Shown here: piece by piece, positions 1 to 48,419 of the stretch
Position numbering within the stretch: position 1 is the stretch's first letter
How the letters are laid out: the number at the start of each line of letters is the position of its first letter
Assembly (NCBI GenBank): GCA_029556545.1
Contig: JAKQEQ010000105.1
Coordinates: 1 to 48,419 of the forward strand
Source: Candidatus Hydrogenedentota bacterium
Lineage (GTDB): Bacteria; Hydrogenedentota; Hydrogenedentia; Hydrogenedentales; JAGMZX01
Direction of reading: 5' to 3'
DNA length: 48,419 bases
The notes under the pieces: generated by a model
What the model saw: the letters and a program-made list of their open reading frames with translations, nothing else
The model's database searches: none
What the model was told of the DNA's origin: nothing
Program-made: the position numbers and the translations under genes

Positions 1-105
1 TATACTGCACGGCGTGGGGATAGTGTTCTCGATTGAAGGGCGCGACGCGCCTCGACGGGGTGTAAACGGCACGCAACGGTCACATCGGCCAGAAGGAGTC
101 TAACC

Positions 106-1539
106 ATGTGCGATCACTGTACGCGAAGGGAATTCTTTGGAATGAGCGCGGCGGGCGGGATGCTGCTGGCCGGCGCGACGTGGCCGCACGGATGGGCGAC
201 CGGGGCGGCCCCCGCGCGCCCGCGAGACAAGGTCCGCATCTGTGTCATCTTCACGGGAGACCCGAGGCCGGGCGACCGCGACTGGGGCGCCGACTCCGAA
301 CAGGTCACGGCCATGCGGGCTCGTCTCACCGAGGCGGAAAAGAACCTGGGGAACATCGAACTGGTTATCGGCGATTCGCGCAACCCCGAGGAAACCGAGG
401 CGCTCCTCGAGAAGGCCGGGCCGGAAGCGCCTGTCCTGGCAATCAACGTGCAGAACTTCGCGTTGACCCGCGTCGTCGACCCGGTGCTCAAGGCTGGCCG
501 AGCGATGGCCGTGTTCTCCTTGCCGGCGAGCGGTCACGATTGGATGTATGCGCCCCGCTGGCGCCGCGCCGGTCACCGCGTCACCTTGCTCCCCAGCAGC
601 GATTATAACGAGCTCGAGCGCGCGCTGGCCCTGCTGCGCGTCGTCCCCTTGATGCGGCGCAGCAGAGTCCTGCTGTTCCCGCCCGCCCGGGGCACGCAAC
701 CCGCTTGCTCCCCGGAAGAAGTCAAGGCGCGTTTGGGCGCCGACGTGGTCGCGGTCGAAGAACGCGTGTTCGACGAACTGATTACCGCCGCGGACGAGGC
801 GGCCGTCCGCGCTGAGATAGATTCCTGGACCAAGGGCGCCAAGGAAATCCTCGAACCCACCAAGGACGACATCGAGAAAGCGGCCCGCGTCAGCGTCGCG
901 TTGGACCGGCTCATCGAGCAGGAACAGGCGGACGCCCTCGCCATCGGCACCTGCATGGGCTGGCTGCCCCGCGGATTCCCCTGCCTCGGCTTTACCCGCC
1001 TGCGCGACCGCGGCATCCCCGCGGCCTGTGAGGGCGACATGGATTCGCTGCTCACTATGCTGTTGTTCCAGTACGCCATCGATCGCCCCGGATTCCAGGG
1101 CAACGCCACCTTCGACACCTCCAGGAACGCCTTGTGGACCGCCCACTGCACGGCTCCCCTCAAGATGGACGGGCCCGACGGCGAAGAGGCCCCCTACCTC
1201 CTCCGCGGGCATTCCGAGGTCGGCGGCAGCGGCTGCGTCCCCGAGATACAGTATCGCCTTGGCCAGGTCGTCACCCGCACCAAACTAATTAACCTCGACA
1301 CTATCCTGGCGTCCACCGGCACCATCATCGAAGTTCCCGAGCGGGCCGTGCACGGCTGCCGCACGCAGATCGTCACGGAAGTCCGCGACGCGGCCAAGAT
1401 GGCCGCCAACTGGAGCAGCGTCCTCGAAACCGAAGACGCGATGACGCTCCTGCACCGCGTGGTCTTCTACGGCGACCACATGGACAACGCGCGGCACCTC
1501 GCCAACCTGCTCGGACTCCAGGTCGTCGAGGAAGGGTAA
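106..1539 (+). CDS. Tat-exported L-fucose/L-arabinose isomerase-like protein
   Basis: 477 residues. The N-terminus carries a twin-arginine signal (T6-R-R-E-F-F) followed by a small-residue hydrophobic stretch, so export in folded form is expected. The body resembles the L-fucose isomerase C-terminal-like superfamily: a Rossmann-type N-terminal half, then the conserved-looking segment ACEGDMDSLLTMLLF (about residue 305) and a C-terminal domain with GHSEVGGSG and a terminal helix containing FYGDHMDNARHLANLLG. A good Shine-Dalgarno (AAGGAG) lies 8 bases before the ATG. It ends about 110 bases ahead of the GH42-type gene on the same strand and may share its transcript. Family membership is a reading of motifs. 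Whether it isomerises a sugar outside the cytoplasm is unknown, and such isomerases are normally cytoplasmic. Confidence 0.7.
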   Translation: MCDHCTRREFFGMSAAGGMLLAGATWPHGWATGAAPARPRDKVRICVIFTGDPRPGDRDWGADSEQVTAMRARLTEAEKNLGNIELVIGDSRNPEETEALLEKAGPEAPVLAINVQNFALTRVVDPVLKAGRAMAVFSLPASGHDWMYAPRWRRAGHRVTLLPSSDYNELERALALLRVVPLMRRSRVLLFPPARGTQPACSPEEVKARLGADVVAVEERVFDELITAADEAAVRAEIDSWTKGAKEILEPTKDDIEKAARVSVALDRLIEQEQADALAIGTCMGWLPRGFPCLGFTRLRDRGIPAACEGDMDSLLTMLLFQYAIDRPGFQGNATFDTSRNALWTAHCTAPLKMDGPDGEEAPYLLRGHSEVGGSGCVPEIQYRLGQVVTRTKLINLDTILASTGTIIEVPERAVHGCRTQIVTEVRDAAKMAANWSSVLETEDAMTLLHRVVFYGDHMDNARHLANLLGLQVVEEG

Positions 1540-1647
1540 TAACCAGCCCTTGTGTCCTCATATACGTCGTGTCTCGGGTTTCGGAGGCCCTTCCCGCGCG
1601 CCCGGCGTCGCGCGTGTCCAAGCCGCCCTAACCAGGAGGCCTATGAA

Positions 1648-4488
1648 ATGAGAATACGTATTGCCCTGTGCACGGCGATCATACTCTGCGCGGCCGCGTT
1701 TGCGGCCTCAGCGGAAATGACGCGCGATCAGTTGGATCGCCTCCTCGATTCTACCGTACACGGCTGGCGCTGGCGTCTGGGCGACGCGCCCGGCGCGGAG
1801 CGGCCCGACTTCGACGATTCGCAGTGGCAGACCGTCGACTTGGGCTTCGAGTGGCGGCCCCACGATTCTACGGGATGGTTTCGAACGCGCGTCACGGTGC
1901 CGGATCGTATCAACGGCATTCCCACCAGCGGCGCCGCCATTCGGATGAAGGCCGGCGTGGACAACGGGGCAAAGGCCTACGTGGACGGGGTATTCCGGCA
2001 GGAATTCGAATGGGCCGACGGGGATTTCCTCCTCACGGAAAACGCCCGGCCCGGCGAGACCATCACGGTCGCGCTGCACGCGGTCAACCGGCCGGGGTAC
2101 GGAAGGCTTTATGAGGCGTACCTGGTGTGCGGCGCCGGCGAGGCCATGGTGGAAGCGCTGCGCATCTTGACAAATGACTTCGACACGGCCATACAGGACG
2201 CGGCATACGTGCCCGAGTCGGAGGCGGCCCACTGGAACGCGCGCGTGCACGATACCATGCAGGCGCTCGACATGGCCGCCTACCGCGCCTGCAATCAGGA
2301 GGCGTTTCTCGCTTCCGTCGCAGCGGCACGCGATATCCTCCTGTCCGACCGCCTGGACCTGGAGGAGCGTCTCGGCCGGACCGTGCGGCGGCTTGCCGAA
2401 CTCAAGGATCGAATCCGCCACGGGCGCGCCGCCGGGCGCGCCATGGCGTATCAGGCCGCTGACGCGCGAGTCGTCGAGAGTTTCCTTCAGTACGTCCGCG
2501 ATGACGTGGCCTCGGACCGATCCGCCGATCAACTTCGAGGATTGAAGGCCGCGACATATCTTGATCGCGTGTGCGCCAACGCACTCCAGGAGGCCGACCT
2601 TGCGGCGCAGCAGCCCCCCGGGGCGCGTACGGCGCGCTACGAAACCGCGCCGATTGCGATCAAGGACGGGGCGTTCTGGCAACACGACCGGCCGGTCTAT
2701 TTCACGGGTGTCGGCCACTTCGGCCAGGTCAAGCACGACATTCCCCTACTGCACGACTACGGGCTCAACATCATCCAGATCGAAATGGGACCGCGCAACG
2801 CCCTCCCAGACCCGGACTCGGTCGACGTGGTCGCCATCCACGAGAACGTCGTCCGATGGCTGGACCTGGCGGCGGAACACGATGTGGCGGTGAACCTGCT
2901 GATTTCGCCGCACTACTTCCCCCAATGGGCGAAGGACGCCGACCCGGCGCACGACGAGTGCGGCGAAGGGTTCATCAAGTTCTGTATCGAGGCCCCGAAC
3001 ACCCGCCTCGTGATGGAGAAGTGGCTGGACGCGCTGATGCCGCGGATAGCCGGCCATCCGGCCTTGCACAGCATCTGCCTTTCCAACGAACCGCAATACA
3101 GGGGCAAGTGCGCCTACGATCGCGCGCGGTTTCAGGCATGGTTGAAGGAGAAATGGGGCTCGATCCGCAAGGCGAACAAGGTCTACGGCACACATTACCG
3201 CCGGTTTGAGGACGTGGACCTGCCCGGCGACGGTTCCCGTGGGTACGGTCTCTTCTTCGACGCCTGTCGCTTCAACCAGGACCGGTTCCTCGCGTTCCAT
3301 GACATGCTGCGCGAATACGTTCACCGGCACGATCCGGAATTGCCGGTGCACGTCAAGATCATGTCGCACGCGTTCGAGGACCCGGGGCGCTTTGAAGTCG
3401 GCATCGACTACGAACGATTCAACCAGCTTGACCGCATCGCCGGCAATGATTGCGTGTATGCGTTTTCGGGCGACCGCCAAGCGCCCCACGCATGCGAATG
3501 GCTCACCATGGCCATGAATTATTCGCTCCAGCATTGCACCGCGCCGGACAGCCCCGTCTTCAACTCGGAAAATCACCTGATTGCCGATGGGGACGCGCGC
3601 TACATGCCGGAGACCTACATCCGCACGGTCTACTGGCATGAGGCGCTGCACGGACAGGGCGCCACCACCACCTGGGTATGGGAACGCGCGCAAGACGGGG
3701 ATTTCGCCGAGAACATCCTCACCCGCGCCAACTGCGTTCGCGCGCTGGGCCAAGTCGCGCTCGACCTGAGCCGGCTCGCCCCCGAGGTGCACGCCCTCAG
3801 CCGCGCCAAGGCGGACGTCGCCATCCTGTACGCCTACTCCTCCCTGCTGCCGTCCATGGACTATGTCGAGGAAGCCCGCGCCGCCTTCGAGGGCGCCTAT
3901 TTCACCGGGGCGGTCTGTGATTTCGTGACGGAGCGTCAAGCGGCGGCGGGAGCGCTGGCGCAATACAAGCTGGTAATCGCGACCAGGGCCGCGCACACGC
4001 CGGACGCGGTCTTCCGCGCTTTCCAGGACTACATCCGTAACGGCGGTACGGTCATGACTGTCGGCCCCTGCTTCACCCACGACGAGTATGGCCACGCCCG
4101 AAGAAAAGAACTGGTCCGGTCCGGTAATGGGCGACTGATCGTCTACCCTGAACCGCTGACGCCGCGGGCGTACCGCGACATCATCGATCGCCTGCTCGAC
4201 CGCGCCGGCGCCGCCCGGCCTGTCCGGTTGGAGGATACGTACGGCGAACCGGTCTGGGGAGTGCATCTGCGCGCGGCGGCATATCGCGGCCAGTTGCTTG
4301 TGAGTCTGCTGAACCTGTCCCACGAGCCAAAACGCGTGCGCCTTGTCGCGGAAACGCCGGTTCGGCAAATGGTCGACCTTGTCAACAACAAGGAAGTCAC
4401 GTCCGTTCTGACGCTCTCGCCGCTCGAATCCGCCTTGATCGCGTTAGGCCCCTCTTCCGATCCGGCGTCTTTTCGCGACGCCAAGTGA
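1648..4488 (+). CDS. Secreted GH42-type beta-galactosidase-like glycoside hydrolase
   Basis: 946 residues. I chose the ATG at 1648 because AGGAGG sits 8 bases upstream and a classical signal peptide (RIRIALCTAIILCAAAFAASA) follows at once. Residues about 50-165 form a jelly-roll-like sandwich with sugar-binding character (GWFRTRVTVP). A helical linker spans about 170-330, and a TIM-barrel of the GH42/clan GH-A type starts near 345 (YFTGVGHFGQVKHD). The acid/base candidate is E481 in SNEPQY and the nucleophile candidate is E641 in FNSENH. A GATase-like trimerisation-type region follows from about 740. The role is probably cleavage of terminal galactose or a related sugar from a polymer, in periplasm or outside. 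The exact substrate cannot be read from sequence. Confidence 0.8.
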   Translation: MRIRIALCTAIILCAAAFAASAEMTRDQLDRLLDSTVHGWRWRLGDAPGAERPDFDDSQWQTVDLGFEWRPHDSTGWFRTRVTVPDRINGIPTSGAAIRMKAGVDNGAKAYVDGVFRQEFEWADGDFLLTENARPGETITVALHAVNRPGYGRLYEAYLVCGAGEAMVEALRILTNDFDTAIQDAAYVPESEAAHWNARVHDTMQALDMAAYRACNQEAFLASVAAARDILLSDRLDLEERLGRTVRRLAELKDRIRHGRAAGRAMAYQAADARVVESFLQYVRDDVASDRSADQLRGLKAATYLDRVCANALQEADLAAQQPPGARTARYETAPIAIKDGAFWQHDRPVYFTGVGHFGQVKHDIPLLHDYGLNIIQIEMGPRNALPDPDSVDVVAIHENVVRWLDLAAEHDVAVNLLISPHYFPQWAKDADPAHDECGEGFIKFCIEAPNTRLVMEKWLDALMPRIAGHPALHSICLSNEPQYRGKCAYDRARFQAWLKEKWGSIRKANKVYGTHYRRFEDVDLPGDGSRGYGLFFDACRFNQDRFLAFHDMLREYVHRHDPELPVHVKIMSHAFEDPGRFEVGIDYERFNQLDRIAGNDCVYAFSGDRQAPHACEWLTMAMNYSLQHCTAPDSPVFNSENHLIADGDARYMPETYIRTVYWHEALHGQGATTTWVWERAQDGDFAENILTRANCVRALGQVALDLSRLAPEVHALSRAKADVAILYAYSSLLPSMDYVEEARAAFEGAYFTGAVCDFVTERQAAAGALAQYKLVIATRAAHTPDAVFRAFQDYIRNGGTVMTVGPCFTHDEYGHARRKELVRSGNGRLIVYPEPLTPRAYRDIIDRLLDRAGAARPVRLEDTYGEPVWGVHLRAAAYRGQLLVSLLNLSHEPKRVRLVAETPVRQMVDLVNNKEVTSVLTLSPLESALIALGPSSDPASFRDAK

Positions 4489-4535
4489 CTCCCTTTTCAG
4501 ATACGGGACAACCCGCCATCTGGCGTCATACAGTC

Positions 4536-4569
4536 CGCCAAATCGCTTTGCATGGTTCCCGACTTGGCG
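4536..4569. terminator. Candidate bidirectional hairpin between convergent genes
   Basis: Arms CGCCAAATCG (4536-4545) and CGACTTGGCG (4560-4569) pair with one mismatch around a 14-base loop, in the 128-bp gap between two converging genes. A second perfect 7-bp pair, TGATGAT/ATCATCA, lies at 4575-4596. No strong T-run follows either hairpin, so terminator function is only inferred from position. Confidence 0.35.
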
Positions 4570-4616
4570 TGCCATGATGATCGGGGACTATCATCACCCT
4601 ACCCGCCGCCAGACTT

Positions 4617-7600
4617 CTACGTTCCCTCCTGCAATCGCGACAACGTCTTCGCCAGTTCTCGGCGAACGGCCTGAATGCGCTCCCACCGTTTGTCCGTAAC
4701 GCGCCGCGCGCCGGGCGGCCCGTCTGGGCCGGGCACGGTATCATCGTCGTCGAGACCGCAGAACCGCGCCACCGCTTCGGCGTGTTCCGTCAACACCCGT
4801 TTCGCCGCCTCCATGTTTTCGGGGGTTGCATTATCCGGCGGATTTTCCATCGCGCGCCGCAGCGCCGCGAGCACGGCGTAGTCTTCGACGCCGTCGCGGA
4901 CCGCTTCCCAACGCTTGCTACTGACGACGCCGTCGCCAGGATAGACCAGCAGGTAGTCGTGCCGCAGCGACGGCACGAACCAGGGATCATCCTGCGAGGT
5001 GCAATAGGACCAGAACCCAATGCCGGTCATGCCGTGATGCCACGCAAGCCACGCCTGCGCCCGGTAGTATCCCAAAGGCGACTGATGCTTGGCGTTGTGG
5101 TCGCATTCGTACATCCACACCGTCTTCCCGGACTTCTTGATAATCTCCAATTTCGCGGCGTTGGTGGTGTCGAGGATCAGGCCATTTCGATTCGGACACC
5201 AGACGTCCACGTAGGGCAGCATGGCCCGCAACTCGTCCTCGGTAACCCGCCCCACGGGGTCCGTGTAAAGCACGATCTTCGGGTCGGCCTCGCGCGCCAG
5301 CTTTCCCAACAACACGTGCCGGTCGGCCAGGCCGTCGCTCAGGCCGGGTTCGTCCACCGGGTACAACGCAAAGCCGTCGTAGCCGACGCCCAGTGCGCGC
5401 AGGCGCGTGACCCACGCGCGCAGCCAGGCCACATGGGCTTTCGCGTAGGCCTCCGACTCGATGCCGCCGGGACCTTTCAGGGCGTGCTGATAGTTGAAGA
5501 AGAGGATCATCCCGTGGGGCGCGTGCCGCTTCACGTATTCGTCGTGCGCGGTGAAGTCAATCTCCCCGGCCAAATCGCCCTGTTCATCGTATTGCGCCTG
5601 CGGATAGAACAGCCCCACGAAGACATTGGTGCCGTGGCGCACCTGGTCCACCAGCGCCTCGTCGGGGTAATCCTTGAGCATGGATGCATGCACATACCCC
5701 CAGTGGCACAGCCGCAGCGGGCGTTCCTCGGGCAAGCGCGCCGCCCATACCGTCACCTTCAGGTCCGCCGCGGCCTCCAGCGATTCCACGTCCAGACTGC
5801 GCAGGCGCACGCGCCCCCTCCAATCGCCCGCCGCCATGCCCTTCGTATCCAGATTTATCCATAACTGGCGCGCGCCCCAGGCGGGGACTTGGAGGAGACG
5901 GGCGGGATTGATCCTCGGCAGGGCGTCCGCGGAGAAATCGCGCATTTCCGTCGGCACGTCAACCACTTCGTGCAACGCGATCGCGTCACGCGCGGGGATG
6001 ATCGCGTCGCCCATAGACAAATCATCGAGTTCAACCCGGAACGTGCGCGGCCTGCTACTGCAATTGAAGACGTTCAGGGCCGCCGACTCCGTCTCGCCGC
6101 CGAAGGCCTCGATAGTCAATTCCGCCGCGCCGATACGACCCTCCGCGAATTCGTCCATGCCGCCGAACGGCGCCCACGGGTTCGCCGCACAGACGACCAT
6201 CGGGCTGCCCGCCCGTGCCGCATGGTCCGCCGCGGCCACGGTCTTTTCCAGCGCGGCAACGCCGTGCAGCAGCGCCGCGATATTGTCGCGCAGGACAATG
6301 CGATCGCCGTCACCCAGCGTCCCCGCCGCCGCGATCCGCCCCCGCAATCGATCCGCCTGTATCCTCAGAAACGCGGCGCGGTCCTCGATACCCGCGCGGT
6401 CCATCAAGCCCGGCAACACGGCCTCGACGGCGTCCAGGGTGCGGCCCGCGTCATCGATCTCCTTCGCAAACGGCACAAGGTACGCCTGCCGCCTGCTGCG
6501 CGCGCCGACGCGGTCGTTTTCGAGCACCTCGCAGGTTAGCGCGAGGTTGATCGCCTGGTCCGAAGGCACGGTGTAGGAAAGTTGATGCTCGATGCGTTCC
6601 GCGCTGGAAGTGACCGGACTCTGTGACGCTTTTCCGTTGTTCCGCGCGGATTCGAGACGCACTGTCAAGGTGCGGCCCTCGGGGTTACGGACCTCCGTTT
6701 TCAGGATGTTCGACCCGACATACAGATCGCCGAAATCCACACTAAGGTCGAACGCCGGTTCCGCCGCGTCCCACCGGGGAAACCCCGACCGCAGCGAGTC
6801 AAAGCGATGTTCCGGCCAGAGAAGCGCCGCCTCGCCTTGCGACCCCGGCCAACGCAGCGCGCGCAGCGCCTCGCCCGACGGCGTAATAATGACCTGCACC
6901 CCCCCGTCTTTGATCGGAAGCAGCGTGGCGGTCCCGTTGGAACTGCCGGGCAACGGAATCCGTTCCTTGAGGCGACCATCCGGCTCGAAGACATGCAACG
7001 CGCCGCTGTAACCCGCCACCAGAATCTCCGGCACGCCGTCACCGTCCACGTCGCCGATGGACGGCGACCGTCTTGCCCGTTCCTCGACGCTCGCCGTCCA
7101 CCGCACCTGCCCGGTCGGCGAAACGCAGGCCATATGCCCGGCAAGGTCCACCGCGTAGATTTCCACCACGCCGTCGCCGTCGGCATCCGCCACGGACAGC
7201 GCGGCGTCCATCTCACGACGCATGGGGACGGTCCACAACACCGTGCCCGCGCCGTCCACGGCCGTCAACTTGTCGCCGACCCCGAGAAGAATCTCCGCCG
7301 TGCCGTCGCCATCCAGGTCGTACAGCGTCGGACTGCCGCCGATGCCGCGCTCGATCCGCCACAGTTCCTTGCCTTCCGACGTCAGGCACAGCAACGGGAC
7401 CTTATCGCCGCCGACGAGGATTTCCGCCCGCGCGTCGTTTGTGAGGTCGCCTATGGCGGGGGCGTTCGTCGTTCCGTGGTCCCCCTGGAAAATCCACAGC
7501 GTCTCCCCCCTGCCGTCGAGGCATACCACGGACCCCTCCCGGTCGCCGGTAACGATTTCAGGCAAGCCGTCCCCGTCCACGTCTGCGATGGCAAGCGTGG

Positions 7601-7988
7601 TCTCGCCCCACTGGAGGCGTCCCGGCAGCGTGGCGTTCCACAAGACCTCGCCCGTTCCGCCCGCCAGGCACAGTACCTGCCCCTGCCGGTTCATGACCAC
7701 GACTTCCAGATCCTCGCCCCCCGTAATGTCGCCGATGCTCGGAGGCGTGCAGATCGGCCCCCGCATTTCCTGTCGCCAGATCTCCTTGCCGTAGGCGTCC
7801 AGCGCGACGATCAGCCCAGACGTGGCACCGACAATGATGTCGGCCTGACCGTCGCCCGTGAGGTCGCCTATCCCCGGCGACGAGTCCACGTACCCGGACG
7901 GCGGCGCGTAAGTCCACGCCACCTCAACCGCATCGGCGCGCGCCGACCCCACAAACACCGCCAGAAGCAATAACGAAAACCTTCTCAT
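4617..7988 (-). CDS. Secreted VCBS/FG-GAP propeller protein with DUF4091 (GH123-like) domain
   Basis: 1123 residues from the ATG at 7988, which has a GAGGGG ribosome-binding site and is followed by signal peptide RRFSLLLLAVFVGSARADA. Residues about 25-390 hold at least seven FG-GAP/VCBS repeats with Ca-binding DxDGDG loops (for example DVDGDGLPEI near 138 and DLDGDGTAEI near 226), predicting a beta-propeller. Residues about 600-750 look like a beta-sandwich. The barrel at about 755-1050 matches DUF4091, related to GH123, with the Asp-Glu pair D879-E880 in YPVDEPG as candidate catalytic residues and an aromatic-rich GIGFWSY strand near 990. It is probably an exported glycan hydrolase with a propeller for substrate or surface binding. 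It stands alone, 277 bases downstream of the next minus-strand gene. Confidence 0.75.
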   Translation of the reverse strand: MRRFSLLLLAVFVGSARADAVEVAWTYAPPSGYVDSSPGIGDLTGDGQADIIVGATSGLIVALDAYGKEIWRQEMRGPICTPPSIGDITGGEDLEVVVMNRQGQVLCLAGGTGEVLWNATLPGRLQWGETTLAIADVDGDGLPEIVTGDREGSVVCLDGRGETLWIFQGDHGTTNAPAIGDLTNDARAEILVGGDKVPLLCLTSEGKELWRIERGIGGSPTLYDLDGDGTAEILLGVGDKLTAVDGAGTVLWTVPMRREMDAALSVADADGDGVVEIYAVDLAGHMACVSPTGQVRWTASVEERARRSPSIGDVDGDGVPEILVAGYSGALHVFEPDGRLKERIPLPGSSNGTATLLPIKDGGVQVIITPSGEALRALRWPGSQGEAALLWPEHRFDSLRSGFPRWDAAEPAFDLSVDFGDLYVGSNILKTEVRNPEGRTLTVRLESARNNGKASQSPVTSSAERIEHQLSYTVPSDQAINLALTCEVLENDRVGARSRRQAYLVPFAKEIDDAGRTLDAVEAVLPGLMDRAGIEDRAAFLRIQADRLRGRIAAAGTLGDGDRIVLRDNIAALLHGVAALEKTVAAADHAARAGSPMVVCAANPWAPFGGMDEFAEGRIGAAELTIEAFGGETESAALNVFNCSSRPRTFRVELDDLSMGDAIIPARDAIALHEVVDVPTEMRDFSADALPRINPARLLQVPAWGARQLWINLDTKGMAAGDWRGRVRLRSLDVESLEAAADLKVTVWAARLPEERPLRLCHWGYVHASMLKDYPDEALVDQVRHGTNVFVGLFYPQAQYDEQGDLAGEIDFTAHDEYVKRHAPHGMILFFNYQHALKGPGGIESEAYAKAHVAWLRAWVTRLRALGVGYDGFALYPVDEPGLSDGLADRHVLLGKLAREADPKIVLYTDPVGRVTEDELRAMLPYVDVWCPNRNGLILDTTNAAKLEIIKKSGKTVWMYECDHNAKHQSPLGYYRAQAWLAWHHGMTGIGFWSYCTSQDDPWFVPSLRHDYLLVYPGDGVVSSKRWEAVRDGVEDYAVLAALRRAMENPPDNATPENMEAAKRVLTEHAEAVARFCGLDDDDTVPGPDGPPGARRVTDKRWERIQAVRRELAKTLSRLQEGT

Positions 7989-8035
7989 CGTGCAGTCCCC
8001 TCTCACGTCCATTGCCCACAGGGGACTGGCACAAG

Positions 8036-8066
8036 CTTGCCACGCCGTAGCTGTGGCGAAGGCGGG
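8036..8066. repeat. Dispersed 31-33-bp repeat, copy 1 (CTTGCCACGCCG...GCGAAGGC)
   Basis: This unit is seen again, diverged, at 39850-39882 and 40034-40066. All share CTTGCC(A/G)CGCCG at the left and GCGAAGGC at the right. Here it lies in the 277-bp gap between two minus-strand genes, 48 bases upstream of a start codon. Confidence 0.5.
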
Positions 8067-8185
8067 CGAGTCTTCGAGACGTGCCTGTCCCGGATACCAT
8101 GGTACGTGCCACGCTTCCGCGCAATCAATGACCGGGGATATTCCGGCAACAGGCAGGGCCATCTGGTCCCCGAGAACCCAGCACG

Positions 8186-8242
8186 CGTGGCACGGGCATC
8201 TTGCCCGTGGTTCTCGATCACGGGCGGGACGCCCGTGCCACG
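8186..8242. repeat. Intergenic inverted repeat (GGCACGGGC type)
   Basis: Arms of 24 bp at 8186-8209 (CGTGGCACGGGCATCTTGCC...) and 8219-8242 pair with three mismatches, leaving a 9-base loop. The element sits 24 bases after the stop of the large surface-protein gene-side boundary at 8266 on the minus strand, so its transcript could fold as a strong hairpin. Similar GC-rich palindromes are familiar in intergenic DNA of PVC-type genomes (from memory, not searched). Confidence 0.6.
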
Positions 8243-8265
8243 ACGTGCCCAACCTCCTTTTTATC

Positions 8266-11200
8266 CTACCCCGGCCCCGGGCAGAAGCCGTCCTCCGTAC
8301 CCGCGCCCGGACAGGCGTGGTAACCGCCCGAGTTATAGAACTGGATTAGCCGAAGCAGTTCCGTCAGCGTGATGGTCCAGCTCGGGCCGCCGGCATAGTC
8401 CGACGAATGGGGCGCGCAGGCGTGGTTGTCGCCAGGGCCCGGCACGTAGCCGTCTTCCGTATCGCCCGCGTTTTCCGCGCAGTGGAAACCGCCCGAATTG
8501 TAGAACTGGATAACCCGCAGGAGCTCGGTCAACTCGATGAAGTTGTTCCCATTCTGGTCGGCTGCGTGAAACGCGGCTTGCCCTTCACCTTCACCTTCGC
8601 CTTCGCCTTCGCCTTCGCCTTCACCTTCGCCTTCACCCTCGCCCTCGCCCTCGCCTTCGCCCTCGCCTTCGCCTTCGCCTTCGCCTTCACCTTCGCCTTC
8701 ACCCTCGCCCTCACCCTCGCCCTCACCCTCGCCCTCACCCTCGCCTTCGCCCTCACCTTCACCCTCGCCTTCGCCTTCGGCGCCGGCCGGGTACTCATAT
8801 GCGCCGATGTCGTAATTCGAACCGTCGCCGCCTGCGCCGGGACCGTCCAAACCGCGGGCGTTTCCTTCGATATCCGTCGTAACGTTGCCGAACTCCGCGA
8901 GATTGGTATTCGCGCCGGCGTCGATGCACGGCGAAGCCGCCGCGATGCGGTACGGCGTCGCGCTGCCGGGCGCGGTATCGAGTTGTGGGTCCTCGTCCAG
9001 ATTGCCCGTACCGGGGAATCCACCCTGGATATCGCTGTACGTGGCGGTTGTAACGCTGGCATTGTCGAAAACTTCGTCCGGCGAACCGGACCACAGGATG
9101 CAATTGATGACACGCGGCTGCGAACCCAGATTCGAGAGCGCGCCGCCGACGGTGGCGGCGGTGTTGTCGTAGAAGGTGCAATTCGCAATGACTGGTGCGG
9201 CCTGATAGTTGAAGACCGCGCCGCCCGGACCGCCCGTCGTGTTTCCTGCGAAGTACGAGTTGACGATCAGCGGCGCGGAGGCTTTGGCCGCCGACACGCC
9301 GGCCACGCGGCTGAAGGACGCGTTCATGAGAGCGCCGCCGGCGTCGCTGCTCTCGTTGTCGAGGAACAGACACGCCTCAATGCGCGGCGACGAACCGTTG
9401 TTGAACACGCCGCCCGCGTAAGGGCCGCCGTCGTTCGCGTCGAACGTGCAGCGGACGATAGCCGGGTCGCTGGTAAGATTGGCTACGCCGCCGCCCGCCG
9501 CCGTCGCGGTGTTCTGCGTGAACGCGCAGTCTTCGAGCACGGTCCCCGCCTCGGAAAGCTGATGGAACACGGCCCCACCGTATGCCGCGCTGTTCTGATC
9601 GAACGCGCAACGACTGACATGCGCTTCAGACTGCTCGATCTTCACAGCGCCGCCCGCTTCCGCACTGTTCCCGGCAAACCGGCAGTCCGTCACCTCGACC
9701 AGCGCGCACAAGAGATTGTAGATGCCGCCGCCGCCCTGCACGGCGATATTGTCCGTAAACAGGCAGTTCCGGACCACGAGCGACACGTCTTCGTTATACA
9801 TCCCCGCGCCCGAGTCGCCGCGGCCGCCGCGCACGACAAAGTTATCGATCACCGCGCCTTCCGCCCCCAGCACCACGTGCTGCGCGGGCGCTCCCGCGTT
9901 CGCCGTCGCGCCGTCGAGAATCGTCAGGTCTTGGCCGATTGATCGTTGATCGCGCTGCGTTTCGTCGCCCGCAAAGCCGCCATAGATCGCAACGCCCGCG
10001 GCAAGTTTGATCGCGCCACCGGCGGCGCGCGTTTCGTCATAGATTCCATCGGCTACCCAGATTTCCCCAATACCTTGCGTCTGGGCCTCATCGACCGCGG
10101 GCTGTATCTGGGTAAACGCCGTGGCCCAATTCAAGCCGTCTTCCGTGCCTGAAGTGTTGGACTTGTCGACATAGACCACATCACCTTCGCCCTCACCCTC
10201 GCCTTCACCTTCACCCTCGCCCTCGCCCTCGCCTTCTCCCTCACCTTCTCCCTCACCTTCTCCCTCACCTTCTCCCTCACCTTCTCCCTCACCTTCTCCT
10301 TCTCCTTCTCCTTCTCCTTCTCCCTCGCCCTCGCCTCCGCCTTCGCCCAACAGGCAGAAGGCCACGTCATACTCCAACGGCATGCCCTCGCCGTCACCCT
10401 CCGCGTAGCAGTAGCTGTCGCCGTCGAAGGAAGGCATCCCAACGAATGCACACGTTTCGCTGCCGGTCGCTTGAACGGACACCCATCCATCGGCCAATGT
10501 AACGGGTTCCGGCAACGTCACTTCGTAGACAAACAACGTGGCTGTAAACGTGGGCTGCGAGGGAATAGGCGCGAATAGCTGGTCGGCGATTTTGGTCGCG
10601 ATCACGTCGTATTCAACCACCTCCGCGCCATGCGCCCCGGCGTCATCGACGCAGAACGCAACGGAGAAGGTATCCGTCGCCCGTGAACAAGAGCCGCCGG
10701 TTCCTATGTTGATTTCCATTCCATACCACGACACTGCGACTATCGGCGCAGTCACCCCCGCGAAATTGTCATAGAAACGAGCGCCGTACACCGTGTCGCT
10801 AACCGGCGGCGTAGAGAGTCCTTCAAGCACCAATTCGGGATTCTGCCCAAAAAGGGCACTGGGGGGACACGTGGGTGGCTGTTCGCCTTCGCCTTCGCCT
10901 TCACCTTCGCCCTCCGCACCCGTGAGCGAAAGGCAAAACGCCCAGTCATAAGCCACCTGCGACGGCGGATTCACGCCGTCGTCGCTGTAAGAGACGCCAT
11001 CACCCTCGGCGGACGCAAGCCAAATGAGAGTGCACGTTGTCGAACTGCCGTCGGGATCTTGGATGCTGATCCACCCCGAGGCCAGATCACACGGCGTGCT
11101 CAGATCGGCGTCATATTGGCAGATTTCATAAATATATGTCGGATTTTCACCTGTCTCGTCAACGTAGCGCCCCGTGCCGACCTTCGAGGCCGGGACCACC

Positions 11201-11613
11201 TCCGAATGGAACAACGCGCCGGGTTGTCCGCCATTATCAAGGCGGAACTCGATCAAGACGCTATTCTCTTCCCTCGAGCACACTTCGGGCATCGTGGGGC
11301 CGCAAGGAAACGGCATCTCAAAGGGCGTTACATCCATTCCCCACCACCGAACATGCACAATGTCCTCCGTTATACCCGAGAAGTTGTCAACGATGGCCCC
11401 TTGGTATCCACTGACTCCGGCATAAAAACCCGGGTCCCCCGGCATTGCCAGGAGCTGGCCAAACAGCGTGTCGCTCGGGCAGACAATCCCCTTCCCCCCG
11501 CCCCCCCGATCCAGTCGTTGCCCCGAAACAGGCGCTACGGACGCACACACGACATAACACGCGGCAACCGAGATCACACCCGCAACCGAGACCGACAATC
11601 TTCCGCTTTTCAT
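8266..11613 (-). CDS. Large secreted surface protein: two repeat domains, beta-helix, Glu-Gly linkers, dockerin-like tail
   Basis: 1115 residues, with AAGGAGAG before the ATG and a signal peptide ending near VAPVSGQ. Two related beta domains (about 45-240 and 250-425, both starting CPS..LFGQ) are joined by a short Glu-Gly run. A long Glu-Gly linker (about 428-480) leads to a right-handed beta-helix of the Chlamydia-Pmp/choice-of-anchor type, opening with VYVDKSNTSGTEDGLNWATA and repeating GGxxxN/CxFxxN motifs up to about 930. A further Glu-Gly linker precedes the C-terminal tag (about 1011-1115). That tag has two LTELLR(V/L)IQFYNSGG repeats, the first preceded by an EF-hand-like DQNGNNFIELTE loop, with cysteines in FHC, HAC, HAC and a final GTEDGFCPG. 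It probably acts at the cell surface as adhesin or glycan lyase-like protein; no catalytic site was identified. Confidence 0.75.
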   Translation of the reverse strand: MKSGRLSVSVAGVISVAACYVVCASVAPVSGQRLDRGGGGKGIVCPSDTLFGQLLAMPGDPGFYAGVSGYQGAIVDNFSGITEDIVHVRWWGMDVTPFEMPFPCGPTMPEVCSREENSVLIEFRLDNGGQPGALFHSEVVPASKVGTGRYVDETGENPTYIYEICQYDADLSTPCDLASGWISIQDPDGSSTTCTLIWLASAEGDGVSYSDDGVNPPSQVAYDWAFCLSLTGAEGEGEGEGEGEQPPTCPPSALFGQNPELVLEGLSTPPVSDTVYGARFYDNFAGVTAPIVAVSWYGMEINIGTGGSCSRATDTFSVAFCVDDAGAHGAEVVEYDVIATKIADQLFAPIPSQPTFTATLFVYEVTLPEPVTLADGWVSVQATGSETCAFVGMPSFDGDSYCYAEGDGEGMPLEYDVAFCLLGEGGGEGEGEGEGEGEGEGEGEGEGEGEGEGEGEGEGEGEGEGEGEGEGEGEGEGDVVYVDKSNTSGTEDGLNWATAFTQIQPAVDEAQTQGIGEIWVADGIYDETRAAGGAIKLAAGVAIYGGFAGDETQRDQRSIGQDLTILDGATANAGAPAQHVVLGAEGAVIDNFVVRGGRGDSGAGMYNEDVSLVVRNCLFTDNIAVQGGGGIYNLLCALVEVTDCRFAGNSAEAGGAVKIEQSEAHVSRCAFDQNSAAYGGAVFHQLSEAGTVLEDCAFTQNTATAAGGGVANLTSDPAIVRCTFDANDGGPYAGGVFNNGSSPRIEACLFLDNESSDAGGALMNASFSRVAGVSAAKASAPLIVNSYFAGNTTGGPGGAVFNYQAAPVIANCTFYDNTAATVGGALSNLGSQPRVINCILWSGSPDEVFDNASVTTATYSDIQGGFPGTGNLDEDPQLDTAPGSATPYRIAAASPCIDAGANTNLAEFGNVTTDIEGNARGLDGPGAGGDGSNYDIGAYEYPAGAEGEGEGEGEGEGEGEGEGEGEGEGEGEGEGEGEGEGEGEGEGEGEGEGEGEGEGEGEGEGEGEGEGQAAFHAADQNGNNFIELTELLRVIQFYNSGGFHCAENAGDTEDGYVPGPGDNHACAPHSSDYAGGPSWTITLTELLRLIQFYNSGGYHACPGAGTEDGFCPGPG
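8582..8778 (-). repeat. Hexameric coding repeat (Glu-Gly linker before C-terminal tag)
   Basis: About 33 imperfect GGYGAR hexamers (read here as TTCGCC, TTCACC, CTCGCC, CTCACC) encode an uninterrupted Glu-Gly run. Synonymous changes are frequent, so the peptide is conserved more strictly than the DNA. Confidence 0.9.
10181..10347 (-). repeat. Hexameric coding repeat with recent 12-bp tandem amplification
   Basis: This encodes the Glu-Gly linker in front of the beta-helix. Inside it are five perfect 12-bp copies of CCTTCTCCCTCA (10232-10291), then five perfect CCTTCT hexamers (10292-10321). The perfection contrasts with the diverged flanks and indicates recent slippage. Confidence 0.9.
10882..10914 (-). 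repeat. Short Glu-Gly coding repeat
   Basis: About five hexamers encode the short linker between the first and second beta domains of the surface protein. Confidence 0.8.
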
Positions 11614-12379
11614 TCATCTCTCCTTCGCCGCTGACCACGCGCTGCGCGTGGTCGGGGCCGCTTTGCCCGGGACGGCGCACCGCCCTGAGATAAACCGTTC
11701 CTATCGCCGTGTCGATCCTCTTCCGGATCGATTCGCCGATTCCATCGACTCAAGGCCAACGCCAACGCCGCCTTCGGTCCGGGACGCAACACGCGGGCGA
11801 CCAATGGCCCATTTCCCGTCGAGCGGATGTGAACCATCGGCGCGGACTTGCCGCGGAAATCCAAAGGAAATGACGCTTCCCCCCGCCCCGACAATCCGTC
11901 CCCGCGAACAAAATCCCTTCCACAAAACACTGCATGACCCTCCACCCGGTCATGGTCCCGTTTTTCCACCCGCCCGATCCCCCGCGCATTCCCTCAGCCT
12001 CCCACCACCGCCCAACGATTCAATACCCTTCCCCCGAAGTTGTCGCACACGCCACTCCAGCGTCGCCGTCACGCTTCCCGTCGCGCGCTCGCCTTTCTCA
12101 CTATACACCCGATCCGCCAATGCGTCAATCGCAATTGTCGCCCATCAACCGACGGCACACCCGCCGCACGAAGGCTTGGCCGCGTGACGGTCAGAACCGC
12201 ATTGAAGCCAACAGCGCGCCTACTGGAATCCCACGCGTCAACGACGAACGTCTCTTGAGATGATGGCCTCACGCCCGGGTCGTTACCAAGGTCTCGCACG
12301 TGTCGAGGCACGAACACCCGTGACACGCGGCGCGGACCGCGTCACGGTCGCCCCGCCTCGCACGGTGAAACTCAAGGGC
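11614..12379. other. 766-bp region without a convincing gene
   Basis: Upstream of the surface-protein gene on the minus strand. Open frames here lack ribosome-binding sites and recognisable protein character. It holds a perfect 7-bp inverted repeat TCGATCC-N6-GGATCGA at 11712-11731, about 100 bases before the ATG at 11613 and operator-like, plus a hairpin near 12318-12347. No promoter could be assigned with confidence. Confidence 0.5.
12318..12347 (-). terminator. Candidate hairpin downstream of the propeller lipoprotein gene
   Basis: CCGTGAC (12318-12324) pairs with GTCACGG (12341-12347), and the inner GCGG/CCGC bases extend the stem with a 2-base bulge. It lies 32 bases past the stop codon at 12380 on the minus strand. 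No U-tract follows, so this is weak evidence for a terminator. Confidence 0.3.
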
Positions 12380-13786
12380 TTACCTGGCGAGTCCCGCTTC
12401 GCTTGCCCACACTTCGAGACCGTCATAAGGATTCGACAACCCCAAGAACAGTCGTCCTTCAAAGGATCTCATGGTTCGCACGCCGTAGTTGTTGTGATTG
12501 CCCAGGCCGTTCGCTGTCACGCAGTACCACGTCGCGCCGTCCTGAGTCTTGTACAAATCGCCGCCTGAATTGCCCTGTTCGAAAATGAGTTGGAGGCCGG
12601 TCAGGCATTTCTCACCGCCCAGGTATATCCCCATCATGCCCAGGAGATAGCGGGGGTGGGTCAACATGTAGGTCAAGCCGGTGACGATGTCATAGGTCCC
12701 TACATAGAACCACCCGTTATGTTCGCACATGGACCACATGTAGGAATTGCCCTTCTCTCCAAACCCGCTGCGTTCGCCGCCGATCGAACACGGGCCGGCC
12801 ACGGTCTGCCACTCGTCATTCTTGTCAATGCGCAGCAAGTCGCACGGCTTCAATCCGCCGATCATGCGGAGAATGTGATTGGCCACCGTGCCGACGTAGA
12901 GATGATCCTGCCATTCGTACATGGTCATGGCCGCCTCGTTGAGTCGACGCGGCCCACCGTGGGCGATAACACGCTTGGGCGGTTCATTCGGGTCAGGCCC
13001 GTCCAATTTCCATACTTCCGCGCCCTGTAACGGGTTGTGCGTGCCGGCGTAGAGGTAACCGTTGAAAGACCGGATGGCAAAAATGCCTTTGTTGTTCTTG
13101 TTCCCGAATCCGTCATCACTGACGATTTCAACGTCCTGGCCGTCAGTAGCGAAGATGACGTTCTTGGGACCTCCATCGTCTTCGAGAAGCCCATAGTCGT
13201 TCAGGTAGTTCATGTACAGGAGGCCCTTGTGGATGACCATGCTGCGAATGCTGCCTTCCCGATTATAGGTGTAGAAGAGCTCCCACGAGCCCGGCTCGCC
13301 GGTCCGAGACCGCCACACCGTCGTCTTGTCGCCGCGGCCGCCCGCGTAGAGATACTTAACGCCGTCGGACGCATTCCGGTATTCCTTCATGATGCGGAAT
13401 CCGTGCGGCCTGTCGCTGTCGGAAAGGTCCAGGTCGCGGGTATCCAGCACCCGCTCCCACGTGGTGGGGGAGATCTCCGGCCGGTAGCGGCGGATCTCCG
13501 GGTACACCGGTTTGTGGTCCTGGAACCCCTTCCACTGCTGGACCCGGTTCCACGTGCCGACATACAGGAAGCTCTGCGCACCTTCAGTGTCGGCTTGGTA
13601 CACCTCCATTGACCACGGGTAGTCGTTGTGGTCCAGCGCCTGGTCCGCGGCATCGAAACCGTTCAGAGCCACCTGCACGAAGTCGCCTGCGTTCAGACCT
13701 CCGGGGCCCGGTTCCGGCATGCGGTGGCACCCTCCCAGGAAAAGACAAAGGCACAGGACAACAGATGCAATCAGTCCCTTCTTCAT
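12380..13786 (-). CDS. Beta-propeller lipoprotein
   Basis: 468 residues from the ATG at 13786, with AAGGAGA 7 bases upstream. MKKGLIASVVLCLCLFLGGC is a clear lipoprotein signal (lipobox LGGC), so the mature protein should be lipid-anchored. The mature part shows about seven repeats built on LYVGT/LYAGT strands followed by VW: YVGTWN, YAGGRGDKTTVW, YAGTHN...EVW, YVGTVAN, YVGTYD and a final LFLGLSNPYDGLEVW. This predicts a propeller like that inserted in the LamG protein at 40 kb. No enzyme motif is evident, and a binding or scaffold role is inferred. The insertion sequence ends about 205 bases upstream of its start and may have replaced or moved its original promoter. Confidence 0.65.
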   Translation of the reverse strand: MKKGLIASVVLCLCLFLGGCHRMPEPGPGGLNAGDFVQVALNGFDAADQALDHNDYPWSMEVYQADTEGAQSFLYVGTWNRVQQWKGFQDHKPVYPEIRRYRPEISPTTWERVLDTRDLDLSDSDRPHGFRIMKEYRNASDGVKYLYAGGRGDKTTVWRSRTGEPGSWELFYTYNREGSIRSMVIHKGLLYMNYLNDYGLLEDDGGPKNVIFATDGQDVEIVSDDGFGNKNNKGIFAIRSFNGYLYAGTHNPLQGAEVWKLDGPDPNEPPKRVIAHGGPRRLNEAAMTMYEWQDHLYVGTVANHILRMIGGLKPCDLLRIDKNDEWQTVAGPCSIGGERSGFGEKGNSYMWSMCEHNGWFYVGTYDIVTGLTYMLTHPRYLLGMMGIYLGGEKCLTGLQLIFEQGNSGGDLYKTQDGATWYCVTANGLGNHNNYGVRTMRSFEGRLFLGLSNPYDGLEVWASEAGLAR

Positions 13787-13981
13787 ACGGATTCTCCTTC
13801 TTGTCGCGGCGGCCGCGACGAATCCTATTCTTGTTCCCCGAGAGCAACAACATAAACCGCAGGCGTCGTCGACTCCACTCCACGGCGCTCTTGGCAACAC
13901 ACCCCTCCCCGATGCAAGGATCAACGGCGCTACGGGGCCGTATCTCAACTTGCTGCGACAACTCGCGACATGCCCGAGTAT

Positions 13982-13990
13982 CCAACGTTC
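13982..13990. repeat. Left 9-bp target-site duplication
   Basis: CCAACGTTC, repeated exactly at 15206-15214, flanks the insertion sequence directly. Confidence 0.9.
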
Positions 13991-14008
13991 CTCAGTGCTC
14001 CCCAGTTT
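13991..14008. repeat. Left terminal inverted repeat of the IS
   Basis: 18 bp, 17 of 18 matching the complement of 15188-15205. Its last base is the first base of the complement of the transposase stop codon. Confidence 0.9.
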
Positions 14009-15093
14009 CATGTTGGCAAGGCGGCCAGGGCGGCGAAGGCCGTAGCGAGTGGGCACTGAGCAATTTGGATGAAATAGTTTCCGATTCGTGCCAGTGACAT
14101 CACGCGGTCGGTGCGGGTATTGGCTTTGAGTAAACGCGCGATGTCCAGGGATTCGGCGGCCGCGCCAAAGGCGCATAGGAATACGTAGGCGAGGGCCAGC
14201 ACGCAGAAGTGGCGGTCGTGGCGCTCGGGAGTGGATAGCCGTACTTCATCCAAGCCGAGGCCCCAGTTGCGGTTCTTGAGGTCCCGGAACATGGCTTCGG
14301 TCCACATGCGGCGCTTGTAAATCCTCACGATTTCCGCCGGCGGCTCGAATTCGCGATTGGTCACCAAGTACCAGGCCTCGTCGGCGTCCCTCCCGAAGAC
14401 GGTGATGAGCCGAATGGGGCCCCAGCCGCACTCGTCCATCGTCCCCCATCCCCAGTCCCGAGCGCGCCGTCCCCGCCGTATCCCCAGTTCTCTCAACGTG
14501 CCCATGTGCTGTTCCACGGCAACGTTGTGAACGTGGGACAAGCGCTGTACAAAGTGCCATCCCCTCTTTTGAATCTGCCCAAGCCACCGCACGTTTCCAA
14601 AGCCACGGTCGGCCACGAGAATCGGGACAACGCCCGGCGGGCACATCGTGGCCAACAACGCCAACGCCCGTTGTTCGGCGGCAACCATCGTACCTGCCTG
14701 CTCCTGCTCCGTGGTCCCCTTGCGCACCGTGATACACAGGAACGGCAGCGCCCGTCCGTCGCGGGGCAGGCTGAAAACCAATTGCTGGAAGGGGGCGATA
14801 TCCGTCCAATCGGCCAGCACGATCACGCGGCCCGTCGGTGGACGCAGGAACACAAACAGCGCCGCGCTGATCGCCTCTACCTCGATGGCCTCGTTGCGGA
14901 AAAAGCGCCACACGCGCTTGATACAGTGCTTGGCTCCCACCTTGCCCGACATCGCCCGCCCCAGCGCCAAGACGCCAACGCCTTTCATCAGCAACGCCGC
15001 ACTGACTATCGAGGCCAAGGTCTTGCGCCGGGACTGCCGCATCGACTGGACATATGTCATCAACCATGCCAAGATGTTGCTTGGGTCGTACAT
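14008..15093 (-). CDS. IS4-family DDE transposase
   Basis: 361 residues from the ATG at 15093, chosen because GGAGGG lies 7 bases upstream. It cuts and joins the ends of its own element. The DDE triad is visible: D95 (VLADWTD), D162 (LVADRGFG) and E266. The C-terminal IS4 signature Y-(2)-R-(3)-E-(6)-K is exact at Y259, R262, E266 and K273. The N-terminal 90 residues are helical and probably bind the ends. Length is close to the 350-400 usual for the family. The frame is intact, so the element may be active. The gene nearly fills the element and its stop codon touches the left inverted repeat. Confidence 0.95.
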   Translation of the reverse strand: MYDPSNILAWLMTYVQSMRQSRRKTLASIVSAALLMKGVGVLALGRAMSGKVGAKHCIKRVWRFFRNEAIEVEAISAALFVFLRPPTGRVIVLADWTDIAPFQQLVFSLPRDGRALPFLCITVRKGTTEQEQAGTMVAAEQRALALLATMCPPGVVPILVADRGFGNVRWLGQIQKRGWHFVQRLSHVHNVAVEQHMGTLRELGIRRGRRARDWGWGTMDECGWGPIRLITVFGRDADEAWYLVTNREFEPPAEIVRIYKRRMWTEAMFRDLKNRNWGLGLDEVRLSTPERHDRHFCVLALAYVFLCAFGAAAESLDIARLLKANTRTDRVMSLARIGNYFIQIAQCPLATAFAALAALPT

Positions 15094-15187
15094 CGCTGAA
15101 CCCTCCAAAATGAGCCTTGCTTCGCAACTTGAGCCCATTTTAGACCAGGTGACGCCGTGCACGGCCTTTATTCATGCAGCGTTCCAA

Positions 15188-15205
15188 AAACTGGGGATCA
15201 CTGAG
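15188..15205. repeat. Right terminal inverted repeat of the IS
   Basis: AAACTGGGGATCACTGAG, complementary to 13991-14008 with one mismatch. Confidence 0.9.
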
Positions 15206-15214
15206 CCAACGTTC
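15206..15214. repeat. Right 9-bp target-site duplication
   Basis: CCAACGTTC, identical to 13982-13990. Confidence 0.9.
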
Positions 15215-15382
15215 CCCTTTACTTGCGCCCCCCGGACGAGTCTAATCCACCTGTGGGAATGTCACGCCGTCACGTTACCACGGACCGGGCGGCTGGTCAA
15301 GTGACCAATAAACGATAATCCCGGCACAGCCGGACACGCAATCGCGCCATTCGCAGCCGCAAGGCGTCGGCGCTTATCCCGC

Positions 15383-18300
15383 TCAGGAAGAGGCATCAGC
15401 GTGCAGCGCGACATGCACCATTCTTGACGGAACGATACGCACAGGTCCCAGCAACCCGGACCGCGGCAACGGTTCAAAGCCCAGGCGCGCCTCCGCCGCG
15501 GGCACGGACTGCTTGACGCCTGTACCGAAGAACGGTTGCAGTTCCGCTGGTACGTCGGGAAACGCCTCCAGCCCGGCAACACGGTTGATAAGCGTGTTGG
15601 TAACCTCAATCACGAGCGCATTGTGGCCCGGCTGCGCGACGCCGTCGAGATCGAATTCCTGCGCGGTCATCCAGTGGACGCCCAGAGGCGCGCCATTGAG
15701 CCAGATCTCCGCGACATTGCCCACGACGCCCAATGAAAGCCGAAGTTTCGTGTTCTCCCGGAAATACTCCGCGGAAATGTTCAGCGTAGCGGCATACCGC
15801 GCGCGACCGCTGAAATGACGCAGTCGGCGGTCTTCCGTCCACGATTTGAGACCCGGCCACCGAGGTATTTCTACCGGATCGTCAAGTCCCACAAATTCCA
15901 CCTGCCAGGGGCCGCCCACCTCATAGGCCGCGGGGAGGCCCTCGATTACCGTAACGTTACTATGGTTCTCGATTCCATCAAAGAAGTGGTAGCTGTGCGC
16001 GCCGTTATTCGCCGCCACGGCGGTAAATCCATCCGGATCGGCGTCGAGAATATCCCTGAAGTCGCTCTGAACGACGTGGGGCGGTTCCCGCCGATCATCC
16101 GAATCTTCAAACACGATGAATCGGGATTCGAACGGCGCCATCGATATTTGCATTCGCGTGTACGGCTCGTCCCAGGCATAGGCGTGAAGCGCCCGCCGCG
16201 CCCCCGTCTGGGGATTCCAGAGATAAGGCTGTCTCCCCGTAACGCGGAAACCGACGACGCCGCTGAACGGCGCATCCTGAAAATTCGCCAAGAAGTAGAT
16301 GTCCATCGCGGGAGCGCGACGGTGGATGCAGGCCAGCCCTTCATTCGTTCTCTTGCCGGCAAGGACAAGATCGATGTCCATGTCCGGCGGCACGCAGTCC
16401 CGCAATGCCTTCAGGAAGGGATCGAACGGCGCGCTGTGCACGTCGAGCGGGTCGTCGCGCCGGAGGACGGTGTCAAGACGGAACGCTCGGCCTTCCCCGT
16501 AGGCTTTTCGGCGGATACCGGCCGATTCCGCACCCGAGGGAAACAACTCGGCGCTGATGCGCCGGACTTCCCCGTCTTTCCGCGCGTAATCCCGCATGCC
16601 GGTCGAGACCTCGGGAGCCCGCTCGAGGGCTATCACCGATCCGCCTTGCCGTACAAAGTCCTTTATCCGCTGCAACGTTTCCAGAGGCATGGCCTTGACG
16701 GCGGGCAGCACGAGGACCTGATAGGTCATCGCTCCCAGCCGCAGTCGCGAACCGTCCGCAACGGCGCGATGCTGCAATACGTCGTCATTAACCAAATCGA
16801 AGCCATACCCGTTGGCGGTGAGTAGCCTGCCCAATTCGCCCCAGTCGAATTCCCGGGTCCATTTCCGGGCGTTCAGCACGCTCTCCGTCCATTGGTTCGC
16901 CAACGGCGAGTACACGGCAACATCGGCGACGAAGTCGCCCTCCCGGAGAAGCCGGCAGCATCGGGCCGTGTACTCGGCCAGGCACCGGTAATAAGGCCAC
17001 CAGATGTTCTCGTGGCTGATTCGGATGGCGGCAAAGAACCCGCGCGCAGGGACAATGTCGCGCTCCGGCGAAGCGATGTAGCCGTGGTTATAGAGTCGAT
17101 TGGCGCCCGCGCGCAGGAAGGCGTCCGTGGCGATCTTCAACTCCTCAAGCGTCGCCCGGTACGGCTCCCAATGGAGGTAGGTAAAGGCTTCCGCGGTTAC
17201 AATGCCGCGGCCGTAGAGGTGAGCGCCCGAGGCCACGTATTCTCTCGGGCCGATGCGCGTGTCAAACCACGGCACGGCGTCCTTCTCCCCCGCTGTTATC
17301 TCCATTTCCGGGATATGGGCGATGCCGGCCCCTTCGATGATGTCGGTGACAAACCCGTAGGGTTGTATCCGACCGGACACGCCGTGGCGCCGGCACCAAT
17401 CGAGAAAGGTTCCGAAGAAAGCCGACATCCCCTGCCGGTGCAGGAACTCGTTCACGTCGTATCGGACCTTGGGGGACAAGCCGTCGACGTCCCACCACAA
17501 TGCGGGAAGCCACGGCACGAGGTCGTATCCCTTCTCCTTCTCGAACGTCTCGAACAACCCGTCCGTCCAGTAAAGTCCGTTCCGGTAGATCGGCACTTCG
17601 AAACTGTCGCTGAAGAAGGACTCGACGGTCTTGCCGAAATGATCGCCGACCGCCTCGACGTAGCGCGCGCCCAAGGTCTCGCAGTACAGCCTCATGGCTT
17701 CCACGCTGAGATGATCCACCGCGTCGGCGTTGTCCCGCTGCGTGATCCAGAACGCCATCAATTGCCAGTGACCCTCCGGCACATCCCACGTGAGGTTCCG
17801 GTCACTCGCCTGATCCGAGAGATCGACCACTGAATCCGCCAACAGCCGGCCTCCCTCGCGGCGCGCGGCAACAACCTTCACAAGGCGGTCTTCCTTCGAG
17901 ATGAACGGCATCGAGCGCGGCACGTCGCGCGGGTTAAGAGCGGCTTCCTCTGGCAAAGGGCCGGAGAAGCGGTCCGGGCCGTCGAGCAAGACCATGCTGG
18001 CAAGCAACACCTTGCTCTGGTGGTCGCTGGGCAGCCAGTTCCCTCCCCAGATCCAGCCCGGTCCGCCGAAATTGATCGAGAAAGACATGCCGTGCTTCCG
18101 CGCCTCTTCCACGGCGAACTGAAGCAGTTCAAAGTACTCCGGCGACAGGTAGTCGTGATTGCCCTTCGTGTAAACGGGCTCCATGGTGATCTGTTCGACC
18201 CCGCCGATGCCTTGCGCCGCCATCTGGTCCAATTGCCATGCGATATCCTCTTTGCGCAGGGCATTCCCCATCCACCACCATCGCGTGTGCGGTTTGCAGT

Positions 18301-18430
18301 CCATCGGCGGCCGGACAAATTCCGCGTGAACTTCCGCCGAGCGGGGGGCCTCCCCGAAGGCGACGGCCGTCGCGGCAACCGCCAAGAAACAGGCTCCGAC
18401 GGCGACACGAAATACGAGTCGTTGCGTCAT
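15383..18430 (-). CDS. Secreted GH106-like alpha-L-rhamnosidase
   Basis: 1015 residues. The start at 18430 has GGGAG 8 bases upstream and a signal peptide (FRVAVGACFLAVAATAVAFG). The N-terminal hallmark of GH106 is clear: HTRWWWMGNALRKEDIAWQL then GIGGVEQ (about 48-80). The barrel region includes FGGPGWIWGG (about 131) and TAEAFTYLHWEP (about 425), typical of this family. A C-terminal carbohydrate-binding-like beta-sandwich runs from about 860 to 1000. It is expected to remove terminal alpha-L-rhamnose, for example from rhamnogalacturonan. It lies 45 bases after the alpha-galactosidase gene, probably in one operon. The L-rhamnose mutarotase gene at 26.4 kb supports a rhamnose substrate. Catalytic residues were not assigned. 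Confidence 0.8.
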   Translation of the reverse strand: MTQRLVFRVAVGACFLAVAATAVAFGEAPRSAEVHAEFVRPPMDCKPHTRWWWMGNALRKEDIAWQLDQMAAQGIGGVEQITMEPVYTKGNHDYLSPEYFELLQFAVEEARKHGMSFSINFGGPGWIWGGNWLPSDHQSKVLLASMVLLDGPDRFSGPLPEEAALNPRDVPRSMPFISKEDRLVKVVAARREGGRLLADSVVDLSDQASDRNLTWDVPEGHWQLMAFWITQRDNADAVDHLSVEAMRLYCETLGARYVEAVGDHFGKTVESFFSDSFEVPIYRNGLYWTDGLFETFEKEKGYDLVPWLPALWWDVDGLSPKVRYDVNEFLHRQGMSAFFGTFLDWCRRHGVSGRIQPYGFVTDIIEGAGIAHIPEMEITAGEKDAVPWFDTRIGPREYVASGAHLYGRGIVTAEAFTYLHWEPYRATLEELKIATDAFLRAGANRLYNHGYIASPERDIVPARGFFAAIRISHENIWWPYYRCLAEYTARCCRLLREGDFVADVAVYSPLANQWTESVLNARKWTREFDWGELGRLLTANGYGFDLVNDDVLQHRAVADGSRLRLGAMTYQVLVLPAVKAMPLETLQRIKDFVRQGGSVIALERAPEVSTGMRDYARKDGEVRRISAELFPSGAESAGIRRKAYGEGRAFRLDTVLRRDDPLDVHSAPFDPFLKALRDCVPPDMDIDLVLAGKRTNEGLACIHRRAPAMDIYFLANFQDAPFSGVVGFRVTGRQPYLWNPQTGARRALHAYAWDEPYTRMQISMAPFESRFIVFEDSDDRREPPHVVQSDFRDILDADPDGFTAVAANNGAHSYHFFDGIENHSNVTVIEGLPAAYEVGGPWQVEFVGLDDPVEIPRWPGLKSWTEDRRLRHFSGRARYAATLNISAEYFRENTKLRLSLGVVGNVAEIWLNGAPLGVHWMTAQEFDLDGVAQPGHNALVIEVTNTLINRVAGLEAFPDVPAELQPFFGTGVKQSVPAAEARLGFEPLPRSGLLGPVRIVPSRMVHVALHADASS

Positions 18431-18475
18431 CTCGTTCTCCCGCTCGGTCCGAATGTTGCGCTCGGCGCCGTCGTC

Positions 18476-20992
18476 CTATCGCCCTCGGCCCTGGTAGCGC
18501 ACGATCATGCTGGAACTCTTTTCCGGCAATCGGACTTCGAACGCGCGCATCTCGTCGCCGGTCAACTTTCTTTCAGTCCGCCGATGCCGTTCGTCCACGA
18601 ATGTCACCGCGTATACTCGATCCGGTTGCACGCCCTTGACGTCCAGCGTCATCGCCGCATAGGCCGACTCACCGCGCCGGAACAGGATCACAACCCCTGC
18701 GTCCAGGTCCGGTCTGTGAAACTGAAATGCGCACCAGTGCTCAGGATCGGGCGCGGCGCCCGTGACGGGATAGAAGTCCCCGTACCAGAATGCGCGGTTC
18801 TCTTTGGCTTCAGCCAAGGCTTTGCGGGCTTCATCGAGCGGAAAGTCTGCGTCCAGATAAGGCCACTGGCAGATAATCCCCGCCGTTGCGGCGCTGCGCA
18901 TCTCGTAAGGCTCCGGCTTCCACGCGCATGCCATGTTCAGCGGCACGTAGCGGCACATCCCGATGGTCTGGGCCTGGTTCCAGTCGTTGTGGCTCGGGGA
19001 GCAGTTCGTATCGCTTCTCCAGAAAGGCACGGATCGCATGCATAACTCGAGGTCGATCCGGCGGCCGCCGCTCGCGCAGTTGTCGATCAACAATCCCGGC
19101 CGCCGCGCAAGCAGGTCGTCCCACATGCGGTACAAACCCTCGATATAGCGTATTTCAGTAATTCCCTGCCGGTCCGGCGCATCGTTCTTCCGCCAGAAAT
19201 CGAGCGGGTCGATGTTGAAATCGTTCCGGTAAATATCGATGCCCGATTCCTCGATGCGTTGCAGCAGCAGGTCCGTGAGCCATTGCCGCGCTTCCGGCAG
19301 GTCCAGACGGAACAACCCGCCGTCGCCGCCGCCGAACACGAATTCGGGATGATCGCGCGCGATCCGGGAACCCTTCGCGACGCGCTCCGGCTCGAACCAG
19401 ACCACGAATTTCAAGCCGCGATCATGGCAGGCGTCCCCGACCGGCTTCAGTCCGTTGGGAAACTCCTTCGGCTTGTAGTGCCAGTTGCCAACGCCGTTCG
19501 GGAACCCACCCTCGAACCACGCCGCGTCGAGCCACAGCGTATCGAATCCGGCTTCCTTGGCCAACGCCGCCGCCCCAATTTGTCCAGCCTCGGTAGCCCA
19601 TTCGGGCCGGGTCCAGGAATAGCGGTCAAAACACTGCAACGCGGCGGGCAAGGATACGGGGCGTCCGTCCGCCTTGGGTACATACTCGAACAGCATCAGA
19701 CGGCGAAAGCGGTTGTGCATGGTCCACGTGTCGCCGGAACCCCACATCAAGAGAATGCGCGGCGTGCGCACCGACTCACCAGGATGCAACACGAAGTGCG
19801 TCTTCTCCATACCCGCCAGCAGCCTCGCCGGGCCGCCTCCCGATCGCTCCAGTGAGGCCGCCCATTGGCCCGACCATCCGACGGCCGCGATCAAGTGTTC
19901 CGCGCCGTATTGCAGGCGAAAGAAGGGAAACGCCTGGTTCGAGGGTCTTCCCCCCACCGGCGCCATGCGCGTTGCGCCGCCCGGCTCGATAACCGCAGTC
20001 GTATTGCGAAAACTCTGATCGTCGCAGGAATCGCCGTAATTTCGATCAAGGGTCAGCGGATTCCTCGCGTACCCTGAACGAATTGCGAGATCAAGGGCTT
20101 GGATATTCTCAATAATCGGTGTGTTCGTGTTCCCTTCATTTCCGAGGGTCAGGACCCACTCCACGGCGGCATATTCCACAAACACGCGCGCCAGCGCCGT
20201 CACACGCAACCCCGTTTCGGGGTCCTTCCATTGCGACGTGTATTCCAACGACGATCCGATGTCACGCACTTCGACTACACGCTCCCATCCCGGCAACAGG
20301 CCATCCGAGGACACGCCGTGATACGTGAATGAGAATGGTTGCCTCTCCGCGCCGATCAGGGAATCGGATTGTTGCTCGTCAAGCCAGAGCACCGCCCCTC
20401 CGGCCAAATCGAGGCGCGCCTCCGCCCAATCCGTCTGGTCATGGCCAGGGCCGTCGTCCGTCGCATCCACCTCGAGCGTCAGCACCCGCGCGTTCGGCGG
20501 AATCTCGACGTCCACGGGAGTCGGTTCATCTCCACCGCGCAGCACCGCGCTTCGGAATAGTTCCTTCCCGTCCGCCCCGACGGAACAGACAACGCTCCCG
20601 CGCTGCCCGCCGGTGTCTTCATTGTTGTCAATGCCGCAGAACGCCCGGAACCGTTGGGTTCCTTCGGGAAGCCGGATGCAAATCTCGCTGTTCGCGTGCG
20701 TCCCGAGACCGCGTTCGAAAGAACGTGTCCCAATGCGAAGCGGCGTTTCGATGCAGGACCGATTGATCCGCAAAACGCTGTGATCCTGCCGGCGCACCAC
20801 AAGGTCGAGACCCGTATGATGATCATCCGGTCCCCCAAAGACCTTCGCCGTCCACCCCTGCATCGCCGTCGCCTCCGACGCCGTGGCCATCACGGCGTCC
20901 CGCACAGGCGCTTCCGGTATTCCCATACCGGCCGTCCCTGTCGCGTGGATTTCCGAGCACAGCATAGCGAGATTCACAAGCACTGGAAACAT
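18476..20992 (-). CDS. GH36 alpha-galactosidase with N-terminal NPCBM domain
   Basis: 838 residues from the ATG at 20992 (AGGAGGAA upstream). A short hydrophobic N-terminus may act as a secretion signal. Residues about 45-195 match the NPCBM fold, a novel putative carbohydrate-binding module (ERGLGTHANSEI, DGKELF, QTDWAEARL). A GH36-type N-terminal sandwich follows (about 200-440), then the TIM-barrel with LWLDAAWFEGG (about 486) and VVWFEPERV (about 530). D591 in YRNDFNIDP is the expected nucleophile and D661 in FWRSDTN the expected acid/base, preceded by DNCASGGRRIDLE. It releases terminal alpha-galactose. It heads the operon with the rhamnosidase and is divergent from the sodium symporter gene. 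Confidence 0.88.
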   Translation of the reverse strand: MFPVLVNLAMLCSEIHATGTAGMGIPEAPVRDAVMATASEATAMQGWTAKVFGGPDDHHTGLDLVVRRQDHSVLRINRSCIETPLRIGTRSFERGLGTHANSEICIRLPEGTQRFRAFCGIDNNEDTGGQRGSVVCSVGADGKELFRSAVLRGGDEPTPVDVEIPPNARVLTLEVDATDDGPGHDQTDWAEARLDLAGGAVLWLDEQQSDSLIGAERQPFSFTYHGVSSDGLLPGWERVVEVRDIGSSLEYTSQWKDPETGLRVTALARVFVEYAAVEWVLTLGNEGNTNTPIIENIQALDLAIRSGYARNPLTLDRNYGDSCDDQSFRNTTAVIEPGGATRMAPVGGRPSNQAFPFFRLQYGAEHLIAAVGWSGQWAASLERSGGGPARLLAGMEKTHFVLHPGESVRTPRILLMWGSGDTWTMHNRFRRLMLFEYVPKADGRPVSLPAALQCFDRYSWTRPEWATEAGQIGAAALAKEAGFDTLWLDAAWFEGGFPNGVGNWHYKPKEFPNGLKPVGDACHDRGLKFVVWFEPERVAKGSRIARDHPEFVFGGGDGGLFRLDLPEARQWLTDLLLQRIEESGIDIYRNDFNIDPLDFWRKNDAPDRQGITEIRYIEGLYRMWDDLLARRPGLLIDNCASGGRRIDLELCMRSVPFWRSDTNCSPSHNDWNQAQTIGMCRYVPLNMACAWKPEPYEMRSAATAGIICQWPYLDADFPLDEARKALAEAKENRAFWYGDFYPVTGAAPDPEHWCAFQFHRPDLDAGVVILFRRGESAYAAMTLDVKGVQPDRVYAVTFVDERHRRTERKLTGDEMRAFEVRLPEKSSSMIVRYQGRGR

Positions 20993-21343
20993 GGCGGCTT
21001 CCTCCTGAAACGACGCGGGTTCCTGGTCCGCGGCGGGTGCGCATCCTGCCGGGCCCACCGTCAGGATACTCGAACCCCGGCGCGCCCACAAGGCCCCGGA
21101 CTGCCGTCTCCGATTGCGTGAGGCATAGGACGGCGGGGCCCTTTCGGGGGCGCTTTGTATCCGCGGCGTGCGTTCCTGTTATATTCCCGTCAGCGTCCGC
21201 GAGGGCGGGTCGGCGGGAAAGCATCGTGTCCATCGATCATCCGCCGGGTTTCCCGCCGGTCGTCCCGCGGCGCGGTGAAGAATGCGAGACCATCGCCATC
21301 TACGAGTTTGTATCTGAATAGCACGCGGAAGGACCACCCGATC
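20993..21343. promoter_or_regulatory. 351-bp divergent intergenic region with candidate extended -10 promoter
   Basis: Between the alpha-galactosidase gene (-) and the symporter gene (+). An extended -10 element, TGtTATATT, lies at 21177-21185, with a -35-like TTGTAT at 21155-21160 (19-bp spacer), about 160 bases before the symporter start. No gene-like frame is evident. The long leader holds no obvious riboswitch. Confidence 0.4.
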
Positions 21344-22972
21344 ATGGCCATGACATTCATTGATTACGTATCCATAGTGCTCTTTGTGGCGGCGGTATTG
21401 GGCGTGAGCATGTACAAGAGCCGCCGGGAAAAGGACAGCGCGGCCTATTTCCTTGCGGGCCGCGGGGCGACGTGGTGGCTTATCGGTTTTTCGTTGATCG
21501 CGGCGAACATTTCGACCGAGCAGTTTGTCGGCATGAGCGGCGCGGGCGCGGGGAACGTGGGCCTCGCGATAGCCAGTTACGAATGGATAGCCGCGGTTAC
21601 GTTGGTGTTTGTGGCCATATTCTTCCTGCCACGCTTCCTGAGCGCGGGCATATTCACGATTCCGGAGTACCTCGAATACCGGTACAACGCGGCGGCGCGC
21701 ACCATCATGTCCCTCTTCCTCATGGTCGTCTACGTGTGCGTGACCATCGTCGCCGTGGTCTATTCCGGCGGCCTCACAATCCATGCAATCTTCGACTGGC
21801 CGCTCGTGCCGTGCATCTGGCTTATCGGCATTCTCGCGGCGGTCTATACGGTCTTCGGCGGCCTTACGGCGGTGATCTGGGCGGACCTGATTCAGGGCTC
21901 CGCGCTGATCGTCGGAGGCGGCATCGTCCTGTTTCTCGGCCTGCATGCCGTAGCGCCGGAGGGCGGCCTCGTCGCAGGGTGGGAATCGTTCATGGCGCAG
22001 GCGGGGGACAAGATGCACATGAGCCTGCCCAACGATCACCCCGCGCTGCCCTTTACCGCGCTGCTGTTCGGCATCTGGATACCGAACTTCTACTATTGGG
22101 GCCTCAACCAATACATCACCCAGCGGACCCTGGCTTCGAAGAGCCTCAGCGAAGGACAGAAGGGCGTCCTGTTCGCCGCCTTCCTGAAATTGATCATCCC
22201 CTTTGTCATCGTAATTCCGGGAATCATGGCATGGATTCTCTTCCGGGATGAACTGGGCGGATCGGAGAGCGCCGCCAAGGATGCGGCGTATCCGGTGATG
22301 ATCCGCCACCTGGTCCCGGCGGGCCTGCGCGGCTTCATGCTGGCCGCACTCGCGGGCGCGGTAATGAGTTCCCTGGCCTCGATGCTCAATTCGGCCTCGA
22401 CCATATTCACGATGGACGTCTTCAAACGCTACCTCAAGCGTGACGCCAGTGAAGGACAGTTGGTATTTGTCGGACGCAGCACAACCGTACTGTTCGTGGT
22501 TATAGGCTGCCTCATCGCGCCCATGCTCGCCAATCCCCGTTTCGGCGGCGTGTTCCACTATATCCAGGACTTCCAGGGCTTCATTTCTCCGGGAATCCTC
22601 ACGGCGTTCGTCTTCGGCCTGATTATCAAGCGCACGCCGCCCGCCGCCGCTATTGCGGCCATGATCGCCAATGTGCCGATATACGGCGCGCTCCACTTCA
22701 GCGCGGTCCAGACGGCGATCGTCAAGGCGTTGCCCTTCATGGGATCGATGAGCGCGGACGGCGTCGGCAACATCGCTTTTCTGAACCAGATGGCCGTCAC
22801 GGCGATTTGCCTCATCATCGTCATGAGCGTCGTGACCGCGATCAGGCCGCTCGAAAAGCCGGTGGTCATGCCGGTGAACAAGGGTTTCGACATGAACCGA
22901 TCTTCGGCAGTGCCTGTCGCCGGCGCGGTCATTATCGTCGTGACTGCGCTTCTTTACTACATATTCTGGTGA
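21344..22972 (+). CDS. Sodium:solute symporter (SSS/SGLT family)
   Basis: 542 residues from the ATG at 21344, which follows GGAAGGA by 11 bases. It is an integral membrane transporter coupling sodium entry to uptake of a sugar or related solute. Family marks are the N-terminal helix leading to AYFLAGRGATWWLIGFSLIAANISTEQ (cut: FLAGR then WWL), the GLTAVIWADLIQG segment typical of SGLT helices, and about 13 hydrophobic helices. The position across from an alpha-galactosidase gene suggests that it imports released sugars. Substrate is not deducible. It may be cotranscribed with the aminotransferase gene 73 bases downstream. Confidence 0.9.
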   Translation: MAMTFIDYVSIVLFVAAVLGVSMYKSRREKDSAAYFLAGRGATWWLIGFSLIAANISTEQFVGMSGAGAGNVGLAIASYEWIAAVTLVFVAIFFLPRFLSAGIFTIPEYLEYRYNAAARTIMSLFLMVVYVCVTIVAVVYSGGLTIHAIFDWPLVPCIWLIGILAAVYTVFGGLTAVIWADLIQGSALIVGGGIVLFLGLHAVAPEGGLVAGWESFMAQAGDKMHMSLPNDHPALPFTALLFGIWIPNFYYWGLNQYITQRTLASKSLSEGQKGVLFAAFLKLIIPFVIVIPGIMAWILFRDELGGSESAAKDAAYPVMIRHLVPAGLRGFMLAALAGAVMSSLASMLNSASTIFTMDVFKRYLKRDASEGQLVFVGRSTTVLFVVIGCLIAPMLANPRFGGVFHYIQDFQGFISPGILTAFVFGLIIKRTPPAAAIAAMIANVPIYGALHFSAVQTAIVKALPFMGSMSADGVGNIAFLNQMAVTAICLIIVMSVVTAIRPLEKPVVMPVNKGFDMNRSSAVPVAGAVIIVVTALLYYIFW

Positions 22973-23045
22973 CACGGAGAGAGCGACGCAGGCTCAGAAC
23001 GAAATTCGCGTCGTTGTCGAGAACGGAAAGAAGGGATAACACGCC

Positions 23046-24032
23046 ATGGAACTGATCCGGGCCCAAGAAATCATGCTCACCCATCCAGAACACCTGCAAC
23101 GGCCGTGCGACCCGGACTATGCCTTCGGCGCCGCCTTCGTCGCGGACCACCTCTGCCCGCTGCTCACGGCGGCCGTTCCCATCTTCGACGCGGGCCTCTT
23201 CCATGCCGACGCCGTGTACGACGTCGTGAGCGTCAGCCGGGGCGCGTTCTTCCGACTCGAGGAACACCAGGCACGCTTTGCACGGGCCTGCGACGCCATC
23301 CGCGTGCGCAACCCCTTCGACCGCGAACGGGAGGCCGCAATCCTGCATGAGGTGGTGGTGCGCGCGGGCCTGCGCGACGCCTACGTCTGGTGGACCGTCA
23401 CGCGCGGCATTCCGCCCATGGGCCGCAACGAGATGGTGGACCCCGCCAAGTTCGACAACCGTTTCTACGCCTTCGCGACGCCGTTCGTGTTCATGTTCGA
23501 CGACGATCAGCGCGCGCGCGGCATCGATCTCATCGTGAGCCGCGAACGCATACGCATCCCGTCGCGCGCGGTGGACCCGAAGGCGAAAAACTTCCACTGG
23601 CTCGATATGCAGATGGCGCTGTTCGAGGCGGGCGACCGCGGGGCCGAGTGGGCCGTGCTCACCGATGAGGAGGGCTATCTCACGGAAGCCACGGGCGCGA
23701 ACATCTTTGCGGTCTTGGGCGGCGTCGTCGAGACGCCCGACTCCGGCTGCCTCGAAGGCCTGACGCGCCAGAGCGTCCTGGACCTCTGCGACGAACTGGG
23801 CATCCCCACGGCGTGCCGGCCCATTCATGCCCGCGAGTTGCAGGCCGCCGAGGACGTGTTCATGACCACCACCGCCGGCAGCATCATGCCGGTCCGCAGT
23901 GTTGACGGAAAGCCCGTCTGCACGCACGGCGGCGCGGGCGAGTTGGCCGTTCGCCTGCACAATCTATACTGGGAGAAGCGCTGGGCCGGCTGGCATGCCA
24001 CGCCCGTGCGCTACGAACTGGCGGGCGGGTAG
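23046..24032 (+). CDS. Class IV PLP-dependent aminotransferase
   Basis: 328 residues with AAGGGA 10 bases before the ATG. The protein belongs to the branched-chain/D-amino-acid transaminase fold: IFDAGLFHADAVYDVVSV near 60, the probable PLP lysine in DPKAKNFHWLD (about 180), EATGANIF (about 218) and the C-terminal MTTTAGSIMPV phosphate-binding turn (about 277). It transfers an amino group between an amino acid and a 2-oxo acid in the cytoplasm. It sits between the symporter and an oxidoreductase gene on the same strand. Branched-chain versus other substrates cannot be settled here. Confidence 0.85.
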   Translation: MELIRAQEIMLTHPEHLQRPCDPDYAFGAAFVADHLCPLLTAAVPIFDAGLFHADAVYDVVSVSRGAFFRLEEHQARFARACDAIRVRNPFDREREAAILHEVVVRAGLRDAYVWWTVTRGIPPMGRNEMVDPAKFDNRFYAFATPFVFMFDDDQRARGIDLIVSRERIRIPSRAVDPKAKNFHWLDMQMALFEAGDRGAEWAVLTDEEGYLTEATGANIFAVLGGVVETPDSGCLEGLTRQSVLDLCDELGIPTACRPIHARELQAAEDVFMTTTAGSIMPVRSVDGKPVCTHGGAGELAVRLHNLYWEKRWAGWHATPVRYELAGG

Positions 24033-24136
24033 ACACCGGCGGCGTCATAGGATGATCGACACTGGAATAGCGCCCCATCGTTTTGTCACCAGCCCGTCGG
24101 TCCAGGATTCCAGCCCGCTCAGGGAGACTCGTCTAC

Positions 24137-25240
24137 GTGAGTGCTGAAGGCCATATTCTTGTACTCGGCGCTTACGGCCTCGCCGGGCGCGCCATCATCG
24201 AGCGGCTCCTCGAAAAGACCGGCTATGCCGTGGTTGCGGCGGGACGCAGGCTCGAAAGACTCCACGAGGTGATCGACACGCGCGACAGCGGGCGCGGCGG
24301 GAAACTTGTGCTCGACGCCGCGGACACGTCCGCACTCCGTGACGCCTGCGCGGGCGCGGCGTTCGTTATTAACGCCATCGGACCTTATTCGCGCAACGGC
24401 GCGGCGATTGCCCGCACCGTGATCGAGTGCGGCAAGCCCTATCTCGACTGCGCGAACGAGCAACTTCACTATCGCAAGCTCTCGGCGCTCGATTCGCTGG
24501 CGCGCGATCGCGGCGTACCGATGATAACCGCGGCGGGAGCAATTCCGGGCCTCTCGACGCTGCTGATCGCCGATCTGCTCAAGCGTTTTCCCGCCGCCGC
24601 GGCGGTCGATTGTTGCTGGGCGCAGTTCCGCCACGCATACGCGGATTCCGGCCTCGCCTCGATGATGGGCGGTATCCTCGAAGCCGTGGATCGGCCCGTT
24701 GCATTGCGCCAGGGCCAATACGCACCGGTAGTCATTGGTCGATCGGCCATGACTTTCGACCTCCCGCCCCCCTTCGGACGACGACACCTTCTGGAAGTGC
24801 CCACAATTGACGCATTGACCGTGCCTGCCCGCTTTCGTCTCCAGGAGTTCCACTCTTGGTTCTATATGGGCGAATTGCCGACGTGGCTGTTGGGACTTGT
24901 GCGTATCCTTCAGCCGGACAGAAGACCGTGGGCATACCGCCTCATCGAGACCACAATGCGCCGCGTCAATAACCGGGACACCGCAAAGGCCATTGCGGCA
25001 GGTGTCGGACCGGAGTGCCTGCTGCATGTTGAGGCCCGAGACGAAAACGAAACGAGGAGCGCCCGCCGGGTATTTTGGGACGGCGCCCTCGCCACGGCGT
25101 GCCTCCCGGTGCATATTGCGGATCGCCATCTACGAGGCGAAATTGCCAAGACGGGGCTTCTCACGCCGCTCGACATCATGAAGACAGAAGAACTCGCCGG
25201 ATTGACGGAAGGCGTGGCAGTACGTTCAGACCCGACGTGA
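24137..25240 (+). CDS. Saccharopine-dehydrogenase-like NAD(P)-binding oxidoreductase
   Basis: 367 residues from a GTG at 24137, supported by AGGGAGA 10 bases upstream; an ATG at 24083 is possible but would add residues without family character. A Rossmann motif opens the protein (ILVLGAYGLAGRAI), followed by the trans-acting region AFVINAIGPYSRNG (about 75) and CANEQLHY, which are typical of the saccharopine dehydrogenase NADP-binding superfamily. The C-terminal half has GPECLLHVEARD, also usual in this group. Many relatives act on unknown substrates, so a lysine role is not claimed. It follows the aminotransferase gene by about 100 bases. Confidence 0.75.
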   Translation: MSAEGHILVLGAYGLAGRAIIERLLEKTGYAVVAAGRRLERLHEVIDTRDSGRGGKLVLDAADTSALRDACAGAAFVINAIGPYSRNGAAIARTVIECGKPYLDCANEQLHYRKLSALDSLARDRGVPMITAAGAIPGLSTLLIADLLKRFPAAAAVDCCWAQFRHAYADSGLASMMGGILEAVDRPVALRQGQYAPVVIGRSAMTFDLPPPFGRRHLLEVPTIDALTVPARFRLQEFHSWFYMGELPTWLLGLVRILQPDRRPWAYRLIETTMRRVNNRDTAKAIAAGVGPECLLHVEARDENETRSARRVFWDGALATACLPVHIADRHLRGEIAKTGLLTPLDIMKTEELAGLTEGVAVRSDPT

Positions 25241-25299
25241 TTCAGGACCATATGCCGAGAACCCTGGGGTCCGAAATCCACGGAGTCCGGAGCTTTCCG

Positions 25300-26415
25300 T
25301 CAGTAGACGCACTCCCTGGCGGCATCGGCAAAGGCCTGAAGCTTTTCGGGCGCGGCATCGAAGAAGTGGTCGCTCAGCGAGCAGACGTAGCCGCCTTCGT
25401 AGCCGACCTTCTCAAACAGCAGGCGAACCGCGGCCCGAATCTGTTCCGCCGTGCCCTCGGTGACGACGTTGAACTGGTCCATGCCGCCGATGAGCGCCAG
25501 TCGATTGCCGATCTTGGCCTTGAACTCCCACGGCTGCTGGTTGCCGCCGATGCCCGGCGGCGCAAGTGTTTCGGACACATCGCAGCCGTTCGCGACGATC
25601 ATCTCCTCGATGCCCAAGGTGCCTCCGCAGGTGTGATACGTGACCAGGAATCCGAGGTCATGCAAGGCGTCGTGCATGGCCCGATCGTATGGAAGGCAGA
25701 ATTCCCAATGAATGGCGGGCGAGACCACGGTCGACGATCCGGCGCCCCCGCCCGTCTCGATGAGGTCGAAACGCGCCCCCTTCAGCGATTCAATGAACCG
25801 CAACTTCTTGTCGAGCAGCACGCGCAGAAACGCGTGCGTCCAATCGGGCTTTTCAAGGCACGCCAGGATGAGGTCGTTGACGTCCATGAGACAGCACGCA
25901 TGCTGCCAGCAACCGGCCTGATCGCCCCAGACGAATCCGCGCAGGATGCCCGCGTCCCCCACTTCGTTATAGCGCTTCGCCACGGGCCTTGGGTCCAGGG
26001 CGGGGACGGGCATGTATTTGCGGATGAGTTCGATGTCATCGTCGTGTTTGACGAGATACTCGGTAATCCAGGTCGTCCTGCGGTCGCCCGCGGTCTTATA
26101 GGTGAGCGCGCCTTCCGGCGTATGAATGGTGTGATGGCTTATGCGGTTGTCCGGGGCGTCGCTGACCACGGTTACTTCGTCGCGCCACTGGGCCGTCGAG
26201 AACTTGGTGTAATCGGCGTCAACAAGCCAGAACTGCCCCATGTCCTGGAAGTATTGAATTTGGGCGTCCATCCCGAAGCGGGCGAACGCTTCGAGATCGC
26301 TGATCCCGCCCAGGTACGTGTCGAGATGATACCCCTGCCACTGGTGTACCGAAACCGGGAGCCGGTCGGGTCTGCCGCGGCGCAGCGCGCACAACAAGCG
26401 ATCTTTGCCGCTCAT
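25300..26415 (-). CDS. Uroporphyrinogen-decarboxylase-like protein (MtaA/CmuA type), copy 2
   Basis: 371 residues. The ATG at 26415 overlaps the stop of the mutarotase gene as TGATG, so translation is probably coupled. The UroD fold is indicated by GKDRLLCALRRGRPDRLPV at the start and the barrel segments YHTCGGTLGIEEMI (about 250) and LIGGMDQFNVVTEG. H-x-C in YHTCG plus a later Cys in GGYVCSLSDH (about 350) match the zinc site of corrinoid methyltransferases (H-x-C-x(n)-C). It is therefore more likely a methyltransferase-like or sugar-acid enzyme than a heme-pathway decarboxylase. The actual reaction is unknown. Confidence 0.75.
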   Translation of the reverse strand: MSGKDRLLCALRRGRPDRLPVSVHQWQGYHLDTYLGGISDLEAFARFGMDAQIQYFQDMGQFWLVDADYTKFSTAQWRDEVTVVSDAPDNRISHHTIHTPEGALTYKTAGDRRTTWITEYLVKHDDDIELIRKYMPVPALDPRPVAKRYNEVGDAGILRGFVWGDQAGCWQHACCLMDVNDLILACLEKPDWTHAFLRVLLDKKLRFIESLKGARFDLIETGGGAGSSTVVSPAIHWEFCLPYDRAMHDALHDLGFLVTYHTCGGTLGIEEMIVANGCDVSETLAPPGIGGNQQPWEFKAKIGNRLALIGGMDQFNVVTEGTAEQIRAAVRLLFEKVGYEGGYVCSLSDHFFDAAPEKLQAFADAARECVY

Positions 26416-26738
26416 CAGTCGCAATGAAACACCTCCCGCATGTCGGCCCACCATTCGCCGTCCGCGCGCGTCTCAAGCGGTTCCTGGCAGGGCTTGCACA
26501 CCGCCCACCAGCGCTGCGTGACGGGGTCCGCCGCCATCCGCGCCATGTCGGCCTCGAAGTCATCGCCCACGTACTCGAAATAACTGAAGAGCAGGCCGTC
26601 CTTGTGGTAAATCGAGTAATTGCGGATATTGCACTCGCGGATCATCCGCAGCACTTCCGGCCATACGGTCGCGTGGAGCCGCACGTACTCCTCGAATTTC
26701 TCCGGGCGCACCCGGATCACGGAACCGTAGCGCTTCAT
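26415..26738 (-). CDS. rhaM: L-rhamnose mutarotase
   Basis: 107 residues, the usual length. It interconverts alpha and beta anomers of L-rhamnose in the cytoplasm. The sequence aligns with E. coli RhaM by eye: Y18, H22 and Y41 fall at the same numbers as the E. coli active-site residues, and QRWW (76-79) matches the conserved tryptophan pair. It is sandwiched between two UroD-like genes, 3 bases after the upstream one and overlapping the downstream one, so all three form one operon. With the alpha-L-rhamnosidase gene at 15.4-18.4 kb this supports rhamnose use. Confidence 0.88.
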   Translation of the reverse strand: MKRYGSVIRVRPEKFEEYVRLHATVWPEVLRMIRECNIRNYSIYHKDGLLFSYFEYVGDDFEADMARMAADPVTQRWWAVCKPCQEPLETRADGEWWADMREVFHCD

Positions 26739-26741
26739 GGG

Positions 26742-27908
26742 TTATCTCCCGATTTCGCCGAGGTCCAGGTCGAATTCGCCGAGGTCCAGCGGATACTTCC
26801 CGTATTCGCGCACGAGTTGCACCACGTAGTCGTAGGTCGCGGGCGCGACGTTGTCCGGCACCGAATGGTCCGACTGCGGGATGTATCCGCCCCCCTTGGC
26901 CGCATTGAGTTTCGTCAGTACTTCTCGCCGTACCTTTTCGCGATCGTTTGTCGCGAGGACGACGACATCGATGTTCCCGTTGAACGCCCAGCGTTTGCCG
27001 AAATGCCTCTCGAGGGCGACCACGTTCAGGCCCGCCTTGGCCTCCAACGGATTGTATGCGTCTATCCCCGCCTCGATCATGTCCTCGAAGACGGCCGAGG
27101 CGTTGCCGCAGCCGTGATAGACGGCTTTCAGGCCCGCAGCGTGGATCGCGTCGCAGATTCTTCTTACTTGCGGCTTGTAGACCTCGCGCCAGTACGCCGG
27201 CGAGAAAAACATGCCGCGGTCATACGCGATGTCGCCCCAGACGTACAGCCCCGAGAGCCGCCCCTTCGCGGCCGCAACCTGCCCCTCGACAATACCGACC
27301 AGAAAGTCCCCGAGCCGCTCGATAAACCGGGCGACGCGCGCGGGGTCTTCGCCCAGCTTCAGCAGCACGTTCTCCGTGCCCATGATCCGCCAGATCATCT
27401 CGTGCGGCTCGCACACGCTCCCGAAGACGCAGAAATCGTCCGCATAGGCGTTCACGCGGTCGATGAACGACGGCAGGTTGAGGTTCAATTCGTCCCCCAC
27501 GCTGTTGATCTGGTCGTCGACGGCGGCGAAGAAGCGCCGCTCGTCCTTCGGGTCGTCAAACCGGAAGGCGTCCATCTGATCGAAGGTCTTCGTATCGAAG
27601 TCCGCGTAATGCGGCATGGGATAGGTGTGACGCCGCTCGATGGTCGCGCCGAACCCCGTCTTGACCACCTTTCGGTCCGGCGTGTTTTCCAGCACCTCGA
27701 TCCCGGTGATGTGGGGGTCCATATTGGGGTTGATCACGATCAGGTCGAGGTCCCAATAACGATACGGATCGAAATCGTCGCCCACCGGCAACTCCGCTTT
27801 CGCGCGCCGCAGGAAATTCGTCCAGAAGAACTCGCCGATAGGGACGCGGTCCGCCTCGCGATGCTCGATCGCCGCCATCACCCGCGAAATCTTGGCCTGT
27901 GCCTTCAT
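26742..27908 (-). CDS. Uroporphyrinogen-decarboxylase-like protein, copy 1
   Basis: 388 residues from the ATG at 27908 (GAGGG about 8 bases upstream), first gene of the operon with the mutarotase. The UroD fold is marked by RVMAAIEHREADRVPIGEFF, FGSVCEPHEMIW (about 150) and the barrel strand VYHGCGNASAVF (about 275) with the H-x-C pair of zinc-dependent methyltransferases. Where the second copy has VCSLSDH, this one has IPQSDH, so the third zinc ligand seems absent. The two copies share little beyond the fold and are old paralogues. Function unknown; a role in sugar or C1 metabolism is inferred from the neighbour. Confidence 0.72.
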   Translation of the reverse strand: MKAQAKISRVMAAIEHREADRVPIGEFFWTNFLRRAKAELPVGDDFDPYRYWDLDLIVINPNMDPHITGIEVLENTPDRKVVKTGFGATIERRHTYPMPHYADFDTKTFDQMDAFRFDDPKDERRFFAAVDDQINSVGDELNLNLPSFIDRVNAYADDFCVFGSVCEPHEMIWRIMGTENVLLKLGEDPARVARFIERLGDFLVGIVEGQVAAAKGRLSGLYVWGDIAYDRGMFFSPAYWREVYKPQVRRICDAIHAAGLKAVYHGCGNASAVFEDMIEAGIDAYNPLEAKAGLNVVALERHFGKRWAFNGNIDVVVLATNDREKVRREVLTKLNAAKGGGYIPQSDHSVPDNVAPATYDYVVQLVREYGKYPLDLGEFDLDLGEIGR

Positions 27909-28090
27909 CGTCCGTGCCCTCGAACGGCAACTGTCCCGCGTCCGCCCCGCCGTCAATCCCCCGAGCACATAGGCTACCAGTCCGTTTCGGTCCGGCGCAT
28001 CTTTCCGCCACGCCGTGCCCTGTCAGGCCGAATCGTCGGAAACACGGATCAAGCGGCGCATGCACGCTCCCCGCACTCGGCCTGCGGCTA

Positions 28091-28130
28091 CGCGAACGGT
28101 ACTTCGCGTGCTAATATGAACACGCGAAGT
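28091..28130 (+). promoter_or_regulatory. Extended -10 promoter inside a 10-bp inverted repeat
   Basis: In the 290-bp divergent gap, ACTTCGCGTG (28101-28110) and CACGCGAAGT (28121-28130) form perfect arms separated by 10 bases. The spacer contains an extended -10, TGcTAATAT (28109-28117), oriented towards the sialidase-like gene. A third half-site, CGCGAA, lies at 28091-28096 and makes CGCGAA-N6-TTCGCG with 28103-28108. A repressor bound here would cover the -10. The distance to the ATG at 28199 fits a leader of about 75 bases. No -35 was recognised. Confidence 0.6.
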
Positions 28131-28198
28131 GTTCTCCTCGGGCGATGAACCGAGGCCCTCGCCGGATAGGTTCCGAGAACGCCAGGAAAGGACGAAGA

Positions 28199-29305
28199 AT
28201 GAACAGGACAACGTGGACCGTCATGTGCTGCCTGCTCTCGGGCATGATCGTAACGCCCGCCTTCGCGGACGCGGCGCCGGAACTCTGGCTCCACCCCAAG
28301 TGCCGCCCCCTGCCCACCGACACGCTCGGCCCGTTCGTCTCCTTGGGCGACGGGCGCGTCTTCGCCGTCGACGCCGCGAACGCGCTGGTCAGCCCGGACG
28401 AGGGAAAGACCTGGGAGACGTGGCCGCTGTTTCGCGACGGGCAGGACTTCTCAGTGAGCAATGAACGCGCCCTGCTGCGCACTCGCCACGGCGCGATCAT
28501 CCTCGCGTTCATGAACATGCGCGAGAGGGACTGGCGATGGAATTCGGATCGTCACGACGCCGACCCGGGGACGCGGCTGCCCAATTACGTAATGCGGAGT
28601 CTCGATGACGGCAAGACCTGGACCGCCCCCGAGAAACTCCATGACGATTGGACCGGATGCGTGCGCAACATGATTCAGACCCGCGACGGCCGCGTCGTCT
28701 TCACCTCCATGCGCCTCCTGAACAATCCGGGCCGCCATGCCGCCTTGACCTATGCCTCCACCGACGACGGCGCGACCTGGAACCCCAGCAACCTCATCGA
28801 CCTTGGCGGCAACGGCCATCACGATGGGGCCATCGAGGCGACCGCCGTGGAACTGCGCGACGGTCGACTCTGGAAACTGATCCGGACCAATCTCGGCGTA
28901 TTCTGGCAGGCCTATTCGGATGACGGTGTGTACTGGCGGACGATGTCGCCGACGACCATCGACGCCAGCAGCGCCCCCGGCCAGTTACAGCGTCTCGACA
29001 GCGGACGCCTGCTTCTCGTCTGGAACCGGCGTTTTCCCGAAGGCCGGAACGACTACCCGCTGACCGGCGGCGATTGCGAGTGGTCCGAAACGCCCGTGAG
29101 CAACCATCGGGGCGAGTTGTCCGTCGCCTTCTCCGAGGACGACGGCGCCACGTGGACCCCGCCCGTGGTTATCGCGCGGCAGCCGGGAAAGAGCCTCGCG
29201 TATCCGTATGTGTACGAGCGGCGGCCCGGCGAAGTCTGGATTACCACGATGCAGGGCGGCGTGCGCGTCGCCATCCAGGAGACGGACTTCCTCTCCGGTT
29301 CGTGA
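28199..29305 (+). CDS. Secreted sialidase-like BNR-repeat protein
   Basis: 368 residues from the ATG at 28199, which has AGGAAAGGA upstream and leads into the signal peptide TTWTVMCCLLSGMIVTPAFA. Five Asp-box (BNR) motifs are visible: SPDEGKTW, SLDDGKTW, STDDGATW, SDDGVYW and SEDDGATW. This predicts a six-bladed sialidase-type propeller, about the family's single-domain length. No FRIP motif is seen near the N-terminus, so true sialidase activity is uncertain and another glycosidase or lectin role is possible. A NAL-like lyase lies at 38.9 kb. The gene stands under the palindromic promoter upstream. Confidence 0.75.
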   Translation: MNRTTWTVMCCLLSGMIVTPAFADAAPELWLHPKCRPLPTDTLGPFVSLGDGRVFAVDAANALVSPDEGKTWETWPLFRDGQDFSVSNERALLRTRHGAIILAFMNMRERDWRWNSDRHDADPGTRLPNYVMRSLDDGKTWTAPEKLHDDWTGCVRNMIQTRDGRVVFTSMRLLNNPGRHAALTYASTDDGATWNPSNLIDLGGNGHHDGAIEATAVELRDGRLWKLIRTNLGVFWQAYSDDGVYWRTMSPTTIDASSAPGQLQRLDSGRLLLVWNRRFPEGRNDYPLTGGDCEWSETPVSNHRGELSVAFSEDDGATWTPPVVIARQPGKSLAYPYVYERRPGEVWITTMQGGVRVAIQETDFLSGS

Positions 29306-29669
29306 GATTCAGCAACCACCCGTAGAACCGGTGGTATGAGGAAGGCCCCATAAAGGAGCCAAAGAACCGATTTCGTGCTCGTGCTCGTAATCGTAATCGT
29401 GCTCATAATCGAGTCTTCCGCTCGTGCAAGTGAACGAGCAAGAGCACGACAACGAGTCGGACTCCCGATTACGAGCACGAAATATTACGCGGGAACGGCA
29501 GAGCCTGATGAATTCTCACCGGCAGAGCCGGTGGATTAGCTTTGATTCATAGTTTTGGGAGATGGCGAAACATGTTGGGAACCTTGCCTCACGCGCCTCG
29601 TCCATGCGCTTCGCGTGGCCCAAGGCGCGCGCGGCTTCTGCACAACGTGTGAATCGAAGGGAACGTCTA
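29306..29669. other. 364-bp region with repeats and no convincing gene
   Basis: It contains the hexamer palindrome at 29370-29483 and a 6-bp hairpin CACCGG-CAGAG-CCGGTG at 29517-29533. CGGCAGAGCC occurs twice (about 29495 and 29520). An ATG at 29562 opens the downstream frame, but the paralogue alignment places the real start at 29670. Confidence 0.5.
29370..29483. repeat. Palindromic array of CGTGCT/CGTAAT hexamers
   Basis: The left edge ATTTCGTGCTC(GTGCTC)GTAATCG (29370-29393) is matched by the complement CGATTACGAGCACGAAAT at 29466-29483, with one extra hexamer on the left. Internal units GTAATC and GTGCTC continue in between, and GCTCGT/ACGAGC makes an inner stem near 29411-29430. On the minus strand one frame would read as alternating Asp-Tyr-Glu-His, a pattern I recall as a spurious tail in related genomes. 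It may be a small mobile palindrome or a transcript end. Confidence 0.6.
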
Positions 29670-30101
29670 TTGGCGGCAGCCGATTTCTATTTCGCGATTA
29701 ACGCGACCTTCCGCTTCATTCTTCAGAACTACGGAGAAGAGGCTTTGCACCGCTACTGGCGCGCCCTGGGCGCGGAGTATTACGCGCCGCTGGCCGATCG
29801 CTTCCGTACCGGCGGACTCGACGAGGTCGCGCGCTATTGGACCGCATTCTTCGCGGCGGAGCCGGGCGGTGACGTGTCGGTCGCGCGGGAAAAGGACGAA
29901 GTGATCCTCACCGTTCGGGAATGTCCCGCCATCCGGTGGCTGAGGCTGCACAATCGCGAAATCTGCCCGGGGTATTGTCAACACTGCCGCCATGTGTCCA
30001 CGGCCATCGCCGAAAATGCCGGTATGCGCTTCACATTGACCGGCGGCGGCGGAACGTGCGAACAGACTTTCAGCCTCCGTGATGGAGAGTCTCCGGCATG
30101 A
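29670..30101 (+). CDS. Small protein with four-cysteine motif, paralogue A (ATC-hydrolase-like)
   Basis: 143 residues from a TTG at 29670, chosen for AAGGGA 8 bases upstream and because the start then aligns with paralogue B. Shared with B are F-x(3)-TF/F-x(2)-L-x(3)-YGE-x-AL-x-RYW near the N-terminus, a YW pair near 56, and cysteines at CP (85), YC-x-HC (103, 106) and C130. An additional C99 is specific to A. The pattern vaguely recalls the L-2-amino-thiazoline-4-carboxylic acid hydrolase family, but I cannot confirm this. Four cysteines suggest a metal or redox site. Its stop overlaps the start of B by ATGA, so the two are probably made together. Confidence 0.6.
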   Translation: MAAADFYFAINATFRFILQNYGEEALHRYWRALGAEYYAPLADRFRTGGLDEVARYWTAFFAAEPGGDVSVAREKDEVILTVRECPAIRWLRLHNREICPGYCQHCRHVSTAIAENAGMRFTLTGGGGTCEQTFSLRDGESPA

Positions 30102-30667
30102 TCGGCGTGCAGGATTTTTGCGGCCATTACGACTGGACCTTCGCGTATCTCCGGCACACCTACGGCGAGGCGGCCCTGCAACGGTACTGGGCCGAGGCAA
30201 TCGCCTTCGATTCGCAGCGGCACGCCTATGAACTCATCCGCGACAAGGGATTCGACGGGATGGAGGCGTACTGGGGACACACCCTGACCCAGGAGGAGGC
30301 CGGGTACGCCATCACGCGCACGGAGGACGTGTTCCGCATCGACATGCACGACTGTCCGTCGAAGGGCTTCCTGATCGAAAACGGGCTGGCGGCCTATGAC
30401 GACTACTGCGCCCATTGCATGGGCTGGATCGGCCCGGTGGCGCAGCGCGCGGGATTCACCATCGATCATGAACACAACCACCGCGGCCAGTGCTGGTGGC
30501 AACTCTATCGCCCGGACGAAGCCGCGGACTTGAATGCCGCGCGCGCGAAGGCGGGCGACAAAAACGTCGAATTACGGCCCGACTGGCGGCGCGGGGATCG
30601 CCACGTCTACCGGCAGTGCCGCCAGATGCCGCCGGAACACGAAGACAGTCCCGACGCTGCGACATGA
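30098..30667 (+). CDS. Small protein with four-cysteine motif, paralogue B
   Basis: 189 residues. The ATG at 30098 overlaps the stop of paralogue A (ATGA), indicating coupled translation. Matches to A: YGEAALQRYW (about 22), MEAYW (55), DCP (86), YCAHC (104, 107), a following IAxxAG-like helix (VAQRAGF) and C132 in RGQCWW. B has a hydrophilic C-terminal extension of about 45 residues rich in Arg. No signal peptide or membrane helix, so cytoplasmic. No function is assigned. The pair may form a heterodimer, inferred from paralogy and coupling. The gene ends one base before the convergent symporter gene. Confidence 0.62.
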   Translation: MIGVQDFCGHYDWTFAYLRHTYGEAALQRYWAEAIAFDSQRHAYELIRDKGFDGMEAYWGHTLTQEEAGYAITRTEDVFRIDMHDCPSKGFLIENGLAAYDDYCAHCMGWIGPVAQRAGFTIDHEHNHRGQCWWQLYRPDEAADLNAARAKAGDKNVELRPDWRRGDRHVYRQCRQMPPEHEDSPDAAT

Positions 30668-30668
30668 C

Positions 30669-32156
30669 TCACGCGGTCTTTTCCGAATGCCATATCGTGA
30701 GGGCCGGATTCACCTTTTTCGTCGGGAAGAACACGGCGACCGCCGCGGCAACCGCGATCGTAATCAAGAAGCTTATTGGGAAGTAGTAGACGAAGTGGAC
30801 GGCCGTCGCCCGCTGCACCCAGAGTGTCGTCGGAAGCGCGACGGAAACCCCGGCGATCCATCCCGCGAAAGAACCGCGCTTCGTGAGGATGCCGAGCAGG
30901 AACAGTGCGAGCACCGGCCCGGTGAAGAGACCGAGAAAGGTCTGCGAGGTCTTGACGAGATCGCCGATGCTGGACGCGAAAAAGGCGACGACCGTAGCAA
31001 GGGTTCCAAAGACCAGCGTGAGAATGCGCGCGAGCCGCAGGTCGCGGGCTTCGGTAGCCGCCGTGCGGCGCAACGGTCTCACAAAATCGTTGATTACCAC
31101 GGTGGAGAGACAGTTGATCCCGGAGTCCATGCTCGACATGGCGGCCGCGAAGATGCCCGCGATAATAAGTCCCGATAGACCCCGCGGCAGCGCGTGCATC
31201 ACGTAGTACGGAAACACCTGATCGCCGCGGATGCCGTCGGGAAGAAGTCCCGGCCATGTCTGGTCGTAGGCGAACAGCGCCAGCCCGATGAAGTTCAACA
31301 TGCCGACCACAAACACGGAGATCAGCGCATTGACGACGGTTGCGCGGATCATGGCGGCGAGGTTGCGGCCCGCCATCAGGCGCTGCACGGTCATCTGGTC
31401 CACGCCGTAATCGTGCATGAACTGGAAGAAGTAGGAGATGGCGGCGGCACTGAGGGTCATGTGGGTGAGACTGAAATGCCAATCGCCGAGATTGAGGCGG
31501 CCCTGCGCCGCGCTCACGCTGAGTATCTCGCGCAAGCCGCCGGGAACGTTCATCACCAGCGTCACCGCGACGATGACCGCGCCGCCCACCAGCACGACGA
31601 ACTGACAGACGTCGGTCCAGATGACGGCGGCCAGACCGCCGAGGGCGGTATAGAAGGTGGCCAGCAGGCCCATGCACAGTATCCCGAACCACAGCGGAAT
31701 CCCGGTCACTGCGGACAAGGCCAGCGCGGGCGCGTAAATGACCGTACCCAGCCAGCCGAGTCGCGCGCAAAGGAAAAGCGCCGAGACGCAATAGCGGGCG
31801 GGCGCGCCAAACCGGCGCAGGATATATTCGTAGGAAGTCGTCACGTTGAGCCGCTGATAGAAGGGAAGGAAGAGAAAGATGATGAAGGGCGCGGCAACAG
31901 GCATCATGAGGATGCCGGCATAAGTCGAGATATTCTCGGAATACACAAGGCCCGGCACGCCGATATAGGTGATGGCGCTGGTGATCGTCGCGAAGACGCT
32001 GACCGCGACGGCCCACCACGGCATGTTCCGCCCGGCGAGAAAGAAATCCCGCGTCGTCTTCTGGCGTCCCGCCGTCACAACGCCGACAGACACCATGACG
32101 GCCAGATAGACGCCGAGCACCAGGTAGTTTACAAGCCCAAACGCGTTCTCGTTCAC
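30669..32156 (-). CDS. Sodium:solute symporter (SSS family), second copy
   Basis: 495 residues from a GTG at 32156, with GGAGGAG 5 bases upstream. Family marks are TTRDFFLAGRNMPWWAV near 30, about 13 hydrophobic helices, GGLAAVIWTDVCQF (about 160) and the GLSGLIIAGIFAAAMSSMDS loop region (about 330, cut to GIFAAAMSSMDSGIN). It couples sodium to uptake of a sugar, sialic-acid-like or carboxylate substrate. It is clearly different from the symporter at 21.3 kb. It converges on the cysteine-motif pair and is divergent from the aldo/keto reductase gene, 74 bases away. Confidence 0.88.
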   Translation of the reverse strand: MNENAFGLVNYLVLGVYLAVMVSVGVVTAGRQKTTRDFFLAGRNMPWWAVAVSVFATITSAITYIGVPGLVYSENISTYAGILMMPVAAPFIIFLFLPFYQRLNVTTSYEYILRRFGAPARYCVSALFLCARLGWLGTVIYAPALALSAVTGIPLWFGILCMGLLATFYTALGGLAAVIWTDVCQFVVLVGGAVIVAVTLVMNVPGGLREILSVSAAQGRLNLGDWHFSLTHMTLSAAAISYFFQFMHDYGVDQMTVQRLMAGRNLAAMIRATVVNALISVFVVGMLNFIGLALFAYDQTWPGLLPDGIRGDQVFPYYVMHALPRGLSGLIIAGIFAAAMSSMDSGINCLSTVVINDFVRPLRRTAATEARDLRLARILTLVFGTLATVVAFFASSIGDLVKTSQTFLGLFTGPVLALFLLGILTKRGSFAGWIAGVSVALPTTLWVQRATAVHFVYYFPISFLITIAVAAAVAVFFPTKKVNPALTIWHSEKTA

Positions 32157-32230
32157 ACGGTCTCCTCCCCGCTTGACCAGGCTGTTCCTGTCCCGGCATG
32201 CTCGCACACAATAGCACAAGGCGCGGTTCC

Positions 32231-33148
32231 ATGAACGTGTTTCAACCGGATGCATCGCCGCCCAGGCTCATTCTCGGGACGGCACAGCTCGGCATGCGAT
32301 ACGGGATCGGCAATGTCTCCGGGCAACCCGATCGCGCAACGGCGCGGCGGATCATCGAAGCGGCACTGGAAAACGACATCTTCTACTTCGACACGGCCCA
32401 AGCCTATGGCGAGAGCGAGACCCTGCTCGGCACAATACTTGAGGAACTCGGCGCACTTGCCGAGGCGCGCATTGTCACCAAGCTATCGGCCACGCTTGAC
32501 CCCGCCGCCCCTGCCTGCATCGAGGCCGCCATCGAGGAGTCGCTGAACCGCCTGCGCGCGGACCGGTTGTGGGGCATGTTGATCCATCAGCCCGCCTGGC
32601 TTACTTGTTGGGATTCCGGACTGGGCGATATCCTTGAGCATTACCGGGTACACGGGCGCATCGCCGCGCTCGGCGTCTCGCTCAATACCGTAAACGACGC
32701 GCCCGCCGCACTGGCGCACCCACGGATGGAAATCTTGCAGGCGCCCTGCAACGCGTGGGACCGCCGTATGAAGGACCGTCGTTTCCTCGATGCGGCGCGC
32801 GATCAGGGTCGCCTCTGCTGCATTCGGAGCGTGTATCTTCAGGGGCTTCTCACGATGACACCCGACGCCGTGACCGCGAGACTCCCGGCCGCGCGCGACG
32901 CAGCCACGCGCTGGTGGCGACTCGCCGAAGAGTTCGGCGCGTCGCCCCAGGAACTGGCGATACGCTATGCGCTGACCCTGGAAACGCCGCTGGTCGTCGG
33001 CGCGGAAACGCCCGCGCAAGTGCACGACACCGCGCGCATGGCGAGGCTTGCGCCGCTGACTCCGGATGCCGTCGAGACCATCGCATCCGTCATGGACCCG
33101 GCACTCCACGAAGAAATTCTCGAACCTTGGCGATGGCCGGCGTCGTAA
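32231..33148 (+). CDS. Aldo/keto reductase
   Basis: 305 residues from the ATG at 32231; an in-frame start at 32198 is less likely because family similarity begins at LILGTAQLGMRYG. The catalytic set of the (beta/alpha)8 reductases is seen: D and Y in FYFDTAQAYGES (about 51-60), K in VTKLS (about 81) and H in LIHQP (about 115). The C-terminal LVVGAETPAQVHDT matches the NADP-binding turn of the family. It reduces a carbonyl group with NAD(P)H in the cytoplasm. Substrate unknown; sugar aldehydes are plausible given the neighbours. The start has only a weak ribosome-binding site (AAGG). Confidence 0.82.
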   Translation: MNVFQPDASPPRLILGTAQLGMRYGIGNVSGQPDRATARRIIEAALENDIFYFDTAQAYGESETLLGTILEELGALAEARIVTKLSATLDPAAPACIEAAIEESLNRLRADRLWGMLIHQPAWLTCWDSGLGDILEHYRVHGRIAALGVSLNTVNDAPAALAHPRMEILQAPCNAWDRRMKDRRFLDAARDQGRLCCIRSVYLQGLLTMTPDAVTARLPAARDAATRWWRLAEEFGASPQELAIRYALTLETPLVVGAETPAQVHDTARMARLAPLTPDAVETIASVMDPALHEEILEPWRWPAS

Positions 33149-33178
33149 ACGCCGAAGCGCGCAACAAGGCGCGCGAGA

Positions 33179-33964
33179 TCACTTGGCCGTGTACCCGCCA
33201 TCCACGGGCAGATTGACGCCGGTTACGTAAGCCGACGCGTCGCTGGCCAGGAAAACGACCGCGCCCATGAGGTCCGTGTCGTTCGCCATGCGGCCGAGCA
33301 ACGTGCGCGCGCCGTAGTTCCGCACGAATAGCGGCGGATGACTGGGGGTTTCGTACCCGCCGGGCGAGACACAGTTGCAGCGAACGCCGCGCGCCCCGTA
33401 GTAGCTCGCGACAAACCGCGTGAAGTTGATCATACCGCCTTTGTGGAAGAAATAGTCCGGATACCACCCGCTCATCGAGGTCCCTTCATAGACGGTGGGG
33501 TCCGGGCCGACCATCCCCTGGATCGAACCGATATTCACGATGGAACCCGACCCGCGCCCGGCCATCATGTCGCCGAACGCGCGGGTGATGGTGAATATGC
33601 CGGTGGCGTTGACGCGCATGCTCTCCGTAAAGGCGTCGGCGGTATCCTGGTACCCGCGTGTCATGGGGCGGATCACGGCATTGTTCACAAGAACATCGAT
33701 CCGTCCGCTGCGTTCCATCAGCGCATCACGCAACGCCAGCACCGAGGCTTCGTCCCCCTGGTCCGCGCGCAGCGGCGTAACATGCAGTTGTTTAGCGGCG
33801 AGGGCGCGGCACAACGCCTCCAGGTTCTCCAGATTGCGAGACGCCACGTAAGTGTCGGCGCCGGCCTCCGCGAGGGCGCGGGCAATCTGTCGCCCGTACA
33901 AGCCCGCCCCGCCGGTCACCAGCGCCACTTTTCCGTGCAGCGCGAACGTGTCAAGAACGCCCAT
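33179..33964 (-). CDS. Short-chain dehydrogenase/reductase (SDR)
   Basis: 261 residues from the ATG at 33964 (CGGAGA upstream). The NAD(P) motif TGGAGLYG is at about 17-24, NNAV near 93, and the catalytic Ser in NIGSIQG (about 144) with the Tyr and Lys in Y-FFH-K (about 171-175). The C-terminal GVNLPVDGGYTAK is standard for the classical SDR group. It probably oxidises or reduces a sugar or sugar acid. It lies 26 bases after the Gfo/Idh gene, in one operon, and converges with the aldo/keto reductase. Confidence 0.88.
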   Translation of the reverse strand: MGVLDTFALHGKVALVTGGAGLYGRQIARALAEAGADTYVASRNLENLEALCRALAAKQLHVTPLRADQGDEASVLALRDALMERSGRIDVLVNNAVIRPMTRGYQDTADAFTESMRVNATGIFTITRAFGDMMAGRGSGSIVNIGSIQGMVGPDPTVYEGTSMSGWYPDYFFHKGGMINFTRFVASYYGARGVRCNCVSPGGYETPSHPPLFVRNYGARTLLGRMANDTDLMGAVVFLASDASAYVTGVNLPVDGGYTAK

Positions 33965-33990
33965 AATTTCGATCTCCGTTGTCAGACTTC

Positions 33991-34938
33991 TCACGACGCG
34001 ATGTCGCAAAGCCGGACCGGCGCGCCGCTCCTGTCGCGGCTCACTATTGCGGCGATGATCATGCGCATAAGTTCCTCCGTCTCTTCAAACGGGACGGGGC
34101 ACACGCCCGTGCGCAGGAATTGCACGAACGCGAGCAATTGCGCGCGGAATGCACCATACGTATCTTGGAACTCCGCGAAAGCGGTCCCTTGCGTGCCGCA
34201 GATCATCAGTTTGCCGAATGCGCCGTACATGTCATCAATCGCCGCGACCAGCACTTCGACGCCGCGCTCGTGCGTGAAATGCGCCACCCCGCCGCTGTGC
34301 CGAACTTCGAGAAACCCCGGGCCGACGACAGGATAAACCGCCGACAGCGCATGGATGCCGTAGCGCTCCCAGGACTTCATGGTCGAGCTTACGGCAAGCC
34401 GCAATTCCCCCAAATCGTGCGTCGATTCCCTATAAGGGAAAAATTCCTTAGCATAGGCCATGCAACTACTCGACATGATCGGGCGGCCCTCATCATGCCA
34501 ACGCCGAAATACCGCCAGGTCGGCCCCGTTGTCGACAAGCGGCTTGTCGACGAACACGGGCACGCCCGCCTCGACGAAGGGCCGGCAGCGCGCGACGTGT
34601 TCGTGGCCGATATCCGTGGCAACAATGACGGCGTCCACTGCGCCGATGACGGCTTCAGGGGTATCCACAATCGCCGGAATGAGCGAGGCGCGGGCCACAC
34701 GCCCGGCGTCTTCGGGATTGTCGGTCCAGATGTGCGTGATCCGCGCGCCGGGGATGCCCAGTGAATTCTTCGGCTGCTTGCCGAGATAGTCGGGAATAGT
34801 GGGATAGGGGCACCGCGCCATCTCGCCGGGATCGTACCCATTGAAAATGGCGCTCCAGGAATACGGATGGCCGTTCCCCTCGACCATGCCCAACATGGCG
34901 ATCCGAAGGTCTTTCTCGCCAAAACCACGGAAAGGCAC
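33991..34938 (-). CDS. Gfo/Idh/MocA-like oxidoreductase
   Basis: 315 residues from a GTG at 34938, selected because GGGAGG sits 8 bases upstream and the nucleotide-binding strand LRIAMLGMVEGNGHPY follows closely. The family pattern is kept in DAVIVATDIGHEHVARC (about 105) and the substrate-loop VDKPLVD (about 135; usually EKP). The glycine-rich turn is unusual (LGMVEGNGH rather than GxGxxG). The C-terminal domain has the DMYGAFGKLMICGTQGT strand. It likely oxidises a cyclic polyol or sugar with NAD(P). First gene of a two-gene operon with the SDR. Confidence 0.75.
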   Translation of the reverse strand: MPFRGFGEKDLRIAMLGMVEGNGHPYSWSAIFNGYDPGEMARCPYPTIPDYLGKQPKNSLGIPGARITHIWTDNPEDAGRVARASLIPAIVDTPEAVIGAVDAVIVATDIGHEHVARCRPFVEAGVPVFVDKPLVDNGADLAVFRRWHDEGRPIMSSSCMAYAKEFFPYRESTHDLGELRLAVSSTMKSWERYGIHALSAVYPVVGPGFLEVRHSGGVAHFTHERGVEVLVAAIDDMYGAFGKLMICGTQGTAFAEFQDTYGAFRAQLLAFVQFLRTGVCPVPFEETEELMRMIIAAIVSRDRSGAPVRLCDIAS

Positions 34939-35045
34939 GGAATCATCCTCCCGGCTGCGTCCCTGCAATAACCGCTGCATCTTATGCCGACGCACACGGC
35001 CATGCAATTCGCCAAGCAGACTACACACCAAAGACGTTGCGGTAG

Positions 35046-35067
35046 TATTATCCGGAGACGTTCCGGA
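35046..35067. promoter_or_regulatory. Repeated TCCGGA palindrome next to a -10-like box in a divergent gap
   Basis: TCCGGA-GACGT-TCCGGA (35051-35067) directly follows TATTAT (35046-35051), which read on the minus strand gives TAATAC. The gap separates the Gfo/Idh gene (-) and the ceramidase-like gene (+). It could be a shared operator. No -35 was recognised. Confidence 0.3.
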
Positions 35068-35091
35068 CAATCACCGGGATGCGGAGTTGAC

Positions 35092-36501
35092 ATGTTGCAC
35101 GTCGGATTTGCGGCAAGCCGTATCACACCGCCCGTCGGCGCAGAGATTCCCGGGCTTTTCGACAAGCGCCTCGCCACGGGGGTCGCGGACGAACTGTACG
35201 TGCGGGCCGTCGTGGTCTCGGACGCTACGTGGACCGTGGCGATTGCGCAAGTGGACGCTATTGCTCTGCCCAACGATGTCGTTCGGATCGCCCGCGCGCG
35301 TATCCGGCGCGATACCGGCATTCCGGCGCATTGCTGTCTCTTGGCCGCCACGCATACGCATTCGGGCGGGCCGGTCGCCGAGCTGTTCGCGTCCCGCGCG
35401 GACAAGCGGTACCTGGCGCAGGTCACGGGCGCCATCGGCAAGACCGTCGCGCGGGCGTGGTCCTCGCGCCTGCCCGCCGTCATCGGCACAGCAATCACGC
35501 ACGCGCCCGGAGTCGCGTTCAATCGCCGCTTTGCGATGAAGGACGGCACGCAGAAGACGCATCCGGGAAAGATGAACCCGGATATCGATCACCCGGCGGG
35601 CCCGGCGGATGATACGGTCACCACTATCGGGTTTCGTCATGCGAAGACGTTTGCGCCGCTGGGCTGTATCGTGAATTTCGGCTGTCACGCGACGCACATG
35701 AACGGCGTGGAATTCTCAGCGGACTATCCTCGATGGGTTGTGGAGACACTGGGGTCGGCCTATGGCGAGGGCTTTGGCGCGGTCTTCCTGAATGCCCCGT
35801 GCGGCGATGTGACGCAGGTGGACAATTGCAGCCCCCGCGCCGCCGAATTCGGTCCGTATTGGTGCGAACGCACGGGGCGCGCCGTTGGCGCGGCGGCCCT
35901 TCTCGGCCTTGCCACCATGGACTATGTCAAGCGCGCGACCATCGACGCCGCCGTGACGCGCCTCCCTTGCGCGATTCGGCGCGGTACACCCGCTGAATTG
36001 AAACAGGCGCGCGCGGTGTTGGCCCGTCGCGCTCTGGATTGCGGCGATGCTGAAGCGCTGTACGCCCGGGAGTTGATCGAGGTGGAACGAATGCGCCGGA
36101 GATCGCCCCGCCTGCGCCTCGAAGTACAGGCAATCCGGCTCGGCGACACATTCCTGTGGACCGTGCCCGCCGAACTGTTTCAAGCGTTCGCGCTCCATGT
36201 GCGCGCGCAGTCGCCCTTTCCCAAGACCTGCGGCGTCGAACTGGCGAACGGGTATCACGGCTACATATGCACCCCCGAAGCCTGCGCATGCGGCGGTTAC
36301 GAAGTGCGGATCGCCCGCAGCAGCTATCTTGCGGAAGACACCGGGGCGCGCATAGCCCGCGCGGCGGCCAGGCTCGCGACAGCGCTCCACGAACGCGCAC
36401 GCAAAGAACTCAAGCAACGGGATCGCAAGCGCTTCTGGCCCACCGCCGATGATCGCGCCCTGGACGGAATTCGATCTCTGGAAAGTCGTGGGCGCGGCTG
36501 A
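35092..36501 (+). CDS. Neutral-ceramidase-like hydrolase
   Basis: 469 residues from the ATG at 35092 (GGAG 6 bases upstream). The N-terminal half follows the neutral/alkaline non-lysosomal ceramidase pattern: GFAASRITPPVGAEIPG at 4-20, then AATHTHSGG (about 86) where the histidines are expected metal ligands, and NFGCHATHM (about 200), another histidine pair. Bacterial relatives of this length are common in polysaccharide-degrading PVC bacteria and their substrate is unknown. No signal peptide is evident. It is a single gene between two operons on the minus strand. An ester or amide hydrolase role is inferred from the family only. Confidence 0.75.
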   Translation: MLHVGFAASRITPPVGAEIPGLFDKRLATGVADELYVRAVVVSDATWTVAIAQVDAIALPNDVVRIARARIRRDTGIPAHCCLLAATHTHSGGPVAELFASRADKRYLAQVTGAIGKTVARAWSSRLPAVIGTAITHAPGVAFNRRFAMKDGTQKTHPGKMNPDIDHPAGPADDTVTTIGFRHAKTFAPLGCIVNFGCHATHMNGVEFSADYPRWVVETLGSAYGEGFGAVFLNAPCGDVTQVDNCSPRAAEFGPYWCERTGRAVGAAALLGLATMDYVKRATIDAAVTRLPCAIRRGTPAELKQARAVLARRALDCGDAEALYARELIEVERMRRRSPRLRLEVQAIRLGDTFLWTVPAELFQAFALHVRAQSPFPKTCGVELANGYHGYICTPEACACGGYEVRIARSSYLAEDTGARIARAAARLATALHERARKELKQRDRKRFWPTADDRALDGIRSLESRGRG

Positions 36502-36507
36502 GTCAAG

Positions 36508-37545
36508 TCACGATATCGCCACGGTCTTGCCCGTTCTCGCCGACGCATAACAGGCCGCAAGCACGCTCTGAATCCGCAGCCCGGCCTCGCCGTCCACCGG
36601 CGGCGCGGCATCGTCCAGCACGGCCTGCGAGAACGCCTCCACTTCCGCGCGGTACATGTTGACGGGCTCCGGGGTTATGGAAATCGTGCGGCCCGCTTCC
36701 CGCGTCTGTTGCGCCTCATACCCCCGCGCCGCCTCTTCGAGGTACGCGGTCATGTCGCCGGATTCGCCCTGGCCAATCGTGCCTTCCGCCAGCACGCATC
36801 CCCGAGACCCGTAAAGTTCCAGCCGGTTTCTTGAACTGGCGTCGGGCACGTTGAACAAGACGTCCACGACGCCCCGCGCGCCCTTCTCGAACTCCACCAG
36901 CACGACGGCGGTGTCTTCGCTCGGGTAGGCCTGAACCAGATTGGCGATACTGCAACTCACCCGCGCGATATGGCCGAAGAACATCTCCAGCAGGTCCAGG
37001 CAGTGCGCGCCGAGGTCCATCAACGTGCCGCCCCCGCCCGTCGCCGGGTCCTGCCGCCACGCGCCCGGAATCGGCGGATACCAGCACGACAACTGCGCCC
37101 GCGCGAAGACCGGCGCGCCGAGCCTGCCCGACCTCACGATATCGAGCGCGGCCTGGTGCTGCGCGTGGAAACGCATCATCAGCCCGACGCCGAGTTTCAC
37201 GCCGTTGGCGTGGCAGGCGTCGACGACGTCTTGCGCGCCGGCGACATCCAACGCGAGGGGCTTCTCGCAGAACACGTGCTTGCCCGCCTCCGCCGCGCGG
37301 ACCGCCTGTGCGACGTGCAGGCACACCGGCGTCGCAATGTAGATGACGGCGGCGTCCGTGCGAAGCAATTCGGCCTCATCAAAGCAGGCCTCCGCGTCAA
37401 ACGCCTCGGCGACGGCTCGCACCGCCTCGGCGTCCGTGTCGGCCACCGCCCGCAATTCGGCATTGCGCGCCTTCGTAATCCCTTCGGGAATCGTGCGGCG
37501 GCGCGCAATCCCGCCGCATCCCAGGACGCCCCACGTGGTCTTCAT
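36508..37545 (-). CDS. Gfo/Idh/MocA family dehydrogenase
   Basis: 345 residues with GGGAGG before the ATG at 37545. The NAD(P) motif GVLGCGGIA (6-14), VIYIATP (about 67) and the conserved CEKPLA (about 93) are all present. HCLD (about 183) holds the histidine and aspartate often seen at the active site. It probably oxidises a free or activated sugar in the cytoplasm. It is the last gene of the operon with the aldolase and the DegT aminotransferase. This trio would suit metabolism of an amino sugar or sugar acid. Confidence 0.88.
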   Translation of the reverse strand: MKTTWGVLGCGGIARRRTIPEGITKARNAELRAVADTDAEAVRAVAEAFDAEACFDEAELLRTDAAVIYIATPVCLHVAQAVRAAEAGKHVFCEKPLALDVAGAQDVVDACHANGVKLGVGLMMRFHAQHQAALDIVRSGRLGAPVFARAQLSCWYPPIPGAWRQDPATGGGGTLMDLGAHCLDLLEMFFGHIARVSCSIANLVQAYPSEDTAVVLVEFEKGARGVVDVLFNVPDASSRNRLELYGSRGCVLAEGTIGQGESGDMTAYLEEAARGYEAQQTREAGRTISITPEPVNMYRAEVEAFSQAVLDDAAPPVDGEAGLRIQSVLAACYASARTGKTVAIS

Positions 37546-37566
37546 GGCGTGCCTCCCGCCGTTGCG

Positions 37567-38841
37567 TCACTTCGCGTACGCGGCGATGACTTTCCTGATG
37601 CCCTTGGCGATACCGTGCATGTGCGATTTCTTATAGGTCGGAAATATGAACGTGATGAACGTGTGCGTCTGGTGCCACACCGCGTTGGGCACGTCGACCG
37701 TCCCGTAGTCCACCGACTCCGGGCGCGTGTATTCGGTGCTTCGGAACGGGAACTTCGAGTCCCCGAAGCCGTTGTGCTCGCGAAACGCCCGCTCGGTATG
37801 GCACTGCGGCCAGAACACCTTCCAACAGGGCGCGCCTTCCGCCCCCAGCGCCTCCAGAAACTGGCCGATGTCGCACGACATATTGTCGATATCGAGCGTA
37901 ATGGGAAAGACATACCACCCGTTCCGCCGATCCGGCGTATCAATCGGCAGGTGCAGCACCCGCGGCACGTCGCGCAGCGCGTCGAGCAGAATGCCCGCGT
38001 TGCGCCGGCGGCGCGGCATGTTCCAGGAATCCATGCGGTCGAGTTCCGCCAGACCGATGGCCGACTGCATTTCCGTCATGCGGTAGTTCCAGCCGAGCAT
38101 GTCGTGGATGTACGAGAGTTTCTGCTCCATTTCGAGGAGCCGCAGCCTGTCCCGCACGTTATAGCCGTGATCGCGGAAGCTGCGGCAGCGCCACGCCACC
38201 TCCTCATTATCCGTGGTCACCATGCCGCCTTCGCCGCCCGTCGTGAACGTCTTGTTCTGACAGAAGCTGCATGCCGCGGCGTCGCCTATCGATCCCGTCT
38301 TGCGCCCCTTGTACTCGCCGCCGAAGGCTTCCGCGTTGTCCTCCACCACGAACAGATTATGTTCCTTAGCAAAGGCAAGGATGGGGTCCATGTCGGCGAC
38401 GTTGCCGTAGAGATGCACCGGCATGATCGCCTTCGTGCGTTCATTGATCAGCTTCGCGGCGGACTCGACGCTCAGGCAGTGGTCGTCCCGGTTCACATCG
38501 GCGAAACGGGGAATCGCGCCCGCCTGCAGAATGGAAAACGAACTCGCGATGAAAGTGTAGCTCGGCACGATCACCTCGTCGCCGGGGCCGATCCCGAGTC
38601 CCGCCAGCGCCGTGTGCAGCGCGCTCGTGCCGTTCGTCGTGCTGATCGCGAACTTCGACCCCTGCCACTCGGCGAAGCGCTGCTCGAACTCCATGCCCTT
38701 CGGGCCGGTCCAGTAATTTACCTTGCCGCTGCGCAATACCGCCTTCACGGCCCGGACCGCGTTTTCGTCAAGGCACGGCCACGGCGGCAATGGCCCCTCC
38801 ACCGCCTTCGGTCCGCCATGAATCGCCAGTTTCTCGCTCAT
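37567..38841 (-). CDS. DegT/DnrJ/EryC1/StrS aminotransferase
   Basis: 424 residues from the ATG at 38841 (GGAG 8 bases upstream). This PLP enzyme group aminates keto sugars, or acts as dehydratase or deaminase on them. The usual marks are GTSALHTAL (about 70), VPSYTFIAS (about 92), the cofactor-contacting D168 in VEDNAEA, and the Schiff-base lysine K197 in FCQNKTFTTGGEGG. Length is typical. Its 5' neighbour is the NAL-like lyase (21-base gap) and its 3' neighbour is a dehydrogenase. The precise sugar is unknown. Confidence 0.88.
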   Translation of the reverse strand: MSEKLAIHGGPKAVEGPLPPWPCLDENAVRAVKAVLRSGKVNYWTGPKGMEFEQRFAEWQGSKFAISTTNGTSALHTALAGLGIGPGDEVIVPSYTFIASSFSILQAGAIPRFADVNRDDHCLSVESAAKLINERTKAIMPVHLYGNVADMDPILAFAKEHNLFVVEDNAEAFGGEYKGRKTGSIGDAAACSFCQNKTFTTGGEGGMVTTDNEEVAWRCRSFRDHGYNVRDRLRLLEMEQKLSYIHDMLGWNYRMTEMQSAIGLAELDRMDSWNMPRRRRNAGILLDALRDVPRVLHLPIDTPDRRNGWYVFPITLDIDNMSCDIGQFLEALGAEGAPCWKVFWPQCHTERAFREHNGFGDSKFPFRSTEYTRPESVDYGTVDVPNAVWHQTHTFITFIFPTYKKSHMHGIAKGIRKVIAAYAK

Positions 38842-38862
38842 CGTTCACTCCCCGTGCGCCGG

Positions 38863-39747
38863 TCAGAGTATCCCGGCGCGTTCCATGTCCCGTCGCATTT
38901 CCGGCAGCCGCTCGGCGGGAAACGGCGCGCCCGGCCGCCGCGGCGGCCCCACATCATAACCGCGCAGGAACATCATCGCCTTTTCGACGCCCCGCGTGCC
39001 GCCGTACTTGAACACGACTTCGACAACCTTGTTGATCTTGTCCTGCCAGCGCAGCGCTTCGGCCTGATCGCCGCGCTTGAACGCCCGATACAGTTGCACC
39101 ACGTTTTCGATCTGGTAATTATACGTCGACCCGATGCCCCCGCAAGCGCCCGTCAACAGCCCCTGGTAAATTTGCTGGTCGCAGCCATAGAACGCCTCGA
39201 TGCGCCGCCGGGGCCGCTCCAGCACGCCCCACAACAGGAACAGGTCCGGCGACGAATACTTCAGACCGGCGAGCCCCGGAATCCGGTCCACCATCTCCGC
39301 GACCTCGTCCGCCGTAACGTCGACATTGGTGATTATCGGGATGTGGTAATAGTACGTCGGAAGTTCCGCCGCCTCGGCTATCGCGCGAAGATGTTCGATA
39401 ATCGCCGGCCACGGCTGCCGGAACACCAGCGGCGGCATACTCGCAATCGCCGCCGCCCCGGCTTCCCGCGCGTCCCGCGCAAGTCCTACCGCTTCGTCCG
39501 TCGACATCGCGCCCACGTGCGCCATGATCGGCACTTGACCCGAAACCTCGCTCGCGACAATCTCGATTACGCGCCTGCGTTCGGCGGGCGTCATGTACAC
39601 CCCTTCCCCCGCGCTGCCGCACACGAAAAACCCGTTCGCGCCCGCTTCCACCTGATACCCCACCAGGCGGCGCAGACCCGCCTCATCAATCGCGCCCTTC
39701 CCGTCAAACGCCGTCAGCAACGCCGGAAAAATTCCCTCGATCGACAT
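38863..39747 (-). CDS. N-acetylneuraminate-lyase-like class I aldolase (DapA/NanA family)
   Basis: 294 residues from the ATG at 39747 (GGGGAG 6 bases upstream). It aligns along its whole length with E. coli NanA: ALLTAFD, AHVGAMST, the Schiff-base lysine K163 (GLAGLKYSS), the catalytic tyrosine Y134 in YYHIP and the family signature GGIGSTYN near 212. Differences are GSAGEG in place of GSTGEA, which removes the usual second hydroxyl, and His for Asn after Y134. It probably cleaves or makes a 2-oxo sugar acid with pyruvate. A sialic-acid substrate is plausible because of the sialidase-like gene at 28.2 kb, but a related KDG-type acid is also possible. First gene of the operon. Confidence 0.8.
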   Translation of the reverse strand: MSIEGIFPALLTAFDGKGAIDEAGLRRLVGYQVEAGANGFFVCGSAGEGVYMTPAERRRVIEIVASEVSGQVPIMAHVGAMSTDEAVGLARDAREAGAAAIASMPPLVFRQPWPAIIEHLRAIAEAAELPTYYYHIPIITNVDVTADEVAEMVDRIPGLAGLKYSSPDLFLLWGVLERPRRRIEAFYGCDQQIYQGLLTGACGGIGSTYNYQIENVVQLYRAFKRGDQAEALRWQDKINKVVEVVFKYGGTRGVEKAMMFLRGYDVGPPRRPGAPFPAERLPEMRRDMERAGIL

Positions 39748-39849
39748 GCGTACTCCCCATTTCACGCCGCGTTTCCAGTCAACCAATCAAGCATAGCCAC
39801 CGCATCAACAACCTGTCAACGACACTTCCCCCTCTTCGCCGTTCACCCC

Positions 39850-39882
39850 CTTGCCACGCCGAAGCGCCTCGCGAAGGCCGGG
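39850..39882. repeat. Dispersed repeat, copy 2
   Basis: CTTGCCACGCCGAAGCGCCT then CGCGAAGGCCGGG, related to 8036-8066 and 40034-40066. It lies between the NAL-like gene and the LamG/propeller gene. Confidence 0.55.
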
Positions 39883-39959
39883 CCCGTTCCCTCCCCGCCC
39901 TCTGCGCCTCCGCGGTGAAATGACCTTCCCCAACACCGAATCGCGCCAACTCCCCGCCA

Positions 39960-39968
39960 TGCTATACT
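39960..39968 (+). promoter_or_regulatory. Extended -10 promoter for the LamG/propeller gene
   Basis: TGcTATACT at 39960-39968 is a near-consensus extended -10, followed by GGAGG at 39978-39982 and the TTG start at 39993. This implies a very short leader. No -35 is evident, as expected when the extended -10 suffices. Confidence 0.5.
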
Positions 39969-39992
39969 CCCCCACATGGAGGATCACGCACC

Positions 39993-41708
39993 TTGCCGAC
40001 CCATACAAAGCGCTGTTCTGGCCGGTTTCCCGCTTGCCGCGCCGAAACCTCTCGCGAAGGCCCGACCGCGGGTCTTTTCACCGTCCTGTCTGCGTTCGTG
40101 ATCCTGCTGTCCGCCCCTTGCGCCCATGCCGACGCCACGCTCGTGGGACATTGGAGACTCCTCGGCGACATCACGGATATCTCCGGCCGGGAGGCGCACG
40201 CAGTCAACCACGGCGTGACGCTCACGCCCGAGGGCGCGGTCTTCGACAGCAAGGATGCCTGCATCGAGGTTCTCCCCGACAAGATTGGACTCCCCGCGAC
40301 CGGCGAGTTCTCCGTGAGCGTGTGGGTCCGCGGCGCGGATCGCGACGGCGAGTGTTTCGGGGACGTGGTGTCGTTGTTCGACATCACGGAACGGAAGGGA
40401 TTCAGCCTTGCGGTGCAGACAAGGCGCGGCGTCACTTCCGCCCAAACCAACTGGGAAAACCCTTTCTTCGGCGTGAACAACGGCGCGCCGGAGACGCCCT
40501 GGACGGACTGTGGACGGCCCGGCGACAACAACATGGTCTGGGCGCTGTGCGTATATGCGGGCGCGCTGTACGCGGGCACATTCGAAACCGGCAAAGATCA
40601 GACGGGCCATGTCTACCGCTACGAAGGGGGTACGGCCTGGGCCGATTGCGGCGCGCCGCACCCGAGCAACGCGATCACCGCCCTTGCGGTCCACGACGGG
40701 AGCTTGTACGCGGCGGCTTCCCACTACCGCGCGGGCGGATCCGCCCTCGCCGAGTCCGAGAATCTCGTTCCCGGCGGGCGTGTATTTCGTTACGAGGGCG
40801 GCGCGGCCTGGACCGATTGCGGCGGGTTGGGCGACAGCGAAGCGGTCGGCGGCATGGCCGTCTTCAACCGCAGGCTCTACGCCACCTCGATGTATTCCCC
40901 CGCGGGCATGTACCGTTACGCGGGCGACGCGGTCTGGGAGTCCTGTGGCGATCCGGGCTATCGCGTTGAAGCCCTCTCGGTCTTCCAGGACGCCCTCTAC
41001 GCCGCAGGTTGGGACGCGGAACGGCCCGGCATATTCCGTTACGATGGGACGGCGTGGGCATACTGCGGGACGCCGCCCGACATCCACCAGAGTTATTCCT
41101 TTGCCACCTATGCGGGCCGCCTTTACGTCGGCACCTGGCCGAACGCCGCGATCTACCGGTACGGCGGGGGCAACTTGTGGGAAGACTGCGGGCGTCTCGC
41201 GGAGGAAGAGCGGGAAGTCATGGCCATGGCCGCGTACAACGGCGCGCTTTACGCCGGGTCGCTGCCTCTCGCCGCGGTCTATCGATACGAGCCCTCCAAC
41301 CGATGGGCTTCTACCGGACGCCTCGATCTCACCCCGGATGTCAAGTACCGCCGCGTCTGGTCCATGGCCGTATATCAAGGCAAGCTGTTCGCCGGCACCT
41401 TGCCGTCGGGCCGCGTCTACGCCATGGAGGCGGGAAAATGCGTGACCCATGACCACGCGCTCGCCCCGGGATGGAACCACCTGATCGCCGTGCGCGAACG
41501 CGAACACATTCGCCTGCACGTCAACGGCGCGCTCGCGGCGGAGGCGGCGTGCCCAGCGGATCGGTATCCGCTGCCCGAGAACACGTCTCTTCGCATCGGC
41601 CGCGGGCCCCACGACGCATTTCACGGCGCCATGCGCGATCTCCGCATCTACAACCGCGCCTTGACCGACGCCGAGACGCGCGATCTGGCCGCCGTGCGCC
41701 CCGAATGA
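39993..41708 (+). CDS. Secreted LamG/ConA-like protein interrupted by a seven-bladed propeller
   Basis: 571 residues from a TTG at 39993 (GGAGG 10 bases upstream). A signal peptide, FTVLSAFVILLSAPCAHA, ends at about 46 after a long Arg-rich n-region. Residues about 48-150 are the first half of a LamG/concanavalin-like jelly-roll (LVGHWRLLGDITDISG, FSVSVWVRG). Residues about 155-480 are seven repeats, each with a (R/K)YEGG-type strand and a W-x-(D/S/Y)-CG-like turn (172, 219, 275, 318, 357, 399, 440) plus LYAGT strands. Residues about 485-571 are the second LamG half (GWNHLIAVRE, LHVNGALAAE, MRDLRIYNRALTDAE). It probably binds glycans at the surface. No catalytic residues seen. A diverged copy of the dispersed repeat lies within the n-region. 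Confidence 0.7.
   Translation: MPTHTKRCSGRFPACRAETSREGPTAGLFTVLSAFVILLSAPCAHADATLVGHWRLLGDITDISGREAHAVNHGVTLTPEGAVFDSKDACIEVLPDKIGLPATGEFSVSVWVRGADRDGECFGDVVSLFDITERKGFSLAVQTRRGVTSAQTNWENPFFGVNNGAPETPWTDCGRPGDNNMVWALCVYAGALYAGTFETGKDQTGHVYRYEGGTAWADCGAPHPSNAITALAVHDGSLYAAASHYRAGGSALAESENLVPGGRVFRYEGGAAWTDCGGLGDSEAVGGMAVFNRRLYATSMYSPAGMYRYAGDAVWESCGDPGYRVEALSVFQDALYAAGWDAERPGIFRYDGTAWAYCGTPPDIHQSYSFATYAGRLYVGTWPNAAIYRYGGGNLWEDCGRLAEEEREVMAMAAYNGALYAGSLPLAAVYRYEPSNRWASTGRLDLTPDVKYRRVWSMAVYQGKLFAGTLPSGRVYAMEAGKCVTHDHALAPGWNHLIAVREREHIRLHVNGALAAEAACPADRYPLPENTSLRIGRGPHDAFHGAMRDLRIYNRALTDAETRDLAAVRPE
40034..40066. repeat. Dispersed repeat, copy 3, inside a coding start
   Basis: CTTGCCGCGCCGAAACCTCT then CGCGAAGGCCCGA, 184 bases after copy 2. 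It encodes part of the n-region before the signal peptide of the LamG/propeller protein, so that N-terminus may derive from an inserted repeat. Confidence 0.5.
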
Positions 41709-41771
41709 GGTAATATCTCAAGCTGAAGACGGCGATTCATGCAACTGAAGGCGTGGCCGGCGTAAGGTCCG

Positions 41772-44700
41772 ATGATGTTCCCTGTGTGTAGTACGACCCT
41801 GTCGGAGAGTCCAATCGACAAGTCTCGCGAGTGCTCGCGTGCCGCCCCTGATCGACAAAGGTTGATGCTTGTCGTCCTGGGCTTGATCGCCTTCCTGGCC
41901 GCGCCGGCGGCGGCATCAGCAGTCAGCGTTGCGTTCCTGGCCGCCGAGGCCTCGGAAGAGGCGATAGGCCCCCACAATCGCGCGGGATGGGAAGCGGCAT
42001 GGAACCTGGGAAACGCAACACTGCTGTTGACCGACGGCAATGGCGGCTTCCGGGACACGACCGGAGACAGTCGCGACTTGGCCGAGTTCGACGTCGTCTG
42101 GCACCACCAGGGCGACGCCATCGCGCGTACCGTGCTTTATGGAGGGCCCTACGTTGCGGCGATCCGCCGTTTCGCCGAAAGCGGGGGCGGGGTATTGCTT
42201 ACAGGCGGCGCGCTCGCGCTAATAGACCACCTCGGCCTTGAGCCGGACGTGCGGTCGCAGCGGCATGACTTGGAACACTATCGGGATCCCGCGGCGATGG
42301 TTCCGGTCGAGCGGTCGCATCCCGTATTCGCGGGTCTTCGCGAAGAGGAGGGCCTTATCTGGCTGAGCCGCGGGGGATGTCCGGCAGTAGCCGATTTCTA
42401 TTGGGGCGGCCCGGCGGAAGGCATGGTCCTCGCAAACACGCCACGCGGCGTCGAGCGGCCGCTTGTGGAATACGAGGTCGGCGACGGCCGCCTGATTCTT
42501 TTCGGCTGGCGGTGGCCGGATTACGCGGACGTGGAAAGCCCCTATCGCGACAACCTGATCACGCTTACAGGCAACCTGATTCATTACCTTGCGGACGCCC
42601 GATTGTGGCGTCCGGTCGTAATACGGTCGAAGTTTCCCGCCGCGGCCTATCCGGAAGAACCTGGCATAGCCGCGCCGCGTTGGGGGGCGCTGCGCATGGC
42701 AATCGAGGACCTCTCGCGCGAGTTCCCCGATCAATACGTGCGCGGCCCCGAGTATCTGCGGCAATTGGCGGCGCTTGAAGAAAGACACCGTCGTCTGTCG
42801 TCGGACGCGGACCCCGACGCTTATGGCCCCGTCATTGCCGAATTCGAGGCGATCCAGCGCGCCGCATTGCTCGACAATCCGTTGCTCGACTTCGACCGGC
42901 TCCTGATAATTCGGCGACGGATCGACAAGCTTGGACTGCCGCTGAACTACCACGGCAACGACGACCTGGAACCGAGGGGATACGAAAACGCCATCGTGTC
43001 GTTGAGCCCGCCCGCGTCGGGCGGCGCGGTTGCGACCGTTTTCACGCCGGGCGACGATCGCTTCGTCGGCGATCTCGACCTGCACTACGACGGTGAGAAG
43101 CTGCTCCTGTCGATCCCCGACGACGACGGACGCTGGGGCGTCGCGGAGTTGGACCTGAACAGCGGGCGCTTGGACCGATTGCCGCTCATAGACAAACCTG
43201 ACGTCCACAACTACGATGCCTGTTATCTGCCCGACGAACGGATCGTCTTCACGTCCACCGCGCCCTTTGTCGGCGTGCCGTGCGTCGGCGGGCGATCCAA
43301 GGTGGCGAACCTCTATCTGCTCGACCGCAGCCGGCAGGTCCGCCGCATGACGAACGACCAGGATCACAACTGGTGTCCCGCCGTGCTGAACGATGGACGG
43401 ATTCTCTACCAGCGGTGGGAGTACGCCGACATCGCGCACGCATTCATGCGCCTGCTGTTTCGTATGAATCCCGACGGCAGCGGCCAAATGGAGTATTACG
43501 GCAGCAACTCGTTCTGGCCGACGGCGGTGTTCTTCGCCCGTCCGGTTCCAGGGCATCCCACGAAAGTGGTCGCGGTCGTCGGCGGCCATCACGACGCGCC
43601 GCGCCAAGGGGAACTGGTCATCTTGGACCCGGCGCTTGGGCGTCACGAGACGAACGGGGTCGTGCAGCGAATACCCGGTTTCGGAGAGAAGGTCGATCCG
43701 GTGATACTTGATGGGCTGATATCGGCGAGTTGGCCGCGCTTTCTCCATCCGTTTCCCCTCAGCGAGAAGTACTTCCTGGTCTCCTGCAAGCCGACGAAGA
43801 CGGCGAACTGGGGCGTCTATCTGGTGGATGTGTTCGACAACTTCGTCCTGCTCCACGAGGAACCCGGCTGGGCCTTCTTCGAGCCGATCCCGTGGCGAAG
43901 AACCGAGAGACAGCCCGTCATCCCCGACGTGGCCGACCCCGGGCAGACTGAGGCGACGGTATTGCTCGTGGACGTCTATCGCGGGCCGGGGCTTAAGGGC
44001 GTTCCACGCGGCGCGGTCAAGTCGTTGCGGCTCGTGGGGTACGATTTCACGTTCCACGGACTCGGCGGCGAACCCGACCGCGTCGGTTTGGACGGCCCGT
44101 GGGACGTGAGGCGGATCATCGGCACCGTGCCGGTCGAAGCAGACGGTTCGGCCAGTTTCCGCGTGCCGGCCTGCACGCCTATATCGCTTCAGCCGCTCGA
44201 CGCCGAGGGCAAGGCGCTCGCGCTGATGCGAAGCTGGTTGACGGCCGCCCCGGGCGAGACGCTATCCTGCGTGGGTTGTCATGAAGCGCAGAACATGGGC
44301 GGACCCTTTGATGCACGGCCAACGGCGTTTCTGCGCGATCCTTCGCCTGTCACGCCATGGTACGGCCCCGCGCGCGGCTTCTCCTTCGACCGCGAAGTGC
44401 AACCGGTGCTGGATGCCTACTGCACCGGTTGCCACCAGGCTGGGCAAGCCGCTTTCGATCTTACGCGCCGTCCCGCGGAACGCGTGCCGTCGGCGTTCCA
44501 GATGCACTTCTCGCCTTCGTACATGGAGCTTCGCCGGTGGGTGCACACGCCCACGCTCGAAAGCGACGCTCACCTGTTGCCGCCGCGCGACTTCCACGCC
44601 GACACGAGCAGGCTGATTCAGATTCTGCGCGACGACCATTACGGCGTGCGGCTGAGCGAAGAAGCGTGGGACAGGTTGATCACCTGGATCGACCTGAACG

Positions 44701-45812
44701 CGCCCTATCACGGCACGTGGCAAGAGGTGGCGGCGGCGGACCCGAACAAAGCCGCCGCCGCGCGCCGGGGCGCGACGCGGCGTCGCGAACTCCATCGGAG
44801 ATACGCGGGCATCGACGAAGACCCCGAGGCAATTTATCCCGCCGCCGTACTTGACCCCGTCGCGCCAACCACGGCTTCCGCCGCGCCGTTATGCGCGGAC
44901 GCCGGCGAGACGCCGCCGGAAAACATGCGCGGCTCGGAAGAGACGGCGGACGATACGCAAGCCGTGTACGTCGAAATTGCGGATGGGGTCTTCCTGGAAA
45001 TGGTCGTGATCAGACCGGGGCCATTCATCATGGGCTCCGATCATGGGTACCCGAACGAGCGACCCGCGCACCGCCAGTCAATCGATCAGGCGTTTCTTAT
45101 GAGTCGCCTCGAGGTGACAAACCGCCAGTACCGGCGCTTCGACCCCGAACACGACAGCGGCTTGGAAACGGGAGAGGCCTATCAGTTCGGCGATGACGAA
45201 CGCGGGTTCCCCTTGAACCGTCCGGATCAGCCGGTCGTTCGAGTTTCCTGGCACAGTGCCATGGCCTTTTGCGCCTGGCTCTCCGAGAAGACCGGCGAAC
45301 GCTTCAACCTGCCCACCGAAGCACAATGGGAGTACGCGTGCCGCGCCGGGTCCGCGGGGTGTCTCAGCTACGGGACGCTCGACGACGACTTCAGCCGATT
45401 CGCGAACCTCTCGGACAGAACCCACCACTCTGTGTACTATCCGCACGTCCCGGACGCGCTGCCCCCGTGGCGGCCCGCCGATACACGCTTCGACGACGGC
45501 TGGCGGGTATCGGCGCCGGTCGGGACCTTCGCGCCGAATGCCTGGGGGCTCTTTGATATGCACGGAAACGTCGCCGAATGGACCCGTTCAGACTACGAAA
45601 CTTACCCGCTTCCTCCCGCAACAAGCCTCGACAATACCAGACAGAACTCCCGAAAGGTCGTCCGGGGCGGCTCATGGCTCGATACTCCCCGCCGCGCCCG
45701 AACCACCTTTCGCCTCCACTATGATCCGTCGCAGCAAATCCATGACGCCGGGTTTCGAGTCGTCTGCGACTTCGCGTCTTTGCAGGCTGGTGTCGCGCGG
45801 GAACATCCATAA
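41772..45812 (+). CDS. GATase1-like / HZS-alpha / di-heme / SUMF1 multidomain exported protein
   Basis: 1346 residues from 41772 (AAGG upstream); an ATG at 41865 would start right at the signal peptide LMLVVLGLIAFLAAPAAASA. Domains: about 52-280 a ThuA/GATase1-like Rossmann domain (GGGVLLTGG, LILFGWRWPD); about 380-830 a propeller resembling the hydrazine synthase alpha middle domain (HNYDACYLPDERIVF, DHNWCPAVLNDGRILY); two c-type heme motifs, CVGCH (833-837) and CTGCH (884-888); and about 1065-1335 a sulfatase-modifying-factor (FGE/SUMF1) fold ending FDMHGNVAEW...VVRGGSW. The FGE catalytic cysteines after RGGS are absent (SWLDTPRRAR). It is probably periplasmic and redox-active or ligand-binding; the function is unknown. 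It converges on a sulfatase gene. Confidence 0.78.
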   Translation: MMFPVCSTTLSESPIDKSRECSRAAPDRQRLMLVVLGLIAFLAAPAAASAVSVAFLAAEASEEAIGPHNRAGWEAAWNLGNATLLLTDGNGGFRDTTGDSRDLAEFDVVWHHQGDAIARTVLYGGPYVAAIRRFAESGGGVLLTGGALALIDHLGLEPDVRSQRHDLEHYRDPAAMVPVERSHPVFAGLREEEGLIWLSRGGCPAVADFYWGGPAEGMVLANTPRGVERPLVEYEVGDGRLILFGWRWPDYADVESPYRDNLITLTGNLIHYLADARLWRPVVIRSKFPAAAYPEEPGIAAPRWGALRMAIEDLSREFPDQYVRGPEYLRQLAALEERHRRLSSDADPDAYGPVIAEFEAIQRAALLDNPLLDFDRLLIIRRRIDKLGLPLNYHGNDDLEPRGYENAIVSLSPPASGGAVATVFTPGDDRFVGDLDLHYDGEKLLLSIPDDDGRWGVAELDLNSGRLDRLPLIDKPDVHNYDACYLPDERIVFTSTAPFVGVPCVGGRSKVANLYLLDRSRQVRRMTNDQDHNWCPAVLNDGRILYQRWEYADIAHAFMRLLFRMNPDGSGQMEYYGSNSFWPTAVFFARPVPGHPTKVVAVVGGHHDAPRQGELVILDPALGRHETNGVVQRIPGFGEKVDPVILDGLISASWPRFLHPFPLSEKYFLVSCKPTKTANWGVYLVDVFDNFVLLHEEPGWAFFEPIPWRRTERQPVIPDVADPGQTEATVLLVDVYRGPGLKGVPRGAVKSLRLVGYDFTFHGLGGEPDRVGLDGPWDVRRIIGTVPVEADGSASFRVPACTPISLQPLDAEGKALALMRSWLTAAPGETLSCVGCHEAQNMGGPFDARPTAFLRDPSPVTPWYGPARGFSFDREVQPVLDAYCTGCHQAGQAAFDLTRRPAERVPSAFQMHFSPSYMELRRWVHTPTLESDAHLLPPRDFHADTSRLIQILRDDHYGVRLSEEAWDRLITWIDLNAPYHGTWQEVAAADPNKAAAARRGATRRRELHRRYAGIDEDPEAIYPAAVLDPVAPTTASAAPLCADAGETPPENMRGSEETADDTQAVYVEIADGVFLEMVVIRPGPFIMGSDHGYPNERPAHRQSIDQAFLMSRLEVTNRQYRRFDPEHDSGLETGEAYQFGDDERGFPLNRPDQPVVRVSWHSAMAFCAWLSEKTGERFNLPTEAQWEYACRAGSAGCLSYGTLDDDFSRFANLSDRTHHSVYYPHVPDALPPWRPADTRFDDGWRVSAPVGTFAPNAWGLFDMHGNVAEWTRSDYETYPLPPATSLDNTRQNSRKVVRGGSWLDTPRRARTTFRLHYDPSQQIHDAGFRVVCDFASLQAGVAREHP

Positions 45813-45840
45813 CGAGACCGTCGCGTGTCTTGTCTTCTAT

Positions 45841-47274
45841 TCAGGCGCTCCCCTCGCTTTCAAGTTGCGCCCCACCCCCCGGCGGCCGCTCGTGCGTATC
45901 GCCCACCCGGTCCATCCACTCCCGCATGTACCCGCGCAGTTTCAGGAGTACCGCCCGGTTCGCCTCGACTTCCGCCATGTTCGCCAACTCGAACGGGTCC
46001 GCCTCTTCGTCGAACAGCGCCTCCTCGTTCACGTCCGTCAACACGTATTTCCAGCGATCCGTCCGCACCATCCGGTGCCCCATGCCCCTCCCGCCCCCGA
46101 CTCCCACGCATTCGCTCGCCACGTACCCGCGCAGCGCTCGTCCGGGATCATCGAGAAGCGGCGCCATCGAAACCCCTTCCAGACCGTCGGGAACCGCCGC
46201 GCCCGCCAGGTCAAGCAACGTCGGGAACAGGTCCAGCGACGACACAAGCGCTTGACTCCGCGCGCCCGCCCTTTCGAGCCCCGGCCAGTGCAGCAACATC
46301 GGCACCCGCACCGACTCCTCGTGCATCGTGATCTTGTTGCCCAGCCCGTGGTTTCCCAAATGGTACCCATTGTCCGACAGATAAACGAATACGGTGTTCT
46401 CGTATACCCCCGCCTCCTTCATCGCATCCACAAGCCGCCCTATTTGATGGTCCAACCGCGATACGACCGCATAGTAGGCCCGCGTGAATTCAACGATCTG
46501 CTCCCGAGAACGCGGCGGACCCGAAGGAAGTCCCTCGTAATCGTTCCGCACCTCGGAATCCCGGTAATAGTGTTCCCCCGGCAGACCCTGGTTGAAGATA
46601 CTCTCTCGAGGCGGCGACTCCAGGAAGTTCCGATCCACCGGAATCTCCGCATCCCGGTAGAGTTCGAGCCATTCCGGCGGCGGCGCAAGCGGTATGTGCG
46701 GCTGCCGCGCCGCCACCCAGAGAAAGAACGGCTTCGGATTGTCTCGCCGCTGTTCGATAAACCGGCACGCGAACGCAAAGGTCTCATCGTCCGTCCGGTC
46801 CTTCAGTTCCCCGCCCTCCGCGAAACCGTAGTCGCGGGGCGGCCCCAAATGCGACTTCCCGCAGAAACCCGTATCGTAGCCCGCTCTCGCCAAGAGCTGC
46901 GCCACTGCCAACAGCCGCCCTTGCGCCACCACATTCTCCTGGAAGCCGCTCCCGTCAAGCGCAATGGCCCCATGTTGCTGCGGGAACAGGCCCGTCAAGA
47001 GACTCGCCCTGCTCGCCGCGCAGATCGGCGTCGCAACATAGGCCCGATCGAACACAATCCCCTCACGGCCCAGCCGATCCAGATTCGGCGTCTTCACCGC
47101 GTCATTGTTGTAGCCCACGGCCCGGTAGCAATGGTCGTCGCTAAGCACCACAACAACGTGAGGCCGCCGCGCCTTTCCCGAGGCCTCCCGCCCGACGGCG
47201 CGCGGCGTCGCCAATGCCACACCACCGACTACTGCCGTCCGCAGGAAATCGCCCCGCGTGATCCTGTCCTTCAT
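45841..47274 (-). CDS. Exported sulfatase (type I, Cys-type)
   Basis: 477 residues from the ATG at 47274 (GGAGGG 9 bases upstream). The N-terminus TRGDFLRTAVVGGVAL resembles a Tat signal with one arginine changed to glycine. It hydrolyses sulfate esters of carbohydrates. Metal ligands D46-D47 (VLSDDH) and the later LSDNGYHLGNHG are present. The formylglycine precursor is C85 in CAASR; the usual C-x-P-S-R is C-x-A-S-R here. The substrate is probably a sulfated glycan. It needs formylglycine formation, but the adjacent SUMF1-type domain lacks the catalytic cysteines, so the maturase must be elsewhere. Confidence 0.9.
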   Translation of the reverse strand: MKDRITRGDFLRTAVVGGVALATPRAVGREASGKARRPHVVVVLSDDHCYRAVGYNNDAVKTPNLDRLGREGIVFDRAYVATPICAASRASLLTGLFPQQHGAIALDGSGFQENVVAQGRLLAVAQLLARAGYDTGFCGKSHLGPPRDYGFAEGGELKDRTDDETFAFACRFIEQRRDNPKPFFLWVAARQPHIPLAPPPEWLELYRDAEIPVDRNFLESPPRESIFNQGLPGEHYYRDSEVRNDYEGLPSGPPRSREQIVEFTRAYYAVVSRLDHQIGRLVDAMKEAGVYENTVFVYLSDNGYHLGNHGLGNKITMHEESVRVPMLLHWPGLERAGARSQALVSSLDLFPTLLDLAGAAVPDGLEGVSMAPLLDDPGRALRGYVASECVGVGGGRGMGHRMVRTDRWKYVLTDVNEEALFDEEADPFELANMAEVEANRAVLLKLRGYMREWMDRVGDTHERPPGGGAQLESEGSA

Positions 47275-47478
47275 CACAGCCGTCCCTCCGGCGTATGCCT
47301 TGACGCTAATCTTACCGTCTCGGCACGCCCGACGCCACGCTCCCCTCAACGTGCCGTTGGCCTCTTCCGGCCCCTACGTCATCGCGCCGGCATCCGCATT
47401 CTCTGGCTGTTATGTCGCATCGCGGCGCGGATAAGTTCCCTGACTCTCCGCGCCGCAATGCGATCGCTCATCAACCTC

Positions 47479-48419
47479 TCAGAGTCCCGGGCAGAAGCCG
47501 TCCTCCGTGCCTTCGTCCGGGCAGTAGTGGTAGCCGGGGAAGTTGTAGAACTGGATCACCCGCAGCAACTCGGTCAGCGCAATCTGCCAGTTATGCGGCG
47601 CGTAGTCGCTCGCATGCGGGCAGCAATCCTGGTTCGCGCCGGCGCCCGGCACGTAACCATCCTCGGTGCTCAACGGGTCGTCCGCGCAGTGGAACCCACC
47701 CGAGTTGTAGAACTGGATCACCCGCAGCAACTCGGTCAACTCGATCAGGTTGTTCTGTGACTGGTCCGCCGTGTGGTACTCGCTCGCGCAGGGGTCGCCT
47801 TCGCCTTCGCCTTCGCCCTCGCCCTCGCCTTCGCCTTCGCCTTCTCCTTCGCCCTCGCCCTCGCCTTCGCCTTCACCCTCGCCCTCACCCTCGCCTTCGC
47901 CTTCGCCCTCGCCCTCGCCCTCAGCGCCCGATCCCGTCGAGACCACCACGTCCACCAACACCCAGCACGAGACCTGCTGTTCCGGGAACGGCAACTGGCT
48001 GATGATCTCGCCCGCCGGAACCGTCTCGCTCGACGCCTCCGTCACTGTGCCCAGAACCAGCATCGCCGCGTCAAGCGCCGCCTCCGCCGCCTCGACCGTC
48101 AACCCAATCACGCTTGGCACCACCGTCAGGCACGGACCCAGCGAGATTACAATGTCCACCGCCGTGCCGTAGGGCACCCCCGTCCCCGCGCCCGGGTCCT
48201 GGCCCATCACCAGATTCTCTTCCACCGTCTCACTGTAGTCATAGGTCACCTCGCCCACCGCCAGACCCAGCGCCAGCAACGCGTTCTCCGCCTGGATCAT
48301 CGTCAACCCCGTCAGGTCCGGAACCGGCACCGACTCCGGAACGAACTGGGCTATCACCTCCCGGTTCTGCGTCATGAACCCCGACAAAGTCGGCGACGTC
48401 GCGTCGAAACCGTCCGGCA
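47479..48419 (-). CDS. PASTA-domain surface protein with Glu-Gly linker and dockerin-like tail (5' end outside window)
   Basis: The frame stays open to the right edge, so the N-terminus is missing; 312 codons are visible. The first residues (FDATSPTLSGFMTQNREVIAQF) look like the end of a bacterial InlB-B-type repeat. Two PASTA domains follow (VPDLTGLTMIQAENALLALG and VPSVIGLTVEAAEAALDAA), each ending in VDIVISLG or VDVVVSTG. A Glu-Gly linker leads to the C-terminal tag, which nearly repeats that of the protein at 8.3-11.6 kb: DQSQNNLIELTELLRVIQFYN, STEDGYVPG, HASDY, LTELLRVIQFYN and GTEDGFCPG. PASTA domains bind peptidoglycan or related glycans, so a wall or surface location is inferred. Confidence 0.75.
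   Translation of the reverse strand, partial: PDGFDATSPTLSGFMTQNREVIAQFVPESVPVPDLTGLTMIQAENALLALGLAVGEVTYDYSETVEENLVMGQDPGAGTGVPYGTAVDIVISLGPCLTVVPSVIGLTVEAAEAALDAAMLVLGTVTEASSETVPAGEIISQLPFPEQQVSCWVLVDVVVSTGSGAEGEGEGEGEGEGEGEGEGEGEGEGEGEGEGEGEGEGEGEGEGDPCASEYHTADQSQNNLIELTELLRVIQFYNSGGFHCADDPLSTEDGYVPGAGANQDCCPHASDYAPHNWQIALTELLRVIQFYNFPGYHYCPDEGTEDGFCPGL
47796..47922 (-). repeat. Hexameric Glu-Gly coding repeat
   Basis: About 21 imperfect hexamers (TTCGCC, CTCGCC, TTCTCC, CTCACC) encode the linker between PASTA domains and the tail. Same unit as in the gene at 8.3-11.6 kb. Confidence 0.9.

Follow-up and report, generated by a model that had tools for sequence, protein, structure and literature searches.

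A predicted di-heme homologue of the hydrazine synthase alpha subunit fused to a SUMF1 domain in Hydrogenedentota

What is the role of a protein that joins a hydrazine synthase (HZS) alpha-like heme core to the fold of the sulfatase-activating formylglycine-generating enzyme (FGE)? Such a protein is encoded by an open frame of 1346 codons on contig JAKQEQ010000105.1 of a Candidatus Hydrogenedentota bacterium (assembly GCA_029556545.1), of which we analysed a stretch of 48,419 nucleotides, hereafter the window (Table 1). The original prediction, made from the sequence alone, had described an HZS-alpha-like protein with a GATase-like domain, two CxxCH motifs and an FGE fold without catalytic cysteines. 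This description was borne out by Pfam, motif scans and structure models, and the domain search that had been proposed returned both PF18582 and FGE-sulfatase above the Pfam cut-offs. The reading frame is real and not an artefact, since the full-length protein recurs among relatives of the same order, where the orthologues are open over an equal length at 59-77% identity. These open frames rule out a frame error as the cause of the missing FGE cysteines, which the original prediction had named as a possible refutation. Single stops were seen in the frames of four relatives in the same comparison. Met32 (41865), at which the signal-peptide-like stretch MLVVLGLIAFLAAPAAASA begins, is more likely to be the true start, and the protein is probably exported.

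Table 1. Positions of the features of the window protein and of the adjacent sulfatase gene
Feature	Position	Strand	Evidence
Whole ORF, HZS-alpha-like/SUMF1 fusion, 1346 aa	41772..45812	+	ORF list, translation, orthologue comparison
Signal-peptide-like stretch, residues 32-50	41865..41921	+	read from translation by eye
N-terminal GATase/ThuA-like domain, residues ~52-283, no nucleophile Cys	41925..42620	+	AlphaFold model, Foldseek
Helical stretch and TolB/HZS-alpha-like beta-propeller, residues 304-745	42681..44006	+	profile, model, alignments
HZS_alpha middle domain, PF18582, residues 747-838	44010..44285	+	Pfam E=1.1e-27
First CxxCH (CVGCH), residues 833-837, aligns with heme alpha-I motif (His587)	44268..44282	+	motif scan, profile alignment
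Second CxxCH (CTGCH), residues 884-888, aligns with heme alpha-II motif (His689)	44421..44435	+	motif scan, profile alignment
His956, at most 1 residue from HZS-alpha His772	44637..44639	+	fused-homologue alignment, profile alignment
Low-confidence linker, heme core to SUMF1 domain, residues ~1036-1061	44877..44954	+	pLDDT <50
SUMF1 / FGE-sulfatase domain (PF03781), residues 1076-1331, catalytic cysteines missing (Asp1304 at 45681, Ala1309 at 45696)	44997..45764	+	Pfam E=5.7e-52, alignments
Convergent sulfatase gene with Cys-type motif CAASR; a neighbour that is not counted as belonging to the system	45841..47349	-	Pfam, neighbourhood comparison

The HZS-alpha-like assignment was upheld by three approaches. 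PF18582 scored 96.8 bits against a cut-off of 26.6; a profile of the core matched 5c2v chain A with E=3.5e-33 across the propeller, middle and cytochrome parts; and 5c2v_A was the best PDB match (Foldseek E=3.8e-27, 790 columns, TM 0.62 by target length) of the model of residues 290-1338 (pLDDT 87, pTM 0.86). With an offset of 27 between the 5c2v chain numbering and the published one, His837 aligns with HZS-alpha His587 and His888 with His689. Both CxxCH motifs, which the original prediction had taken for heme motifs, are invariant in all 51 aligned fused homologues. His956 is kept in 50 of these 51 proteins; the neighbouring His772 of HZS-alpha serves heme alpha-II as distal ligand (residue roles follow PMC12758564 and PMC12607021). 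Cys504 and His607 vary little or not at all, even in relatives lacking SUMF1, and one may guess that they belong to the heme pocket. The genome carries cytochrome c assembly genes of the ResB/CcsA type. The window protein is thus probably a di-heme c-type protein homologous to the HZS alpha subunit, and the redox role formerly proposed for its heme motifs is plausible.

The likeness to HZS-alpha of Kuenenia stuttgartiensis (5c2v/5c2w chain A) extends to the propeller, the PF18582 middle domain, two c-heme motifs in equal order and a histidine near the distal-ligand position of heme alpha-II. However, the two proteins differ at residues of the HZS sites. No equivalent of Tyr591, the iron ligand of heme alpha-I, was found near motif 1, and a tyrosine occurs there in a single row of the 51. 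Cys303, a zinc ligand, likewise has no equivalent, its position lying in an HZS insertion that is missing from the SUMF1-fused family; this cysteine is also missing in some anammox bacteria (PMC12758564). Moreover, the motif histidines are separated by 51 residues in the window protein and by 102 in HZS-alpha, which lacks the N-terminal GATase-like and C-terminal SUMF1 modules. Because Tyr591 and Cys303 are missing, we rejected the window protein as a hydrazine synthase. A true alpha subunit with anammox-like chemistry, as the HZS-alpha homology and a beta-gamma homologue in the genome might suggest, is very unlikely: the scores stay far under the curated HZS cut-offs, at 32 versus 800 for alpha and 173 versus 1250 for the beta-gamma homologue, and other HZS homologues were likewise judged not to be hydrazine synthases (PMC12758564). 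A PF13447 search for HDH/HAO proteins gave no match here, nor in the controls. With the non-anammox homologues of HZS-alpha and beta-gamma (PMC12758564, PMC10732223), the window protein shares the enzyme family, the co-location of alpha and beta-gamma genes and the loss of HZS-specific residues. The clade I homologues of PMC12758564 are devoid of the His772 ligand, whereas the SUMF1-fused clade retains a histidine at or beside this position. The terms 'SUMF1', 'formylglycine' and 'Hydrogenedent' are all missing from the main text of that paper.

We then considered whether the SUMF1 domain could mature sulfatases. Cys336 and Cys341, which bind copper in human FGE, correspond to Asp1304 and Ala1309, in agreement with the earlier view that this is not a normal FGE; among the 51 aligned fused homologues, cysteine is never found at the first position and occurs in 11 at the second. 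The nearest solved relative of the domain is PvdO, followed by FGE. PvdO (PDB 5hha, 28% identity) also lacks the FGE cysteine pair, but it is not fused to a heme protein; the NCBIfam model of this dihydropyoverdine dehydrogenase (NF051459) scored 114 bits with a cut-off of 500. The genome, of 6.1 Mb, contains about 40 sulfatase genes (42 matches, of which some are fragments) and a strong match to anSME (524 bits), which can serve these sulfatases and would explain their maturation without the window SUMF1 domain. The idea of an FGE in unusual guise, suggested by the SUMF1 fold and the adjacent sulfatase, is hardly credible given the loss of both cysteines and the presence of anSME, and a maturase function was rejected. 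The original prediction had given the missing cysteines too much weight: no SUMF1 domain of this genome with a readable active-site loop carries the pair, some domains being cut or unparsed. A cysteine-less SUMF1 domain is ordinary here. Literature searches on the PvdO mechanism, SUMF1-cytochrome fusions and Hydrogenedentota sulfatases yielded nothing usable.

The N-terminal 230 residues or so match no Pfam family above threshold, DUF4960 (E=3.6e-4) falling below its cut-off. Their AlphaFold model (pLDDT 84) matches, by Foldseek, the levan-utilisome chain 8aa2_G, ThuA-like proteins, class I GATase-type folds and GH42 beta-galactosidases. The term 'GATase-like' is therefore right as a description of the fold. 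The nucleophile cysteine of class I glutamine amidotransferases is missing, LLTGGAL being read at the elbow in a 17-row alignment. Relatives carry other modules at this place, either NPCBM or a sub-threshold LamG.

Does the neighbourhood point to a substrate? The window contains GH42-, GH106-, GH36-like, GH123-like, sialidase-like and sulfatase genes, so that the glycan-related locus of the original prediction stands for the window itself. It does not hold for the orthologues: no conserved neighbour was found around about 15 of them, and most lie beside unrelated genes, for instance those for tRNA ligases, a potassium transporter or anaerobic RNR. The proposed survey of neighbourhoods for sulfatases gave one adjacent gene and two within about 7 kb among these loci. 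The sulfatase adjacency had been over-read, as it is missing at nearly all orthologues and the genome itself has an anSME match and so many sulfatases, and a functional link with the adjacent gene was rejected. It is improbable that the protein is a local part of glycan degradation, an oxidative helper of the adjacent glycoside hydrolases and sulfatase. The gene content of the window, a GH2 gene adjoining the copy of a sibling species, the likeness of the N-terminal fold to a levan-utilisome protein and the NPCBM module of one relative would agree with such a role, but the other orthologues lie mostly next to housekeeping genes, and chance adjacency to one of about 40 sulfatases in 6.1 Mb is unremarkable.

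We further evaluated how the fusion is distributed. The same protein, 59-77% identical, is encoded by about 20 of 60 order relatives; in two of these 20, contig breaks split it into pieces. Loci under the title Candidatus Hydrogenedentes show 72-73% identity to it. The HZS-alpha and SUMF1 parts without the GATase module were found in Planctomycetota, Verrucomicrobiota and Lentisphaerae records (41-55%), and Bacteroidota members, found separately, show 36-39% identity. Annotated relatives bear only the NCBI label 'SUMF1/EgtB/PvdO family nonheme iron enzyme', a name that conceals the heme part. In a heme-core tree of 94 rows, built by a quick method, midpoint-rooted, with long branches and with the Bacteroidota rows outside, a branch with SH-aLRT 100 set 65 fused rows apart from 29 unfused ones. 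A fragment running into a contig end (L036) and a long-branch row (L055) had been removed; their inclusion raises the changes needed for the fused label from one to two. In this tree the HZS-alpha/SUMF1 fusions from Hydrogenedentota, Planctomycetota and Verrucomicrobiota form one clade, which is compatible with a single fusion event.

The genome itself contains three SUMF1-fused alpha genes, five alpha genes without SUMF1 and, present once, a clear beta-gamma gene. The latter was detected with the HZS-beta model on another contig (C132), where it lies immediately downstream of a pair of alpha-SUMF1 paralogues. Its product of 612 residues has two CxxCH motifs and matches HZS-beta (E=1.6e-29) and HZS-gamma (1.8e-26); the best NCBIfam model is the HZS beta-gamma fusion, and models of CCP/MauG, including di-heme peroxidases, match weakly. 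Two other genes detected with PF03150 as gamma-like partners, one on C100 and one at another site of C132, were discarded, neither lying beside alpha genes. Beta or gamma genes were not found within the window, nor was a beta-gamma gene in the flanks read around the window gene and its Hydrogenedentota orthologues. Because the beta-gamma-like gene sits elsewhere in the genome, this informative partner was invisible to the original prediction. Unlike a co-encoded HZS beta-gamma subunit, it would be linked to the window protein through the clustering of paralogues and through co-occurrence.

Both lines of evidence were quantified. Only one relative, from Pirellulaceae (L045, 48-50% identity), departs from the orphan orthologues in having a beta-gamma gene in its flanks; beyond these, such genes adjoin alpha-SUMF1 genes in several further loci. 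Thirty-seven relatives have a beta-gamma gene, located within 3 kb of an alpha-SUMF1 gene in 13 (own genome included) among the loci listed. Among loci flanked on each side by 4.5 kb or more, orphan orthologues included, seven of 29 fusions had a beta-gamma gene within 5 kb. Clustering is frequent and far from universal. All 20 genomes carrying the window protein have a beta-gamma gene, compared with 17 of the 40 others (Fisher p=4e-6, uncorrected for kinship); for carriers of any fusion, the values are 27/29 and 10/31 (p=9e-7, likewise uncorrected). No beta-gamma match was obtained in two fusion-bearing relatives, one with a completeness of 97%. Co-occurrence may also reflect kinship, and operon-bearing relatives may simply have more paralogues.

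We favour, with evenly balanced confidence, the view that the window protein is an orphan alpha paralogue whose partner in trans is the C132 beta-gamma protein. The main competitor, possible yet doubtful, is a stand-alone di-heme protein for electron transfer, sensing or binding at the cell surface, an orphan that has left the beta-gamma complex and whose end modules bind ligand. The lack of conserved neighbours around about 15 orthologues, an N-terminal module unlike that of the operon copies and a SUMF1 module hanging on a low-confidence linker would all fit this alternative. Against it, the beta-gamma gene is retained in each of the 20 genomes with the window protein, and the core and heme residues of window-type copies are as conserved as those of operon copies.

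Pairing in trans would work as follows. The window protein would be an exported di-heme HZS-alpha homologue flanked by the GATase-like module and a SUMF1 module that does not generate formylglycine. The genes of other clade members form operon-like clusters with that of a fused beta-gamma homologue, predicted to consist of a beta-propeller and a di-heme MauG/CCP-like domain. With the only beta-gamma-like protein encoded in the genome, the window protein may assemble into an oxidoreductase of the periplasm or cell surface that contains four hemes. The first redox reaction would fall to the gamma-like heme pair, and the alpha-like heme site would either perform a second one or relay electrons; ligands or partners might be bound by the N-terminal module, which varies among relatives, and by the SUMF1 module on its tether. 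A broader scheme, quite unlikely as it stands, is that several exchangeable alpha subunits, each with its own ligand-binding modules, share one beta-gamma core, and that the resulting complexes oxidise extracellular sugars or related small molecules. If true, hydrazine synthase would be one specialised offshoot of widespread HZS-like multiheme complexes. To our knowledge, hydrazine synthase has hitherto been treated as nearly without relatives. The HZS-alpha-like/SUMF1 family is widespread and uncharacterised, and its members often lie beside a second HZS-like heme-subunit gene; this branch with its beta-gamma partner gene spans Hydrogenedentota, Planctomycetota, Verrucomicrobiota and Bacteroidota, including the gut species Parabacteroides distasonis.

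In P. distasonis and Aureibacter, the surroundings of the fusion include a beta-gamma-like gene as well as genes for a chorismatase/Rid-like protein and a D-lyxose-isomerase-like cupin. IclR is present in Parabacteroides and in one Aureibacter locus, while DhaK, DhaL and LsrF occur in Parabacteroides and in the Aureibacter locus without IclR; CcsA adjoins the fusion in Parabacteroides only. These contents hint at the catabolism of small molecules, perhaps sugars, and support heme attachment on the fusion. At least the Parabacteroides version occurs in a cultivable organism, so that genetic tests could address the chemistry that may have given rise to hydrazine synthase. In Parabacteroides, the 'plasmid' includes mfd and is perhaps a chromosomal fragment.

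The gene clusters surrounding the alpha-SUMF1 fusion in three Bacteroidota loci (L183, L184 and L185) are conserved in part: a beta-gamma-like cytochrome, a chorismatase/Rid-like protein and a D-lyxose-isomerase-like cupin are neighbours of the fusion, and IclR, CcsA, DhaK, DhaL and LsrF are variable members. On contig C132 of the source genome, two alpha-SUMF1 paralogues come first, then an HZS beta-gamma-like gene together with one of Rid/chorismatase-like type. The immediate upstream neighbour of the window fusion encodes a repeat protein, of which a homologue near the fusion orthologue was found in the sibling species only.

The open frame at locus L080 contains the alpha-SUMF1 architecture and four CxxCH motifs. 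Elsewhere in the source genome, contig C102 carries about ten SUMF1-domain matches with ends of the FRCARR...GFRC type; these are candidate variable proteins of a diversity-generating retroelement. The C9 frame (2539 residues) holds six SUMF1 domains in tandem, their C-terminal loop being almost identical among several.

Within the window, the TrAA12-like match is weak, barely above the cut-off; the protein that holds it also has a stretch of EF-hand-like sequence and a region of beta-helix. In the Gly-Glu protein, the repeat tract precedes two similar LTELLRVIQFYN segments, a pair resembling a dockerin-like ending.

Coordinates of the features described
Feature	Location	Strand
Protein with weak TrAA12-like match	window 8266-11613	-
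Repeat protein, LamG-like domain at C-terminus	window 39993-41708	+
Gly-Glu repeat protein	window 47479-48387	-
alpha-SUMF1/beta-gamma-like cluster, source genome	C132:110287-118690 = L157:8288-16691	
SUMF1-domain matches	C102:37-23106	
Tandem-SUMF1 frame	C9:26768-32893	
3114-residue open frame	L080:5091-14432	
alpha-SUMF1 cluster, Parabacteroides distasonis	L185:9276-23383	
alpha-SUMF1 clusters, Aureibacter tunicatorum	L183, L184
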